Position numbers and translations under genes: made by a program | Shown: positions 1 through 64,000 of the stretch, piece after piece | Position numbering within the stretch: the stretch's first letter is position 1 | Layout of the letters: every line of letters starts with the position of its first letter | Assembly (NCBI RefSeq): GCF_002269345.1 | Contig: NZ_CP022889.1 | Coordinates: forward strand, 124,001 to 188,000 | DNA from: Tsuneonella mangrovi | Lineage (GTDB): Bacteria > Pseudomonadota > Alphaproteobacteria > Sphingomonadales > Sphingomonadaceae | Direction of reading: 5' to 3' | DNA length: 64,000 nt | Notes under the pieces: generated by a model | What the model was told of the DNA's origin: nothing | Seen by the model: only the letters and a program-made list of their open reading frames with translations | The model's database searches: none

Positions 1-524
1 CGGTCAACCTCGCGATCGCGATGGCGAGCGAGCGCGACGGCGAAGTGCTGCTGGTCGATGCCGATTTTGCCAAGCCGTCGGTGCTTTCGACGCTCGGCCT
101 GCCCAAGGGACCTGGCCTTCTCGACGCACTTTCCGATCCGTCGCTCAAGGTCGAGGACCTGGTGATCGGGACTGATATTCCGGGCTTGTGGATTCTTCCC
201 GCGGGCAATCAGACCGACGCAGACAGCGAATGGCTGGCGAGCGCCCGCACGGCCGAAGTGCTCGACCGGCTGACCGCCGGCGCGCCGCACCGAATGGTGA
301 TCTTCGACAGTCCGCCTGCGCTCGCCGCGTCACCTGCCGCCGATCTTGCCAAACACGTCGGGCAAGCACTCCTCGTCGCCCGTGCGGACCAGACCGGCCG
401 CAGTGCGCTTGAGGATGCGGTCCAGCTGCTCGGCGCGTGCCCGGACATCAAGCTCCTGCTCAATGCTGCCACTTTCAGCCCGAGCGGTCGGCGCTTCGGG
501 ACATATTACGGGTACGAAGGGTAA
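1..524 (+). CDS. XrtA-associated tyrosine autokinase (BY-kinase), 5' truncated
   Basis: This is the C-terminal part of a bacterial tyrosine kinase of the CapB/CpsD/EpsG type, which phosphorylates its own C-terminal tyrosines and controls polymerisation and export of exopolysaccharide at the inner membrane. The frame is open from base 3 (VNLAIAMASE before the first in-frame ATG at 21), so the true start and the Walker A loop lie upstream of the window. The Walker A' motif LLVDADFAKP and the Walker B-like segment VIFDSPP are visible. The C-terminus GTYYGYEG carries three tyrosines, fitting the autophosphorylated tail of this family. Only 4 bases separate its stop from the next gene, so it belongs to the XrtA exopolysaccharide operon. 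The family call is firm; the link to XrtA rests on the neighbours. Confidence 0.85.
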   Translation, partial: VNLAIAMASERDGEVLLVDADFAKPSVLSTLGLPKGPGLLDALSDPSLKVEDLVIGTDIPGLWILPAGNQTDADSEWLASARTAEVLDRLTAGAPHRMVIFDSPPALAASPAADLAKHVGQALLVARADQTGRSALEDAVQLLGACPDIKLLLNAATFSPSGRRFGTYYGYEG

Positions 525-528
525 GCCG

Positions 529-2166
529 ATGAAACGCAACGCCCTCTATCTAGCGAGTGCGATCAGCGCAGTGGCTTTTGCCGCGCCGGCGATCGCGCAA
601 TCCGCGCCCGAAACGCGTGAACATCGCGCCGGGCCCGTGCAGATTGCGCCCTACATTGAAGCGAGCCAGGTGATCTCCAGCCAGATTTCGCCGGGCAACG
701 AGACCGTCACTTATACGCAAGTGGCTGCCGGCGTCGATGCGACGGTTACCGGACGCAACAACGGCGGTTCGGCGTCGATCCGTTACGAACGCACCTTCGG
801 CTACGACAATCAGGTGTCAGATAGCTCGACGCTCAGCGGCGTCGTGCGCGGTTATGGCTCGATCGTTCCGCAGGCAGTAACCTTCGAAGCGGGCGGCCTT
901 GCCGCACGGACGCGGATCAACGGTAACGGCACTTCCTCGCTGGCCATCAGCGGGAGCAATGTCGCCGAAAGCAAGGTCTACGCGGCCTACGCTGGGCCGA
1001 ACGTCCACGCCCAGCTCGGCGACGCACAGGTCAATGCCAACTATCGCCTCGGTTACGCGCGGGTCGACGCGCCGAACGCTACGCCGGTTGCGCCTGGCGC
1101 GCAGCCGACCCAGGTGTTCGAGGACAGTTGGGCGCAAAGTGCCAACCTCCATGTCGGAACCCGTCCGGGCGAACCGCTTCCGGTCGGTGTCGGCGCTGGC
1201 GTAGGCTACAACCGCGAAGATATTTCCAACCTCGACCAGCGGCTGGAGGATTTCCACACGCGCGGCGACGTGACCGTGCCGGTTTCGCCGAACGTCGCGC
1301 TGGTCGGCGGCGCAGGGTACGAGAAGGTCCAGGTGTCGAGCCGCGATGCGCTGCGCGACGCCAATGGCAACCCGGTGGTCGATTCCGCCGGCCGGTTCGT
1401 GACCGACAAAAGCGCACCACGCCAGATCGCCTACGATACCTCGGGCCTGATCTGGGACGTGGGCGTGATGTGGCGTCCGTCGCCGCGCACGTCGCTGGAA
1501 GCGCACGTCGGTCGCCGCTACGATTCGACCACTTACTACAGCAGCTTTGCGTGGGCACCGAGCCGTCGCAGCGCACTCAATATTGCCGCGTATGACGGGA
1601 TCACCGGGTTCGGCGGCCAGTTGACGACTGCGCTGGCGGCGCTGCCGACCGACTTCACCGCCAATCGCAATGCGGTGACTGGTGACCTCACCGGATGCGT
1701 TGCCAGCCTCCAGGGCGGCAGCTGCCTCACCGGTGCGCTCGGTTCGATCCGTTCGGCGGTGTTCCGCGGACGCGGGATCGCCGCGACCTACGCCGAGCAG
1801 GTGGGCCGCATGAGCGCCGGCGTGGGTGCGGGCTATGATCGTCGCACCTTCATTGCTGCACCGGGGACTGTCCTGGCTGTGGCCAATGGCGTGATCGACG
1901 AGAGCTATTGGGCATCGGCTTTTGCATCGGGCCAGATCGACCGTCGGTCGAGCTTTGCAGTCAACGCGCACGTGAACTGGCTCAAGAGCGGCTTCGCCAA
2001 CGGCGGCGACGCCACGATTTACGGCGCTTCCGCAGCGTACCGCCGATACCTGTTGCAAGGACTTTCGGCGAACGCCGGGGTCGCGCTCGACCGCATCGAC
2101 AGCGACGTTGTCGGCGAAAGTATTAGCAACGCGGCGGCCCGCCTCGGCCTGCGCTACGATTTCTGA
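529..2166 (+). CDS. XrtA/PEP-CTERM-associated outer-membrane beta-barrel protein
   Basis: Predicted 545-residue outer-membrane protein of the type found in XrtA exopolysaccharide loci (TIGR03016-like). It is probably the outer-membrane component or porin for the polymer. The ATG at 529 follows the kinase stop by 4 bases and begins a clear signal peptide (MKRNALYLASAISAVAFAAP, cleavage expected after AIA at about residue 23). The frame stays open further upstream, but that extension would overlap the kinase and would bury the signal peptide. The body alternates polar and aromatic residues in the way of beta strands, and the protein ends in LGLRYDF, a C-terminal aromatic as expected for outer-membrane insertion. 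The exact transport role is inferred from context. Confidence 0.8.
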   Translation: MKRNALYLASAISAVAFAAPAIAQSAPETREHRAGPVQIAPYIEASQVISSQISPGNETVTYTQVAAGVDATVTGRNNGGSASIRYERTFGYDNQVSDSSTLSGVVRGYGSIVPQAVTFEAGGLAARTRINGNGTSSLAISGSNVAESKVYAAYAGPNVHAQLGDAQVNANYRLGYARVDAPNATPVAPGAQPTQVFEDSWAQSANLHVGTRPGEPLPVGVGAGVGYNREDISNLDQRLEDFHTRGDVTVPVSPNVALVGGAGYEKVQVSSRDALRDANGNPVVDSAGRFVTDKSAPRQIAYDTSGLIWDVGVMWRPSPRTSLEAHVGRRYDSTTYYSSFAWAPSRRSALNIAAYDGITGFGGQLTTALAALPTDFTANRNAVTGDLTGCVASLQGGSCLTGALGSIRSAVFRGRGIAATYAEQVGRMSAGVGAGYDRRTFIAAPGTVLAVANGVIDESYWASAFASGQIDRRSSFAVNAHVNWLKSGFANGGDATIYGASAAYRRYLLQGLSANAGVALDRIDSDVVGESISNAAARLGLRYDF

Positions 2167-2186
2167 TTCACGGGGGACGAAGAGCG

Positions 2187-3329
2187 ATGTTCGACGACTT
2201 TTACAAGCTGACGGCGCGACCGTTCCAGCTGACGCCCGATCCGGATTTCTATTTCGAGAGTGCGACGCACCGCAAGGCGCTGTCGTATCTCGGCTACGGG
2301 ATGGCTCAGGGGGAAGGCTTCATCGTCATCACCGGCGAGGTCGGCGCGGGTAAATCCACGCTGGTCGCGCACCTGATGAAGAAGATCGACCCGGCGCAGA
2401 TGACCGTCGGCCAGATCGTCACCAGCAATCTCGACGGCGAGGAAATGGTCCACGTTGCTGCGCAGGCCTTCGGGATCGAGGTTGACGGCCACGACAAGGC
2501 CGCAGCGCTGGGGGCGATCGAGAATTTCCTGCATGAGGAAGCGCGCGCGGGACGTCGTTGCCTGCTGATCGTGGACGAATCGCAAAACCTCAGCGTGGAA
2601 GCGCTCGAGGAGCTGCGGATGCTGTCGAATTTCCAGCTCGGCTCGCACCCGTTGTTGCAGACGCTGCTGCTCGGCCAGCCCGAGTTCAAGCAGGTCCTCG
2701 CCCAGCACAGCGAACTCGAGCAGCTGCGCCAGCGGGTGATCGCCGCGCACCACCTCGAAGCGATGGGTGCTGCCGAAATCCAGCCGTATATCGAGCACCG
2801 TCTCGAATGCGTCGGCTGGGAAGGCAACCCGGCGTTCGATCAGCGGGTGTTCGCTGAGCTTCACGAAGCAACCGGCGGTATCCCGCGTCGGGTGAACCAG
2901 GTGATGACCCGGTTGATGCTGCTCGGCGCGGTCGAACAGCGTACCCGGATCGATTCGGCGATGCTCTCTGCGGTGCTCAAGGAAATGGAGCACGATTCGA
3001 CCTTCCCCGAAGCGATGCCCAAGCCGCTGCCGAAAATCGACGTGGCGCCGACGCCCGGCCCGATCAAGCACGCGGTCTATCCCTCGGCCGCGCCCAAGCC
3101 GAGGGTCGAAGAGCTGCTGGCAACTCGCGACGGACAGATCGCCCAGCTGCAGCAGGCGATTGCAGAACTTAGCGACGCGCGGACCAACGGTCCGAGCATC
3201 CCGACCGATTGGTTCGACCGGGTGGCAGAGCTCGAGCGCCGCATTTCCGAGCAGGACAAGGCAGTGCGCGAAGTGCTGTCGATGCTGATCGAATGGTTCG
3301 AGGAAGAGATGGAGCGCAAGGCGGCGTGA
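2187..3329 (+). CDS. XrtA/PEP-CTERM-associated AAA ATPase (ExeA-like)
   Basis: A 380-residue ATPase of the ExeA/GspA-like family typical of exosortase polysaccharide loci (TIGR03015-like). Walker A GEVGAGKS is at residues 50-57 and Walker B LLIVDE at about 126-131, followed by a sensor/lid region with arginine-rich helices (GIPRRVNQVMTRL). The C-terminal third after about residue 290 is a proline-rich linker followed by a predicted coiled coil (AQLQQAIAELSDA, VAELERRISEQ). It sits 20 bases after the outer-membrane protein gene and overlaps the start of the deacetylase gene. It probably powers or gates assembly of the export machinery. Family membership is clear; its substrate is not known. 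Confidence 0.88.
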   Translation: MFDDFYKLTARPFQLTPDPDFYFESATHRKALSYLGYGMAQGEGFIVITGEVGAGKSTLVAHLMKKIDPAQMTVGQIVTSNLDGEEMVHVAAQAFGIEVDGHDKAAALGAIENFLHEEARAGRRCLLIVDESQNLSVEALEELRMLSNFQLGSHPLLQTLLLGQPEFKQVLAQHSELEQLRQRVIAAHHLEAMGAAEIQPYIEHRLECVGWEGNPAFDQRVFAELHEATGGIPRRVNQVMTRLMLLGAVEQRTRIDSAMLSAVLKEMEHDSTFPEAMPKPLPKIDVAPTPGPIKHAVYPSAAPKPRVEELLATRDGQIAQLQQAIAELSDARTNGPSIPTDWFDRVAELERRISEQDKAVREVLSMLIEWFEEEMERKAA

Positions 3330-4231
3330 CGCAAATGGGATCCATGGCCCGGCTGACGATCCCCCGCCGGCGCATAGCCAACGGGCTGTCGGTCGATGTC
3401 GAGGATTGGTTCCAGGTCGGTGCGTTCGAGAACGTGATCGAACGCGATTCGTGGGAGGCACTGCCCAACCGCGTGTCCGACAACGTCTTGCGCATCCTTG
3501 ACCTGTTTGCCGAGGCCAACGTTAAGGCGACGTTCTTCACGCTTGGATGGGTGGCGCGTCGCAATGCCGGATTGATGCGCCGGATCGTCAATGCGGGCCA
3601 CGAGATGGCGAGCCACGGATGGGATCACGCACGCGTCTTCACTCTGGGTCCGAAGGCATTCGCGGAAGATCTCGAACGCGCGCGGATGACGCTGGAAGAT
3701 GCGACCGGGGTGCAGGTGATCGGTTACCGCGCGCCGAGCTTCTCGATCGACCAGCGTACGCCGTGGGCGTACGATGTTCTGGCCGAACAGGGCTACGCCT
3801 ACTCCTCGTCGGTCGCGCCGATCGTCCACGATCATTACGGCTGGCGTAACGCTCCGCGTTTTGCCTTCCAGCCGCTGGCGCATAGCCCATTGATCGAGAT
3901 CCCGGTGACCACCGCTATCCTTGGCGGGAAGCGGGTCGCTGCCGGTGGCGGCGGGTTCTTCCGCGTACTCCCATATGCGTTCAGCCGCTGGGCGATCCGG
4001 CAGGTCAATCGGGCCGAGCGACGCCCTGCCGTATTCTATTTCCACCCGTGGGAGATCGATCCCGACCAGCCTCGGGTGCCCGATGCGCCGCTGCGCTCGC
4101 GTTTCCGCCACTACACAAACCTCGACAAGATGGCCGGCAAGCTGACCGAACTCATCCATGACTTCGACTGGTGCCGGATGGATCAGGTCGCCCATCGCGA
4201 AGCGATCCGCGCCGAGCGGCTCGCGGCGTGA
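3326..4231 (+). CDS. XrtA-associated polysaccharide deacetylase (NodB fold)
   Basis: Polysaccharide deacetylase of the carbohydrate esterase 4 (NodB) fold, about 301 residues, expected to remove acetyl groups from the exopolysaccharide. The metal-binding motif SVDVEDWFQ is at about residues 22-30 and SHGWDH at about 96-101. The segment YFHPWEIDPDQP near the C-terminus is the late His-containing motif. The GTG at 3326 overlaps the upstream TGA (GTGA), the same arrangement used by the next gene. ATG codons at 3335 and 3344 in the same frame are alternative starts, so the N-terminus is uncertain by up to six residues. It lies inside the XrtA operon. Confidence 0.87.
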   Translation: MTQMGSMARLTIPRRRIANGLSVDVEDWFQVGAFENVIERDSWEALPNRVSDNVLRILDLFAEANVKATFFTLGWVARRNAGLMRRIVNAGHEMASHGWDHARVFTLGPKAFAEDLERARMTLEDATGVQVIGYRAPSFSIDQRTPWAYDVLAEQGYAYSSSVAPIVHDHYGWRNAPRFAFQPLAHSPLIEIPVTTAILGGKRVAAGGGGFFRVLPYAFSRWAIRQVNRAERRPAVFYFHPWEIDPDQPRVPDAPLRSRFRHYTNLDKMAGKLTELIHDFDWCRMDQVAHREAIRAERLAA

Positions 4232-5292
4232 ACGCGCCGTTTCCCCTGTGCCGCGAAGCGCTGTCGCTGGTCGATCTCGCCGATCCCGGTGAGGTAGGCC
4301 GGATCGAAGCCTTCGTGGCGGAAATGGGCGGTAGCCTGTTTCATCGTCCCGCATGGATTCGCGCGGTGGAGCAGGGCACCGGGCAACGCGCGCACGGCAT
4401 TGTGGCCGAACGAGGCGGCGCGATCACCGGCTGGCTGCCGCTGACCGAAGTGCATTCTCTCTTGTTTCCTCGGGCGCTGGTCTCGAGCGGGTTTGGAGTT
4501 GGCGGCGGACCGCTCGCAGCAAATGAATTGACCAAGCTTCGGCTGTGCGAAGCTGCAGCCGAACTGGCGCAGCGCCTGGCGTGTGCTTCTGTCGAACTCA
4601 GGAGCGGCACCGCGCCTGATGACTGGATCGTGCGCTCCGACAGCCACGCCAATTTCAGCGGCGAGCTGGTCGATGACGACGATGCCCAACTGCTCGCAAT
4701 CCCGCGAAAGCAGCGTGCGGAAGTGCGCAAGGGCCTGCAGCACGATTTCGGCGTAAGTGTCGGCGGCGATCGCTATCATCGCTCAGCGCAATACGCACTC
4801 TACGCGGAAAGCGTCCGCAACCTAGGTACGCCGGTGTTCCCCAGGTCGCTGTTCGACGCGATGCTCGATGCATTCGGCGACGATGCCGACATCCTGCTGG
4901 TGAGCGACCACGGCGCGCCGCAAGCTGCCGTGCTGACCTTCTATCATTGCGGCGTTGCGATGCCCTATTGGGGCGGCGGCAACTGGCTTGCCCGCGCAAC
5001 CCGCGCCAACGAACGGATGTATTACGAGCTGATGCTCCATGCGCGCCGCAAGGGCTGCTCCCGGTTCGACTTCGGTCGCTCGAAGCTCGGCAGCGGTGCG
5101 TTCGCCTACAAGAAAAACTGGGGCTTCGAGCCCGAGCCGCTGGCCTATGCGACTTGGACCGCGCCCGATCTGCAGGCGCGGGACGTCGACCCCACCAGCG
5201 ATGCCTATTCGGCGAAGATCGCGCTGTGGAAGAAGCTTCCGCTGGCCATTTCGAACCGGATCGGACCGGTTATTGCGCGCGGGCTTGCCTGA
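4228..5292 (+). CDS. FemAB-family XrtA/PEP-CTERM system-associated protein
   Basis: A 354-residue member of the FemAB/GNAT-like acyltransferase family found in exosortase loci (TIGR03019-like). The start is a GTG overlapping the deacetylase stop (GTGA), which indicates translational coupling. The C-terminal acyltransferase half contains the conserved stretch CSRFDFGRSK followed by FAYKKNWGFEPEPL, where the substrate is normally bound. Members are thought to transfer an aminoacyl or acyl group onto a sugar or peptide, but the donor and acceptor for this subfamily are not established. Its stop overlaps the start of the glycosyltransferase gene by one base. Confidence 0.85.
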   Translation: MNAPFPLCREALSLVDLADPGEVGRIEAFVAEMGGSLFHRPAWIRAVEQGTGQRAHGIVAERGGAITGWLPLTEVHSLLFPRALVSSGFGVGGGPLAANELTKLRLCEAAAELAQRLACASVELRSGTAPDDWIVRSDSHANFSGELVDDDDAQLLAIPRKQRAEVRKGLQHDFGVSVGGDRYHRSAQYALYAESVRNLGTPVFPRSLFDAMLDAFGDDADILLVSDHGAPQAAVLTFYHCGVAMPYWGGGNWLARATRANERMYYELMLHARRKGCSRFDFGRSKLGSGAFAYKKNWGFEPEPLAYATWTAPDLQARDVDPTSDAYSAKIALWKKLPLAISNRIGPVIARGLA

Positions 5293-6521
5293 TGGGCGAG
5301 ACGCTCTTCCTTGCCCATCGCATCCCGTTCCCGCCCGACCGGGGGGACAAGATTCGTTCGCATCATTTGCTGAAAGGATTGGCAGCGATTGGACCGGTCC
5401 ATGTCGGCACGCTGGGAGAGACCGAGGCCGATTTTGCCGCCGAACCGGCGCTGGCGGAAATTGCGGCCAGCTATTGCCTTGCGCAGCGCCAGTTGAACCT
5501 GCCGTTTGCCGGGCTCAAGGCGCTGGCGCGCAACGTGCCGGTCAGCCTCGCTGCTTTCGACAGCCCGACGCTGGGCGATTGGGTCAGCCACACACTCGCT
5601 ACCCGACCGATAGATTGCGTGTTCGTGTTCTCGGGGCAGATGGGCCAGTATGTCCCGGCAGACTACTCGGGCCGCCTGATCGTCGACCTGTGCGATGTCG
5701 ATAGCGCCAAGTTTGCCGCCTACGCTGCTGGCGGTAATGGCCCCCGCGCATGGATCGATGCGCGCGAAGCGCGGCTGCTGGCCGAAGAGGAGCGCAAGCT
5801 GGCGCACCGGGCCGATGCAACCCTGTTGATTACCGATGAGGAAGCGCAATTGCTTCGCCGTCGCATCGGCGCGACACCGGCCAATGTCCTGACCCTGCCA
5901 AACGGGATTGATACCGCGCTCTACGATCCGCTGGCCGTTGTGCCGCATCCGGCGCTGGTCGACGGGCCGGGGCCACACATCGTGTTCACCGGTCAGATGG
6001 ACTACCAGCCCAACGTTGCTGCGGCTCTGCGAACGATCGATCGGCTCCTCCCGTCGATCCGTCGTGAGTTGCCCGGGGCGACATTCCATGTCGTGGGCCG
6101 TGCTCCTGTGGCCGAACTGGTCGAGCGGGATGGCGATCAAGGGGTCCGGGTCTGGGGCGAAGTGCCCGACGTTCGCCCGTTCCTCGCTGCTGCCGACCTC
6201 GTTGTCGCGCCGCTGGCGATCGCGCGCGGGGTACAGAACAAGGTGCTCGAAGCGATGGCGATGGCCCGCCCGGTGCTGGTCACGCCTGAGGCTGCGACCG
6301 GCATAGACACAACAGACGGCGAACACTTGGCAGTTGAAAGCGACGATGCGGCATTGGCTTCGCGCGCCTGTGCAATCCTGCAGGACGGCCCGCGCGCATT
6401 GGCGATGGGGGCCGCAGCGCGCCGCTTCGTTGTCGAACAAAAGGGCTGGGATACCGCGCTGGCACAGTTGCCCGAACTGGTAGGCCGTTCCGCAACGGAA
6501 CCGACCCGTGATGCCGCCTGA
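5292..6521 (+). CDS. XrtA-associated GT-B glycosyltransferase (TIGR03087-like)
   Basis: Family 4-like glycosyltransferase of 409 residues, expected to add a sugar to the lipid-linked exopolysaccharide repeat at the inner membrane. The N-terminal half starts with LFLAHRIPFPPDRGDKIRS, characteristic of the PEP-CTERM/XrtA subgroup. The C-terminal half has the nucleotide-sugar binding region with VWGEVPDVRPFLAAADL and GVQNKVLEAMAMARPVL, including the E of the retaining-enzyme EX7E-type signature. The ATG shares its A with the previous TGA, and the gene overlaps the exosortase start by 11 bases, so all the genes from the deacetylase onward appear translationally coupled. Sugar specificity cannot be told from sequence. 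Confidence 0.88.
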   Translation: MGETLFLAHRIPFPPDRGDKIRSHHLLKGLAAIGPVHVGTLGETEADFAAEPALAEIAASYCLAQRQLNLPFAGLKALARNVPVSLAAFDSPTLGDWVSHTLATRPIDCVFVFSGQMGQYVPADYSGRLIVDLCDVDSAKFAAYAAGGNGPRAWIDAREARLLAEEERKLAHRADATLLITDEEAQLLRRRIGATPANVLTLPNGIDTALYDPLAVVPHPALVDGPGPHIVFTGQMDYQPNVAAALRTIDRLLPSIRRELPGATFHVVGRAPVAELVERDGDQGVRVWGEVPDVRPFLAAADLVVAPLAIARGVQNKVLEAMAMARPVLVTPEAATGIDTTDGEHLAVESDDAALASRACAILQDGPRALAMGAAARRFVVEQKGWDTALAQLPELVGRSATEPTRDAA

Positions 6522-8055
6522 GGCCATCTTTCGCCGGATGCCGCGCGTCGGACTTCCCGATATCGCGCAAGCGTGGCGCACGCCGCTGGCCAACCTTTTG
6601 CTCGCGTGGCTGGCGCTGATCGCGCTCACCGCGCGCGACTGGGCCGCGATGGCGCACCAGTGGTGGAACATCTCGACCTACAACCATGTGCTGTTCGTAC
6701 CGCCGATCATCGTGTGGGTGGTGTGGCAGCGAAAGGGCGACCTGGCGAAGCTCACGCCCGGCGCGTGGTGGCCGGGCCTTTTTGCGCTCGGCGGTGCGCT
6801 GTTCGGTTGGTTGATCGGCACGCTCGCCGGTTTCGATATCGTGAGCCAGCTGGGTGCGGTGCTGGCGCTGATTGCCGCAGCGCTGACAATCCTCGGACCG
6901 CGTGCGTCTATGGGGCTGGCATTCCCACTCGCCTACATGGTGTTCCTCGTCCCGTTCGGTGACGAGCTGATCCCGACGCTGCAGATGGTCACCGCCAAGG
7001 TAGTGATCTGGCTGGTCCACCTCACCGGGATGCAGGCGCAAATCGAAGGTGTGTTCATCGATACGCCCGCCGGATTGTTCGAAGTCGCCGAAGCATGCTC
7101 GGGGGTCATGTTCCTCATTGCAATGCTCGCGCTGGCAGTTCTGGTAGCGAATACCTGTTTCGTGTCGTGGAAGCGGCGGGCCGGGTTCATCGCGGTCGCG
7201 CTGGTCTTGCCGATTGTCGCAAACGGCGTGCGCGCGTGGGGAACGATTGCGATTGCCCAGTGGCAGGGCATCGAATTTGCCGCCGGGTTCGATCATATCT
7301 TCTACGGATGGATCTTCTTCGCCGTGATCGTCGCCGCGCTGCTGGGCGGCGCGTGGCGCTGGTTCGACCGCGAACCCGACGATCCTGGGATCGACGCTGG
7401 AAAGATCAACGCCTCGGTGTTGCTGGGTAAGCTCGCTCTTCTGCGTATCGACCGCCGGGTGGCAGTGATCGCCGTGTTCGCGCTCGCGCTCGGCTTTGGG
7501 GGGTGGGCGCTGGCTTCGGAGCGGGGCAAGGCTTCCCTTCCGGCTTCACTGCCTGCTCCGGTCGCAGTCGGCTGGCAACAGGTGCAGGGCGAGCGGCCTG
7601 ACTGGGCTCCGCGCGCCGCTGGTGCCGATCGGCGTGTGCAAGCCCACTATCACGACGTCCGAGGGCGCGGGGTCGACGTGTCGCTGGCGGTTTACGCCGA
7701 ACAAGGGCCTGACCACGATGCCGCGGCCGAGGGCGAAGGCGCCTTGCCGCCCGACACCGACTGGCGTTGGCTCGAACCGGGCGCTTCGTCACCTGGCTGG
7801 AAGGCGGAATGGCTGTACAACAAGGGTGTGCGCCGATTGGCGCGGACGACCTATCGCATCGGCGATCTCTCGACCGGGAGCGCCCTGCGTTTCAAGCTGG
7901 CGACGATGATCGACAGGCTGTTGTTGCGAGACCGACCGGCGATGGTTCTGATCGTATCGGCGGAAGGTCCCGAGGCGAATTCCACGCTTGACGATTTTGA
8001 CACCGCCCTCGGCAATTCCGCGCAAGTGATGGACCGCGCAGCGGGCCTCAGGTAA
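6511..8055 (+). CDS. xrtA: Exosortase A fused to an EpsI-type C-terminal domain
   Basis: Exosortase A: a multi-pass inner-membrane transpeptidase-like enzyme that cleaves PEP-CTERM sorting signals. The hydrophobic N-terminal 290 residues hold about eight membrane segments. The catalytic triad is visible as Cys196 in EACSG, Arg241 in NGVRAW and His262 in DHIFYGW. Residues from about 320 onward form one further membrane segment and a soluble EpsI-like (DUF3485) domain, giving 514 residues in total, so this is the fused xrtA-epsI form. The ATG at 6511 lies inside the end of the glycosyltransferase gene; a GTG at 6508 is the alternative. No PEP-CTERM substrate was recognised in this window, so targets must be encoded elsewhere. 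Confidence 0.92.
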   Translation: MPPEAIFRRMPRVGLPDIAQAWRTPLANLLLAWLALIALTARDWAAMAHQWWNISTYNHVLFVPPIIVWVVWQRKGDLAKLTPGAWWPGLFALGGALFGWLIGTLAGFDIVSQLGAVLALIAAALTILGPRASMGLAFPLAYMVFLVPFGDELIPTLQMVTAKVVIWLVHLTGMQAQIEGVFIDTPAGLFEVAEACSGVMFLIAMLALAVLVANTCFVSWKRRAGFIAVALVLPIVANGVRAWGTIAIAQWQGIEFAAGFDHIFYGWIFFAVIVAALLGGAWRWFDREPDDPGIDAGKINASVLLGKLALLRIDRRVAVIAVFALALGFGGWALASERGKASLPASLPAPVAVGWQQVQGERPDWAPRAAGADRRVQAHYHDVRGRGVDVSLAVYAEQGPDHDAAAEGEGALPPDTDWRWLEPGASSPGWKAEWLYNKGVRRLARTTYRIGDLSTGSALRFKLATMIDRLLLRDRPAMVLIVSAEGPEANSTLDDFDTALGNSAQVMDRAAGLR

Positions 8056-8065
8056 GCGCCGCATC

Positions 8066-9964
8066 ATGTGCGGGATCGCGGGTATCTTCCATTGCGGCAC
8101 ACCCAAGCCGGTCGATCCGGCGCGGGTAGAGCGGATGTGCGATGCGTTGGTCCATCGCGGCCCCGATGGCAGCGGCGTGTGGACCGCACCGGGCGTCGGA
8201 CTGGGCCATCGGCGGCTCTCGATCATCGACCTCGAAGGCTCCCCGCAGCCGATGCTTTCGGCAGACGGGCGCGCGGTGATCGTTTTCAACGGCGAAATCT
8301 ACAATTACCGCGAATTGCGCCGCGAGCTCGCAGCGAGCGGAGCAGTCTTCCGCACCGATGGCGACACCGAAGTGATCCTCGCCGCATACCAGAAATGGGG
8401 CGTCGATTGCCTTTCGCGCCTCAACGGCATGTTCGCCTTCGCGCTTTACGATCTTGGCCGGCACGCGCTGTTCCTCGCGCGCGACCGCTTCGGCGTGAAG
8501 CCGCTGTTCACTGCAATGCTGAGCGATGGCAGCCTCGCGTTCGCGTCGGAGCTCAAGGGGCTGCTGGCGCACCCGCTGCTGCGCCGCAAGGTCGATCCGC
8601 TGGCGATCGAGGACTACCTTGCGTGGGGCTATGTGCCCGATCACCGTTCGATGCTGCAAGGTGTCGAGAAGCTTCCTGCCGGGCACTACCGGGTGTTGCG
8701 CCACGACGCACCGCCTGACCCGCCGGTGCAGTGGTGGGATATCTCGTTCGCAGACCGCGCACGGGGCAAGGCAGCAGATCTCGAGGCGGAATTGCTGTTC
8801 CACTTGCGCGAAGCGGTTTCGAGCCGGATGGTGGCCGACGTTCCGCTGGGAGCGTTCCTGTCCGGAGGGGTGGATAGCTCGAGCGTCGTCGCGCTGATGG
8901 CCGAAACCAGCGCTTCTCCGGTGCAGACCTGCTCGATCGGTTTCGATGTCGCCGCGCTCGACGAAACTTCTTATGCCAGGACGATTGCCGAGCGCTTCGC
9001 GACCGACCATCGCGAGCGGATCGTCGATCCAGATGATTTCGCTGCCATCGGAACGCTCGCGGCAATGTTCGACGAGCCGTTCGCCGATGCTTCGGCGTTG
9101 CCGACCTGGCGCGTGTGCCAGCTGGCGCGCGAGACTGTCACTGTCGCGTTGTCGGGCGATGGGGCGGACGAAGCGTTTGCCGGCTACCGCCGCCAGATGT
9201 TCCAGGCCCGCGAAGAGCAGGCGCGGATGGTGCTTCCCCAAAGCTTGCGTAGGCCGGTCTTCGGATTGCTCGGGCGGCTTTGGCCCAAGGCGGACTGGGC
9301 TCCGCGACCCCTGCGCGCGAAGACGACCTTCCAGTCGCTCGCCGCAAGCGGGGAAGAGGGCTACGCACGCGCGCTTTCGGTGATCCCGGCAGATTTGCGG
9401 CATACGCTTTATTCAGCCGACTTGCGCCGTGAGTTGGGCGAATACCGCGCCGAGCAGCCGCTGATCGATCTCATGCGGCGGGCTCCGGCCCAAACAGGAC
9501 TCGACCGGGCGCAATATGCAGACCTCAAGTTCTGGTTACCCGGAGATATCCTGACCAAGGTCGACCGCACGAGCATGGCTGTGAGCCTCGAGGCGCGTGA
9601 GCCGCTGCTCGATCACCGGTTGGTCGAATTTGCCGCGCGCCTGCCGCAGGCGCTGCGGATCAGGGGCGGGCAGGGCAAGTGGCTGCTCAAGCACTCGATG
9701 GAGCGCTACCTGCCGAGCGAAGTGCTCTATCGGCCCAAACAGGGCTTTGTGACTCCCATCGCGCAGTGGCTGCGCGGGCCGCTTGCGGCGGAGGCAAGGG
9801 CGATCGGGCGCAGCGCCGCGCTTGCGCGCACCGGATGGTTCGACGGCGACCGGATAGCCGACCTTGCAGAAGCGCATATCGGCGGTCGAAGCGATCACGG
9901 GAGGGTTCTGTGGCAGCTTCTCATGCTGGACAAATCGCTGGAAAAGCTCGGGTTAGGCTGTTGA
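8066..9964 (+). CDS. XrtA-associated asparagine synthase-like amidotransferase
   Basis: A 632-residue AsnB-like enzyme of the type that closes XrtA polysaccharide clusters (TIGR03108-like). The N-terminus MCGIAGIFH supplies the class II glutamine amidotransferase nucleophile Cys2, followed by the glutaminase signature FNGEIYNYRELR. The synthetase domain has the PP-loop ATP pyrophosphatase motif SGGVDSSS beginning at about residue 266. It probably amidates a sugar acid of the polymer rather than making asparagine, an inference from context. It starts 10 bases after the exosortase gene. The following 181-bp gap before the crotonase gene suggests this is the last gene of the operon. Confidence 0.9.
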   Translation: MCGIAGIFHCGTPKPVDPARVERMCDALVHRGPDGSGVWTAPGVGLGHRRLSIIDLEGSPQPMLSADGRAVIVFNGEIYNYRELRRELAASGAVFRTDGDTEVILAAYQKWGVDCLSRLNGMFAFALYDLGRHALFLARDRFGVKPLFTAMLSDGSLAFASELKGLLAHPLLRRKVDPLAIEDYLAWGYVPDHRSMLQGVEKLPAGHYRVLRHDAPPDPPVQWWDISFADRARGKAADLEAELLFHLREAVSSRMVADVPLGAFLSGGVDSSSVVALMAETSASPVQTCSIGFDVAALDETSYARTIAERFATDHRERIVDPDDFAAIGTLAAMFDEPFADASALPTWRVCQLARETVTVALSGDGADEAFAGYRRQMFQAREEQARMVLPQSLRRPVFGLLGRLWPKADWAPRPLRAKTTFQSLAASGEEGYARALSVIPADLRHTLYSADLRRELGEYRAEQPLIDLMRRAPAQTGLDRAQYADLKFWLPGDILTKVDRTSMAVSLEAREPLLDHRLVEFAARLPQALRIRGGQGKWLLKHSMERYLPSEVLYRPKQGFVTPIAQWLRGPLAAEARAIGRSAALARTGWFDGDRIADLAEAHIGGRSDHGRVLWQLLMLDKSLEKLGLGC

Positions 9965-10145
9965 AACCCTGTGGATAACCTCAATCGGCGCGGTGTTACC
10001 CGAAAGCCACTTTTTCGCAGGGCGGCCTAAATACCTCTTAACAGGGAATTGTTTTTTATAGTTAATAATTCGTTTGCGTAATTTCCTCCGGTTCGCTTAC
10101 ACTGCTTGCGATCGCAAGGCTTTGGACCTTTCGCGAGGGGGACGC

Positions 10146-11081
10146 ATGGACAGTTACGAGGACAGGGTCGGGCGGGTCGATTCCGCCTTTCCACTGACAG
10201 GTAACCAGGGCGAATATCTCGCCGACCCCAGTTCAGAATGCGCGGTTCCCGAAGGGCTCCTGCGGCTCAAGGAACTCGAATGCCTTTATCAGGCCGAAAG
10301 CGAGACCTTGTGGACTTACATGGCCCCGGTCGGCCGCCCCAGCTTCACGTCCCCGATGCTCGGCGATTTCGAGAACTGGCAGAAATACATCAGCCAGGAT
10401 TTCGGCCCCGGCAAGGTGCCGCTCAAGTTCCTCGTGCTCGGCAGCCGATCGCCGGGCGTGTTCTGTTTCGGCGGTGACTTGGCGCTGTTCCAGCGCCTGA
10501 TCCGCGACGAGGACCGCGACGGGTTGGTGCGATACGGGCACCGCTGTTGCGCAATCCTCCATCGCAACCTCCACGCACTCGAAATCCCGATGCTGACTAT
10601 TGGGCTCGTCGAAGGCGCGGCGCTCGGCGGCGGGTTCGAGGCGCTGCTCAGTTTCGACTATATCATCGCCGATCGTGATGCGACCTTCGGCTTGCCCGAA
10701 GTGCTATTTGGCCTGTTTCCGGGGATGGGCGCACACGCGTTGCTTTCGCGCAAGCTTGGTACCGCGATGGCGGAACGGATTATCCAGTCGAACGAGACTT
10801 ATTCCGCCCAGCAGATGTACGAACTTGGCATTGTTCATCATTTGGCCGAACCGGGCGAAGGACTTGCTGCCGCGCAGGAATTTATCAAGCGCTCGACGCG
10901 CCGCCATGCCGGGCTGGTCGCCGAGCGCAAGGCGATGCGGATGGCATCACCGCTTGCACTCGACGAACTCAATCGCATCACCGAGCTGTGGGCCGATGCG
11001 GCCCTGCAACTGCGCGAGCAGGACCTGAAGGTGATGAACCGCTTGGCGGCCGCGCAAACGCGGCTCGCGCAGGCGGCCTGA
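10146..11081 (+). CDS. rpfF: RpfF-like crotonase, putative DSF-family signal synthase
   Basis: A 311-residue enoyl-CoA hydratase/isomerase-fold protein most like RpfF, the enzyme that makes cis-2-unsaturated fatty acid (DSF) quorum-sensing signals from acyl-ACP. Recognisable RpfF features include FCFGGDLALFQRLIR, GAALGGGFEALL and LPEVLFGLFPGMGA. Two glutamates, Glu165 in GGGFEA and Glu185 in LPEV, are 20 residues apart, the same spacing as the catalytic Glu141/Glu161 reported for Xanthomonas RpfF. The ATG at 10146 has a good AGGGGG ribosome site just upstream; a TTG at 10074 is rejected. No rpfC or rpfG partner is nearby. The AT-rich stretch at about 10030-10080 may hold its own promoter. Confidence 0.82.
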   Translation: MDSYEDRVGRVDSAFPLTGNQGEYLADPSSECAVPEGLLRLKELECLYQAESETLWTYMAPVGRPSFTSPMLGDFENWQKYISQDFGPGKVPLKFLVLGSRSPGVFCFGGDLALFQRLIRDEDRDGLVRYGHRCCAILHRNLHALEIPMLTIGLVEGAALGGGFEALLSFDYIIADRDATFGLPEVLFGLFPGMGAHALLSRKLGTAMAERIIQSNETYSAQQMYELGIVHHLAEPGEGLAAAQEFIKRSTRRHAGLVAERKAMRMASPLALDELNRITELWADAALQLREQDLKVMNRLAAAQTRLAQAA

Positions 11082-11084
11082 TCG

Positions 11085-11783
11085 CTAGAGCGTATCGACA
11101 AGCACCAGTTCAGCGCCGTCGATCGCTTCGACTTCGATCTCGTTTTCGCCTGTAATCGCCGCTCCGTCGCGAGCCGACAACAGTGCGCCGTTTACTCGCA
11201 CGTTGCCATCCACCGGCACGAGGTACTGATGGCGAGCGGGATCGGCGGTGTAGGTCGCGGTCTGGCCCGCCTCGAGCGTCGCAGCCATGACCTTGGCGTC
11301 CGCCCTAATCGGTAGGGCATCGTCGACATCGGGTGCGCCGCTTGCCAGCACGACCCATTCGCCGCTTCGGTCATGGCGTGGAAACGCGCGCGTGCCCCAG
11401 CTCGGTTGCTCGCCTGCGCGGTCGGGCAAGATCCACAGCTGGAACAGCGTCGTATCCTCGTCTTCGAGGTTGTATTCTGCGTGGGTAATTCCGGTCCCGG
11501 CACTCATCACCTGCACGTCGCCAGCGACGGTGCGGCCCTCGTTCCCGAGCGAATCCCGGTGCGAGATTGCGCCCGAGTGGACGAATGTGACGATTTCCAT
11601 GTTGCTATGAGGGTGCGGCGGGAAGCCGCTCTTGGCGGCGATCCGGTCGTCGTTCCATACGCGCAGCCGCCCCCAGCCCATGCGATCGGGGTCGTGGTAG
11701 TCGGAAAACGAAAAGTGGTAACAGGTATCGAGCCACCCGTGATTGCGATGCGCAAGGGCAGCATGAGGCCTGATATCGATCAT
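11085..11783 (-). CDS. Pirin family protein (YhhW-like)
   Basis: A 232-residue pirin of the short bacterial YhhW type, a bicupin metal protein; some members oxidise quercetin, but the physiological role is generally unknown. The iron ligands are visible: His57 and His59 in PPHPHSNME, and His101 and Glu103 in THAEYN. The second cupin half is present (ETYTADPARHQYL-like region ending in DGAELVLVDTL). The gene is convergent with the rpfF-like gene, with only 3 bases between the two stops and no terminator visible between them. Confidence 0.9.
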   Translation of the reverse strand: MIDIRPHAALAHRNHGWLDTCYHFSFSDYHDPDRMGWGRLRVWNDDRIAAKSGFPPHPHSNMEIVTFVHSGAISHRDSLGNEGRTVAGDVQVMSAGTGITHAEYNLEDEDTTLFQLWILPDRAGEQPSWGTRAFPRHDRSGEWVVLASGAPDVDDALPIRADAKVMAATLEAGQTATYTADPARHQYLVPVDGNVRVNGALLSARDGAAITGENEIEVEAIDGAELVLVDTL

Positions 11784-11866
11784 GTCGGTAATCCACCTCG
11801 GCGGGGCTATCTGTCCGCCGGAATGCCAGCGATGTGGTAGCGGTGGTTCAGCGTTTCAAGCCGAGG

Positions 11867-12160
11867 TCAGTCGCTGCCCACTGCGACGTAGCGCCGCTCG
11901 CCGCTTTCCGGATGGAACCAGACTTCCAGCCATTGGCCGGTTTCTTCGTCGCGGAACTTCTCTCCCGTGCGTTGCCACCCCGGTCCGGGGCGGGGATCGG
12001 AACGGCCCCGGCGGTAGCGTTGCTCGAACACCAGGCCAATCAACAGCAGGCATCCCAAAACGATCAGTGCAGTCCCGCTTCCCAACGGCCGCAGCAACAA
12101 CCCGCCGACCACCATCAGTCCGGCAAACCCCAAACCGACGTTGCGGGCTGTGGGGCTCAT
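11867..12160 (-). CDS. Small membrane protein of unknown function
   Basis: A 97-residue protein not recognised as a named family. Residues about 8-44 are two closely spaced hydrophobic helices (GLGFAGLMVVGGLLL and GTALIVLGCLLLIGLVF). They are followed by a basic stretch and a soluble C-terminal segment with GEKFRDEETGQWLEVWFHPESGERRYV, which looks like a small beta-rich repeat. The start ATG at 12160 overlaps the stop of the upstream YbjQ-like gene by 4 bases (ATGA), so the two are translationally coupled. The coupling suggests a shared role but gives no function. Confidence 0.75.
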   Translation of the reverse strand: MSPTARNVGLGFAGLMVVGGLLLRPLGSGTALIVLGCLLLIGLVFEQRYRRGRSDPRPGPGWQRTGEKFRDEETGQWLEVWFHPESGERRYVAVGSD

Positions 12161-12477
12161 GCGCGTGCGAGTCGTACGGCGGTGCCGTAGGCGACCACTT
12201 CGTTCATCGACTGGCCGATTTCGCCCGAATCGAAACGCATCATCACCACGGCATCGGCACCCATCGCGGTCGCGTTCTGCACCAGGCGGTCGATCGCGTG
12301 GCGTCGCGTATCTTCGACCAGCGAAGTGTATTCGTGGATTTCGCCGCCGACGATGGAGCGCAGCCCGGCCATTACATTGCCACCAAGCCCGCGGCTGCGA
12401 ACGACAACGCCAAATACCTGGCCGAGACATTCGGTCGTGCGGAATCCCGGAACGGCTTCGGTTGTGGTAACGATCAT
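12157..12477 (-). CDS. YbjQ/UPF0145 family heavy-metal-binding-domain protein
   Basis: A 106-residue member of the YbjQ (UPF0145) family, small proteins that form pentameric rings and have no firmly assigned function. Family features are the N-terminal MIVTTTEAVPG, the central GLRSIVGGEIHEYTSL and GADAVVMMRFDSGEI near the C-terminus. The ATG at 12477 has GGAG seven bases upstream; an upstream in-frame ATG would add 20 basic residues absent from the family. The gene overlaps the small membrane protein gene downstream by 4 bases. Confidence 0.88.
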   Translation of the reverse strand: MIVTTTEAVPGFRTTECLGQVFGVVVRSRGLGGNVMAGLRSIVGGEIHEYTSLVEDTRRHAIDRLVQNATAMGADAVVMMRFDSGEIGQSMNEVVAYGTAVRLARA

Positions 12478-12558
12478 CGATGCGCTCCAATGCTTGTTTG
12501 GGAGCGAATTTCTGCGCCGATTGCGGAGCTTTGTCAAAGCCGCCCGGTATCGCCCCGC

Positions 12559-13677
12559 TCAGGCCTTTCCGTGTCCATGCGCGAGGTATTCCGCGCTCTG
12601 CATTTCCTCCAACCGGCTGACAGTGCGCTGGAACTCGAAGCTCCCGGTGCCCTTGGGGTAGAGCTCCGCGGGCTCTGCGGCCGCGGCAGCAAACAGGATC
12701 ACGTTATTTTCGTAGAGCGCATCGGCCAGCTTGGTGAAGCGTAGCGCCTGGTCGCGGTTGTCCGGTCCGATCACCGGGATGCCGACCACGATTACGGTGT
12801 GGTAGGCGTGGGCAATCGCGAGGTAATCCGCCGCTCCTCGGTTTTCTCCGCACAACCGCTTGAAGCTGAACACCGCGACGCCCTTGAAGCTCTTGGGCAC
12901 GTGCAGCGATCGCCCCCCGCCGAGGTCGAGCTCGGCGCTGGGCACGTGGGCGGCATCTTCGGGCTTGTAGTCGGTCAGGCGGAAAAACGCTTCACGCACT
13001 TGTGCGGTTGCCGCCTCGCCCAGCGGCGTGTGCCAGGTGTCGATCCCGCCGAGGCGATCGAGACGGTAGTCGACCGGGCCATCGAGTTCGATCACGTCCA
13101 TTTCGGCCTCGACAAGGTCGATGAAGGGCAGGAACAGCGAGCGGTTGAGTCCGTCCTTGTAAAGATCGCGGGGAGGGCGGTTACTGGTGGTGACGACCGT
13201 GACCCCTTCGTCGCGGATCAGCGCGGTGAACAGTCGGCTCATGATCGCGGCATCGGCGGTGTTGGTGACGACCATTTCGTCGAACGCAAGGCAGCGAATG
13301 TCACGCGCCAGGGCGGCAGCGACCGGAGCGATCGGATCGCCAATCTCCTTCGCCCGCTCGGCCCGGATCATCCCGTCGACTTCGAGCATGAAGGCGTGAA
13401 AATGGACCCGGCGCTTGGCTTCGATCGCCAGCGTTTCGACGAACAGGTCCATCAGCATCGACTTGCCCCGGCCTACGCCGCCCCACATGTAGAGCCCGCG
13501 GATCGGGTTTGCCTTCTTGCCGAACAATCTCCCGACCAGGCCGCCGCCGTCAGGAGAGCCGGACTCGAGCCTGGTCTGCAGCGATTGGAGCGCTTCGGCT
13601 GCTGCACGCTGGTCGGGGTCGGGGCGCAATTCCGCAGCAGCGATCAGCGCCTCGTAGCGCGCAATCAGGCCGCTCAT
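12559..13677 (-). CDS. zapE: Cell division protein ZapE (AFG1-like ATPase)
   Basis: AAA-type ATPase of 372 residues, the usual length for ZapE/AFG1, which associates with the FtsZ ring in bacteria. Walker A GGVGRGKS is at residues 66-73 and a Walker B-like LAFDEMVVTN follows about 75 residues later. Sequences typical of the family include VVTTSNRPPRDLYKDGLNR and FLPFIDLVE. The stop of the upstream thioesterase gene and the zapE start overlap by 4 bases (13674-13677), so zapE is the distal gene of the sdhB-thioesterase-zapE run. Confidence 0.9.
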   Translation of the reverse strand: MSGLIARYEALIAAAELRPDPDQRAAAEALQSLQTRLESGSPDGGGLVGRLFGKKANPIRGLYMWGGVGRGKSMLMDLFVETLAIEAKRRVHFHAFMLEVDGMIRAERAKEIGDPIAPVAAALARDIRCLAFDEMVVTNTADAAIMSRLFTALIRDEGVTVVTTSNRPPRDLYKDGLNRSLFLPFIDLVEAEMDVIELDGPVDYRLDRLGGIDTWHTPLGEAATAQVREAFFRLTDYKPEDAAHVPSAELDLGGGRSLHVPKSFKGVAVFSFKRLCGENRGAADYLAIAHAYHTVIVVGIPVIGPDNRDQALRFTKLADALYENNVILFAAAAAEPAELYPKGTGSFEFQRTVSRLEEMQSAEYLAHGHGKA

Positions 13678-14141
13678 CTTGCGGAGCGCGGCTTCATTTT
13701 GCGAACGATGCCCGAGAACGAGGCAACCGCATCATCCTCTTGCACGACATCGCCGCGAACGAACACCAGACTGCCGGTTTCGCGCACGATCTCGCACACC
13801 GCATCGAGCGGCCGCTTTGGGTCTCCGCCTCCGACGAATTGGGTCGACAACTCGATCGTCACCGAAGGTCCGGCGTTGCCCGTTCCGATCGTATGCATCG
13901 TGGTGAACAGCGAAATGTCGATCAGCGAAAGCGTCACTGCGCCGTGGATGATCCCCTGCAGGTTCTCATGTCGCCGCTCGGGAAACATTCGCAACCGGCT
14001 GCGCCCGTCGTCGTCTACCCGGGTGATGAGCTTGCCCATCACCGCACCGTTGAAGATCGTCGGGTCTTTCAGGTTCCAGTGCCGCCAGCCCGGGTTTTCC
14101 GGATCGGGACTGTGATCGAATACGTCGTCGCGATGGGACAC
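13674..14141 (-). CDS. PaaI-like hotdog-fold thioesterase
   Basis: A 155-residue PaaI/YdiI-type acyl-CoA thioesterase with a single hotdog domain. The active-site region is NLQGIIHGAVTLSLIDISL, where HGA corresponds to the HGG catalytic turn. The strand VTIELSTQFVGGGDP and the final strands follow in the right order. The start is a GTG at 14141, placed 5 bases after the sdhB stop; no better in-frame ATG exists before residue 35. The substrate is unknown. Its position between sdhB and zapE suggests co-transcription rather than a role in the TCA cycle. Confidence 0.82.
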   Translation of the reverse strand: MSHRDDVFDHSPDPENPGWRHWNLKDPTIFNGAVMGKLITRVDDDGRSRLRMFPERRHENLQGIIHGAVTLSLIDISLFTTMHTIGTGNAGPSVTIELSTQFVGGGDPKRPLDAVCEIVRETGSLVFVRGDVVQEDDAVASFSGIVRKMKPRSAR

Positions 14142-14146
14142 AGGCG

Positions 14147-14929
14147 TCAGATTTGCCGTTCGGCCTGCATTTTCTTGATTTCGGCAATCGCCCGGGCAGG
14201 GGAGAGGCCTTTCGGGCAAACGTTCGAGCAGTTCATGATCGTGTGGCAACGATAGAGGCGGAACGGATCCTCGAGATCGTCGAGCCGTTCGCCAGTCATC
14301 TCGTCGCGGCTGTCGGCCAGCCAGCGATACGCCTGGAGGAGAATCGCCGGGCCGAGGAACTTGTCCGCATTCCACCAATAGCTGGGGCAGCTGGTCGAGC
14401 AGCAGGCACACAGGATGCATTCGTAGAGCCCGTCGAGCTTGTCGCGCTGCTCGGGGCTTTGCAGCCGTTCCTTGCCGCTCGGGGTCGGGCTGACGGTCTG
14501 CAGCCACGGGCGGATCGAGGCATATTGGGCGTAGAAGTGAGTGAAATCGGGCACCAGGTCCTTCACCACTTCCATGTGCGGCAACGGAGTGATGCGGATT
14601 TCACCCTTGAGGTCTTCGATCGCGGTGGTGCAGGCGAGCCCGTTGCGCCCGTTGAGGTTCATCGCGCATGACCCGCAAATCCCCTCGCGACACGAACGGC
14701 GGAAGGTCAGCGTCGGATCGATCTCGTTCTTGATCTTGAGCAGTGCGTCGAGAACCATCGGCCCGCAGTTGTCGAGGTCGATCTCGAACGTATCGTAGCG
14801 CGGATTGTCGCCACTATCGGGGTCGTAGCGGTAAACTTTGAACTTCTTGACCCTGCTTGCCCCCTCGGCGGTGTGCTTGTGGCCCTTGCCGGAAATCTTC
14901 GAATTCTTGGGGAGGGTGAAGGTCGCCAT
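14147..14929 (-). CDS. sdhB: Succinate dehydrogenase iron-sulfur subunit
   Basis: SdhB, 260 residues, the electron-transfer subunit of complex II at the inner membrane. All three clusters are visible: the [2Fe-2S] motif CREGICGSC with its later Cys in LACTT, and the two clustered ferredoxin-like motifs [11 protein letters not shown] and [14 protein letters not shown] for the [4Fe-4S] and [3Fe-4S] centres. The start ATG at 14929 gives the expected [13 protein letters not shown]-terminus; a longer frame upstream is not conserved-looking. sdhCDA are not adjacent upstream; the neighbouring gene there is a divergent methyltransferase, so sdhB stands apart from the other subunits unless they are elsewhere. 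Confidence 0.96.
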
Positions 14930-15085
14930 CGCTTCCGATCCTGCTGCTTGCTTGCGGGGCCTATCTATAGGGTTCTGCGCCAAGGGCAAGCGGCGAGCCG
15001 CCGCCGTCGCTCCCAAAGCCTTGACAGGAGCCGCAAGCGAACATCATTCTCCCGCTGTCGGGCAAGCAGGGGGTGAGGGCTGCCG

Positions 15086-15721
15086 ATGTCGATGCGCGAA
15101 TTCTACGAGAAGCACATTCTTTCGCGGTTGATTACGTGTGCTTGCGCGCAACCGGGGATCATGGACTTGCGCGAACAAGTCGTTCCGCTGGCTGACGGCG
15201 ACGTGCTGGAAATCGGTTGCGGCGGCGGGCTCAACCAGAAGTTCTACGATCACAGCAAGATCACCCGGTTTGCCGGGATTGATCCGAATCCGGCGCTCCT
15301 CGAGGGCGCACGGTCGAGGGTGAAGGCGCAAGGTTGGGATGCGCTGATCCGCGAAGGGGTGGGTGAAGCGATACCGTTTCCCGATTCATCATTCGATACA
15401 GTGGTTTGCACTTATACCCTATGCTCGGTCAACGATCAGGCACAGGTCATTTCGGAGATGCGCCGCGTGCTCAAGCCGGGCGGCAAACTGCTGTTTCTCG
15501 AACATGGTTCGGCACCCGATCCGGGGCCGCGCAAGTGGCAAGCGCGGATCGAACCGATCTGGCGGCCGATGATGGGCAACTGTCACCTGACGCGCCAGGT
15601 CGGCGCCGCCTTGCGTGGGGGCGGGCTGTCGGTCGAGCCGCTTGGTCAAGGCTACCTCGAGCGCGCGCCAAAATTCGCCGGGTGGATGGAATGGGGTGTG
15701 GCGCGAAAGTCGGGCGCTTGA
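15086..15721 (+). CDS. Class I SAM-dependent methyltransferase
   Basis: A 211-residue Rossmann-fold methyltransferase of the UbiE/METTL7-like type. Motif I VLEIGCGGG, the acidic residue in GIDPNP, motif II/III SFDTVVCTYTLCSV and LKPGGKLLFLEHG are in order. The substrate cannot be deduced; small-molecule or thiol methylation is common in close families. The ATG at 15086 follows ggtgagggct, giving a reasonable ribosome site. It is divergent from sdhB and convergent with rne, sharing the terminator at about 15752-15795. Confidence 0.85.
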   Translation: MSMREFYEKHILSRLITCACAQPGIMDLREQVVPLADGDVLEIGCGGGLNQKFYDHSKITRFAGIDPNPALLEGARSRVKAQGWDALIREGVGEAIPFPDSSFDTVVCTYTLCSVNDQAQVISEMRRVLKPGGKLLFLEHGSAPDPGPRKWQARIEPIWRPMMGNCHLTRQVGAALRGGGLSVEPLGQGYLERAPKFAGWMEWGVARKSGA

Positions 15722-15751
15722 CGTCGCGCTGTCGCGACTGAGCGACAATGC

Positions 15752-15795
15752 AAAAGGCCCCGAACCTCGCGGGGAGGTCCGGGGCCTGATCTTTT
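15752..15795. terminator. Bidirectional rho-independent terminator
   Basis: An inverted repeat (ggccccgaacct ... aggtccggggcc) with a GC loop is flanked by aaaa on the left and tcttttg on the right, giving U-runs on both strands. It lies between the convergent methyltransferase and rne genes and can end both transcripts. Confidence 0.85.
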
Positions 15796-15811
15796 GCCGG
15801 TTGGCGTCGGG

Positions 15812-18517
15812 CTATTCTCCGAACGTGCGTTGCCACCAGCCGCGCCGCGTCGCGCCGTCCGCTTCCTCGGGCGTAGCTGCTTCGGGGGCAGTTTCCGCCT
15901 TCTCGGCAATGTCGCCATCCTGGTCATTGGCGGCAGCTTCTTCCGCCTTTGGCTCGGCCTTCTTGCGGCGGGTCCGCTTGGGCTTGGCCGGTGCGGCTTC
16001 CTCAGTTTCGGCGTCAGGCTCAGGCGCGGCTGCGTCGGCCTTTTTGCGACGGGGCTTGCGCTTGGGCTTTTCCGCCGGAGCCACGTCCGTGTCTTCGGTT
16101 GATTCAGCGGCGGCTTCGGTCGTTTCAGCGGCGGCTTGTTCAACGTCGGCCTTGGGCTCCGCCTTCTTGCGGCGGGGCTTGCGCTTGGGTTTTTCCGTAG
16201 CCTCCGGCTCGACAGGCTCCGAGTTGGCGCTTTCCGTCGGCTCTTCTTCAGGCTGGTCTGTGGATTCGGGAGCGCTGTCGTCACCCTCGGTTTCGGGTGT
16301 CGCTTCGTCTGCGCCCTGGCCCTCTTCGCGACCGCCACGTCCACGGCGGCGACGGCCGCCACGGCGGCGGCGTTTCTTCGGTCGATCCTCATCGTCGCCG
16401 ACTGACTGGTCGGCATCAGCATCCGAGCTGTCTTCGTCCGCTTCGTCCGAGGCGTCGTCGGAGGTTTGCGCATCGCCTTCGGAGCCTGCGCGTTTGCGAC
16501 CGCGTCCACCACGGCGACGCCGGCGCTTCTTACGCGGACGATCGTCCTCGTCGGTCTCGTCGTCAGCGTCGAGTTCGTCGTCTTCGATGACAGTCGAATC
16601 GTCTTCCTCTTCGTCGACAATCGGTTCGAATTGCGGCGCTGCAGACGGGCGCGGGCCCGAGCTGCCCACACGCATCTTTGCGCCTTCGTCTTCACCCTCT
16701 GGAATGACTTCGACCGATACCCCGTAGCGGGCTTCGATCTCGGCGAGGTCCGCACGTTTGGCGTTGAGCAGGTAGATTGCTGCTTCGGTCGAGGCATAAA
16801 GGCTTATGATCGTGCCCTTGCCCTTGGCCGCCTCGTCCTCGATCAGGCGGAGTGCCGAGAGGCCCGCGCTCGACGCGGTGCGGACCAGGCCGGTCCCGTC
16901 ACAGTGCGGGCATTCGCGGGTTGTCGCCTCGAGTACGCCGGTGCGTAGGCGCTGGCGGCTCATCTCCATCAGGCCGAAACCCGATATACGGCCAACCTGG
17001 ATACGCGCCCGGTCATTCTTGAGCGCTTCCTTCATTGCGCGCTCGACCTTGCGGATGTTTCCGCTGCGCTCCATGTCGATGAAGTCAATCACCACCAAGC
17101 CAGCCATGTCGCGCAAGCGCAGCTGACGGGCGATTTCCTTGGCCGCTTCGAGGTTGGTCGACAGCGCGGTCGCTTCGATGCCGTGTTCCTTGGTCGAGCG
17201 ACCTGAGTTGATGTCGATCGAAACCAGCGCTTCGGTCGGGTTGATCACCAGGTAGCCACCGCTCTTGAGCTGCACTTCCGGCTCGTACATCGCCCGCAGC
17301 TGGTCTTCCGCGCCGTAGCGCTGGAATAGCGGGACCGGGTCCGAATAAGCCTTCACCCGCCGTGCGTGGCTGGGCATCAGCAGCTTCATGAACTCCTTGG
17401 CGGAGCGATAGCCTTCCTCGCCCTCGACCACGACTTCCTCGATCTCGCGGTTATAGATGTCGCGGATTGCGCGCTTGATGAGGTCCGAATCCGAATGGAT
17501 CATCTTCGGCGCGGAACTGGAGAGCGTCTTTTCTCGGATCTCATCCCACAGGCGGGCGAGGTAGTCGAAGTCGCGCTTGATCTCGGTCTTGGTCCGGCTG
17601 AGACCGGCCGTCCGCACGATCAGCCCCATCGTTTTGGGTAGCGAGAGGTCTGAAACGATCGTTTTCAAGCGCTTGCGGTCGCTTGCCGAGTTGATCTTGC
17701 GCGAAATGCCGCCGCCATGGCTCGAATTGGGCATCAGCACGCAATAACGGCCCGCGAGGCTGAGATAGGTCGTCAGCGCGGCGCCCTTGTTGCCACGTTC
17801 TTCCTTCACGACCTGGACAAGAAGCACCTGGCGGCGCTGGATGACGTCCTGGATCTTGTAGCGACGGCGAAGCGCAAGGCGTTTGGCGCGCACTTCGTCG
17901 ACTTCCTTGGCACGGGCGCGCTTCGCACCGTTCCCGCGACCCTGCCGTCGGCCGCGTCCACGGCCGCGACCACGCGAGGAGGTTTCTTCGTCTTCGTCAT
18001 CGCCATTGTCTTCGTCGTCGTCCGACTCGTCCGACTCGTCGTCGCCCTGGAGTTGGCCTTCCTCGATCGTCGCGACGTCGTCCTTTTCGGAGGTGTCGAT
18101 TTCTTCGACTCCGTCCTCGGCGATTTCCTCGACCAGCGATTCGCCGGTTTCATCGTCGGCGTCGTATTCGTCGCCGGGAGCATTGCCTTCTTCTTCATCC
18201 TGCGCGCGCAGGGCGGCTTCTTCCTCTGCGGCGGCGGCTTCTTCGGCAAGCAGGCGCTCGCGGTCTTCTTTGGGGATCTGGTAGTAGTCAGGGTGGATTT
18301 CGCTGAATGCGAGGAACCCGTGCCGATTGCCGCCGAAATCGACGAATGCCGCCTGCAGCGATGGTTCTACCCGAGTGACCTTGGCAAGGTAGATATTGCC
18401 CTTGATCTGTTTGTGATCGGACGATTCGAAATCAAATTCTTCGATCCGATTGCCATTGAGCACCGCCACCCGGGTTTCTTCCGGATGGCGCGCGTCGATT
18501 AGCATGCGCGTTGCCAT
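15812..18517 (-). CDS. rne: Ribonuclease E (Rne/Rng family)
   Basis: RNase E, 901 residues, the endonuclease core of the RNA degradosome. Catalytic aspartates are Asp435 in SIDINSGRS and Asp478 in DFIDM, 43 residues apart as in the E. coli enzyme (303/346). The zinc-link motif RECPHCDG follows at about residue 536. The S1 domain is interrupted after about residue 70 by a long acidic insert and an RGRGRGRGRRQGRG segment, a feature of alphaproteobacterial RNase E. The C-terminal 280 residues are low-complexity, alternating acidic and lysine/arginine-rich blocks (KPKRKPRRKKA repeated), likely the degradosome scaffold and RNA-binding tail. The start ATG at 18517 gives MATRMLIDARHPEE; longer upstream frames are not family-like. 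Confidence 0.95.
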   Translation of the reverse strand: MATRMLIDARHPEETRVAVLNGNRIEEFDFESSDHKQIKGNIYLAKVTRVEPSLQAAFVDFGGNRHGFLAFSEIHPDYYQIPKEDRERLLAEEAAAAEEEAALRAQDEEEGNAPGDEYDADDETGESLVEEIAEDGVEEIDTSEKDDVATIEEGQLQGDDESDESDDDEDNGDDEDEETSSRGRGRGRGRRQGRGNGAKRARAKEVDEVRAKRLALRRRYKIQDVIQRRQVLLVQVVKEERGNKGAALTTYLSLAGRYCVLMPNSSHGGGISRKINSASDRKRLKTIVSDLSLPKTMGLIVRTAGLSRTKTEIKRDFDYLARLWDEIREKTLSSSAPKMIHSDSDLIKRAIRDIYNREIEEVVVEGEEGYRSAKEFMKLLMPSHARRVKAYSDPVPLFQRYGAEDQLRAMYEPEVQLKSGGYLVINPTEALVSIDINSGRSTKEHGIEATALSTNLEAAKEIARQLRLRDMAGLVVIDFIDMERSGNIRKVERAMKEALKNDRARIQVGRISGFGLMEMSRQRLRTGVLEATTRECPHCDGTGLVRTASSAGLSALRLIEDEAAKGKGTIISLYASTEAAIYLLNAKRADLAEIEARYGVSVEVIPEGEDEGAKMRVGSSGPRPSAAPQFEPIVDEEEDDSTVIEDDELDADDETDEDDRPRKKRRRRRGGRGRKRAGSEGDAQTSDDASDEADEDSSDADADQSVGDDEDRPKKRRRRGGRRRRGRGGREEGQGADEATPETEGDDSAPESTDQPEEEPTESANSEPVEPEATEKPKRKPRRKKAEPKADVEQAAAETTEAAAESTEDTDVAPAEKPKRKPRRKKADAAAPEPDAETEEAAPAKPKRTRRKKAEPKAEEAAANDQDGDIAEKAETAPEAATPEEADGATRRGWWQRTFGE

Positions 18518-18950
18518 TATGAATTCTCCGAACGCGACCGGGCGGGGCATGGCAGACTTGCCATGCGCGGCTGCGGATGCGCGTTGTTGTGGGATCGCCG
18601 CTGGGGACAATTCGTCCGGCGGCGGATACGAAACCGGTCACGTGCCGCGTGGCAGCGCGCCGGAATGATGTGTCTGCAATGTCTGATCTGCACGATTGGT
18701 GTGCGGCCCGGCCCGCGGCCATCGCGCCGTCGCCCGAGGGCGATATCGGCGAATGCGGGGAAGGCATAATCATCTACTGCGTCAACCTGGTTGGTTACCG
18801 GACAATGTGCCCGATGGTAGGCCCGGACCTGCAATTCGCCAGCAGCCTGAATCTCCATCCAAAGCCTGCTGCGCGGATCGCGTGGTCCGATCGCGCAAAC
18901 TGCTAGCATCGAGGGATTAACGGAGCAACCATATTGCGCTCGCACGCACG
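18518..18950. other. Divergent intergenic region between rne and the amidase gene
   Basis: A 433-bp stretch with no convincing gene. Short open frames on both strands lack ribosome sites and read as random arginine-rich peptides. It must carry the promoters of rne (leftward) and the amidase gene (rightward). A long rne leader is common, because many bacteria autoregulate rne through its 5' UTR. The only clear structure is the hairpin listed at 18547-18566. Confidence 0.6.
18547..18566 (-). promoter_or_regulatory. Hairpin in the rne 5' leader
   Basis: Perfect 8-bp inverted repeat gcatggca-gact-tgccatgc with a 4-base loop, about 30 bases upstream of the rne start codon. Its position would place it near the ribosome-binding region of the rne mRNA. 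A role in RNase E autoregulation is plausible, but that is inference from position only. Confidence 0.45.
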
Positions 18951-19847
18951 ATGCCCTTTATCGGACCAACGATGTCGCTCCGCGTTCAGCTGTGGATGAT
19001 CTTCCTGGCCCCCGTCGTGCTGATGGCGGGGCTCTATGCGTTCGGTCTTACGCTTCCGGTTCCGGCGCTGGGCCGCGGCTACGTTGTAAGGCTTGTGCTG
19101 CCGCCGCCCGGGGAGCCGGCCGACTTGCCCAAGGTCTACGGACCGAGCGACAAATCGCGTCCGCTGGTGGTGATCGATGCCGGACATGGCGGGTTCGATC
19201 CCGGTGCGACCGGTGGGGGCATCGAGGAAAAGGCGATCACGCTCGGGCTCGCCAAGGCGCTGCGCGACGAACTTGTGCGTGAAGGCGGAATCCGGGTGGC
19301 ACTGACCCGCAGCGACGACCGGTTTCTCGTGCTCGAAGAGCGTTTCGCGATCGCCCGTGCGCTCGGCGCGCAACTGTTCCTGTCGATCCACGCGGATAGC
19401 GCCGGCAACCTCGACAATGTTTCGGGCGCGAGCATCTACACGCTGTCAAACAAAGCCTCTAGCGAGGCCGCGGCCCGGTTCGCGACGCGTGAAAACAGTG
19501 CCGACGTGGTAAACGGCGTGCCGCTAACCGGCCAGCAGGACGGGGTCAGCACGATCCTGGTCGAGCTGGCGCAGCGCCAGACCCAGGCCGACAGCAACGA
19601 GTTTGCAAACCTGATCCTGCGCGAAGGCAAGGGAATCCTGAAATTCCATTCGCAACCCAAACGATCGGCGGCGCTGGCGGTCCTGCGGTCGCCAGATGTT
19701 CCTTCGGTGCTCTACGAAGCCGGGTTCGTCACTAACCCGCAGGACGCTCACGAGCTGCTTTCGAACGAAGGGCGAGAACGCTTTGCGAAAGTCATGGCAA
19801 AGGCGATCCGGATCTATTTCGCGCGTCAGTCCGGGGAGGCGGGATGA
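18951..19847 (+). CDS. N-acetylmuramoyl-L-alanine amidase (Amidase_3)
   Basis: Periplasmic zinc amidase of the AmiC type that cleaves the sugar-peptide bond of murein during cell separation. One N-terminal hydrophobic segment (about residues 13-33) acts as a signal anchor. The Amidase_3 domain has zinc ligands His79 in VIDAGHGG, a Glu at about 92 in IEEKAI, and His147 in LSIHADS, with the catalytic Glu256 in VLYEAGFVTN. It totals 298 residues, or 291 if the second Met (18972) is used. No AMIN domain is present. It is followed by PBP1a with a 44-bp gap, so a murein synthesis/cleavage pair is encoded together. Confidence 0.9.
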   Translation: MPFIGPTMSLRVQLWMIFLAPVVLMAGLYAFGLTLPVPALGRGYVVRLVLPPPGEPADLPKVYGPSDKSRPLVVIDAGHGGFDPGATGGGIEEKAITLGLAKALRDELVREGGIRVALTRSDDRFLVLEERFAIARALGAQLFLSIHADSAGNLDNVSGASIYTLSNKASSEAAARFATRENSADVVNGVPLTGQQDGVSTILVELAQRQTQADSNEFANLILREGKGILKFHSQPKRSAALAVLRSPDVPSVLYEAGFVTNPQDAHELLSNEGRERFAKVMAKAIRIYFARQSGEAG

Positions 19848-19891
19848 TTGGTTCTGGCATAGCCGGAACCAGATGCTAAGACCCACACGAA

Positions 19892-22408
19892 ATGGCCGAA
19901 ACCTCGACCCTCGAGCACATCCGATACCGTATCCGCCGCGACGCACAGGGCGTTGCCGCCTGGTTCATGCGCAACTGGCGCGAGCGCCGCCTGTTTCGCT
20001 GGCTCAGCGTTTTGGCCGGGGCAGGGCTTCTCGCCTTTCTGGCCATGTGGATCGCGCTGACTCGCAATCTGCCCGACGCAAGTTCGCTGCTCGACTACCA
20101 GCCTCCGCTGCCGACCGTAGTGCGCGGGATCGACGGGCAGATCGTTCATTCGTATGCCCGCGAGCGACGCGTCCAGCTGCAGTATTCGGACTTCCCGCCC
20201 AAGCTGATCGAAGCGTTCATCTCCGCCGAAGACAAGACGTTCTTCACCCATGGCGGGGTCGATATCACCGGCACGCTGGGGGCGGTGATCGACTACCTTA
20301 ATCCGTTTCGCACCAAGCGCTCGGTCGGGGGGTCGACGATTACCCAGCAGGTCGCCAAGAACATCCTGCTGGGCGATGAATATTCTGTCACTCGCAAGCT
20401 GAAGGAAATGATCCTCGCGCGCCGGATCGAAGGCGCGTTGACGAAAGAACAGATCCTTACGCTGTACCTCAACGAAATCCCGCTGGGTCGGCGAAGCTTC
20501 GGCGTGCAGGCTGCGTCGCGGGCTTACTTCGACAAGGATGTGGGCGACCTCAATCTCGACCAGATGGCCTTCCTTGCTATCCTGCCTAAGGCGCCCGAAC
20601 GCTATGGTAGGGCGAAGTTTCGCGACATGGCCGTGGCCCGCAGAAACTTCGTGCTCGACCAGATGCAGCGAAACGGTTTCATCACCGCCGAACAGGCCAG
20701 TAAAGCGGAAGCCGCGCCGATCAATCTAGCGACCACGACCACCAACCTGGACAAGGTCGATGCCGGCTACTTTTTCGAAGAAGTGCGCAAGCAACTGATC
20801 GCCAAGTTCGGCGAGACGGCAGCAGATGGGAAGAACAGCGTCTATGCTGGAGGGCTTTGGGTGCGTACCTCGCTCGATCCGGAATTGCAGACGGCTGCCC
20901 GAAGCGCCCTGCGCAACGGTATCCTGCGATACAGTGCTGGGAAAGCCTGGCCCGGAGCGCTCGCTAAGATTGACCTGTCAAAGGGTGACTGGCGATCGCA
21001 GCTGGCGTCATCGCCTCTGGGCATCGACTATCAAAACTGGCGGATAGGCGTCGTCACCGCGCGAAGCGGATCGCAAGGCACGATCGGATTCTCCGATGGC
21101 TCGACTGGGCCGCTTACCGGGATGCCCGATGCACTAAAGGCGGGAGATGTCATCGCGGTGCAGCCGTCCGGTGGAGCATTTGCCGTGCGCACGATTCCGT
21201 CGGTTTCTGGTGGTTTCCTTGTCGAGCAACCGCACACGGGCCGGATTCTTGCGATGCAAGGAGGTTTCGACTCACGCCTGTCGAACTTCAACCGCGCAAC
21301 GCAGGCCTATCGCCAGCCTGGCTCGACCATCAAGCCGTTCGTGTACGCTGCCGCGCTCGACGACGGGATGACGCCCGCAAGCGAAGTGCCCGACCAGCCG
21401 TTCTGCTACTATCAAGGCGCGGCCCTGGGCGAGAAATGCTTCAAGAACTTCGGCGGGGAAGGCGGTGGAGGCATCCACACGATGCGCTGGGGTCTCGAGC
21501 AAAGCCGCAACCTGATGACCGTGCACATCGCGATGGATATCGGGATGCCCAACGTCGTGGACATGATCAAGCGGATGGGCATCGGCGACTACAAGCCCTA
21601 TCCGGCGTTTGCGCTCGGTGCGGGCGATACGACCGTGCAAAAGATGGTCAACGCCTACACGGCGCTCGCCAATTTCGGCGTCCAGCACGAAGCGTCGGTG
21701 ATCGATTTCGTGCAGGATCGCAACGGCAAGGTCATCTGGCGGGCGGACAAGCGCGATTGCAGCGGCTGTAACATGCCTGAGTGGGACGGCAAGCCGATGC
21801 CGCGCATCGCCGATGGCGGAAAGCAAGTGCTCGATCCGCGTACTGCCTACCAGGTGATCCACATGCTCGAAGGGGTCGTCCAGCGAGGTACAGCCGTGCG
21901 CTTGCGCTCGCTAGGACTGCCGCTGTTCGGCAAGACCGGGACGACGAGCGGGCCGACCAATGCGTGGTTCGTCGGCGGAAGCCCCGATATCATTGCCGGG
22001 ATGTATATCGGTTACGACCGACCTCGGAACCTCGGCGGTTGGGTGCAGGGCGGCAACACCGCGGCACCGATGATGCTCGATTTCGTCAATGCCACGCGAG
22101 ATCGCTGGCCCGACGAGCCGTTTATCGCTCCGCAGGGCATCCACATGGTCCGGATCGACCGCCAGAGCGGCAAGCGGGTGTTCGACGGCTGGCCGACCGA
22201 GGATCCGCTCGCGCCGATAATCTGGGAGGCGTTCAAGCCCGATACCGAGCCGCCGCGGGTAACCCGGCAAGACGAGATCGCCGCCAAGCGGGCAGAGATA
22301 CTCGACCTGATCCGTCGGGGAACCGAGGCCGAGCAAAACGGCGGGCAAAACGCTGATCAAGGAGGCAAGAAAGGCAACTTTGCAGAAGAGCAGGGCGGCC
22401 TGTATTAG
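19892..22408 (+). CDS. Penicillin-binding protein 1A (class A PBP)
   Basis: Bifunctional peptidoglycan synthase, 838 residues. A single membrane anchor spans about residues 37-56. The glycosyltransferase domain has its catalytic Glu113 in SAEDKTFFTHGG and the GGSTITQQVAKN motif. The transpeptidase domain carries the active-site Ser478 in PGSTIKPF (SxxK) and Lys681 in GKTGTTSG (KTG). An OB-like region lies between them, as in PBP1a rather than PBP1b. The C-terminal tail after about residue 815 is glutamine/asparagine/glycine-rich and probably disordered. It lies downstream of the murein amidase in the same direction. Confidence 0.95.
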   Translation: MAETSTLEHIRYRIRRDAQGVAAWFMRNWRERRLFRWLSVLAGAGLLAFLAMWIALTRNLPDASSLLDYQPPLPTVVRGIDGQIVHSYARERRVQLQYSDFPPKLIEAFISAEDKTFFTHGGVDITGTLGAVIDYLNPFRTKRSVGGSTITQQVAKNILLGDEYSVTRKLKEMILARRIEGALTKEQILTLYLNEIPLGRRSFGVQAASRAYFDKDVGDLNLDQMAFLAILPKAPERYGRAKFRDMAVARRNFVLDQMQRNGFITAEQASKAEAAPINLATTTTNLDKVDAGYFFEEVRKQLIAKFGETAADGKNSVYAGGLWVRTSLDPELQTAARSALRNGILRYSAGKAWPGALAKIDLSKGDWRSQLASSPLGIDYQNWRIGVVTARSGSQGTIGFSDGSTGPLTGMPDALKAGDVIAVQPSGGAFAVRTIPSVSGGFLVEQPHTGRILAMQGGFDSRLSNFNRATQAYRQPGSTIKPFVYAAALDDGMTPASEVPDQPFCYYQGAALGEKCFKNFGGEGGGGIHTMRWGLEQSRNLMTVHIAMDIGMPNVVDMIKRMGIGDYKPYPAFALGAGDTTVQKMVNAYTALANFGVQHEASVIDFVQDRNGKVIWRADKRDCSGCNMPEWDGKPMPRIADGGKQVLDPRTAYQVIHMLEGVVQRGTAVRLRSLGLPLFGKTGTTSGPTNAWFVGGSPDIIAGMYIGYDRPRNLGGWVQGGNTAAPMMLDFVNATRDRWPDEPFIAPQGIHMVRIDRQSGKRVFDGWPTEDPLAPIIWEAFKPDTEPPRVTRQDEIAAKRAEILDLIRRGTEAEQNGGQNADQGGKKGNFAEEQGGLY

Positions 22409-22451
22409 GCGTACGGACCGCAAGCTTCGTCCAGCAGAAGGATCGCAGACG

Positions 22452-22997
22452 ATGAACAGAATCGTATTTGCCGCATTAGCGGGTGTCGCGCTTGCTGCCA
22501 GCCCGGCGAGAGCCGAGCTGCCAGTCGGAGCCTCGGCGCCGACGTTCGCTACGCAAGCGGCGCTTGGCGGCAAAGCCTTTGCCTTCAACCTCAAGGCTGC
22601 GCTCGCGAAGGGGCCGGTCGTGCTTTATTTCTTCCCTAAGGCGTTCACTCCCGGGTGCACGCTGGAAGCGCACGCATTTGCCGAAGCAACGCCCGAATTC
22701 GAAAAACTGGGGGCGACGATCATCGGGTTGTCGAACGACAATCTCGATGAGCTCAAGAAGTTCTCGGTGCTCGAGTGTCGCAACAAGTTCCCTGTCGGTG
22801 CTGCGACCCCTGCGATCGACGATGCCTACGATGTTCACTTGGTGAGGGACGGCAAGGACACTGGTCTTACCAGCCGCACCAGCTATGTGATCGACCAGTC
22901 AGGCAAGATCGTGCTTGTTCATTCCGACATGGACTACAAGGATCACGTCAAGCTCACGCTGGCTGCGGTGAAAAAGCTCGCGCAGGAACACCACTGA
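22452..22997 (+). CDS. Secreted peroxiredoxin (AhpC/TSA, BCP-like)
   Basis: A 181-residue thiol peroxidase that reduces hydroperoxides. A signal peptide (MNRIVFAALAGVALAASPARA, about residues 1-21) predicts a periplasmic location, unlike cytoplasmic BCP. The peroxidatic Cys69 sits in FFPKAFTPGCTLEA. A second Cys109 in VLECRNKF may act as the resolving residue, but its position is unusual. The end VKLTLAAVKKLAQEHH fits the family. The start at 22452 is chosen because it gives the signal peptide; an upstream extension would overlap the end of the PBP1a gene. Confidence 0.88.
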   Translation: MNRIVFAALAGVALAASPARAELPVGASAPTFATQAALGGKAFAFNLKAALAKGPVVLYFFPKAFTPGCTLEAHAFAEATPEFEKLGATIIGLSNDNLDELKKFSVLECRNKFPVGAATPAIDDAYDVHLVRDGKDTGLTSRTSYVIDQSGKIVLVHSDMDYKDHVKLTLAAVKKLAQEHH

Positions 22998-23083
22998 ATC
23001 GATACCATCGGGGCGGCGCGCGCGCTGCTCTTTCGCAGATCGCCCGTCTCGTCTAGGCGGGCGACACATCGTGCTGGAGTAAA

Positions 23084-24217
23084 ATGACCATGCGTGCCGA
23101 AGGGCAGGCCAATATCGACCGTATCGAAGCCGCGCTCGCGCTGGTGCGCCAGTCGCTCGACTGGGATCGCGCCGTTCGCAGGCTCGAGGAGCTGAACGCG
23201 CGCGTCCAGGATCCGACGCTGTGGGACAATCCCAAGGAAGCCCAGGCAATCGGCCGCGAACAGAAGCAACTCGAAACCGCAATCGGCACAGTCAACGAGA
23301 TTTCGCAAGAGATGGCCGACGCGATCGAATTCGTCGAAATGGGCGAGGCCGAGGGCGAGGGCGACATTGTTGCCGATGGCCTTGCGAGCCTGCAGAAGCT
23401 GGCTGACCGGGCGGACGCGGACAAGGTCCAGGCGCTGCTTTCGGGTGAGGCCGACGCCAACGATACCTACCTCGAAATCCACGCCGGCGCTGGCGGCACA
23501 GAGAGCCAGGACTGGGCCGAAATGCTGCTGCGGATGTATGCCCGCTGGGCGGAGCGCAAGGGCTTCAAGGTCGAGACGGTCGAATACCAGGCGGGCGATG
23601 CCGCCGGGATCAAGTCCGCCACTCTGCTGCTGAAGGGCGAGAACGCCTACGGCTACGCCAAGACCGAGAGCGGCGTGCACCGGCTCGTGCGGATCAGCCC
23701 GTACGACAGTTCGGCGCGGCGGCACACCTCGTTCAGCTCGGTGTGGGTCTATCCGGTGATCGACGACGACATTGAAATCGAGATCAACGAAAGCGACCTC
23801 AAGATCGATACCTATCGCGCGAGCGGAGCGGGCGGGCAGCACGTCAATACCACCGATTCGGCGGTGCGCATTACCCACCAGCCGACCGGGATCGTCGTCG
23901 CCAGCCAAAACGACCGCAGCCAGCACAAGAACCGCGCCACCGCGATGTCGATGCTCAAGGCACGGCTGTTCGAGCGTGAAATGGCCGAACGAGAAGCTGC
24001 AGCGAGTGGGGAATACCAGGAAAAGAGCGACATCGGCTGGGGCCACCAGATCCGCAGTTATGTGCTACAGCCATACCAGCAGGTGAAAGACCTGCGCACT
24101 GGCGTGGTCTCGACCTCGCCTGACGACGTGCTCGACGGGGCACTCGATCCGTTCATCTCGGCGGCGCTGGCGCAGCGGGTGACCGGCGAGAAGGTCGAGG
24201 TCGAGGACGTCGAATGA
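23084..24217 (+). CDS. prfB: Peptide chain release factor 2
   Basis: RF2, 377 residues, recognises UGA and UAA stop codons and triggers peptide release. The GGQ motif is at residues 250-252 (GAGGQHVNTTDSAVRI). The codon-recognition tripeptide at 205-207 reads SPY rather than the textbook SPF. The gene is a single uninterrupted frame, so the in-frame UGA and programmed +1 frameshift found in many prfB genes are absent. The stop overlaps the start of the next gene by 4 bases (ATGA). Confidence 0.96.
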   Translation: MTMRAEGQANIDRIEAALALVRQSLDWDRAVRRLEELNARVQDPTLWDNPKEAQAIGREQKQLETAIGTVNEISQEMADAIEFVEMGEAEGEGDIVADGLASLQKLADRADADKVQALLSGEADANDTYLEIHAGAGGTESQDWAEMLLRMYARWAERKGFKVETVEYQAGDAAGIKSATLLLKGENAYGYAKTESGVHRLVRISPYDSSARRHTSFSSVWVYPVIDDDIEIEINESDLKIDTYRASGAGGQHVNTTDSAVRITHQPTGIVVASQNDRSQHKNRATAMSMLKARLFEREMAEREAAASGEYQEKSDIGWGHQIRSYVLQPYQQVKDLRTGVVSTSPDDVLDGALDPFISAALAQRVTGEKVEVEDVE

Positions 24218-24966
24218 TTCGCATGCGCGCCCTCCCGGCTTGCGCATTGGCCTTGGCGATGATGATCGGCGCTTGCCAGCAGGCCAGCCAGGACAACACC
24301 CGCTCGCCCGAAGCGCGCGATTTCCCACGCGCCAATCGGCCGGTTTCCGCTCTTTCCGGCAGCCAGTATTCGAGCGAGGTCCAGCGTGATAGCGTGGGTG
24401 AAGCGCGGCGGGTCATGGCGCTGGCGGAGATCAGGCCCGGGATGACAGTGGCCGATATCGGTGCAGGCGAAGGGTATTACACGGTTCGGCTGGCTGGAAA
24501 GGTGGGCAGGAAGGGCCGGGTGCTTGCCGAGGATATCGACCGCGCCGCTCTGGAGCGCCTCGGCCAGCGGATCGAGCGCGAGCGGCTCGACAATGTCTCG
24601 GTCAAGCTCGGAACCGAGGATGATCCGAAACTCCCCGAGCACAGCTTCGACCGGATATTCATGGTTCACATGTTCCACGAAGTGAAGGAACCATACGCGT
24701 TCCTTTGGCACTTGTGGCCCGCGCTCAAGCCGGACGGCCTGGTGATCGTGGTCGATGTCGACCGGCCAAGCGGACAGCACGGCATCGATCCGCTGCTGCT
24801 CGCATGCGAATTCGAGCGCGTCGGCTTCAAGCTCGACACCTTCAAGGACGCGCCCGAACTGGCGGGGTACTATGCACAGTTCAAACGAGCCGCTACGAGG
24901 CCTGAACCCAAACAAATCAAGCCCTGCAGCCGCGATCAGTCCGCAGGTGCCCAAGAGTCGCACTAG
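24214..24966 (+). CDS. Lipoprotein-like SAM-dependent methyltransferase
   Basis: A 250-residue protein that combines a bacterial lipoprotein signal with a methyltransferase domain. The N-terminus has a hydrophobic stretch ending in MMIGACQQ, where the Cys at about residue 21 would be lipidated. From about residue 60 the Rossmann-fold motifs appear: VADIGAGEGYY, EDIDRAAL and MVHMFHEV, followed by LKPDGLVIVVDVDRP. Export of a SAM-dependent enzyme is puzzling, because SAM is cytoplasmic; this family nevertheless recurs in Proteobacteria with such signals. The gene is coupled to prfB by a 4-base overlap. The substrate is unknown. Confidence 0.8.
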   Translation: MIRMRALPACALALAMMIGACQQASQDNTRSPEARDFPRANRPVSALSGSQYSSEVQRDSVGEARRVMALAEIRPGMTVADIGAGEGYYTVRLAGKVGRKGRVLAEDIDRAALERLGQRIERERLDNVSVKLGTEDDPKLPEHSFDRIFMVHMFHEVKEPYAFLWHLWPALKPDGLVIVVDVDRPSGQHGIDPLLLACEFERVGFKLDTFKDAPELAGYYAQFKRAATRPEPKQIKPCSRDQSAGAQESH

Positions 24967-24990
24967 ATCGGGAACGGAAGAAGTAATTCG

Positions 24991-26397
24991 ATGGCATTCA
25001 AGGGGTTGAAACCCGTCCAGTATGGCGGCCGTGAAGTCTGGCCGCTGATCGAAGGGGGCAAGGGCGTTTCAGCCACCAACCACGCGAGTTCGGGAGCGTG
25101 GGCCGCCGCTGGCGGAATCGGTACCGTCAGCGCCGTGAATGCGGACAGCTACGACGAAGACGGCAACCCGATTCCGCAAGTTTATCCGCAAGCGACGCGC
25201 AAGGAACGCTTCGATCAGCTCGTCCGCTATGCGATCGATGGCGCAACCGAGCAGGTAAAGCGCGCGCACGAGATCGCAGGCGGCAAGGGTGCGATCAATA
25301 TCAACGTGCTGTGGGAAATGGGCGGTGCCCAGCAAGTGCTCGAAGGGGTGCTGGAAAACTGCCCTGGCCTGATCACCGGCGTCACGTGCGGGGCGGGAAT
25401 GCCCTACAAGCTGGCCGAGATCGCCGCGAAGCATAACGTCTATTACCTTCCGATCATCAGCTCCGCACGGGCGTTCCGCGCGCTGTGGAAACGCAGCTAT
25501 TCCAAGGTTCCGGACCTGATGGCAGCGGTCGTCTATGAAGATCCCTGGCTGGCAGGCGGTCACAACGGCCTTTCGAACGCCGAAGACCCGCGAAAGCCCG
25601 AAGACCCATATCCGCGCGTGAAGGCACTGCGCGAAACGATGCGCGCAGAAGGCGTTTCGGAAGATACTGCGATCGTCATGGCGGGAGGCGTATGGTTCCT
25701 GCGTGAATGGGAAAACTGGATCGACAACCCCGAGCTCGGCCAGATCATGTTCCAGTTCGGCACCCGTCCCCTGCTGACCGAGGAAAGCCCGATCCCGCAA
25801 GTGTGGAAGGAGATGCTCCGCACGGTGGAGCCAGGCGACGTGCTGCTCCACAAGTTCAGCCCGACCGGGTTTTATTCGAGCGCGGTCAAGACCCCGTTCC
25901 TTTACGATCTGATGCACCGCAGCGAGCGGCAGATACCAATTTTCAAGCGCGATGAGGAAGACGGCACGATCCCGTTAACGGACCACGGCAAGGCGAAGTA
26001 TTTCTACGTCCACCCCGGTGACCAGCGCAAGGCACAGGCGTGGATGCACGAAGGCTTTACCGAGCCACTCAAGACGCCCGACGATACCGTGGTATTCACG
26101 ACGCCCGAACAGGCCGAGCAGATCCGTGCCGACCAGCAGGGATGCATGGGCTGCCTGTCACACTGCCAGTTCTCGAGCTGGAAGGACCACGACAACAACA
26201 CCACCGGTCGGCTGGCCGATCCGCGTAGCTTCTGCATCCAGAAGACCTTGCAGGACATCGCCCACGGCGGCGATCCGGACGAGAACCTCGCCTTTGCGGG
26301 CCATGCGGCATACCGCTTCAAGCAGGACCCGTTCTATTCGAACAACTTCACCCCGACAGTGAAGCAACTCGTCGAACGGATCCTGACTGGCGACTGA
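24991..26397 (+). CDS. Nitronate monooxygenase/NPD-family flavin oxidoreductase with C-terminal Cys cluster
   Basis: A 468-residue FMN-dependent TIM-barrel protein of the 2-nitropropane dioxygenase/YrpB superfamily. Family-type stretches are ATNHASSGAWAAAGGIGTVS, GAININVLW, ITGVTCGAGMP and IMAGGVWFLREW-like segments. It is clearly longer than ordinary family members (about 330-360 residues). The C-terminal extension holds Cys385, Cys388 and Cys392 in GCMGCLSHC and Cys415 in SFCIQK. That spacing could bind an Fe-S cluster or zinc. The gene is 24 bases downstream of the methyltransferase and convergent with leuA. The nitronate activity is a family default and not demonstrated by any residue seen here. 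Confidence 0.78.
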   Translation: MAFKGLKPVQYGGREVWPLIEGGKGVSATNHASSGAWAAAGGIGTVSAVNADSYDEDGNPIPQVYPQATRKERFDQLVRYAIDGATEQVKRAHEIAGGKGAININVLWEMGGAQQVLEGVLENCPGLITGVTCGAGMPYKLAEIAAKHNVYYLPIISSARAFRALWKRSYSKVPDLMAAVVYEDPWLAGGHNGLSNAEDPRKPEDPYPRVKALRETMRAEGVSEDTAIVMAGGVWFLREWENWIDNPELGQIMFQFGTRPLLTEESPIPQVWKEMLRTVEPGDVLLHKFSPTGFYSSAVKTPFLYDLMHRSERQIPIFKRDEEDGTIPLTDHGKAKYFYVHPGDQRKAQAWMHEGFTEPLKTPDDTVVFTTPEQAEQIRADQQGCMGCLSHCQFSSWKDHDNNTTGRLADPRSFCIQKTLQDIAHGGDPDENLAFAGHAAYRFKQDPFYSNNFTPTVKQLVERILTGD

Positions 26398-26399
26398 TC

Positions 26400-28079
26400 T
26401 CAATTTGCCAAAGCGGCGGCCGAATTGGCTGCGCTAAGCACGGCGCGCACGCTGGCGGTGGCGATATCCTCGTCGATGCCGCAGCCCCAGATCGTCCGCC
26501 CCGCGCTGTCGGTGCATTCGAGATAGGCCGCAGCGCGCGCGTCGGTTCCGGTACGCAATGCGTGTTCGGTGTAGTCGACGACCTCGAGGTCGACCCCGAA
26601 CGCCTCCTTGAGCGTCGACAGGACCGACGAGATCAGGCCGTTTCCGCGCCCCGACACCGAGCGGAGCTGCCCATCGACCTCGATCGTCCCGGCGAATACA
26701 CGCGTACCGTCTGCTGCCTTGCCTTCTTCGTAGTCGACCAGCTGGAAGTGCTTGGGGCGGACCTGAACGTGGTAGGCCTTGCGGAAAGCGTCCCAGATGT
26801 CGCTGGCGTTGAGTTCGCGGCCCAGTTCGTCGGCCATGCGTTGGACATGTTTCGAGAAGTCCGCCTGCATCTTCTTGGGCAGTTTGAGGCCCTGGTCCTG
26901 CTCGAGCACCCACGCGAAGCCGCCTTTGCCGGACTGGCTGTTGACCCGGATGACGGCTTCGTAATTACGACCGAGGTCTGCCGGATCGATCGGCAGGTAT
27001 GGAACCCGCCATTGTTCGTCGTTCTGCTTGTCGTGAGCCTCGAATCCCTTCTTGATCGCGTCCTGGTGGCTGCCCGAAAAGGCGGTGAACACCAGCTCGC
27101 CGCCGTAAGGATGACGCTCGTGGACCGGGATCTGGTTGCAGTATTCGACGGTCTCGATGATCCGATCGATGTCTGAGAAATCGATCTTTGGATCAATGCC
27201 TTGCGTGTACATGTTGAGAGCAACTGTCACCAGGCAGCAGTTGCCGGTGCGCTCGCCGTTTCCGAACAGGCAGCCTTCGACGCGGTCGGCACCTGCCATC
27301 AGGCCCAGTTCCGCAGCAGCGACGCCGGTGCCACGGTCGTTGTGCGTGTGGAGGCTGACAATCACGCTTTCGCGATTGGGAATGTGGCGGCAGAAATACT
27401 CGATCTGGTCGGCGTAGATGTTGGGCGTCGCCGCTTCGACCGTCGCGGGCAGATTGAAGATGATCGGATGATCGGGAGTGGGCCGGAGCACGTCCATCAC
27501 TGCGCTGCACACCTCGACGCTGAAATCGAGCTCGGAGGTAGAGAAGGTTTCCGGACTGTATTCGAAATGCCAGTCGGTATCAGGGCGCTTGGCGGCTTCG
27601 TCGCGCAGGACCTTCGCGCCGTGGACTGCGATATCGCGCACTTCGTCGCGGCTCATCCGGAATACGATGTCGCGCCAGGCCGGACTCACTGCATTGTAAA
27701 GGTGGACGATTGCCTGCTTCGCTCCTTCGAGGCTCTCGAAGCTGGTGCGGATCAGGTCTTCGCGGCTTTGCGTGAGCACCTGCACCGTTACGTCATCGGG
27801 AATGCGGCCCGAACGCACGAGCTCGGAGATAAAGTCGAATTCGGTTGCGCCCGCGCTCGGGAAACCGACCTCAATCTCCTTCACGCCGATTTCCACCAGT
27901 AGGTCGAAAAAGCGGTTCTTCTTCACCGCGTCCATCGGGTCGACAATCGCCTGATTGCCATCGCGCAAGTCGGTGCTGAGCCAGCGTGGCGGAGTCGTGA
28001 TCGCGCGGCCCGGCCATTGGCGGTCGGGCAAATCGATTTGCGGGAAGGGCCGATACTTGGCCGAAGGGTCTTTCAACAT
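26400..28079 (-). CDS. leuA: 2-isopropylmalate synthase
   Basis: First committed enzyme of leucine biosynthesis, condensing acetyl-CoA with 2-oxoisovalerate. With 559 residues it is the long actinobacterial/plant-like (type 2) form. Catalytic features are [11 protein letters not shown] near the N-terminus, the metal site [16 protein letters not shown], and [20 protein letters not shown]. The C-terminal allosteric domain (about residues 430-559, with [17 protein letters not shown]) provides leucine feedback. The gene is preceded by a leucine leader peptide and hairpins, so it is likely controlled by attenuation as well. The Shine-Dalgarno sequence at the ATG is weak (aagg 14 bases upstream). 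Confidence 0.95.
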
Positions 28080-28158
28080 GAGATTGCGTTTTGCCTTGTC
28101 GTCTCGCGCACGGACCTCTTGGTCGCGCGCATCCTGTTCAGATCATTTCGTTTTGTCA

Positions 28159-28240
28159 GCCCTTAGGCGGTCTGCCCTGCGCTGGACGCAGGCGAAGGTT
28201 CGCGCCTAAGGGCGCGTAAGTCGAAGCAGGTTTAGGCGCG
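28159..28240 (-). promoter_or_regulatory. Leucine attenuator-like leader RNA of leuA
   Basis: On the leftward transcript three segments can pair alternatively. Segment 1 (28240-28232, cgcgcctaa, inside the leader peptide) is complementary to segment 2 (28210-28201, cttaggcgcg). Segment 2, extended to 28213 (gcccttaggcg), is also perfectly complementary over 11 bases to segment 3 (28169-28159, cgcctaagggc). A smaller 6-bp hairpin (cctgcg/cgcagg) sits inside the second structure. Segment 2 contains the leader stop codon. Such mutually exclusive pairing next to Leu codons is the hallmark of translation-coupled attenuation. A U-run after segment 3 is lacking, so the termination step is not clear. 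Confidence 0.75.
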
Positions 28241-28253
28241 CGAAAACGCTCAT
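28206..28253 (-). CDS. leuL: leuA leader peptide (leucine attenuator peptide)
   Basis: Fifteen-codon reading frame, MSVFARLNLLRLTRP, ending at TAG about 126 bases upstream of leuA. Four of six consecutive residues (7-12) are leucine, encoded by cta, ctg, ctt and ctt. Ribosome stalling at these codons under leucine starvation would cover segment 1 of the leader RNA and free segment 2 to pair with segment 3. The ribosome site is weak (agagac). The peptide has no expected function beyond sensing Leu-tRNA. Confidence 0.78.
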   Translation of the reverse strand: MSVFARLNLLRLTRP

Positions 28254-28403
28254 GCGGTCTCTATGCGGCGCATTGCCGCGCGAGGCAACGGCAAATTTGG
28301 TCCTTCGGTAGAGGTGGCCCGAAGCTCTTCGAAGGGTTTCCAAGTGCGGAGCTTGCCACTAGGAGAGCGCCCGGTCACACAGTCCGAGTGATGGGGACGT
28401 CAT

Positions 28404-29543
28404 TTGCCGAAACATGATTGGCTGATCGTCGGTGCCGGGTATGTCGGTGCGACGTTGGCGGAACGCATTGCTAGCCAGCTGGGCCAGAAGGTGCTGCTGA
28501 TCGATCGGCGCAACCACATCGGCGGCAACGCCCATGACGTGCGGCAGGAAGATGGCTCGCTGCTGCATCTCTATGGCCCGCACATCTTTCACACCAACAG
28601 CAAGGCGATCTGGGACTATCTCAGCCAGTTCACCGAGTGGCGGCCGTATTTCCACCACGTGCTCGCGCACATCGACGGGCACTACGTGCCGCTGCCGTTC
28701 AACATCAACACGATCGAGGCGCTGTTTCCGCACGGTCTCGCCCAGCGGGCGATCGACGCGCTGGTGGACCGGGTCGGTTTCGGCAAGCGGGTGCCGATCC
28801 TCAAACTGCGCGAGACCGACGATCCGGTGCTGCGCGACCTGGCCGACTTCGTCTACGACAAGGTGTTCCTCAACTACACCAGGAAGCAGTGGGACCTCTC
28901 GCCCGAACAGCTCAACCCCGAGGTGACCGCGCGCGTTCCGATCCTGATCAGCCGCGACAACCGCTATTTCCAGGACGTCTACCAGGCGATGCCGGTCGAT
29001 GGGTACACCGCGATGTTCGAGCGGATGCTCGACCACCCGTTGATCACTGTGGAGCTCGAGGCGGACTACTTCGCCTTGCCGGAAAGCGTGCGTTCGACCC
29101 GCACGATCTTCACCGGCCCGATCGATGAGTTCTTCGGTCACGAGCATGGGGCGCTGCCCTATCGCAGCCTGCGCTTTGACGTGCGACGCGGGAACCAGGG
29201 CGTTGCGCAGCGCGCCGCGACAATCAATTATCCCAACGAGTTCGATTTTACCCGGATCACCGAACAGAGCTATCTCGCACCGCCGACCCGGCAGAGCGAT
29301 GCCAGCATCCAGATCTACGAATATCCGCAAGCCTACACGCCGGGCGAGAACGAACCGTATTACCCGATCCCGACCGAGACTAATCGCAAGCTGCTCAAGA
29401 AGTACCAGGATCTCGCCGACAGGGACGACAGCGGCACGTTGTTCGCCGGACGACTGGCCGACTACAGTTACTACAACATGGACCAAGCCTGCGGACGGGC
29501 GCTGGCGCTGTTCAACAAGGTAATCGCGGGAGAGAAGGGATGA
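28404..29543 (+). CDS. glf: UDP-galactopyranose mutase
   Basis: Flavoenzyme that interconverts UDP-galactopyranose and UDP-galactofuranose, the precursor for galactofuranose in surface glycans. The 379-residue sequence has the N-terminal FAD-binding WLIVGAGYVGA, the GGNAHD stretch, YGPHIFHT, the NYTRKQW segment and the C-terminal LFAGRLADYSYYNMDQ. The start is a TTG at 28404 with gggga six bases upstream; no in-frame ATG exists near it and a stop lies just before. It overlaps the following glycosyltransferase gene by 4 bases, suggesting that the transferase uses galactofuranose or acts on the same glycan. Confidence 0.93.
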   Translation: MPKHDWLIVGAGYVGATLAERIASQLGQKVLLIDRRNHIGGNAHDVRQEDGSLLHLYGPHIFHTNSKAIWDYLSQFTEWRPYFHHVLAHIDGHYVPLPFNINTIEALFPHGLAQRAIDALVDRVGFGKRVPILKLRETDDPVLRDLADFVYDKVFLNYTRKQWDLSPEQLNPEVTARVPILISRDNRYFQDVYQAMPVDGYTAMFERMLDHPLITVELEADYFALPESVRSTRTIFTGPIDEFFGHEHGALPYRSLRFDVRRGNQGVAQRAATINYPNEFDFTRITEQSYLAPPTRQSDASIQIYEYPQAYTPGENEPYYPIPTETNRKLLKKYQDLADRDDSGTLFAGRLADYSYYNMDQACGRALALFNKVIAGEKG

Positions 29544-30352
29544 GCGACGCAGCAACGGGTGGCGTGCGCTGGTCGATCGTCATGCCCTATTACAACGAGA
29601 AGGACTTTCTCGGCGCGACGCTGGACTCGCTCGGCCAGCAGGAATTCCGCGACTTCAAGCTGATCCTCGTCGATAACAATTCGACAGACGGTTCGGGCGA
29701 CATCGCTCGCGAAGTCATGGCGAAGTATCCCGATATCGAGACGATCCACCTGCTCCAGACGGTGCAAGGTGCGGTCCCGGCGATCGAGATGGGGATCGAT
29801 CACGTCGAGACAGAATTCCTGGCGACGTGCGATGCCGATACCTATTACCCGCCGCACTACATGGCGGTCGCCGCCCGGCTTCTAGCGAATGCCAAGCCCG
29901 GCATCGTCGCGGCGATGGCGATGGACCTTTACGGCAATCCGCATAGCCTCGCGAACCGGCGGCGGATGGCGCTGCGGGTGCTGGAGAGCAAGGTGTTCCG
30001 CAAGCAGGCGCACACCGGCGGCTACGGGTTCTGCTTCCGCACCGACGTGTTCCGCAAGGCGGGCGGCTATTCGCTCAAGCTGTGGCCTTATGTGCTCAAC
30101 GATCACGAGGTGATGCAGCGGGTCTTCAAGCTCGGCGACGCGATCTATGCGCGCGATTTCTGGTGCCAGCCGTCGGACCGTCGCAGCGGCAAGCAATGGA
30201 CGCTGTTCGAGCGGCTGCTCTATTTCGCTACCCCGTTCCACATGAAGGACTGGTTCTTCTACGATTTCCTCGGGCCGAGGTTCGAAGAGCGGCGCCAGTC
30301 GATCCTCAAGTTGCGCGAGCGCGAGTGGGAGAAGGACGACAAGAAGGGCTGA
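29540..30352 (+). CDS. Family 2 glycosyltransferase
   Basis: A 270-residue GT-A fold enzyme of family 2. It shows the N-terminal SIVMPYYNEKDFLGATLDSL, the nucleotide-binding LILVDNNSTDGSGDI and the metal motif ATCDADTYYPPHY. The acceptor-side region includes GYGFCFRTDVFRKAGGY. No strong membrane helices are present. The ATGA overlap with glf couples the two genes. The donor may be UDP-galactofuranose, an inference from glf only. A terminator follows. Confidence 0.88.
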   Translation: MSDAATGGVRWSIVMPYYNEKDFLGATLDSLGQQEFRDFKLILVDNNSTDGSGDIAREVMAKYPDIETIHLLQTVQGAVPAIEMGIDHVETEFLATCDADTYYPPHYMAVAARLLANAKPGIVAAMAMDLYGNPHSLANRRRMALRVLESKVFRKQAHTGGYGFCFRTDVFRKAGGYSLKLWPYVLNDHEVMQRVFKLGDAIYARDFWCQPSDRRSGKQWTLFERLLYFATPFHMKDWFFYDFLGPRFEERRQSILKLREREWEKDDKKG

Positions 30353-30381
30353 GCCAGGGATTTCCCTTTGCCAATAGCAAG

Positions 30382-30407
30382 ACGGCCCCGACTCGCGTCG
30401 GGGCCGT
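30382..30407. terminator. Rho-independent terminator between GT2 gene and ilvC
   Basis: An 11-bp perfect inverted repeat acggccccgac-tcgc-gtcggggccgt, followed by ttt on the plus strand and by tcttg on the minus strand. It lies between two convergent genes and can serve both. Confidence 0.85.
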
Positions 30408-30432
30408 TTCGATTCCGGCGGTGGAGTGGGCG

Positions 30433-31506
<1,074 letters not shown>

Positions 31507-31526
31507 TTATGCTCGGTCGGTTAGGC

Positions 31527-31545
31527 CGCTCGCCACCGGCGAGCG
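31527..31545 (-). other. GC-rich hairpin in the ilvN-ilvC gap
   Basis: Perfect 8-bp inverted repeat cgctcgcc-acc-ggcgagcg. The T-run (attttt) lies on the plus-strand side only, so it does not form a terminator for the leftward ilv transcript. It may act as an mRNA processing or stability element between ilvN and ilvC. Confidence 0.4.
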
Positions 31546-31567
31546 ACGGAATTTTTCTTCGGGTGGC

Positions 31568-32083
31568 TCAAGCTCCCCCGGTGCCGCGCATCATGCCGAC
31601 GATCCCGGTGCGGCCGACTTCGACCAGCCCGAGTTCGCGCATCAGGCCGATGAAGCTGTCGACCTTGTCGGGCGGGCCGGTGATTTCGAAGATGAAGCTC
31701 TCGGTAGTCGTGTCGACCGGTCGGGCGCGAAAGATATCGGCGAGGCGCAGCGCCTCGACCCGCTTTTCGCCTGTCCCGGAGACCTTCACCAGCGCCAGTT
31801 CGCGCTCGACGTGGGCGCCGGCCTCGGTCAGGTCGACGACCTTGTGCACCGGAACCAGCCGCTCGAGCTGGGCGTGAATCTGGTCTATCACCGGCGGCGG
31901 GCCATTGGTGACGATAGTGATCCGGCTGACCGCATGGTCTTCCGAGATATCGGCCACCGTCAGGCTGTCGATGTTGTAGCCGCGCGCGGTGAACAGCCCC
32001 GCGATCTTGGCGAGGATGCCTGCTTCGTTGTCGACGGTGATCGCGAGCACGTGTCGCTCGCCCTGGTCGGTTTTGATTTTCAT
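31568..32083 (-). CDS. ilvN: Acetolactate synthase small (regulatory) subunit
   Basis: Regulatory subunit of acetohydroxyacid synthase, 171 residues, carries the valine-binding ACT domain. The ACT domain begins with HVLAITVDNEAGILAKIAGLF (about residues 10-30), followed by GYNIDSLTV, and the C-terminal half has the ALRLADIFRARPVD and FEITGPPDKVDSFI segments. It uses the ATG at 32083, which overlaps the stop of the tiny membrane ORF by 4 bases. The length and domain order match the long IlvH form. Confidence 0.95.
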   Translation of the reverse strand: MKIKTDQGERHVLAITVDNEAGILAKIAGLFTARGYNIDSLTVADISEDHAVSRITIVTNGPPPVIDQIHAQLERLVPVHKVVDLTEAGAHVERELALVKVSGTGEKRVEALRLADIFRARPVDTTTESFIFEITGPPDKVDSFIGLMRELGLVEVGRTGIVGMMRGTGGA

Positions 32084-32268
32084 TTGGCCTTCCCGGGAAG
32101 GTCTACGACGATTGAGTGGGTCGGGATCGGCATAACCACCAATCCGAATGCGATCAGCAGACTGACTAGACCCCAAGCGAAGTTCTTGCGTCGGAGGTCC
32201 CGGACGCCGAGTACAGCGAGCCAAACGGCTCCGGCGAGCGGAGCGGCAATGAGTAGCCAACCCATCAC
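32080..32268 (-). CDS. Tiny membrane protein encoded between ilvB and ilvN
   Basis: A 62-residue protein of two hydrophobic helices separated by a short basic loop ([11 protein letters not shown]): [20 protein letters not shown] and [18 protein letters not shown]. Its GTG start at 32268 overlaps the ilvB stop by 4 bases, and its stop overlaps the ilvN start by 4 bases. It therefore sits as a coupled cistron inside ilvBN. No family is recognised. It may be an accessory of the operon or a small unrelated ORF kept because coupling requires an open frame. The hydrophobic profile and tight fit argue for a real gene. Confidence 0.7.
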
Positions 32269-34010
32269 ACCAGCGCCTTCGCTTCGTCGTTCATCGTGCC
32301 CGCAACGCGGTCGCCGTAGAGCAGCATCTCGGTGTGCGCCGCGCCGCTGGGGATCATCGGGAAACAGTTGGCTTCCTTCGAGACCAGGCAGTCGACGATT
32401 ACCGGCCCGTCGTGGTCGAGCATCGCCTGGATGCCTGCGTCGAGACCCGCTTCGTCCTCGATGCGGATACCCTTCCAGCCATAGGCCTCAGCGAGCCGCA
32501 CGAAGTCGGGCAGGCTGTCCGAATACGAGTTCGAATAGCGCGATTCGTAGGTCAGTTCCTGCCACTGGCGGACCATGCCCATGTATTCGTTGTTGAGGAT
32601 GAACACCTTCACCGGCAGGCGGTACTGGCTCGCAGTGCCGAGTTCCTGGATGTTCATCTGGATGCTCGCTTCGCCGGCGATGTCGATCACCAGCTTGCCC
32701 GGGTTGCCGAGCTGCGCACCGATCGCCGCCGGAAGGCCATAACCCATCGTGCCGAGCCCGCCGCTGGTCAGCCAGCGGTTGGGCCCGAAGAAGCCGAAGT
32801 ACTGAGCGGCCCACATCTGGTGCTGGCCGACTTCGGTGGTGATCACAGGGTCAGCATCCTTGGTCAGCGCGAACAGCCGCTCGATCGCCTTCTGCGGCAT
32901 GATCTCCGCTTTGCTTTCGGGGTAGGCGAGGCTTTCGCGCGCGCGCCAGCCGGTAATGCGCGCCTTCCATTCGCCGAGATCCTTCGCCCGGCGGCCACCC
33001 CAGGCCGAGACCATCTGTTCCAGTACCGCGGCGCAATCGCCGAGGATCGGCAGGTCGACCGGCACGGTCTTGTTGATGCTCGCGCGGTCGATATCGATGT
33101 GGATCTTCTTCGAATCCGGGCTGAACGCATCGAGCCGACCGGTCACCCGATCGTCGAACCGCGCGCCGATGCAGACCATCACGTCGCACATGTTCATCGC
33201 CATGTTGGCTTCGTAGGTGCCGTGCATGCCGAGCATCCCGAGCCAGTCGGGGTGGTCTGCCGGAAATGCGCCGAGGCCCATCAGCGTGCTGGTGAGCGGG
33301 GCACCGGTCAGGTCCTGCAGCTGGCGCAGTAGCTCGCTCGCGCGCGGGCCGGAATTGATCACGCCGCCGCCGGTATAGAACACCGGGCGTTCGGCATTGG
33401 CGATCAGCTCGACCGCATCGATAATCTCATCGGGCGCGGCAACCGAAGGTGGGTTGTAGCGCGAGGAATTGGGCTTCGTGTCGTCCTGCGCGGCCCACGA
33501 GGCGAGCGCGACCTGCACGTCCTTGGGAATGTCGATCAGCACCGGCCCCGGGCGGCCAGTAGTGGCGATGCGGAACGCTTCCTCGATCGTCGCGCGCAGC
33601 TTCGCCGGGTCCTTCACCAGGTAGTTGTGCTTGGTGCAGTGGCGGGTGATGCCAATGGTATCGGCTTCCTGGAACGCGTCGGTGCCGATCAGCGGTGTGG
33701 CGACCTGACCGGTGATGACCACCAGCGGGATCGAATCCATGAACGCATCTGCGATGCCGGTCACCGCGTTGGTCGCGCCGGGGCCGGAGGTAACGAGCAC
33801 AACACCGGGCTTGCCGGTCGAGCGGGCATAACCTTCGGCAGCGTGCGCCGCGCCCGCTTCGTGCCGCACGAGGATGTGGCGGATGCGCTTGTCGCTGAAC
33901 AGTTCGTCGTAGATCGGCAGCACCGCGCCGCCGGGATAGCCGAACACGAATTCGACTCCCTGCTGCACGAGGCTTTCGACAAGGATGCTGGCGCCGCTGC
34001 GCTCTTCCAC
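32265..34010 (-). CDS. ilvB: Acetolactate synthase large (catalytic) subunit
   Basis: TPP- and FAD-dependent acetohydroxyacid synthase catalytic subunit, 581 residues. It shows the N-terminal [13 protein letters not shown], the catalytic Glu in [19 protein letters not shown], and [16 protein letters not shown]. The C-terminal TPP/Mg site contains [12 protein letters not shown], where a D of the usual GD-G motif is replaced by the IAGEAS sequence; the following [12 protein letters not shown] is present. The start is a GTG at 34010 with GGAAGGAAGAG upstream. The frame is open further upstream but would cross the terminator hairpin at 34062-34099. Confidence 0.94.
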
Positions 34011-34061
34011 TTCAACTCTTCCTTCCGGCCGGGGCTGGTTGGCCCCTAGGCGCGTTACTCC

Positions 34062-34099
34062 AAAAAATCGACCCGGTGCGTTGGGGGGCGCACCGGGTC
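34062..34099 (-). terminator. Strong intrinsic terminator upstream of ilvB
   Basis: Leftward transcript: gacccggtgcg-ccccccaa-cgcaccgggtc, an 11-bp perfect stem with an 8-base loop, followed by gatttttt. It lies between the end of miaA (34143) and the ilvB start (34010). A TTGACA hexamer at 34148-34143, overlapping the miaA stop, could be the -35 of an ilvB promoter, but no good -10 follows. The element may end miaA transcription or act as an attenuator. No Ile/Val/Leu-rich leader peptide was found. Confidence 0.8.
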
Positions 34100-34142
34100 T
34101 CCTCTCAATTCGAGTCGAGTGCGCCCTACGGGTCACTAAATG

Positions 34143-35114
34143 TCATGTCAAGCCATAATTTAGAAATAAAGTTTCAAAATTATCTCCAAGATCGGAATTT
34201 TCAGCTTGGAGGCGCGGCCATGACGTCGGGCACTGGTGGCGAAACCAGGTGAACTGGCGTTTGGCGTAGTTCCGCGTCGCCTGTTGCCCCGCAGCGATTG
34301 CGTCGTCGCGCTGCAGGTCACCGCGAAGCATGGCAGCGATCTCCGGTACGCCGATTGCGCTCATCACCGGAAGGGCCGGGTCGAGATCGCGGGTGAGCAG
34401 ACGCTCCACCTCCTCGATTGCTCCACCGTCCATCATCGCCACGAACCGGCGGTCGCATCGATCGTAGAGCCACATGCGCTCGGCTGTCAGGATTGCCGGG
34501 GCGAGGGCGATAACGCTGGCAATCCCGCCTTCCTTGCGGGCTTGCCAATGGGCGAGGGGGAGTCCGGTCGAGCGCACGACTTCCAGCGCCCGGGCAATCC
34601 GCGTGGTGTCGTTGGGAGAGACTTGCGCTGCGCGTTCGGGATCCACGCTCTCGAGCGCTGCATAGGCTTGCGCTACCGGCAGGGCGCGAACCTCCTTGCG
34701 CACGGCGGGCTCGATTGGCGGGATCGGCGCAATCCCGTCGAGCAAGGTGCGAATGTAAAGTCCGGTCCCACCGACCAGGATTGGCAGTGCGTCGAGGGAA
34801 TGCGCCCCTGTAATTTCGGCCTTGGCCGCGGCGGCCCAATCGGCGGACGAACACGCCTCCGCACCGTCCCAAGTGCCGAACAGGCGATGCGGGACTCCAG
34901 CCATCTCGGCCTCGCTCGGCCGTGCGCTCAGCACCGCAAGGTCGGCATAGACTTGCGCACTGTCGGCATTGATCACCACCGAGTGCAATCCACGGCTTTC
35001 GCGCAGTTTTGCCAATCGCACTGCCAGATCGCTCTTGCCGCTCGCTGTCGGCCCTGCAATGAGCGCGACCGGCGGCCCCGATCCGAACGTCCGCGGAGAA
35101 TTTCCAATGCTCAT
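34143..35114 (-). CDS. miaA: tRNA dimethylallyltransferase
   Basis: MiaA transfers a dimethylallyl group to A37 of tRNAs that read UNN codons. The 323-residue protein has the P-loop [11 protein letters not shown] at about residues 18-28, followed by INADSAQVY with the catalytic Asp, and [15 protein letters not shown]. The C-terminal region includes [14 protein letters not shown], the conserved tRNA-contact motif. The ATG at 35114 gives the expected short N-terminus. Its first 8 bases overlap the start of the divergent serB gene. Confidence 0.94.
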
Positions 35115-36000
35115 CGCTCGTCTGATAGCAGACCCGCAAGGGCTTGAAACACGTCTCGACGCCGCCAGCGCCGCGATCGAGGGCGAAGGGATGCGCATTG
35201 CGGCAGCCGTCATGCTCGATTTCTGCGGCGACGTGCTCCAACTTGCCCTACCGACAGGCGAACCGAAGGTGCTGCGCCGGGTGCTCGACGAGCATTTCGC
35301 TCCGGCGGACATGCTGGTCTCGCAGGTCGACCTGCGGGTGCCCGACGTATTCGTGTCGGACATGGATTCGACGATGATCGGGCAGGAATGCATCGACGAA
35401 TTGGCCGACTATGCCGGGATCAAGCCGCAGATCGCCGCAATCACCGAACGCGCGATGCAGGGGGAACTCGACTTCGAGAGCGCGCTGCGCGAACGGGTCG
35501 GCTTGCTCGAAGGGCTCGGAGAAAGCGCGATCCAGCAATGTCTCGACGAACGCATTCGGCCCAATTCCGGCGCGCGCGTGCTGGTCGAAACGCTCAAGAA
35601 CCACGGGTGCCGCACGGTTCTGGTGACCGGCGGGTTCCATCACTTCGCCGATCCGGTGGCCGAGGCGATCGGCTTCGAGCGCGTGGTCGGCAATCGGCTC
35701 GAGGTCGAGGGCGGAAAGTTGACCGGCAAGCTGGTCGGCGCGATCACCGACAGCTCGGTGAAGGAACGGGTCCTACGTGAAGAGCTGGCAGCGCTGGGAA
35801 GCGAAGCGCTGAGTATGGCCGCCGGCGATGGCGCCAACGACATTCCCATGTTGAAGGCTGCGACCTGGGGCATCGCCTATCGCGCCAAACCCAAGGCGCG
35901 GGCGGCGTCCAACGGCACGATCGATCGCGGCGACCTCACTGCAATCCTCGACCTGCTCGGCATTCCGCGCGACGAATGGGTGGGATCGGTCGACGACTGA
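35107..36000 (+). CDS. serB: Phosphoserine phosphatase
   Basis: SerB, 297 residues, last enzyme of serine biosynthesis, a HAD-superfamily phosphatase. The nucleophile Asp85 and acid/base Asp87 are in [10 protein letters not shown]. Motif II/III residues appear in [12 protein letters not shown], and motif IV is [13 protein letters not shown]. An N-terminal ACT-like segment of about 70 residues precedes the HAD domain. The ATG at 35107 lies within the first codons of divergent miaA, leaving essentially no untranslated region. Longer upstream starts would be fully antisense to miaA and are rejected. Confidence 0.94.
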
Positions 36001-36030
36001 CCTTTTCAGTTGCCGATTGAAACGCTATAT

Positions 36031-36044
36031 TGACAATTCTGTCA
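36031..36044. promoter_or_regulatory. Palindromic operator-like site upstream of the COQ4-family gene
   Basis: The inverted repeat tgaca-attc-tgtca is centred 25 bases before the ATG at 36062 and overlaps a TTGACA -35-like hexamer at 36030. The layout resembles a TetR-family operator over a promoter. No regulator gene is adjacent, so the binding protein is unknown. Confidence 0.5.
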
Positions 36045-36061
36045 GTAAGGCTGTTCCCACG

Positions 36062-36913
36062 ATGACCGAACACACGACTGTTTCCAACGCCGTTGCCGCG
36101 TCTCTCTGCGCGCCGGATGGCACGCTGTTCTGCGATCCCGCGCGCGAGATGCCCAAGCGCGATGTGCGCAAGGCGCTTCACCACTTCCGCGAGCTGATCA
36201 AGGACAAGGAAGACACCGCGCAGGTCTTCAAGATCTATGACGCGCTGCCTTCGAAGCACTTTCGTCCGCGCGCGCAGTCACTGACGCTGAGCGAGCGCGG
36301 CGAAGCGCTGCGGGCATCCGAACCGTTCCTGCCATCGATCCTCGACGATCACGACGCCTTGCGGAAGCTGCCCAAGGGCAGTGTTGCCCATGCGTACGTC
36401 GATTTCATGGAGAGCGAAGGGCTGACCGCAGCTGGCCTGGTCGAGGAGTCCGAGAAGTCCGGCCGTCCGCGTTATGGCGACCTCATGGAATGGTACGGCT
36501 TTCGCCAGCGCGACACGCACGACTTGCTACACGTGTTGACGGGTTATGGCCGCGATGCACTCGGCGAGCAGTGCGTGCTGCTGTTCACCCACGGCCAGAG
36601 CCCGGCACCGGGACACTTGCTGCTCGGCTATGCGGGGGCGGCCAACATCAAGAAGACGGTGAAAAGCAAGGCTCCGGTATTCCGTGCCGTCCGCGAGGCG
36701 CACCGTATCGGGAAGGCTTGCCCGCCGATTGCCGAGATGTCGATCCGCGAACTGCTCGCGATGGACCTTGCCGACGTGCGCAAGCGTTTCGGTATTGCGG
36801 AGCACAAGTGGTACAAGAAGTGCCACGAGGTCTGGCGGAGCGAAGGGATCGATCCCTACGATCTGATGGCCAAGAATATGCCCGCCGAAGGTGAGGCGGC
36901 GCTCGCGGCCTAA
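36062..36913 (+). CDS. COQ4 family protein (ubiquinone biosynthesis)
   Basis: A 283-residue member of the COQ4 family, which in mitochondria and Alphaproteobacteria is needed for ubiquinone synthesis and is proposed to help C1 decarboxylation/hydroxylation of the ring. The metal-binding HDxxH motif is at His153-Asp154-His157 in DTHDLLHVLTGYG. The N-terminal 100 residues are an additional region beyond the core COQ4 fold. The ATG at 36062 is preferred to a TTG at 36017 because a promoter/operator-like palindrome lies between them. It is convergent with the nitroreductase gene, and their stops overlap by 4 bases. Confidence 0.85.
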   Translation: MTEHTTVSNAVAASLCAPDGTLFCDPAREMPKRDVRKALHHFRELIKDKEDTAQVFKIYDALPSKHFRPRAQSLTLSERGEALRASEPFLPSILDDHDALRKLPKGSVAHAYVDFMESEGLTAAGLVEESEKSGRPRYGDLMEWYGFRQRDTHDLLHVLTGYGRDALGEQCVLLFTHGQSPAPGHLLLGYAGAANIKKTVKSKAPVFRAVREAHRIGKACPPIAEMSIRELLAMDLADVRKRFGIAEHKWYKKCHEVWRSEGIDPYDLMAKNMPAEGEAALAA

Positions 36914-37578
36914 AGCCAGCTGGCGATCTGCTCGAGCGGTTTCTTCCGCAGCGCGTGCTCGGTCACGGTCGCGTCGGGGGCAGGGTGCCCGGCGACGATA
37001 ATCATCAGCGGTTTTTCGTGCGCCGGACGGCCACAAATCTCGCGCAGGAAGCCCATCGGGCTTGGTGTGTGCGTCAGCGTCGCGAGGCCTGCCTCGTGTA
37101 GCGTCGCCAGCAGCATGCCGCAGGCGAGCCCGACGCTTTCGGTCACGTAGTAGTTCGTCGCCTCTCCGTCTTCCTCGATCCCGCCCTTTCGCTGCGCGAA
37201 GCAGACGATCAACCACGGCGCGGTCTCAAGGAACGGCTTGTCATGATCGGTGCCGAGAGGGGCGAGCGCGTCGAGCCATTCCTGGCTTGCCCGGTGAGCG
37301 TAGAAATCGCGCTCCTCCGCCTCGGCGGCCAGCCGGATTTCGCGCTTCGCCTCGGGCGACGATACCGCGACGAAATGCCACGGCTGGTGGTTCGCGCCGC
37401 TGGGCGCAGTACCGGCTGCCCGGATGGCGCTTTCGATCACCTCGCGCGGCACCGGATCGGCGGTGAATGCGCGACACGTGCGTCGCGTGGCAAGTCGCTC
37501 ATATGCGGCGCGAGCGCGTGCGACGCGCTCTTCGTTGGGAAATGCGGGCAGGGCCGGGAACGGTTGCTCGGTAGTCAT
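36910..37578 (-). CDS. Nitroreductase family protein
   Basis: FMN-dependent nitroreductase-fold oxidoreductase of 222 residues, closest by eye to the iodotyrosine deiodinase/BluB-like branch. FMN-contact residues are RRTCRAF at the N-terminus and AAGTAPSGANHQPWHFV. The second conserved region is ESVGLACGMLLATLHEAGLATL, followed by the SPMGFLREICGRP dimer-contact region. The physiological substrate is not known. Confidence 0.88.
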   Translation of the reverse strand: MTTEQPFPALPAFPNEERVARARAAYERLATRRTCRAFTADPVPREVIESAIRAAGTAPSGANHQPWHFVAVSSPEAKREIRLAAEAEERDFYAHRASQEWLDALAPLGTDHDKPFLETAPWLIVCFAQRKGGIEEDGEATNYYVTESVGLACGMLLATLHEAGLATLTHTPSPMGFLREICGRPAHEKPLMIIVAGHPAPDATVTEHALRKKPLEQIASWL

Positions 37579-37607
37579 GGTGCCGGTTGTGCCAGCAACA
37601 TGCGCGA

Positions 37608-39863
37608 CTAGCCACCCATCCAGCCGGCAAAGAAGCTCTGGTGCGCTGTGCGCAATTCATCGAGCGTGACCTTGGCGATGGTCGTCTGGTCGTCCGGGCC
37701 GATGCGGACTACGTCGCCGCCGGTCCAGCCGATGAAGCAGCAGCCTACCCCGGCATCCTCCGCCATCTTCTCGACGACGTGCGAATCGTGTGGTTCGGTC
37801 ACGAGATAGCGACCCTGGTTTTCGGCAAACACCGACCAGGCGTGATGGATCTTCTCGCTGTCGACGTAGTCCTCGAACGCGCCGGTGACGAGGTGCGCAC
37901 CATGCCCGCCCGCGAGCGCCATTTCGGCCACTGCGACCAGGATACCGCCGTCGGACACATCGTGAACCGCAGTCACGATTTGGTCGGCAATCAGCTGGCG
38001 GACGAATTCGCCGTGCAGGCGCTCCTTGGCGAGATCGACCTTGGGCGGTTCGCCTGCCGACATCCCGTGGCAGATGTCGAGCCACGCCGATTGCCCGATG
38101 TGCGGAATGCATTTGGGGTCGGCACCAAGCAGCATGATTTTCTGCGCGCCATCCTTAAATGCCATGCTCGCGAGAGTGGCATAGTCGTCGATCAATCCGA
38201 CGCCGCCAATCGCCGGGGTCGGCAGGATCGCCGAGCCGCCGCCGGTCGCCTTGCTTTCGTTGTAAAGGCTGACGTTGCCGCTGACGATCGGGAAGTCGAG
38301 CGCACGGCACGCCTCGCCCATGCCTTCGAGTGCATGGACGAATTGCGCCATGATCTCGGGCCGCTGCGGGTTGGCGAAATTGAGGCAATTGGTCACTGCC
38401 AGTGGGCGCGCACCCACCGCGGAGAGGTTGCGATAGGCTTCGGCAATCGCCTGCTTCCCGCCTTCATAAGGGTCCGCGTAAACGTAGCGCGGGGTGCAAT
38501 CGGTGGTGATCGCCAGAGCCTTCCTGGTGCCGTGGACCCTGACTACGCCGGCATCGCCGCCGGTCTGCAGCGTGTCTGCGCCGACCTGGCTATCGTACTG
38601 TTCGGCGATCCATCCGCGCGAGGCGAGGGCGGGGCTGGCCATCATCTTGAGCAGGTCTGCCCCGATATCGGCGCTCTTGGGCCGGTCGGACAGCGGTTTG
38701 ACATTGGCCCATGCCTTGTAGTCGGCCTTCGAGAGGCAGGGGCGGTCGTATTCGGGTGCGTCTGCCGCAAGCGGGCCGAGCGGGATATCGCACACCACCT
38801 CGCCGCCGAATTCGAGCACCATGTGCTGCGTGTCGGTCACTTCGCCAATGACCGCGAAGTCGAGCTCCCACTTGCGGAAGATCTCGGCGGCCATCTCTTC
38901 CTTGCCGGGCTTCAAAACCATGAGCATCCGCTCCTGGCTCTCGCTCAGCATCATTTCGTAGGGCGTCATGCCCTCTTCACGGCACGGCACCTTGTCCATG
39001 TCGAGCCGGATGCCCGCCTTGCCGTTGGTCGCCATCTCGACGCTCGAGCTGGTGAGGCCCGCTGCGCCCATGTCCTGGATCGCGACGATCGCGTCGGTCG
39101 CCATCAGTTCCAGGCAGGCTTCGATCAGCAGCTTCTCGGTAAACGGGTCGCCGACTTGCACGGTCGGGCGTTTTTCCTCCGCATCCTCGGCGAAATCGGC
39201 GCTTGCCATCGTTGCGCCGTGGATCCCGTCGCGCCCGGTCTTCGAACCGACGTAAACGATCGGATTGCCGACGCCTGTTGCGGCCGAGTAGAATATCTTG
39301 TCGGCATCGGCGACGCCCACGGTCATCGCGTTGACAAGAATGTTGCCGTCGTAAGCCGGGTGGAAATTCGTCTCGCCACATACCGTCGGCACGCCCACGC
39401 AGTTGCCGTAGCCACCGATACCCGCGACTACGCCCTGCACCAGATGCTTCATCTTGGGATGCTCGGGCCTCCCGAATCGCAGCGCGTTGGCATTCGCGAC
39501 TGGTCGTGCGCCCATCGTAAACACGTCGCGCAGGATTCCGCCGACGCCGGTTGCCGCACCCTGGTAGGGCTCGATGTAGCTCGGGTGGTTGTGGCTCTCC
39601 ATCTTGAAGATCGCCGCCTGCCCGTCACCGATATCGATTACGCCCGCGTTCTCGCCCGGCCCGCAAATCACCCACGGGGCCTCGGTAGGCAGTTTCTTGA
39701 GGTGCAAGCGGCTCGACTTGTAGCTGCAGTGCTCGGACCACATGACCGAGAAGATGCCCAGTTCGACAAGATTGGGCTCGCGCCCCAGTGCATGAAGCAC
39801 GCGCTCGTATTCTTCGGGGCTGAGGCCGTGGGCCTCGACGACGTCCGGTGTGATTTCGGCCAT
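37608..39863 (-). CDS. purL: Phosphoribosylformylglycinamidine synthase II
   Basis: Small-type PurL, 751 residues, the ATP-dependent amidation step of purine synthesis, working with PurS and PurQ. Its starting sequence [34 protein letters not shown] is typical (quoted here in part: [13 protein letters not shown]). Other features are [34 protein letters not shown] and the later [18 protein letters not shown]. purS and purQ are not adjacent in this window. The whole opposite strand is also open, which is a high-GC artefact. Confidence 0.96.
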
Positions 39864-39908
39864 GCCCGCGCCCTTAGCGAGCGCGGACGGGAGTCGCTAG
39901 CCCAACCT

Positions 39909-40559
39909 TCAGCGATGCCGGCGGGTTGTCCCCACCCACCATGCCAGCGCGGTCGCGACGGCGTATCCGACCAACCCCAGTACCGCCATCGGTGCCACCG
40001 CCGCGCCCGCTTCGGGCGGCGGTCCGAACCAGTTGAACGCTTGCATCGCCAGCATCACGAGCCCGAGAATGACGAGCGGAAGCGGGGGGCCGTCGGTCCG
40101 TCGCGCGTTCCACCACATCGCGCCGTAGGTGAGGCCAAGCTCGAGCGGCATTTCGATCCACGGGTAGTTCCATAAGCCGAACCCAAACATCGGCGGGGCC
40201 CCGTCGATAGTGAGGTCAGGACGGTGGACCAGCAGGTCGAGCAGCCAGTGCGACAGCACAACCATTGCCGCGATCAGTGCGGCAAACCGGTCGCGCGTGA
40301 ATACCCAGACAATCGCGCCAAAGGCGCCAGCAAAGATGCAGGATCCGATCAAGCTGTGGGTAAATCGCATGTCATACAAGTCCATCGGGTTCATCGCTGT
40401 GATCCCGGGAACGAACCGCATGTGCTCGATGCCGAGCAGCACAAAGATAAAGAATGCCCAGTCGACCAACTGTGCAGCAACGAACAGCGTGCCCAGCTTG
40501 GGAGACCTGTCGCTGGCGGCACGAGCGGCAAAGGCGGCGGACCAGTGGCCGATGAACAT
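39909..40559 (-). CDS. Membrane-bound YdjM-like/metal-dependent hydrolase-type protein
   Basis: A 216-residue multi-pass membrane protein with about five to six hydrophobic helices. His/Asp residues near membrane edges (FIGHWSAAF, RFTHSLIG, LSHWLLDLLVHRPD) resemble the membrane metal-dependent hydrolase family (YdjM/DUF457-like). The ATG at 40559 shares a base with the stop of the upstream DUF2177 gene (TGATG), so the two are coupled. The enzymatic activity of the family is not established; this is a weak functional call. Confidence 0.65.
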   Translation of the reverse strand: MFIGHWSAAFAARAASDRSPKLGTLFVAAQLVDWAFFIFVLLGIEHMRFVPGITAMNPMDLYDMRFTHSLIGSCIFAGAFGAIVWVFTRDRFAALIAAMVVLSHWLLDLLVHRPDLTIDGAPPMFGFGLWNYPWIEMPLELGLTYGAMWWNARRTDGPPLPLVILGLVMLAMQAFNWFGPPPEAGAAVAPMAVLGLVGYAVATALAWWVGTTRRHR

Positions 40560-40954
40560 CAGTGCATTCTCCTTACGACCCAAGTGGTTATCGTTGCTGA
40601 AAGGGCTGTGGCGAACGAGCCCCAAGCGATGTCTATTATTGTCACGGAAGTAGCCCAGACCTTCATGGTGGCCTGGTTGGTCAGATCGTAAGTACCGTAA
40701 GCAATTGCCCCGAGAATGGCTCCATTTATGGCGGCATGCCCGATGCCTCGCGACATGCCCGCTTGCACCGCAAACCAGACGACTGCAGCAACATAGGCAA
40801 GATAAAACAGGGCTGCGGGAGCGAGCCGGAACTCATCTGCGAGAATCGAACCGAGGACTGGCCGGTAGAGGTTCGGTCCAGACCAGCTGAGCCACATGGC
40901 GTCGATCATGCCGAAGATCAGAAAGCATGTTGCGTAAGCGACGATCCATTTCAT
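40559..40954 (-). CDS. DUF2177 family membrane protein
   Basis: A 131-residue protein with four predicted membrane helices, of the DUF2177 family (function unknown). Family-like features are FGMIDAMWLSW at the end of helix 1, AALFYLAYVAAVVWF, GAILGAIAYGTYDLTNQAT and the final helix DIAWGSFATALSATITTW. It starts 49 bases from divergent xseB and is translationally coupled to the next membrane protein gene downstream. Confidence 0.85.
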   Translation of the reverse strand: MKWIVAYATCFLIFGMIDAMWLSWSGPNLYRPVLGSILADEFRLAPAALFYLAYVAAVVWFAVQAGMSRGIGHAAINGAILGAIAYGTYDLTNQATMKVWATSVTIIDIAWGSFATALSATITTWVVRRMH

Positions 40955-41003
40955 TCGGTTTCCTCCACCTCTCGCAGCTTGACCCGGTGGCGGCGGACGG
41001 TCA

Positions 41004-41270
41004 ATGCATGCAGTCGAAATGGCAGAGGATGTTTCCGATATTTCGCAGATGACTTTCGAGGCGGCGCTTGGCGCGCTTGAAGACGTCGTGCGCCGGCTTG
41101 AAAGCGGCGATGTTCCGCTTGATGCGTCGATCGACCTCTATGAGCGGGGCGAGGCCCTTCGGAAGCATTGCCAGGCGCGCCTCGATGCAGCGCAAGCGCG
41201 GATCGAGAAGATTGTTGCCGGCCCAGACGGGTCCATCTCCGGAACCGCCCCGTTCGACGCCGATGGCTGA
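41004..41270 (+). CDS. xseB: Exodeoxyribonuclease VII small subunit
   Basis: XseB, 88 residues, partner of XseA in the single-strand-specific exonuclease VII. The characteristic MTFEAALGALEDVVRRLESG and PLDASIDLYERGEALRKHC helices are clear. The start could be 41004 or the in-frame ATG at 41019; the first gives a six-residue-longer tail of no importance. Its stop overlaps the ispA start by 8 bases, the common xseB-ispA arrangement. Confidence 0.95.
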   Translation: MHAVEMAEDVSDISQMTFEAALGALEDVVRRLESGDVPLDASIDLYERGEALRKHCQARLDAAQARIEKIVAGPDGSISGTAPFDADG

Positions 41271-42174
41271 CCAGCAACCTGAGGCAGATCTGCAACTGGC
41301 CGAAGCGTTCGCGCGGATCCAGGCCGATGTCGATGCACGGTTTGATGCGTTCCTGCCGATCCCCGACGATTCGCGCGCCCGGCTGGTTGAAGCGATGCGC
41401 TATGCCGTGATCGGTGGCGGCAAGCGCGTGCGACCACTGCTCACGGTGACGACGGCTGCGCTCTATAACGTCGACCGCGATCTGGCCGAACGCGCGGGCT
41501 GCGCGGTCGAAGCGATCCACGCCTATTCGCTTATCCACGACGATCTTCCATGCATGGACGACGACGATCTGCGCCACGGCAAGCCGACCGTGCACAAGGC
41601 GTTCGATGTCGCGACCGCTGTGCTGGCGGGCGATGCGCTCCACGCGCTGGCGTTTGAAATCCTGTCGATGCCCGAAACCAGCGGCGATCCCTACGTTCGC
41701 GCCGAGCTGATCGAAACGCTCGCCTCGGCCAGCGGTTTCGGCGGGATGGCTGGCGGCCAGATGATGGATATCATGGCAGAGGGTGCCGATTACGATCTCC
41801 ACACGATCACCCGCCTCCAGCAACTCAAGACCGGTGCGCTGCTCGGCGCGGCAGTAGAGATGGGGGCGATCCTCGGGCGCGTACCGCGCGACCAGCGCGG
41901 GCATTTGCACAATTTCGCGCGTGATATTGGCCTTGCGTTCCAGATCGCCGACGATCTGCTCGACGTCGAAGGTGACGAAGCGTCCACGGGAAAGGCACTG
42001 CGCAAGGACCAAGGTGCAGGCAAGGCCACCTTCGTATCGCTGATGGGGGTGGAGCAGGCCCGGGACCAGGCAAAGGCTCTTGTCGAGCAGGCCATCGGTC
42101 ACTTGGCGATTTACGGCTCCGAAGCCGACCTGTTGCGCGCATTGGCGCGGTTTATCGTATATAGGGACCGTTAA
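41263..42174 (+). CDS. ispA: Farnesyl diphosphate synthase (polyprenyl synthetase)
   Basis: Short-chain prenyltransferase, 303 residues, builds farnesyl diphosphate for quinone tails, bactoprenol and hopanoids/carotenoids. The first Asp-rich motif is DDLPCMDDDDLRHG and the second is FQIADDLLDVEGD. GGGKRVRP supplies the diphosphate-binding basic residues. It is tightly coupled upstream to xseB and downstream to coaD (taATG). Confidence 0.95.
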   Translation: MADQQPEADLQLAEAFARIQADVDARFDAFLPIPDDSRARLVEAMRYAVIGGGKRVRPLLTVTTAALYNVDRDLAERAGCAVEAIHAYSLIHDDLPCMDDDDLRHGKPTVHKAFDVATAVLAGDALHALAFEILSMPETSGDPYVRAELIETLASASGFGGMAGGQMMDIMAEGADYDLHTITRLQQLKTGALLGAAVEMGAILGRVPRDQRGHLHNFARDIGLAFQIADDLLDVEGDEASTGKALRKDQGAGKATFVSLMGVEQARDQAKALVEQAIGHLAIYGSEADLLRALARFIVYRDR

Positions 42175-42686
42175 TGGCAGATCGCATTGGCATCTATCCG
42201 GGCACTTTCGACCCGATCACGCTGGGCCACGCAGACATCATCCGGCGCGGCAGCAAGCTGGTCGACAAGCTTATCATCGGGGTCACGACCAATCCCAGCA
42301 AGAACCCGATGTTCTCTCCGGAAGAGCGGATGGCGATGGTCGAACGCGAAGTTGCCTCGCTCGGGCTCGAAAACGTCGAAGTCGTCGGTTTCAATGCGCT
42401 CTTGATGCACTGGGCGGAGAAGATGGGGGCTAGCGTGATCGTGCGCGGTCTGCGCGCAGTCGCCGATTTCGAGTACGAATACCAGATGGCCGGGATGAAC
42501 CAGCAGCTCAACGAGAACATCGAGACGGTGTTCCTGATGGCCGACGTTTCGCTCCAGCCGATCGCGTCGAAACTGGTCAAGGAAATCGCCATGTTCGGCG
42601 GAGAAATCGCACCGTTCGTGAGTTCGCAGGTGCGCGAGGATGTGAAATCGCGTGTCGCCAAGTTGGGGCGCCGCGGCGACCTGTGA
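42174..42686 (+). CDS. coaD: Phosphopantetheine adenylyltransferase
   Basis: CoaD, 170 residues, forms dephospho-CoA from 4'-phosphopantetheine and ATP. The nucleotidyltransferase motif GTFDPITLGH, the substrate-binding VRGLRAVADFEYEYQMAGMN and the C-terminal ISS-like EIAMFGG region are all seen. The ATG uses the last A of the ispA stop codon. Length and motif order match the family. Confidence 0.96.
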   Translation: MADRIGIYPGTFDPITLGHADIIRRGSKLVDKLIIGVTTNPSKNPMFSPEERMAMVEREVASLGLENVEVVGFNALLMHWAEKMGASVIVRGLRAVADFEYEYQMAGMNQQLNENIETVFLMADVSLQPIASKLVKEIAMFGGEIAPFVSSQVREDVKSRVAKLGRRGDL

Positions 42687-42759
42687 ACGTCATTCATTGA
42701 TCCGACAGTCCGCGCCCGCTAGGGCCAGCGTCAATTATCTATAGGCTTACGGAAAACCG

Positions 42760-43461
42760 ATGCTCAAACGCCTGATTGCCGCCTGTGCGCTTGCCGTGCT
42801 GGCCCTTACTTCCTCGGTCGCGCTCGCGCAGGACAAGGCCGATGCCGCACCGGAAAAGCCCAAGGTCTATCCGCCGGTCGATTTCAACATGAAGGACGAT
42901 CCGGAGAACATCCTCCTGCTCGACCTGTCGAACGGCAAGCGGGTCGCGATCCGCCTGATGCCGAGCTGGGCGCCCAATGCGGTCGAGCGGATCAAGACGC
43001 TTACCCGCCAGGGGTTCTACGATGGCGTGATCTTCCACCGCGTGATCGACGGGTTCATGGCGCAGACCGGGGATCCGACCGGCACCGGCAGGGGCGGGTC
43101 CAAGCTTCCCGACCTGAAGGCCGAATTCAACCCGATGCCGCATTTGCGCGGTTCGGTCTCGATGGCGCGCGCGAGCGACCCCGATAGCGCCAACAGCCAG
43201 TTCTTCATTATGTTCTACCCGCGCTTCAGCCTCGACAAGAAGTACACCAACTTCGGTCGGGTGATTTCGGGGATGGACGGGGTCGACGCGATCCACCGTG
43301 GCGAGCCGCCCGCAGACCCGACTTACATCGTCCAGGCATCGATCGCGGCCGATAACAAGCCGCAGAAGTTTGCTCCGCCGCCCAAACCGGCGAACGACGA
43401 CGGCCCGGTTACCGCCGACATGCTGAACGCACCGCAAAAGGATGCTTCGGCGCAGCAGTGA
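42760..43461 (+). CDS. Periplasmic cyclophilin-type peptidyl-prolyl isomerase
   Basis: A 233-residue proline isomerase with a signal peptide (MLKRLIAACALAVLALTSSVALA). The cyclophilin core includes FYDGVIFHRVIDGFMAQTGD with the catalytic Arg, GTGRGGSKLPDL, SVSMARASDPDSANSQFFIM and FGRVISGMDGVD. A C-terminal tail of about 45 residues is proline/alanine-rich. It likely assists folding in the periplasm. It lies in the same direction as queA but with a gap of 39 bases. Confidence 0.92.
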   Translation: MLKRLIAACALAVLALTSSVALAQDKADAAPEKPKVYPPVDFNMKDDPENILLLDLSNGKRVAIRLMPSWAPNAVERIKTLTRQGFYDGVIFHRVIDGFMAQTGDPTGTGRGGSKLPDLKAEFNPMPHLRGSVSMARASDPDSANSQFFIMFYPRFSLDKKYTNFGRVISGMDGVDAIHRGEPPADPTYIVQASIAADNKPQKFAPPPKPANDDGPVTADMLNAPQKDASAQQ

Positions 43462-43500
43462 CCTTTCCATCGCGCCGCGCTGCGCCTAGGGGCGCGTGCC

Positions 43501-44528
43501 ATGCGCGTTGACCTGTTCGATTTCGAGCTTCCCCAGGACCTGATCGCCCTGCGTCCGGCGCGGCCGCGCGACTCTGCGCGCATGCTGGTGGTCGAAGGGC
43601 AGGACGCCCCGCTTTCCGATCGCATCGTGCGCGACCTGCCGTCATTCCTGCGCTCGGGCGATGTGCTGGTCTTCAATGATACCCGGGTGATCCCCGCGCA
43701 GCTTGAAGGCCGGCGTGGCGAAGCGCGGATCGGAGCGACCCTGCACAAGCGGATCGATTTGCGGCGCTGGCAGGCATTCATTCGCAATGCCAAGCGCTTG
43801 CACCATGGCGACGCTATCGAGTTTCAGGCGGGTGTTTCGGCCATCGCCGAGATGCATCATGAAGATGGCAGCTGGACCCTTGCATTCGCTGGCGAGGAAC
43901 CGGTCGAAGTGCTGCTCGAGCGCGCAGGGCGGATGCCGCTGCCGCCCTACATCGCTGGCAAACGTGCCACCGACGAGGCGGACAAGAGCGACTACCAGAC
44001 GATGTTTGCGCGCGAGGATGGCGCGGTAGCAGCCCCGACGGCGGCACTCCACTTCACGCCCGAGCTGACTGCAGCGCTCGATGCTGCCGGGATCGGGCGC
44101 GAAACCCTGACACTGCATGTCGGTGCGGGCACATTCCTTCCGGTCAAGGCGGACGATACCGACGATCACCGGATGCACGCGGAGTGGGGCCGGATCGAAC
44201 CCGAGGTAGCCGAACGGCTCAACGCTGCTCGCCGGGGCGGGGGACGACTGATAGCAGTCGGGACGACTTCGCTGCGCCTGCTCGAAAGTGCAGCCGATGA
44301 AGATGGAACGATCCGTCCATTCGCGGGCGATACCGCGATCTTCATCACACCGGGCTATCGCTTCAAGGCGATCGACGGACTGATGACCAATTTCCACCTG
44401 CCGCGCTCCACGCTGATGATGCTGGTCAGCGCCCTGATGGGCCGTGAGCGGATGATGGCGGCGTATGCATATGCCATTGGCGAGGGGTATCGCTTTTACA
44501 GCTACGGCGATTCTTCCTTGTTGCTGCC

Positions 44529-44532
<4 letters not shown>
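43501..44532 (+). CDS. queA: tRNA preQ1-34 ribosyltransferase-isomerase
   Basis: QueA, 343 residues, transfers the ribosyl part of SAM onto preQ1 in tRNA to form epoxyqueuosine. The N-terminal [34 protein letters not shown] and [20 protein letters not shown] are family hallmarks, as is the GRMPLPPYI segment. Its stop overlaps the following ABC ATPase start (ATGA). tgt, the earlier step of the same pathway, lies 2.7 kb downstream in the same direction. Confidence 0.95.
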
Positions 44533-45503
<971 letters not shown>

Positions 45504-45507
45504 TCCG

Positions 45508-46269
45508 ATGAACTGGCGTTCCACCTGGTCGATCTACACCCGCGAGCTGATCCGTTTTTTGCGTACCGCTTTCCAGTCGGTACTCGCACCGGTGCTCACG
45601 ACCTCGCTCTACTTCATCGTGTTCGGGGCGGCGATCGGGCACCGGATGCCGGACCTCGGCGGGGTGAGCTACGGCGCATTCATCATTCCCGGCCTGATGA
45701 TGCTGACCTTGCTTGGCGAGACCACCAGCAATTCGAGCTTCGGCATCTATATGCCGCGCTTTACCGGGACGATCTACGAACTGCTCAGTGCGCCGGTTGG
45801 CGTGGCCGAGACGCTGGTGGGTTTCGTTGGTGCTGCTGCAACCAAGAGCCTGATCCTTGCGGCGATCATTCTCGCAACCGCGCGGCTGTTCGTCGATTAT
45901 TCGATCGCTCATCCGATTCTCGCTGTGATCTACATCGTGCTGGTGGCCGCAAGCTTCAGCCTGTTCGGCTTTATCCTCGGGATCTGGGCGGACAATTTCG
46001 AGAAGCTCGGGATCATCCCGATGTTGTTCCTCACTCCGCTGACGTTCCTTGGCGGGACGTTCTATTCCATCGACATGCTTCCCGAACCGTGGAAGACCAT
46101 CGCGCTGTTCAACCCGATCGTCTACCTGGTGAGCGGGCTGCGCTGGACCTTTTACGGCCAATCCGACGTGTCGATCGTTACCTCGCTCGGCCTGACCATC
46201 GCTTTCCTGGCAGCCTGCGTCGGTGTGATTGCGGTGATTTTCCGAACGGGGTGGCGGCTGCGAAGCTGA
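45508..46269 (+). CDS. ABC-2-type transporter permease
   Basis: Six-helix ABC-2 permease of 253 residues that pairs with the ATPase encoded just upstream. The N-terminal RELIRFLRTAFQSVLAPVLT and the conserved VFGAAIG, FIIPGLMMLTLL and FLTPLTFLGGTFYSIDMLP segments are of the NodJ/DrrB/YadH type. The ATG at 45508 follows gaggaggcc, a strong ribosome site. The transported compound cannot be deduced. Confidence 0.92.
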   Translation: MNWRSTWSIYTRELIRFLRTAFQSVLAPVLTTSLYFIVFGAAIGHRMPDLGGVSYGAFIIPGLMMLTLLGETTSNSSFGIYMPRFTGTIYELLSAPVGVAETLVGFVGAAATKSLILAAIILATARLFVDYSIAHPILAVIYIVLVAASFSLFGFILGIWADNFEKLGIIPMLFLTPLTFLGGTFYSIDMLPEPWKTIALFNPIVYLVSGLRWTFYGQSDVSIVTSLGLTIAFLAACVGVIAVIFRTGWRLRS

Positions 46270-46289
46270 ACCGCTAACCGGGCGGAGTC

Positions 46290-48378
<2,089 letters not shown>

Positions 48379-48416
48379 GCAACGGTCAAGGTAGCGGCAA
48401 GGGGGTTGCGACTGCC

Positions 48417-49373
48417 TCAGTTGCCTTCCGGTTTGTCCGGCGGAACGAACATTTCCTTTCGCCAAATCGGGCTTTCCGGCTCTCCGGGGCGGTTCGCGAT
48501 TCCTTCAAGGTATCCGAAAAAGGTGGCAATCTGGCGGCCCGACGCGTCCGCTATTGCACGGCGCCCGTGCATGAAACGGGTATTGTCGACCACTAGCACG
48601 TCCCCTTCTTGCCAGGCATGGGCATAGGTGTTGGCGCGCGCAACCGATCGAACCGTATCGAGCATGTCATCGTCGATCGGTTGTCCGTTGAGCAGCGGAA
48701 AGTTGCGCGAACCGAGGTAGTCCCGTGCAAAGAGGGCAAAATTGCACCAGGCGGGTTCGCCCTGGAACAAGGTGGGTTCGAGCGCTGGGCGAGTGAAGCC
48801 GCGCAAGATTCGAGTCTGCACCCGACGAAACCAGTACGGGCATCTGGCTGGCGGATTGGCTAGTAATTGATCGTCCGGTGTGCTCGTGCCGAGCCAGAAT
48901 TCCAACGCCTCCGGCGATGCGTCGTTGATGTAGAGCAGCAGCGCATCCTGCAGTCTGGCGCGCAATTCGTCAGGCAATCCCTGCGCGATCGCGATTCCGT
49001 CGCACAAGTTGGTCTGACCGCCGACCGACGGTGGATCAAAGCAAGCGAACAGCGCCACGTCTGGTCGCCATGGTTCGCGAGCAAGCTCCGGATGAAGCGG
49101 GAACGGATCATTGCCGAGATTGACGGTTTGTGCCTGGCCTCTCTCCCCCATCATTGCGCGGTTGGGACTTTCGTTGAGAACGGACACCGGACAAAGTCGG
49201 CGACCGAGATCGACGAATCCATCGATTGAGGTCGCGAAATCCCGGAGCAGGATCGCTCCGTGTTCCTCCAGCGCGGAGCGAACATGAGCAACGTCGACAT
49301 CCTCAAGGTCGCGCCGGGATCCCGGAATGGTGTGCGGCTCGAATGCTTTGACGTTGGCTAGCGTTGCAGTCAT
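48417..49373 (-). CDS. TauD/TfdA-family Fe(II)/2-oxoglutarate oxygenase with an HxE triad
   Basis: A 318-residue non-heme iron oxygenase. The iron ligands appear as His94 and Glu96 in PLHPELA and the distal His269 in TRFMHGRR, with the 2-oxoglutarate-binding Arg280 eleven residues later. The HxE instead of HxD pattern is like clavaminate synthase and SyrP-type enzymes of natural-product pathways. The ATG at 49373 is preferred; an ATG at 49427 would overlap the divergent gene. The gene faces away from the sulfotransferase-like gene, with a 47-base gap, and codon use looks more mixed than in neighbours. The substrate is unknown. Confidence 0.75.
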   Translation of the reverse strand: MTATLANVKAFEPHTIPGSRRDLEDVDVAHVRSALEEHGAILLRDFATSIDGFVDLGRRLCPVSVLNESPNRAMMGERGQAQTVNLGNDPFPLHPELAREPWRPDVALFACFDPPSVGGQTNLCDGIAIAQGLPDELRARLQDALLLYINDASPEALEFWLGTSTPDDQLLANPPARCPYWFRRVQTRILRGFTRPALEPTLFQGEPAWCNFALFARDYLGSRNFPLLNGQPIDDDMLDTVRSVARANTYAHAWQEGDVLVVDNTRFMHGRRAIADASGRQIATFFGYLEGIANRPGEPESPIWRKEMFVPPDKPEGN

Positions 49374-49420
49374 GCAGCGGGGTTGTAGTCCATCCCGAGT
49401 TGGTATGCTAGGCGCCGCCG

Positions 49421-50464
49421 ATGGCATTTACGGCACAAGAACTACTTACGGATCCGGGTCTCTTTCTGCTCGAGTTCGATGAAACCTCGGCGCACATCCT
49501 GCAAATGACGCGGGACAATTTTCACCGCTCGATATTCCTCGACGGACGCATCCGTCACAAAGCTCAAGGAGCAATGCGGGTGCCGCTGGACCAACTTGTC
49601 CAGCTGGTCGGAAATGCCACTTTTGACACCAATCACGGTCGAGCCGCGACGGGTTGGATATTCCACGTCGCCCAATGTGGCTCGACCCTACTGGCGCGCG
49701 CGCTCGATCAAATTGGGCGCAGCCTTGTGCTGCGGGAACCGGCGGCGCTTCGACGGATTGGTGTGCGGGCGGGTCAACCAGGGGGTCTGGGTGACGATGA
49801 CAAGGCCTTGCTTCGCGCGATCGCGTTCATGCTGTCCAAGCGATGGGACCGCGAAACTCCCGTCATCGTGAAGGCGAACGTACCGGTTAATCTGATTGCG
49901 GACGAGCTTATGCGAATGCGCCCGGACGCTCCGGCAATCACCCTGCATTTTCCGCTGATCAACTACGTCGCCGCCATCTTGCGTACCCCCGGGCACGTCG
50001 ATTGGACCGACCGGGTTTCACAAGAGCTCCGACTGGCGGGAAACCCGATTTGCGAAGGTAATAACCCTCAGTGCGCAGCCGAATTCGCTGCGGCGTTATG
50101 GTTCGTGCAAATCAAGGCGTTCGAACAGGTCTTGTCGTACCCCAATACCGCCTCGCTCGAGGCTTCGCGCTTGTTCGACGATCCCGTACCGGTCCTCGTC
50201 GCGGCCGCGAAGCTTTTCGGCGTCGAATTGTCGGAGAGCGAAGCGGTCTCGCTCGTAAGCGGCGAGCTGTTCCATTCCTATTCGAAGAACCCGGCACTCG
50301 ATTACGATCCGGAAGTGCGAATCGCCCGTGAAGCGGAAGCGATCGACCGACTTGCGCCGGAAATCGCACGGGCGAGGGCGTGGGTAGAGCGGGCGGCAGA
50401 TCGTTTCGGGCTGCCCGATTCCTTGTCGAAGCCTTTGACGGGAGGAGCGGCGCCGCTCCTCTGA
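49421..50464 (+). CDS. Sulfotransferase-like P-loop protein of unknown function
   Basis: A 347-residue protein with a sulfotransferase-like N-terminal third. The PAPS 5'-phosphosulfate loop-like AQCGSTLLARAL is at residues 84-95, followed by the typical REP motif (LREPAAL, about 105-110) that aligns with KEP in sulfotransferases. The rest, with EFAAALWFVQIKAFEQVLS and LFHSYSKNPALDYDPE, does not match a named family. It is divergent from the HxE oxygenase gene and followed by a terminator. It could transfer sulfate, or it could be a P-loop kinase-like protein; no catalytic His was identified. Confidence 0.6.
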   Translation: MAFTAQELLTDPGLFLLEFDETSAHILQMTRDNFHRSIFLDGRIRHKAQGAMRVPLDQLVQLVGNATFDTNHGRAATGWIFHVAQCGSTLLARALDQIGRSLVLREPAALRRIGVRAGQPGGLGDDDKALLRAIAFMLSKRWDRETPVIVKANVPVNLIADELMRMRPDAPAITLHFPLINYVAAILRTPGHVDWTDRVSQELRLAGNPICEGNNPQCAAEFAAALWFVQIKAFEQVLSYPNTASLEASRLFDDPVPVLVAAAKLFGVELSESEAVSLVSGELFHSYSKNPALDYDPEVRIAREAEAIDRLAPEIARARAWVERAADRFGLPDSLSKPLTGGAAPLL

Positions 50465-50488
50465 CGCGGGCTGTCGCCAGAAACGAAA

Positions 50489-50513
50489 AAGGGCGGCCAC
50501 TCGGGCCGCCCTT
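50489..50513. terminator. Bidirectional terminator between sulfotransferase-like gene and rpsD
   Basis: A 10-bp perfect inverted repeat aagggcggcc-actcg-ggccgccctt, with gaaaa to the left and cgtgttc to the right. It lies between convergent genes. Confidence 0.8.
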
Positions 50514-50535
50514 CGTGTTCTGCGTGTTCGCTCGA

Positions 50536-51150
50536 TCAGCGCGAGTAGAATTCGACCACCAAGTTCGGCTCCATCGTCACCGGGTAGGGCACTTCTTCCA
50601 GCGTCGGAACGCGGGTGTAGGTGACCTTGTCGGTGCCGTCAGGCGCAACGTAGTCGGGAATGTCGCGCTCGGGCAGGCTCTGCGCTTCGATGATCAGCGC
50701 CATTTCCTTGGCCTTGTCGCCCAGCGAGATCACGTCGCCGACATTAATGCGGCGGCTGGCGATGTTGCACTTCACGCCGTTCACGCGGATGTGGCCGTGC
50801 GAAACGATCTGGCGGGCAGCAAAGATCGTCGGCGCGAACTTGGCGCGGTAGACAACCATGTCCAGCCGGCGCTCGAGCAGGCCGATCAGGTTCTGGCCCG
50901 TGTCACCCTTCATGCGCGACGCTTCCTGGTAGGTGCGCTTGAACTGCTTCTCGGTCACGTCGCCGTAGTAGCCCTTGAGCTTCTGCTTGGCGCGCAGCTG
51001 GAGGCCGAAGTCGCTCATCTTGCCCTTGCGGCGCTGGCCGTGCTGGCCGGGGCCGTAGGAGCGGCGGTTGACCGGGGAATTCGGACGACCCCAGATGTTT
51101 TCGCCCATCCGGCGGTCGAGTTTGTGCTTGGCGCTGGTGCGCTTCGTCAT
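50536..51150 (-). CDS. rpsD: 30S ribosomal protein S4
   Basis: Ribosomal protein S4, 204 residues, primary 16S rRNA-binding protein for the 5' domain of the small subunit. The N-terminal [19 protein letters not shown] and the S4 RNA-binding domain [18 protein letters not shown]-type segment with [13 protein letters not shown] are typical. It lacks the N-terminal Cys zinc site and so is the C- type. The ATG at 51150 with aaggaacgtctc upstream fits; an upstream frame reaching 51279 is not family-like. Confidence 0.97.
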
Positions 51151-51373
51151 GAGACGTTCCTTCAATCTGCTGTCCTTGCCCCCCAATTCACCATGAACTG
51201 GGGCCAAGGCTTCAACCCGGCATCGCCCGCAAGGCCCGTTGCCTTGCGCGGCCACCGCTTCACCGGGATGCGGGGCCAATTGCGAAGGCGCGCCAGTAGC
51301 AGTTTATGCCTTTGGGTCAAGTCGGCAGATAGATGCTCGACATCGGGGGCAAGGCGCGGCAGGGGCTGGCGGC

Positions 51374-51685
51374 ATGAACAAGCAAATCATTCTGCCCGAT
51401 GACTGCCGGACTATGGCCGAGGTTCGCGCGGGAGTGGACGCGACCGACCGTGCGCTGATGGACCTGCTCGACCGCCGATTCGGCTACATGCGCGCCGCCG
51501 CCCGCATCAAGCAGGCGCGCGGCGAGGTGCGCGATGAAGTGCGCAAGGCCGAAGTGATCGCCAACGTGAAGCGCGATGCCGCAGGGCGCGGCCTACCCGA
51601 AGATGCGCTGGCGGAAATCTGGGATCGGCTGGTCGAGTGCTCGATCGCCTACGAATTCGGGCATTGGGACGAGATGCGCGCCTAA
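51374..51685 (+). CDS. Chorismate mutase (AroQ class, PchB-like)
   Basis: A 103-residue helical chorismate mutase that makes prephenate for Phe/Tyr synthesis. The long helix with AEVRAGVDATDRALMDLLDRR gives the fold, and RFGYMRAAARIKQARGEV, VRDEVRKAEVIANV and LVECSIAYEFGHWDEM supply the active-site basic residues. The PchB-like branch can also have isochorismate pyruvate lyase activity; the context does not decide. Stops of this gene and trmJ overlap by 4 bases (51682-51685). Confidence 0.88.
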   Translation: MNKQIILPDDCRTMAEVRAGVDATDRALMDLLDRRFGYMRAAARIKQARGEVRDEVRKAEVIANVKRDAAGRGLPEDALAEIWDRLVECSIAYEFGHWDEMRA

Positions 51686-52407
51686 TTCCGTGGTGGTTTT
51701 TCAAGTGCGCTCAGCACGCCGCGCAAGGTCCGCACCTCCAGGTGGTTCCAGCCGGGCTTTGTGAGCACGTTGCGCAGTGTGAGCCGGGTCGCTTCGGCAC
51801 GCGATTCCGGGAAGAAATAACCCTTGGGTCCGAGCAGCGTTTCAATGTGTCCGATCAGCCCTTCCAGCTCTTCCTGCGGGGCAGGGGGAAGCAGGTCTTC
51901 CGTAGTGGGCGTGGCGAGATCTACCCCTTTGGACCATTCGTAGGCGCACAGGATCACCGCTTGCGCAAGGTTGAGCGAACCGAACTCCGGATTGATCGGC
52001 ACTGTGAGGATCGCCCGGGCCAGGGCGACGTCCGATGTTTCCAACCCCGAACGTTCGGGTCCGAACAGGATTGCGCTGCGGCCCGGTTGAGTGTGGATCT
52101 CGCGCGAGGCCTGCTCGGGTGTGACGACCGGCTTGGTCACCCCGCGTTTGCGCACAGTAGTCGCGTAGACGTTCGCGCAATCGGCTACAGCGTCGGCGAC
52201 GCTTTCGAACACCTTGGCGTTTTCGAGGATCGAGTCCGCACCTGAGGCAGCGGGCCCGGCAGAGGGGTTCGGCCAACCGTCGCGCGGAGTCACCAGCCGC
52301 ATTTCGGTCAGCCCGAAATTGAGCATCGCTCGCGCGGCCTTGCCGATATTCTCGCCCAGCTGCGGGCGGACCAGCACGATGACGGGAGGGTCAGCCCTTT
52401 CCAGCAT
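51682..52407 (-). CDS. trmJ: tRNA (cytidine/uridine-2'-O)-methyltransferase TrmJ-like
   Basis: SPOUT-family RNA methyltransferase, about 241 residues. The N-terminal [20 protein letters not shown] motif, [20 protein letters not shown] and [23 protein letters not shown] make the knot and SAM site. TrmJ methylates position 32 of several tRNAs. The ATG at 52407 overlaps nrdR by 17 bases and has a poor ribosome site, so translational coupling is likely; the start is the uncertain point. Confidence 0.9.
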
Positions 52408-52852
52408 CGCGCACAGTGCTGGCAAATTCCTCGAAGTCCCTCGCTTCGGAAAAGTCGCGATAGACGCTGGCGAAGCGGATGTACGCGACGCTGTCGAGCT
52501 GGCGCAGTCCGTCCATCACCATCTCGCCGATCCGGGCCGAGGCAATCTCGCCGTCCCCTGCAGTTTCTACCTGTCGTTGGATGCCCGACACGAGCTGGTC
52601 GATCCGTTCCTGGTCGATTCCGCGTTTGCGGCAAGCCAGGGCAACCGACTGTTCGATCTTGGCCCGCTCGAACGGTTCGCGCCGGTCGCCCGATTTGACG
52701 ATCGTGACGTCGCGCAACTGCACCCGCTCGAAAGTCGTGAAGCGCGCGCCGCAGCTCTCGCACTGGCGGCGACGGCGGATCGCGGTGTTGTCTTCGGTCG
52801 GGCGGCTGTCCTTGACCTGCGAATCGTCATGGGCACAGAATGGACAGCGCAT
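52391..52852 (-). CDS. nrdR: Transcriptional repressor NrdR
   Basis: NrdR, 153 residues, ATP/dATP-sensing repressor of ribonucleotide reductase genes. The N-terminal zinc ribbon has [13 protein letters not shown] with Cys3 and Cys6 and the second pair in QCESCGARF at about 31 and 34. The ATP-cone domain begins at about residue 49 ([17 protein letters not shown]). It overlaps trmJ downstream and is preceded by a small membrane protein gene. Confidence 0.96.
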
Positions 52853-52862
52853 TCGCGGCGAC

Positions 52863-53078
52863 TTACTTCTTGATGCGGTTGTAAAGCGCGATGCCGACGC
52901 CAGCGGCGAGACCGACCGGCCAGGTTACGATCGGCAGAAGCCCACCTGCGAGTGCGCCGATGGCTGCTCCTGCAAGGACAGGTTTGGTGCCGGGATGGTG
53001 CATCCCTTCCTTGGCCATGCCCGAAACTTCGGTCTTGAGATCCTCGACCCAGTCCTGTCCGTCATTGTTACCAGCCAT
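52863..53078 (-). CDS. Small glycine-rich membrane protein, unknown
   Basis: A 71-residue protein with a soluble acidic N-terminal half ([18 protein letters not shown]) and a hydrophobic C-terminal segment of about 30 residues ([18 protein letters not shown] then [13 protein letters not shown]) ending in a basic YNRIKK. The ATG at 53078 has a strong ggaggtgagg ribosome site. It lies between glyA and nrdR in the same direction. No family is recognised; the glycine-zipper-like helix may insert in a membrane or oligomerise. Confidence 0.75.
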
Positions 53079-53083
53079 TTGCC

Positions 53084-54403
53084 TCACCTCCCGGGATAGA
53101 CGGGGAACGCCGCGCACAACTCGCCAACCCGGCGGCGCACGCTTTCTTCGATTTGCGCATCGCCTTCGGCACCGTTCTTGGACAACCCATCGACGACTTC
53201 GGCGATCAGCCCGCCGATCTGGCGGAACTCGTCCGGGCCGAACCCGCGGGTGGTCCCGGCGGGCGAACCCAGGCGAATGCCGCTGGTCACGAACGGGCTT
53301 CGCGTGTCGTAGGGAATACCATTCTTGTTGCACGTGAGCCAAGCCCGATCGAGGCCCTTTTCGGCATCCTTGCCGGTCACGTCCTTCGCGGTCAGGTCGA
53401 CCAGCATCGAGTGATTGTCGGTCCCGCCCGAAACCACCCGCAAGCCGCCTGCCTCGATACCTTCGGCCATTGCCCGGGCATTCGCGATCACGCGGGCCGC
53501 GTAATCCTTGAAATCGGGCCGCAGCGCCTCTGCGAAGGCAACCGCCTTGGCAGCGACGATGTGCATCAGCGGGCCGCCTTGCAGCCCCGGGAACACCGCC
53601 ATGTTGAGCGGCTTGGTCAGTGCCTCATCGTTCCACAGGATCACTCCGGAACGCGGGCCGCGCAGGCTCTTGTGTGTGGTGGTCGTCACGACATGGGCGT
53701 GGGGGAAGGGGGAGGGGTGCGCGCCGCCCGCCACAAGGCCCGAAATGTGGCTCATGTCGACCATCAGGTATGCGCCGACTTCGTCGGCTACCTTGCGGAA
53801 CGCTGCCCAGTCCCAAATGCGCGAATAGGCTGTGCCGCCCGCAATGATCAGCTTGGGCTTATGCTCCTTCGCGGTCGCCATCACTGCATCCATGTCGATC
53901 AGCTCGTCTTCGCGGCGAACGCCATAGCTCACGGGGTTGAACCACTTGCCGCTCATGTTGACCGGCGAACCATGCGTCAGGTGCCCGCCCGAATTGAGGT
54001 CCAGCCCCATGAATGTGTCGCCCGGCTGGAGCAGCGCGAGGAACACCGCCTGGTTCATCTGGCTGCCCGAATTGGGTTGCACGTTGGCAAATTCGCAGCC
54101 GAACAACTGCTTGGCGCGCTCGATGGCCAGCGTTTCGACCACATCGGCATATTCGCACCCGCCGTAGTAACGCTTGCCGGGGTAACCCTCGGCGTACTTG
54201 TTGGTGAACACGCTACCGGCAGCTTCGAGCACTGCCTTGCTGGCGATGTTCTCGCTGGCAATCAGCTCGATCTTGGTCCTCTGGCGCTCCAGCTCGTTCT
54301 GGACGGCGGCGTAGATCTCAGGATCGGCCGATTGCAAATCATCACCCCAAAAGCGGGTCATGTCCGGTGCGGCGGCGGGACGGTCGGCGGTGGTTGTGGT
54401 CAT
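53084..54403 (-). CDS. glyA: Serine hydroxymethyltransferase
   Basis: PLP enzyme that converts serine and tetrahydrofolate to glycine and methylene-THF. The 439-residue sequence has [18 protein letters not shown], the [10 protein letters not shown] loop, and [17 protein letters not shown] with the Schiff-base Lys. The ATG at 54403 gives an N-terminal tail of 15 residues before the conserved core ([10 protein letters not shown]). It is downstream of rpiB with a 14-base gap and followed by a 71-residue ORF with a 5-base gap. Confidence 0.97.
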
Positions 54404-54417
54404 GCCGGTTCCTTGGT

Positions 54418-54858
54418 TCAGGAGAACGTGGGGTTGGAAAGCTTGTCGACGCGGCGCTGGTGTCGCCCGCCGGCAAATTCGGTTTCGAGGAACGCGGTGA
54501 CGCATGCCTTGGCCATGTCGACCCCGGTAAGGCGCGCACCCATCGCGATGCAATTGGCATCGTTGTGTTCGCGGGCGAGCGAAGCCGAAAGCGGTTCGGA
54601 GACCAGTGCGCAGCGCACCGCAGGATTGCGATTGACGGAGATCGAAATACCGATCCCGGAGCCGCACAGGGCAATTCCGCGCTCAGCGGTTCCTTCGGCC
54701 ACTACGGCCGCGAGCTTGTAACCGAAATCGGGATAGTCGACGCTGTCGCCGTCGTACGGTCCCAAGTCGGCAACCTCGTGACCTTGCTCGACCAACCATT
54801 CGAGCAGGCTGGCCTTGAGCGACAGGGCGGCGTGATCCGATGCGATGGCGATTCTCAT
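54418..54858 (-). CDS. rpiB: Ribose-5-phosphate isomerase B
   Basis: RpiB/LacAB-fold isomerase, 146 residues, interconverts ribose-5-phosphate and ribulose-5-phosphate. The conserved [13 protein letters not shown] with its Asp-His pair, [15 protein letters not shown] with the catalytic Cys, and [13 protein letters not shown] are present. It starts the rpiB-glyA-small ORF-nrdR-trmJ run. The 253-bp gap upstream (54859-55111) contains no gene and should hold divergent promoters. Confidence 0.95.
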
Positions 54859-55111
54859 GCCGCGCGCATAGGGAAATCCGCGCCGTCACTCCACCCTCGC
54901 GAGGCAACTTTTCGTCACATCGTTGGCCAGGCGCGAGTCGCTGTCAGGTCCGTAGTCGCGGGTCTTCAACTCACGACATTCGAGCAAGGCTTCGGTGCGT
55001 TGAATTTCCTGCCTAAATTGCGAAACTAGGGAACCTTGAGGCCGTCGCCTTGTTTCGAGCGATATTAGCGCCTAACGGATTGCCTACACCCAGAGAAAAA
55101 TAGGGTCGCAA

Positions 55112-55810
55112 ATGTACTGGAACGCAAGCCTCTCCCAAGAAGGAGAGCAACCTGCCGCGCGCTCGGGTGCGCACGGGCTGTCATTTATCGATGCTACAAA
55201 GGGCACACCGCCCGCGGCTCAAGCGTGTCGCGTCAAAGCGGTTTCGGAGAACTCGCTTCTGCTTGAGAGCAAAGCCGTCCTCGATGAAGGCAGCACGATC
55301 GTTGTCGCGCTACCCAATGGAAAAGATGTGACCGCCAAGGTCGTTTGGCGCGATGGCCAGTCGCATGGCTGCGAATTCGTCGTGCCGTTGAGCAGTGATG
55401 CAATCGAATCATTGACCGCAGAAACGATGGTCATGCCAACCGTCTTGCCGCAGAAGCCTGCTACGGCGAACGAAGACGAGACCTTCGGAATGCGCTTGCG
55501 GCGCTTGCGCCTTGCCCGATCGATCAACCAGGCGCACCTGGCGCGCCAGCTTGGTGTCTCGAAGGTGACCGTCTGGAACTGGGAGAAGGACGGCTCTCAT
55601 CCGCGAACGGCATCGCTCGAACAACTCGCTGAGATTTTCGAATGCTCGGTCCAGGAACTGATGTTCGGGGCCGCTTCGCCAGACGCAGGCGATGGCCTTC
55701 GTCCCAATGGCGGGCTTCGCGAGACGCTCGAATACTACAAGGCGAAGATCGCCGAGGTCGCCGGCACACGCCCGGAGGACGTTGCGATCACGATTTCGTT
55801 CAACGGATAG
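55112..55810 (+). CDS. PilZ-like domain fused to an XRE-type HTH regulator
   Basis: A 232-residue DNA-binding protein with an unusual domain pair. Residues about 35-100 (ACRVKAVSENSLLLESKAVL, VVWRDGQSHGCEFVVPLS) have the strand pattern of PilZ, but the RxxxR and D/NxSxxG c-di-GMP motifs are absent. Residues about 124-178 are a helix-turn-helix of the XRE/HTH_3 type (RLRRLRLARSINQAHLARQL, VSKVTVWNWEKDGSHPR). A 50-residue tail follows. It stands alone between rpiB and rpoD. It probably senses something other than c-di-GMP, or serves as a degenerate PilZ protein-interaction module. Confidence 0.75.
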   Translation: MYWNASLSQEGEQPAARSGAHGLSFIDATKGTPPAAQACRVKAVSENSLLLESKAVLDEGSTIVVALPNGKDVTAKVVWRDGQSHGCEFVVPLSSDAIESLTAETMVMPTVLPQKPATANEDETFGMRLRRLRLARSINQAHLARQLGVSKVTVWNWEKDGSHPRTASLEQLAEIFECSVQELMFGAASPDAGDGLRPNGGLRETLEYYKAKIAEVAGTRPEDVAITISFNG

Positions 55811-55817
55811 TGCGAAA

Positions 55818-55834
55818 CGCGGCTGTCTGCCGCG
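55818..55834. terminator. Weak hairpin between the HTH regulator gene and rpoD
   Basis: A 6-bp perfect stem cgcggc-tgtct-gccgcg between convergent genes, without a real U-run on either side. It may still contribute to termination. Confidence 0.4.
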
Positions 55835-55857
55835 TGCCCCAAATCTAATCCGTCCGC

Positions 55858-57894
55858 CTACTGATCGAGGAAGCTGCGCATCTTGCGGCTGCGGCTCGGG
55901 TGCTTGAGCTTGCGCAGCGCCTTCGCTTCGATCTGGCGGATGCGTTCGCGAGTCACCGAGAACTGCTGGCCGACTTCTTCGAGCGTGTGATCGGTGTTCA
56001 TGCCGATGCCGAACCGCATACGCAGCACACGCTCCTCGCGCGGGGTGAGTGACGCCAAGACGCGGGTGACGGTTTCCTTGAGGTTCGACTGGATCGCGGC
56101 ATCGACCGGGATGATCGCGTTCTTGTCCTCGATGAAATCGCCGAGGTGCGAATCTTCCTCATCGCCGATCGGGGTTTCGAGGCTGATCGGCTCCTTGGCG
56201 ATCTTCATCACCTTGCGGACCTTTTCGAGCGGCATCGAGAGGCGCTCGGCCATTTCTTCCGGCGTCGGCTCGCGGCCCTGCTCGTGGAGGAATTGCCGGC
56301 TCGTGCGGACCAGCTTGTTGATCGTCTCGATCATATGCACCGGAATGCGGATCGTGCGCGCCTGGTCGGCGATCGAGCGGGTGATCGCCTGGCGGATCCA
56401 CCAGGTAGCATAGGTGCTGAACTTGTAGCCGCGGCGGTACTCGAACTTGTCGACCGCCTTCATCAGGCCGATGTTGCCTTCCTGAATAAGATCAAGGAAT
56501 TGCAGGCCCCTGTTGGTATATTTCTTGGCGATTGAAATCACCAGGCGCAGGTTCGCCTCGACCATTTCCTTCTTGGCGATGCGCGCCTCGCGTTCACCCT
56601 TCTGGACCATGTTTACGATCCGGCGGAACTCGGGCAGCGCCATGCCGGTCTGGCTGGCGATATCGGCGATCTCGGCGCGGATGCGCTCTACCGCTTCGGC
56701 CTCCTTATCGGCGAAGGCAGCCCATTTCTTGTCCTTCTTGGCGTTGGCGGTAAGCCACGCGTCATCGAGTTCGTTGCCGATATAGGCAGCAAGGAATTCG
56801 GTGCGCTTGACCTTGTGCCGCTCGGCCAGGCGAAGCATCTGTCCGCCGAGCGCAGTCAGACGGCGGTTGAAGGCATAAAGATTGTCGACCAGGAATTCGA
56901 TCTTGGTCGCGTGGAACTGCACGCTTTCGACCTCGGCGGTCAACTCTTCGCGGAGAGCTTCATACTTCTTTTCCTTGGCTGGCGAGAATTCATCGCCCTG
57001 GCCTAGAACCTCGACCCGTTCGGCCTGCAGCTTCTCGAACTTCTTGAACAGCTTGGTGATGCGTTCGAACCGTTCGAGCGCCTCGGGCTTCAGCGCGGCT
57101 TCCATCTGCGCGAGCGAGAGGGTGTTGTCTTCCTCGTCATCTTCCTCGCGGCGCTTGGACGAACCTTCCTCGCCATCCTCGTCGTCGCTGTCTTCGTCTT
57201 CGTGATCTTCGACTTCGTCGTCATCGCGGATCGAGGGGCCAGCGGTCGCTTCGGAAATTTCGCCGTCGTCGTCATCGTCCTCGGCGCCTTCCTCCATCTT
57301 GTCGACGGGCGGCTCCTTGGACAGCATGGCATCGAGATCGAGGATTTCGCGCAGTTGCATCTCTTCGTTGTTGAGCGCTTCGGACCATTGGATGATCGCA
57401 TGGAAGGTGATCGGGCTTTCGCACAGACCGATGATCATCGTGTCGCGTCCGGCCTCGATCCGCTTGGCGATGGCGATTTCGCCCTCGCGGCTGAGCAGTT
57501 CGACCGCGCCCATTTCGCGCAGGTACATCCGCACCGGATCGTCGGTGCGCTCGACGGTTTCCTTCTTCTTGGCGGCGGGCTTGGCCTTCTTGGCAGTCGC
57601 CGTTTCGTCTTCGTTGTCGTCGGACGCTCCCAGTTCCTCGACGTCGTCGTCGCTGTCACTGTCGTCCTCGGCGTCCTCGTCCTTCTCGACGATATTGACG
57701 CCCATCTCGCTGATCGCTGACATCACGTCCTCGATCTGCTCCGAAGAGAGCTGGTCTTGCGGGAGCGCCTCGTTGAGTTCGTCGACCGTCACGTAGCCGC
57801 GCCGCTTGGCGCGGGTAATCAGCTTCTTGATCGAAGCTTCGTTGAGATCGATGAGGGGGGCGTCGTCCTTGCCGTTGCCGTCGTCGCTTGCCAT
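55858..57894 (-). CDS. rpoD: RNA polymerase primary sigma factor (sigma-70)
   Basis: RpoD, 678 residues. Region 1.1 is at the N-terminus ([31 protein letters not shown]), followed by acidic low-complexity inserts ([29 protein letters not shown]) within the non-conserved region. Region 2 contains [20 protein letters not shown] and [20 protein letters not shown], region 3 TNRTSR-type helix [16 protein letters not shown], and region 4 ends with [25 protein letters not shown]. The ATG at 57894 lies 11 bases after the dnaG stop, as in the classical dnaG-rpoD pair. The TTG at 57909 is an unlikely alternative. Confidence 0.97.
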
Positions 57895-57905
57895 CTGGTC
57901 CAGTA

Positions 57906-59792
57906 TCAACCCGTGCTTTCGTCCGGTTGGCGGGGTTTATCCGCTGTCGGAACGTCTGAATCATCATGAGCCGCCTGCGCGGCCCGTTTGCTCGCCATTT
58001 GCCCTAGTCGCCGCTGATTTTCCAGCATTCGTTCCCTCAGGCGTTTTTGTTCGGCAAACGAACCTTCGGGATCGGCCTCGAACCGCGCCGTAGCTGCTTC
58101 GATAGCAGCCTCCAGCGCAGGTCTTTCGACCAGCAGCGATATGGCTTCAGCCAGAACCTCGCGCGCCTCTTGCGGATCGGTGCCTTCTCGCAGGAAGGCG
58201 AAACGGGTGTTATCCGGTGGCGGCGACAAGCCCTGTGGAGCCGATATGGGCGTTTCGCTGCCGGGATCAAGCATTTCGGCCGCTTCAATCAACGAATCTA
58301 TTGCAGGACCGATTCTGCCGTCATGGTTGGCGAACCGATGGAGCTCGTCGGCATGGGCGAGAATCTGGTCAGGAAAGCGCAGGAGCCCGGCAATCACTGC
58401 CGCCGCCAGTCCGTCGCGCGCACCGCCACCGGTGACGGCCCTGAGGCGCGATGCTGCCTCTGGAGAAAGTGGCGGAGCGGCCGGCTTGGCGATCCCGCTT
58501 TTCCAGTCGCGTTGCGATCGGGCAGCGCGGGGCGGGAACGCGAAGGCGGAAAACTTCTCGAGAAGTTCGCGGCGGTAAAGCGCCTTGATGTCAGGGTGCT
58601 CGATCGTGTCGACATGGGTGAGGAGCCGGGCCTTCAGGCCGGCCTTGTCCTCCGGCGTGTTCAGCGGCTGGGCATTGCGCTCCGCCTCCCACAAAGTGTC
58701 GAGCAACGAGGCGGGGCTGGCGAGCAACTCCTCCATCGCCTTCGCGCCGCTTTGCTTGATCAGGTCGTCCGGATCGAGTCCGGTGGGCAAGCGGACAATC
58801 CCCAGCGAGTGGCCCGGCTGCAACAAGGGCAAAGCACGCTGGATCGCACGCATTGCTGCGCGCTGGCCCGCCGCGTCGCCGTCGAAGCACAGGATCGGCG
58901 TGTCGACCATGCGCCACAGCAGTGCGAGTTGCCGATCGGTGAGCGCGGTGCCCATCGGCGCGACCGCATCTTCCATCCCCGCTGCAGCGAGTGCGATCAC
59001 GTCCATGTAGCCTTCGACCACCACCATGCGCTTGGTCTGGCGGCTGGCCGGCCCGGCGCGGTGCAAGTTGTAGAGCGTGCGCCCCTTGTCGAACAGCGGA
59101 GTGTCGGGGCTGTTGAGATACTTGGGTGCCTTGCTGTCGGCCTGCAGGATCCGCCCGCCGAAGCCGATCACCCGGCCGCGCGCATCCTGGATCGGCAGCA
59201 TCAGCCGGTCGCGAAACCGATCGTAGGGTTCCTTGTCATCGACCGCGATGCGCAGGCCCGCCTCGATCAGCAGCGGTTCCTCGAACTGCGAGACCGCGGC
59301 CTTGAGCGCCTGCCGGTCGACCGGGGCATAGCCGAAGCCGAATCGCTCGATCGTGCGCGCATTGAACCCGCGCTTGGCGAGATACTCGCGGGCATGGCCC
59401 CCGCGTTCGCCTGCAAGGCTCGCGACGAACCACGCCTGCGCCGCCTCGCACACATCATTGAGCGTCGCGCGCTGTTCGGCCTGCTGCGCTGCGCGCGGAT
59501 CGGGGGCGGGGACTTCCATCCCGGCTTCGGCGGCGAGTTCCTTCACTGCATCCATGAACGACAGCCCGCGCTGGTCCGTCATCCACCGGATCACGTCGCC
59601 GTGCGCCCCGCAACCGAAGCAGTGGTAGAACCCTTTTTGATCGGAAACCGTGAAGCTTGGCGTCTTCTCATTGTGGAATGGGCAGCACGCCTTCCATTCG
59701 TGTCCCGCCTTCTGCAGCTTGGTCGTGCGGCCGATAACGCTCGAAAGCGTCACCCGCGCACGCAGTTCATCAAGCCATTGGGGTGAGAGCAT
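57906..59792 (-). CDS. dnaG: DNA primase
   Basis: DnaG, 628 residues, makes RNA primers for replication. The N-terminal zinc-binding CHC2 motif is visible as Cys37, His40, Cys58 and Cys61 in CCPFHNEK and [10 protein letters not shown]. The catalytic TOPRIM region includes [16 protein letters not shown] and [13 protein letters not shown] DnaB-interaction C-terminal domain follows, with low-complexity ends. The stop lies just before rpoD, and the start shares a base with the upstream GIY-YIG gene stop (TGATG). Confidence 0.96.
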
Positions 59793-60172
59793 CAGTTGTC
59801 TGCCCGCTTGGTGTCTCGACTACGCTCGATACGAACGGAATGGGAATGACTGCCACAACAGCCGTTCGCCTCGAGCGAAGTCGAGAGGCGCTCGCGCGGA
59901 GGTTTCGAATAGAACGAGAGCTTGCCCCAGTCTCCTGCAGCAAGCGCCTCCTTCTTTGCGCGCGACCATTTTTTGATCCGCAACTCGCTTGCGAGGGCTT
60001 CTTCGCGCGTAGGAAATTCGTCTGCCCAGATTAGCTCCACCGGGCGACGGGCGGAGGTGAATCTGCAAAATCCGCCCACGCTGTGTTCGGCGATGCGCCG
60101 TTCCAGGTCATCGGTGTGCCCCGTGTAGTATACCCCATCGGCGCATTCGAGGATGTAACACCAGAAGGGCAT
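59792..60172 (-). CDS. GIY-YIG nuclease-domain protein with a repeat-derived C-terminus
   Basis: A 126-residue protein with the GIY-YIG fold: CYILECADGVYYTGHTDDLERR at the N-terminus and the Arg/Glu region FCRFTSARRPVELIW, IKKWSRAKKEAL. It is a COG2827-type predicted nuclease that usually ends at about 90-95 residues. Here the last about 32 residues (from RERLSTSLEANG to the end) are encoded by an inverted pair of palindromic repeats. The gene overlaps dnaG by one base. Biological function of the family is unknown. Confidence 0.85.
   Translation of the reverse strand: MPFWCYILECADGVYYTGHTDDLERRIAEHSVGGFCRFTSARRPVELIWADEFPTREEALASELRIKKWSRAKKEALAAGDWGKLSFYSKPPRERLSTSLEANGCCGSHSHSVRIERSRDTKRADN
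59811..59891. repeat. Inverted pair of REP-like palindromic repeats
   Basis: Plus-strand copy at 59811-59839 (gtgtctcgactacgctcgat then acgaacgga) and an opposing copy at 59862-59891 (ccgttcgcctcgagcgaagt then cgagaggcgc), separated by 22 bases. The two share the core tctcgact-cgctcga-cgaacgg in opposite orientation and can fold into one long hairpin. A third copy is at 60191. The unit overlaps the 3' end of the GIY-YIG gene. Confidence 0.85.
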
Positions 60173-60190
60173 CGGTTAGTCCAAGGCAAC

Positions 60191-60219
60191 GTGTCTCGAC
60201 TACGCTCGACACGAACGGT
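60191..60219 (+). repeat. REP-like palindromic repeat, third copy
   Basis: The sequence gtgtctcgactacgctcgac followed by acgaacggt is almost identical to the copy at 59811, differing at about two positions. A degenerate opposing partner (aagtcgagagg) is at about 60254-60264. It lies between the GIY-YIG gene and the YqeY-like gene, upstream of the GIY-YIG start. Confidence 0.8.
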
Positions 60220-60277
60220 GAAAGGGTAGCCAGTGTGCCCCTAGCACACAGCTAAGTCGAGAGGAGTCAGGTGCGCC

Positions 60278-60730
60278 TCAGGAAAGCGCTTCCTTCACCC
60301 AGCCGCTGGCCTTGCTCATGTCGAGCTGGGTGCCGTGGCGGGCCTTCAGTTCGCCCATCACGCGGCCCATGTCCTTCATGCTTTCCGCACCGAGTTCGGC
60401 CTTGATCGCGGCAATCTTCTCCTTGGTCTCCGCCTCGCTCATCTGCTGGGGAAGAAACTCCTCGATCACCGCCAGCTCGCCCGCTTCCTTGTCGGCCAGC
60501 TCGTCGCGGCCGCCGTCGCGGTACATCTGGATCGATTCGCGGCGCTGCTTGGCCATTTTCTGCAGCACGTCGATGATCACCGCATCGTCGTCGCCCTGGG
60601 CCTTGCCGGTGCGCAGTTCGATGTCGCGATCCTTCACCTTGGCGAGAATCAGCCGCACGGCGGCGAGGCGTTCCTTGTCGCCGCCCTTCATGGCTGCAAT
60701 CTGGGCCTGCTTGAGATCGTCGCGGAGCAT
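60278..60730 (-). CDS. GatB/YqeY domain-containing protein
   Basis: A 150-residue YqeY-type protein, related to the C-terminal tRNA-binding domain of GatB but of unknown role. The N-terminal MLRDDLKQAQIAAMKGGDKE, RLILAKVKDRDIELR, EFLPQQMSEAE and the end segment MGRVMGELKARHG are typical. In many proteobacteria the yqeY gene lies near rpoD/dnaG, as here. It is divergent from carA with a 149-bp gap. Confidence 0.92.
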   Translation of the reverse strand: MLRDDLKQAQIAAMKGGDKERLAAVRLILAKVKDRDIELRTGKAQGDDDAVIIDVLQKMAKQRRESIQMYRDGGRDELADKEAGELAVIEEFLPQQMSEAETKEKIAAIKAELGAESMKDMGRVMGELKARHGTQLDMSKASGWVKEALS

Positions 60731-60879
60731 GGTTTTCGGTCTTTCTGTGTGGATAGGTTGCGTTGCCGGTGCGCTTAGCCGGAATATTCGCGATTGGACA
60801 GGTTGACGGCTCGGCCAACCGCGCCTAGCGGCTGGGTCTTAGCGACATCGCCGGAAACCCCTGACTCGGAGCGCCCCCA

Positions 60880-62061
60880 ATGGCCGACCCCGCAAACACT
60901 CGCGCGCAACCCGACGGCGCGACGGGAGTCCTCGTCCTGGCCGACGGATCGGTGATCTGGGGCAAGGGCTTCGGAGCCACCGGCAGCGCGGTGGGCGAAG
61001 TGTGCTTCAACACCGCGATGACCGGCTACGAGGAAGTGATGACCGATCCTTCCTACGCCGGGCAGATCGTCACATTCACCTTCCCGCATATCGGCAATGT
61101 CGGCGCGAATGCCGAAGACGTCGAATCGCAGGTCGAGGGCGCAGTCGGCTGCGTGGTGCGCGAGGCAGTCACCCCGGCCTCCAATTTCCGCGCCGAGCAG
61201 GAGTTCGGCGACTGGCTGGCGAAGGCGGGCAAAATCGGCCTTTCCGGCGTCGATACCCGTGCGCTCACCCGCCGCATCCGCCTGTCCGGCGCGCCCAATG
61301 CCGTGATCGCGCATGAGCCGAGCGGCAAGTTCGATATCCCAGCGCTGCTTCGGCGCGCGCAGGAATGGCAGGGGCTGGAGGGGATGGACCTCGCCGTGCG
61401 CGTCACGCGCGAAGCGGGCGAGAAATGGGGCGGCGGCCCGTGGGCGCTCGGCCAGGGTTATTCGCGCGCGGCGTGGGAGAACCGGCCGCACGTGGTCGCA
61501 ATCGACTACGGCGCGAAAGACAATATCTTCCGCAATCTCGTGAAAGCGGGCGCGCGGGTGACAGTGGTCCCGGCGAAAACCTCGCTGGAGGATATCCTCG
61601 CCCTAGAGCCCGACGGCGTGTTCCTTTCCAATGGCCCCGGCGACCCGGCGGCAACCGGCGAATATGCGGTGCCGGTGATCAAGGCGCTGCTCGAGCGGGA
61701 CGTGCCACTGTTCGGTATCTGCCTCGGTCACCAGATGCTTGGCATCGCGGCGGGGGCAAAGACGGTGAAGATGCACCAGGGCCACCGCGGCGCGAACCAT
61801 CCGGTCCAGCGTGTCGGGGAAGGGTGGGGCGAGACCACCGGCCTCGTCGAGATCACCAGCATGAACCACGGCTTCGCGGTCGATGCCGATACGCTGCCTG
61901 CGGGGGTCGAGCAGACCCACGTGAGCTTGTTCGACGGATCCAATTGCGGGATTTCCATCAGCGGCAAGCGCGCGTTCGGGGTGCAGTATCACCCGGAGGC
62001 GAGCCCGGGGCCGCAGGACAGCTTCTACCTGTTCGAGAAGTTCGTGGGGATGTTGGGGTGA
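60880..62061 (+). CDS. carA: Carbamoyl-phosphate synthase small subunit
   Basis: CarA, 393 residues, glutaminase subunit of carbamoyl-phosphate synthetase for arginine and pyrimidine synthesis. The N-terminal GVLVLADGSVIWGKGFGA and GYEEVMTDPSYAGQIVTFT start the family domain. The class I amidotransferase domain has the nucleophile Cys281 in FGICLGHQMLG, and the His-Glu pair lies in QYHPEASPG. Its stop overlaps the next gene start (TGATG). A clean ribosome site is not obvious upstream of the ATG. Confidence 0.96.
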   Translation: MADPANTRAQPDGATGVLVLADGSVIWGKGFGATGSAVGEVCFNTAMTGYEEVMTDPSYAGQIVTFTFPHIGNVGANAEDVESQVEGAVGCVVREAVTPASNFRAEQEFGDWLAKAGKIGLSGVDTRALTRRIRLSGAPNAVIAHEPSGKFDIPALLRRAQEWQGLEGMDLAVRVTREAGEKWGGGPWALGQGYSRAAWENRPHVVAIDYGAKDNIFRNLVKAGARVTVVPAKTSLEDILALEPDGVFLSNGPGDPAATGEYAVPVIKALLERDVPLFGICLGHQMLGIAAGAKTVKMHQGHRGANHPVQRVGEGWGETTGLVEITSMNHGFAVDADTLPAGVEQTHVSLFDGSNCGISISGKRAFGVQYHPEASPGPQDSFYLFEKFVGMLG

Positions 62062-62687
62062 TGCCCCTCTTTGGCGATCTTGAAGATGATATCTTGGGGC
62101 GCTTGCTCTCGGTCAGTGGCGATGACCGGGGGGCTTTCCACTTTTATGATGCGATTGAGCCAGGAAACAAGCAAAGAAGCGAGGTTGAAGACGCACTTGC
62201 TCGCCTGAAAGAAGGCGGAATGATCAACTTCGACGAACCCTTGTTGGGAGTTCAGCTGAACAAGGCAAATCTGCGCGTTACGCAAGCGGGCCGGGTGCAA
62301 TGCCTTCTTAATGAAGGGCGTATCCTAAGGACGGTGATTGCTGGGACGAGTGAATCGATCTTGGATGTAGCCGCGTCGTTCCAAAGGCTTCGTGACGAAA
62401 CCGAAACTGTCGACAGTTCACAATGGACTGGCCTGACACAAAGGATTGGCAATGAACGAATTGCCAAAATTCGCGAGAATACTGCTGCACTTATCTTGAC
62501 GATCGAGCAGGCGGAGATGCCTGACCGCGACCGGCAAAATGCGTTGAGTCGAGCCAGAGCTTTGGATGATTTGGTTCAAGCCCCTGATCCACCTTGGCGT
62601 ATAATTTTGGACATTCTCAACTCCGCACCTCTGACAGCTTTTCTCAATTCTGCAGCAATCATCACCATCATTCATTCGGTATTCTAA
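62061..62687 (+). CDS. Unknown protein inserted between carA and carB (winged-helix-like N-terminus)
   Basis: A 208-residue protein that matches no family I recognise. The N-terminal about 80 residues ([40 protein letters not shown]) have the helix-helix-wing order of a small winged-helix domain. The middle is helical ([31 protein letters not shown]), and the last 18 residues ([18 protein letters not shown]) are hydrophobic. Bases and codons are visibly AT-richer than in carA and carB. Start overlaps the carA stop (TGATG) and stop overlaps the carB start (TAATG), so the gene is co-translated with both subunits. Neither neighbour is interrupted. Confidence 0.75.
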
Positions 62688-64000
62688 TGCCCAAACGCGC
62701 TGACATCTCCTCCATCCTCGTAATCGGCGCCGGGCCGATCGTTATCGGCCAGGCCTGCGAGTTCGACTATTCGGGCACGCAGGCGATCAAGGCGCTGAAG
62801 GAGGAGGGCTACCGGGTGATCCTGGTGAACTCCAACCCGGCGACGATCATGACCGATCCCGAGTTTGCCGACGCGACATATGTCGAGCCGATCACGCCAG
62901 CGATCGTCGAGAAGATCATCGAGAAGGAGCGGCCCGATGCCGTCCTGCCGACGATGGGCGGGCAGACCGCGCTCAACTGCGCGCTGGCGCTGGCGAGCAA
63001 CGGGACGCTGGAGAAATACGGCGTCCAGATGATCGGTGCGGATGCCGATGCGATCGACAAGGCCGAAAACCGCCAGCGGTTCCGCGAGGCGATGGACAAG
63101 ATCGGGCTGGAAAGCGCGCGCAGCGGCGTCGCCAACACGGTCGAGGAAGCCTACGCGGTGCTCGAACGCACCGGACTGCCCGCGATCATCCGCCCGAGCT
63201 TCACACTGGGCGGCACCGGCGGCGGTATCGCCTACAACAAGGCCGAGTTCGAGCGGATCGTGCGCGAAGGGCTCGACGCCTCGCCCACAACCGAAGTGCT
63301 GATCGAGGAATCGCTGCTCGGGTGGAAGGAATACGAGATGGAGGTGGTGCGCGATCGCCACGACAACGCCATCATCGTCTGCGCGATCGAAAACGTCGAT
63401 CCGATGGGCGTCCACACCGGGGATTCGATCACTGTCGCCCCGGCGCTGACGCTGACCGACAAGGAATACCAGATCATGCGCAGCGCCAGCATCGCCTGCC
63501 TGCGCGAAATCGGGGTCGAAACCGGCGGCTCGAACGTGCAGTTCGCGGTCAATCCGAAGGATGGCCGCCTGATCGTGATCGAGATGAACCCGCGGGTCAG
63601 CCGTTCCTCGGCGCTGGCGTCGAAAGCGACCGGGTTTCCCATCGCGCGCGTCGCGGCGAAGCTGGCGGTTGGCTACACGCTCGACGAGATCACCAACGAG
63701 ATCACCGGCGCGACGCCGGCGAGCTTCGAGCCGACGATCGACTACGTCGTCACCAAGATCCCGCGCTTCGCGTTCGAGAAGTTCAAGGGCACCGAGGCTA
63801 CGCTGTCGACCGCGATGAAATCGGTCGGCGAAGTGATGGCGATCGGCCGCAACTTCCAGGAATCGGTGCAAAAGGCGCTGCGCGGGCTCGAAACCGGGCT
63901 CGACGGGTTCAACCGCCAGGTCGGGCTGGAAGGGGCGACCAGGGACGCGATCACCGCTGCGCTCGCGCGCCGCACGCCCGATCGGCTGCTCAACGTTGCG
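62687..64000 (+). CDS. carB: Carbamoyl-phosphate synthase large subunit, 3' truncated by window end
   Basis: N-terminal 438 codons of CarB, the synthetase subunit that joins bicarbonate, ammonia and ATP. It starts with [20 protein letters not shown] and shows the first ATP-grasp domain motifs ([62 protein letters not shown]). The ATG at 62687 shares the last base of the preceding stop codon. The reading frame is open through the last base of the window. Confidence 0.96.

Follow-up and report, generated by a model that had tools for sequence, protein, structure and literature searches.

The leuA gene of Tsuneonella mangrovi is preceded on its own strand by a short leucine-rich reading frame, which raises the question of whether, and through which RNA pairings, a ribosome on this frame could control the gene behind it. 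The initial annotation of the window, by which we mean the whole stretch of 64,000 nucleotides analysed here, had proposed a ribosome-mediated attenuator in which segment 2 of the leader pairs either with a segment 1 inside the reading frame or with a segment 3 further downstream. A comparison of related loci leads us to favour a ribosome-controlled, leucine-sensing translational attenuator of leuA, a reading to which we give a probability of roughly 0.6. The parts supported by this comparison are the leader itself, the helix P2 (segments 2:3), a small hairpin H2 and a base stem P1 predicted between the 5' half of the leader and the leuA start region.

A conserved leucine-rich leader precedes leuA

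The minus-strand frame described in the initial annotation as a leucine-rich peptide of 15 codons holds up on inspection: MSVFARLNLLRLTRP has four Leu codons, which are codons 7, 9, 10 and 12 (Table 1). Relatives were drawn from 25 genomes, that of the window included, and 80 named records, giving 105 leuA loci that are not all independent, one pair being identical in the leader region. A short frame with an in-frame CGACT[TA]A occurs in 103 of the 105, and the two exceptions are a variant core (L023) and a site masked by N (L074). The 102 distinct leader sequences comprise 74 of class A, ending in WA in 66 cases and in Pro in none, and 28 of class B, the class of the window, ending in RP in 27, with one leader (L043) that fits neither class well. 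In 101 of the 102, at least three of the final 12 residues are Leu, and the alignment of related upstream regions that had been proposed as a check thus finds the Leu-rich frame kept. Leu codons before the core are often CTT (35.5%) or CTA (19.0%), which make up 8.3% and 1.1% of Leu codons in the leuA genes. A short leader frame with codons for the end product, as in a classical ribosome-mediated attenuator, is therefore present.

The -10 box of a candidate promoter ends 6 nt upstream of the leader ATG, and in many relatives a TTGC, TTTACA or TGGACA box with a -10-like box stands at a comparable distance from the ATG, with column frequencies that are only moderate. Given this spacing and the similar boxes in relatives, the leader transcript may be leaderless and begin at the leader AUG itself. 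A consensus scanner reported no promoter. An extended leuA beginning just past segment 3 was considered and found unsupported, as stops close the frame in 15/74 class A and 13/28 class B sequences.

Around the gene, the frame list alone places a long frame (28404-29543) in opposite orientation upstream of leuA. An ilvC-like frame (30433-31452, minus strand) lies near leuA, and between the two are UDP-galactopyranose-mutase-like and glycosyltransferase-like frames on the other strand, all three named by appearance. The leuA of one relative (L021; G031 C5 585044-586708) has one TAA stop within the match.

Table 1. Features of the leuA leader region in the window (RNA letters are those of the transcript)
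Feature	Position	Strand	Basis or remark
Candidate promoter	28288-28260	-	-35 TTGCCT (28288-28283), 17 nt, -10 CATAGA (28265-28260)
Leader ORF MSVFARLNLLRLTRP, 15 codons	28253-28206	-	Sequence; ATG at 28253, stop TAG 28208-28206 inside segment 2
P1 5' strand, first 11 nt of the leader, AUGA + GCGUUUU	28253-28243	-	Predicted free fold; group tests
P1 alternative register	28245-28236 with 28111-28102	-	Duplex search
Segment 1 CGCGCCTAA, inside the leader	28240-28232	-	Exact 9-bp complement of 28209-28201
Conserved core CGACTTA (codons CGA CTT A..)	28223-28217	-	Locus comparison
Local hairpin H2, CGCGCC-CUUA-GGCGCG (28216-28211:28206-28201)	28216-28201	-	Pairing in 74 sequences
Segment 2 GCCCTTAGGCG, 5' strand of P2	28213-28203	-	Exact 11-bp complement of segment 3
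Inner hairpin within the P2 loop	28192-28176	-	Predicted fold; native vs swapped loop halves
Segment 3 CGCCTAAGGGC, 3' strand of P2	28169-28159	-	Exact 11-bp complement of segment 2
Downstream GC hairpin, competitor of the alternative P1 register	28130-28106	-	Predicted fold
Candidate Shine-Dalgarno AAGG of leuA	28097-28094	-	Sequence; 14-nt spacing, which is long
P1 3' strand, AAAACGC (28092-28086) + UCAU (28081-28078)	28092-28078	-	Predicted free fold; UCAU overlaps the leuA start codon
leuA, 2-isopropylmalate synthase, TIGR00970 type, 559 aa	26400-28079	-	Frame list; NCBIfam score above the TIGR00970 cut-off

Two mutually exclusive structures at segment 2

The 11 perfect base pairs between segments 2 and 3 were correctly read from the window, and the helix co-varies among relatives. 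In 74 sequences (the window and 73 named loci) P2 is 90.5% paired and has 26 both-sided cells against 6.2 in shuffles (0/500), with slid controls at 4 or fewer. In 39 diverse sequences, which include Rhizobium, Shinella, Ochrobactrum and other sphingomonad families, both-sided cells number 39 against 11.4 in shuffles (0/500), and 7 of the 11 pairs have changed on both sides. Two weaker measures in the 74 sequences gave 4 both-sided changed pairs against 1.9 in shuffles (13/500) and 12 further pair types against 10.9 (101/500), and the outermost pair of the helix is unpaired in 38/74. The two halves of the P2 loop pair better in their native combination than when swapped between species, with z -9.0 in class A and -4.1 in class B. 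A swap test on segments 2 and 3 themselves gave z -0.5 in class B, where both segments are nearly constant and the test is consequently blind to them. The fold of the window leader taken alone is only mildly unusual (z -2.06, 4/200 shuffles as good), and the case therefore rests on the comparison between loci.

H2 lies within the same stretch and excludes P2. It is 93.7% paired in the 74 sequences, with 14 both-sided cells against 5.8 in shuffles (0/500), figures to be read with the limits that 2 of its 6 pairs vary, that one pair is unpaired in 24/74 and that a control slid by +3 likewise reaches 14 both-sided cells, at 28.8% paired; covariation is stronger for P2 than for H2. The pairing of segments 1 and 2 is real in the window but is not conserved, as a Watson-Crick run of at least 7 bp between leader and segment 2 was found in 1 of 102 distinct sequences, namely the window itself. 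Judged by this comparison, the conserved alternative to P2 is the predicted small hairpin inside segment 2 and not the segment 1 pairing. The attenuator design proposed for the locus thus retains its conserved Leu leader and its mutually exclusive structures and loses the pairing of segment 1 with segment 2, while its dependence on the ribosome is something we infer. A segment 4 in the leuA coding region (CCCTTCGGCC) was also tried as a partner of segment 3 and rejected, its codons varying among relatives.

A predicted pairing of the leader with the leuA start region

A third pairing, P1, was sought by comparing native duplexes of leader and leuA start with species-swapped ones, positions being counted relative to the second ATG of leuA; the resulting z values rest on 30 to 200 swaps between related rows and should not be read as probabilities. 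In a first scoring, native duplexes stood above swapped ones with z 8.2 in class A (n=73) and 4.2 in class B (n=27). By energy, class A windows between -42 and +3 gave z -7.8, -7.2 and -9.4, the signal weakening at -51 to -24 (z -2.6) and -15 to +12 (z -2.5), with coding-side control windows from -6 onwards between -1.9 and 1.5; the best value in class B was -3.5. Promoter control windows gave z -0.7 and 1.1 in class A and -1.1 and 0.0 in class B. The finest class A cell, leader nt 1-15 with -33 to -15, reached z -13.1 as the strongest of 20 cells tried, the same cell giving only -1.6 in class B, where the best of the 20 was -3.0. Across 40 genomes outside the window's own family, a set with several near-identical rows and some script-set leuA starts that may be wrong, P1 gave z -4.4 and its best window (-30 to -10) -4.6, with both kinds of control, shifted leaders and windows starting at -10 or beyond, staying within -1.6 to 1.6. 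The pairing of the leader 5' half with the leuA start region is thus the one that stands out in both classes and in the 40 other-family genomes, and it is on this comparison that we propose it.

Examples of the predicted stem are CGTAACGG:CCGTTACG (L032), CGTATCGG:CCGATACG (L065), CTCGACTGG:CCAGTCGAG (L099) and TATCGCTT:AAGCGATA (L061). Significance in single sequences is modest: class A reaches p at or below 0.05 in 33% of its sequences and class B in 26%, and of 10 plasmid-record loci only 2 give p below 0.05. For the window, the duplex of leader and start region gives p = 0.023 (5000 shuffles). The register of P1 is not fixed, a fixed-register matrix in class A giving z 4.6 at best. Its 5' strand in class A consists mainly of codons 1-5 and not of the Leu run, and the Leu run with the core showed a small excess against the spacer (15.7 vs 14.0 in class A, 17.0 vs 16.3 in class B).

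It had been suggested that the leuA ribosome site is sequestered by a later gcgcgc/gcgcac hairpin. The P1 signal at the leuA start supports the hint as to the target but not the mask, since a spacer hairpin of at least 6 bp is predicted in 17/28 class B but only 2/74 class A sequences.

By eye, the leuA start region GAAGAGAAG of three class B members (L098, L101, L108) can pair with their CTTCTTCTT Leu run, and this pairing resembles, again by eye, what is seen in Microbacterium and on Sinorhizobium meliloti pSymB.

Predicted accessibility of the leuA start

Placing a ribosome on the first Leu codon is predicted to leave the start region more unpaired than in the free RNA in 21/27 class B sequences (lower in 2) and in 38/73 class A sequences (lower in 19), the change in class A being small, from 0.507 to 0.542. 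Compared with a ribosome at the stop codon, the same placement gave higher values in 18/27 class B (5 lower) and 36/73 class A sequences (24 lower). For the Shine-Dalgarno sequence of the window, predicted accessibility rises from 0.45 in the free RNA to 0.69-0.70 with a ribosome on the leader Leu codons; a ribosome at the stop also raises it, to 0.62. With a ribosome waiting for Leu 9 in the window, the first 5 leader bases are predicted to remain paired with the leuA start.

Reach of the leader across Alphaproteobacteria

In the window's own genome a covariance model, R1, has a single strong match, with the opposite strand of that site scoring E 0.03. The best R1 place away from leuA in that genome is G000 C1 687944-688019 (L141), at E 0.08. 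Within the order, R1 matches in 35 of 118 genomes, 31 of them in the window's own family (20 of the 83 unmatched genomes are listed), and all 18 sites that were fetched lie ahead of a leuA-like frame. In five of these loci (L147-L150 and L163), four from three other sphingomonad families and one from the window's own, the leader is followed by another leuA type with the motif FDTTLRDGEQ, as if the leuA gene had been exchanged beneath a constant leader.

A second covariance model, R2, run with strict filters, matches in 45 of 385 alphaproteobacterial genomes, 40 of which are outside the window's own family. leuA, in some cases of another subfamily, is the next gene after the site in 43/43 inspected of the 45, identified by motif in 38 and by eye in five because their motif reads MRDG. 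Among the 40 leaders outside the family, 39 end in Pro-stop, the stop lies inside segment 2 in 38, and CGACTTA is present in 37, a persistence of the core that is partly built in because the models contain it; seven show three or fewer Leu in about 15 residues, with an ambiguous ORF start codon. Of 58 sampled genomes of the class, 23 contain a leuA that scores above the TIGR00973 cut-off; 7 of these 23 yield an R2 match, each time directly before that gene by coordinates. The element is therefore either not general in the class or often beyond the R2 model.

Relation to known leaders

The enterobacterial leucine operon leader (leuL; Rfam Leu_leader) likewise places Leu codons before leuA. The leader region described here differs in having no U-run terminator and no match to Rfam 15 up to E 10, and no Rfam family reached its gathering score in the 64-kb window. 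Nine further loci gave no Rfam 15 match up to E 1, and nine more gave one weak match away from the site. A literature search by titles and abstract openings, with most subscription journals outside its scope, returned no alphaproteobacterial leuA leader of this kind. A 2004 article by Vitreschak in FEMS Microbiol Lett reportedly has proteobacterial attenuators as its subject and may bear on priority.

The actinobacterial LEU element lies upstream of leuA and combines a Leu-run leader, a base stem of the Leu codons with the leuA Shine-Dalgarno sequence and a pseudoknot, with no terminator reported (PMC1262725). Its 2005 description left the mechanism open and proposed a protein-bound reading (Seliverstov et al. 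2005; PMC1262725), and the same paper reports that leader mutations in this actinobacterial relative disagreed with the predictions of classical attenuation (PMC1262725, citing Craster 1999). Within the literature scope given above, the term LEU element together with leuA and a leader was found in PMC1262725 alone and in no later paper. The alphaproteobacterial leader resembles this element (PMC1262725) in its downstream leuA (the next gene in all 43 inspected cases), its leader ORF with a Leu run, a base stem between leader and leuA Shine-Dalgarno that appears in group statistics only, an inner helix and the lack of a terminator. It differs in phylum, in the sequence of P2 and in the class A mask, which is mostly made of the first codons and not of the Leu run. 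Pairing of loop and spacer, as in the LEU-type pseudoknot, gave z -3.6 and -4.4 in class A and 0.3 and 0.4 in class B.

An unfiltered R2 search covered six more loci, four from Actinobacteria and one each from S. meliloti and Cupriavidus. The top three of the resulting 54 matches all lie on leaders: S. meliloti pSymB (L126 353-424, E 0.0099), Nonomuraea (L125 447-521, E 0.052) and Microbacterium (L123 454-528, E 0.17); the Nocardia, Tsukamurella and Cupriavidus leaders do not appear among the best of the 54. Given such weak E-values the alphaproteobacterial leader is not a proven member of the actinobacterial group, and we would call it similar in operation to the LEU element and a probable relative of it. 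We keep kinship at this strength because only 2/10 plasmid-record loci are significant for P1 and the loop and spacer signal is seen in class A but not in class B. Two loci, L198 and L207, carry CTTCTTAGCTGCC and CTTCTTAGCCGCC, respectively, ahead of an alphaproteobacterial-type P2; they look intermediate and are a candidate link between the alphaproteobacterial and actinobacterial groups. Both come from an alphaproteobacterial genus and have a pure Leu run (LLLLLSCP and LLLLLSRP) and a CTTCTTAGC(T/C)GCC core that resembles the one in Microbacterium and Nonomuraea.

Two further systems bear comparison. The trp attenuator of S. meliloti has a leaderless trpL whose AUG is the first codon of the transcript (PMC7298713, PMC10117765). 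The likeness lies in an alphaproteobacterial leader peptide and in the leaderless start that we suggest here; the trp system differs in its Trp codons, its terminator and its control by transcription attenuation (PMC7298713, PMC10117765). In Corynebacterium glutamicum, a leader ORF detected before leuA encodes a peptide with four Leu codons in succession and is filed as an attenuator transcript (PMC4046766). The two leaders are alike in having an ORF before leuA (PMC4046766).

Discussion

Our results suggest a model for how a leader ribosome could control leuA translation. Translation of the leader ORF probably takes place on a leaderless transcript. In the free RNA, the leader 5' half (its first codons and often also its Leu codons) would pair with the leuA Shine-Dalgarno and start region as P1, P2 would fold inside this stem and translation of leuA would then be weak. 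Under a shortage of charged Leu-tRNA, a ribosome stalled on the Leu codons would cover most of the P1 5' strand and leave P2 free to form, and the leuA start would stay open. When leucine is plentiful, the ribosome would reach the stop inside segment 2 and leave, and P1 could re-form. We infer the transcript start, the stalling, the direction of regulation and translation, not transcription, as the level of control.

Control could alternatively be exerted on transcription through Rho, the leader ribosome and the P2/H2 switch setting how much C-rich unstructured RNA is open to Rho before leuA translation begins. The initial annotation had remarked on the missing U-run after the segment 3 arm, and rightly so: the window has none, and the one terminator-like site found by a scanner lies inside leuA (27929-27912). 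A GC hairpin with U-run before the gene, the intrinsic terminator of a classical transcription attenuator, was not found there. T-rich tails within 12 nt of segment 3 are rare, occurring in 2/102 leaders and 3/40 outside the window's own family, which counts in favour of Rho; runs of at least 5 T in 8 nt anywhere before leuA are found in 27/102 and 9/40, and not in the window's leader. The spacer of class A is rich in C and poor in G (C above G in 69/74, median C/G 1.83 vs 1.04 in coding windows) and narrow in length (38-49 nt in 57/74), and it is above all there that Rho would fit. The spacer of class B, to which the window belongs, is however less C-rich (C/G 1.17, C above G in 21/28), and Rho would leave the P1 signal at the leuA start unexplained. 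We regard Rho-dependent attenuation as unlikely, although it survives better than the readings that follow.

A regulatory protein that binds the conserved core and hairpin, with the short ORF secondary, would account for the constancy of the core at synonymous positions (CGA in 102/102 distinct leaders, CTT in 99 and CTA in 3), a constancy to be read with the caveat that the loci were chosen by a pattern containing CGACT. Such a reading has a precedent in the proposal for the actinobacterial LEU element (Seliverstov 2005; PMC1262725). For a protein site, however, the Leu content, the rare Leu codons and a stop kept inside segment 2 (38/40 in other families) would all be superfluous, and we consider this reading improbable. 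Less probable still is an arrest peptide, in which the ribosome would be stalled, according to the leucine state, by the conserved C-terminal R-L-x-x-P that precedes the stop. The Pro-stop ending of 39/40 leaders outside the family and of 27/28 in class B would suit it, but 66/74 class A leaders end in WA and none in Pro. RNA constraint moreover explains much of the pattern, because constancy extends to the codons and P2 includes the Pro codon. Classical transcription attenuation, with 1:2 against 2:3 plus a terminator, has a leader ORF and mutually exclusive helices in its favour and is the least probable of the four, with segment 1 pairing in 1/102 sequences and a T-rich tail in 2/102 and 3/40.

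The translational attenuator of leuA therefore remains our preferred reading. A wider form of it, which we hold to be doubtful, would see an ancient uncatalogued leucine attenuator common to Alphaproteobacteria and Actinobacteria that stays at its locus while the leuA subfamily is swapped, with ribosome pausing at the CGA-CUU core or at R-L-x-x-Pro-stop as part of the leucine sensor. As no Rfam 15 family matched, the leader fills a gap in the catalogue. The comparison separates three pairings, H2, P2 and the stem of leader and leuA start, and suggests that a ribosome on the Leu codons controls leuA at the level of translation. Within one order, a single regulatory leader persists over two different leuA subfamilies.
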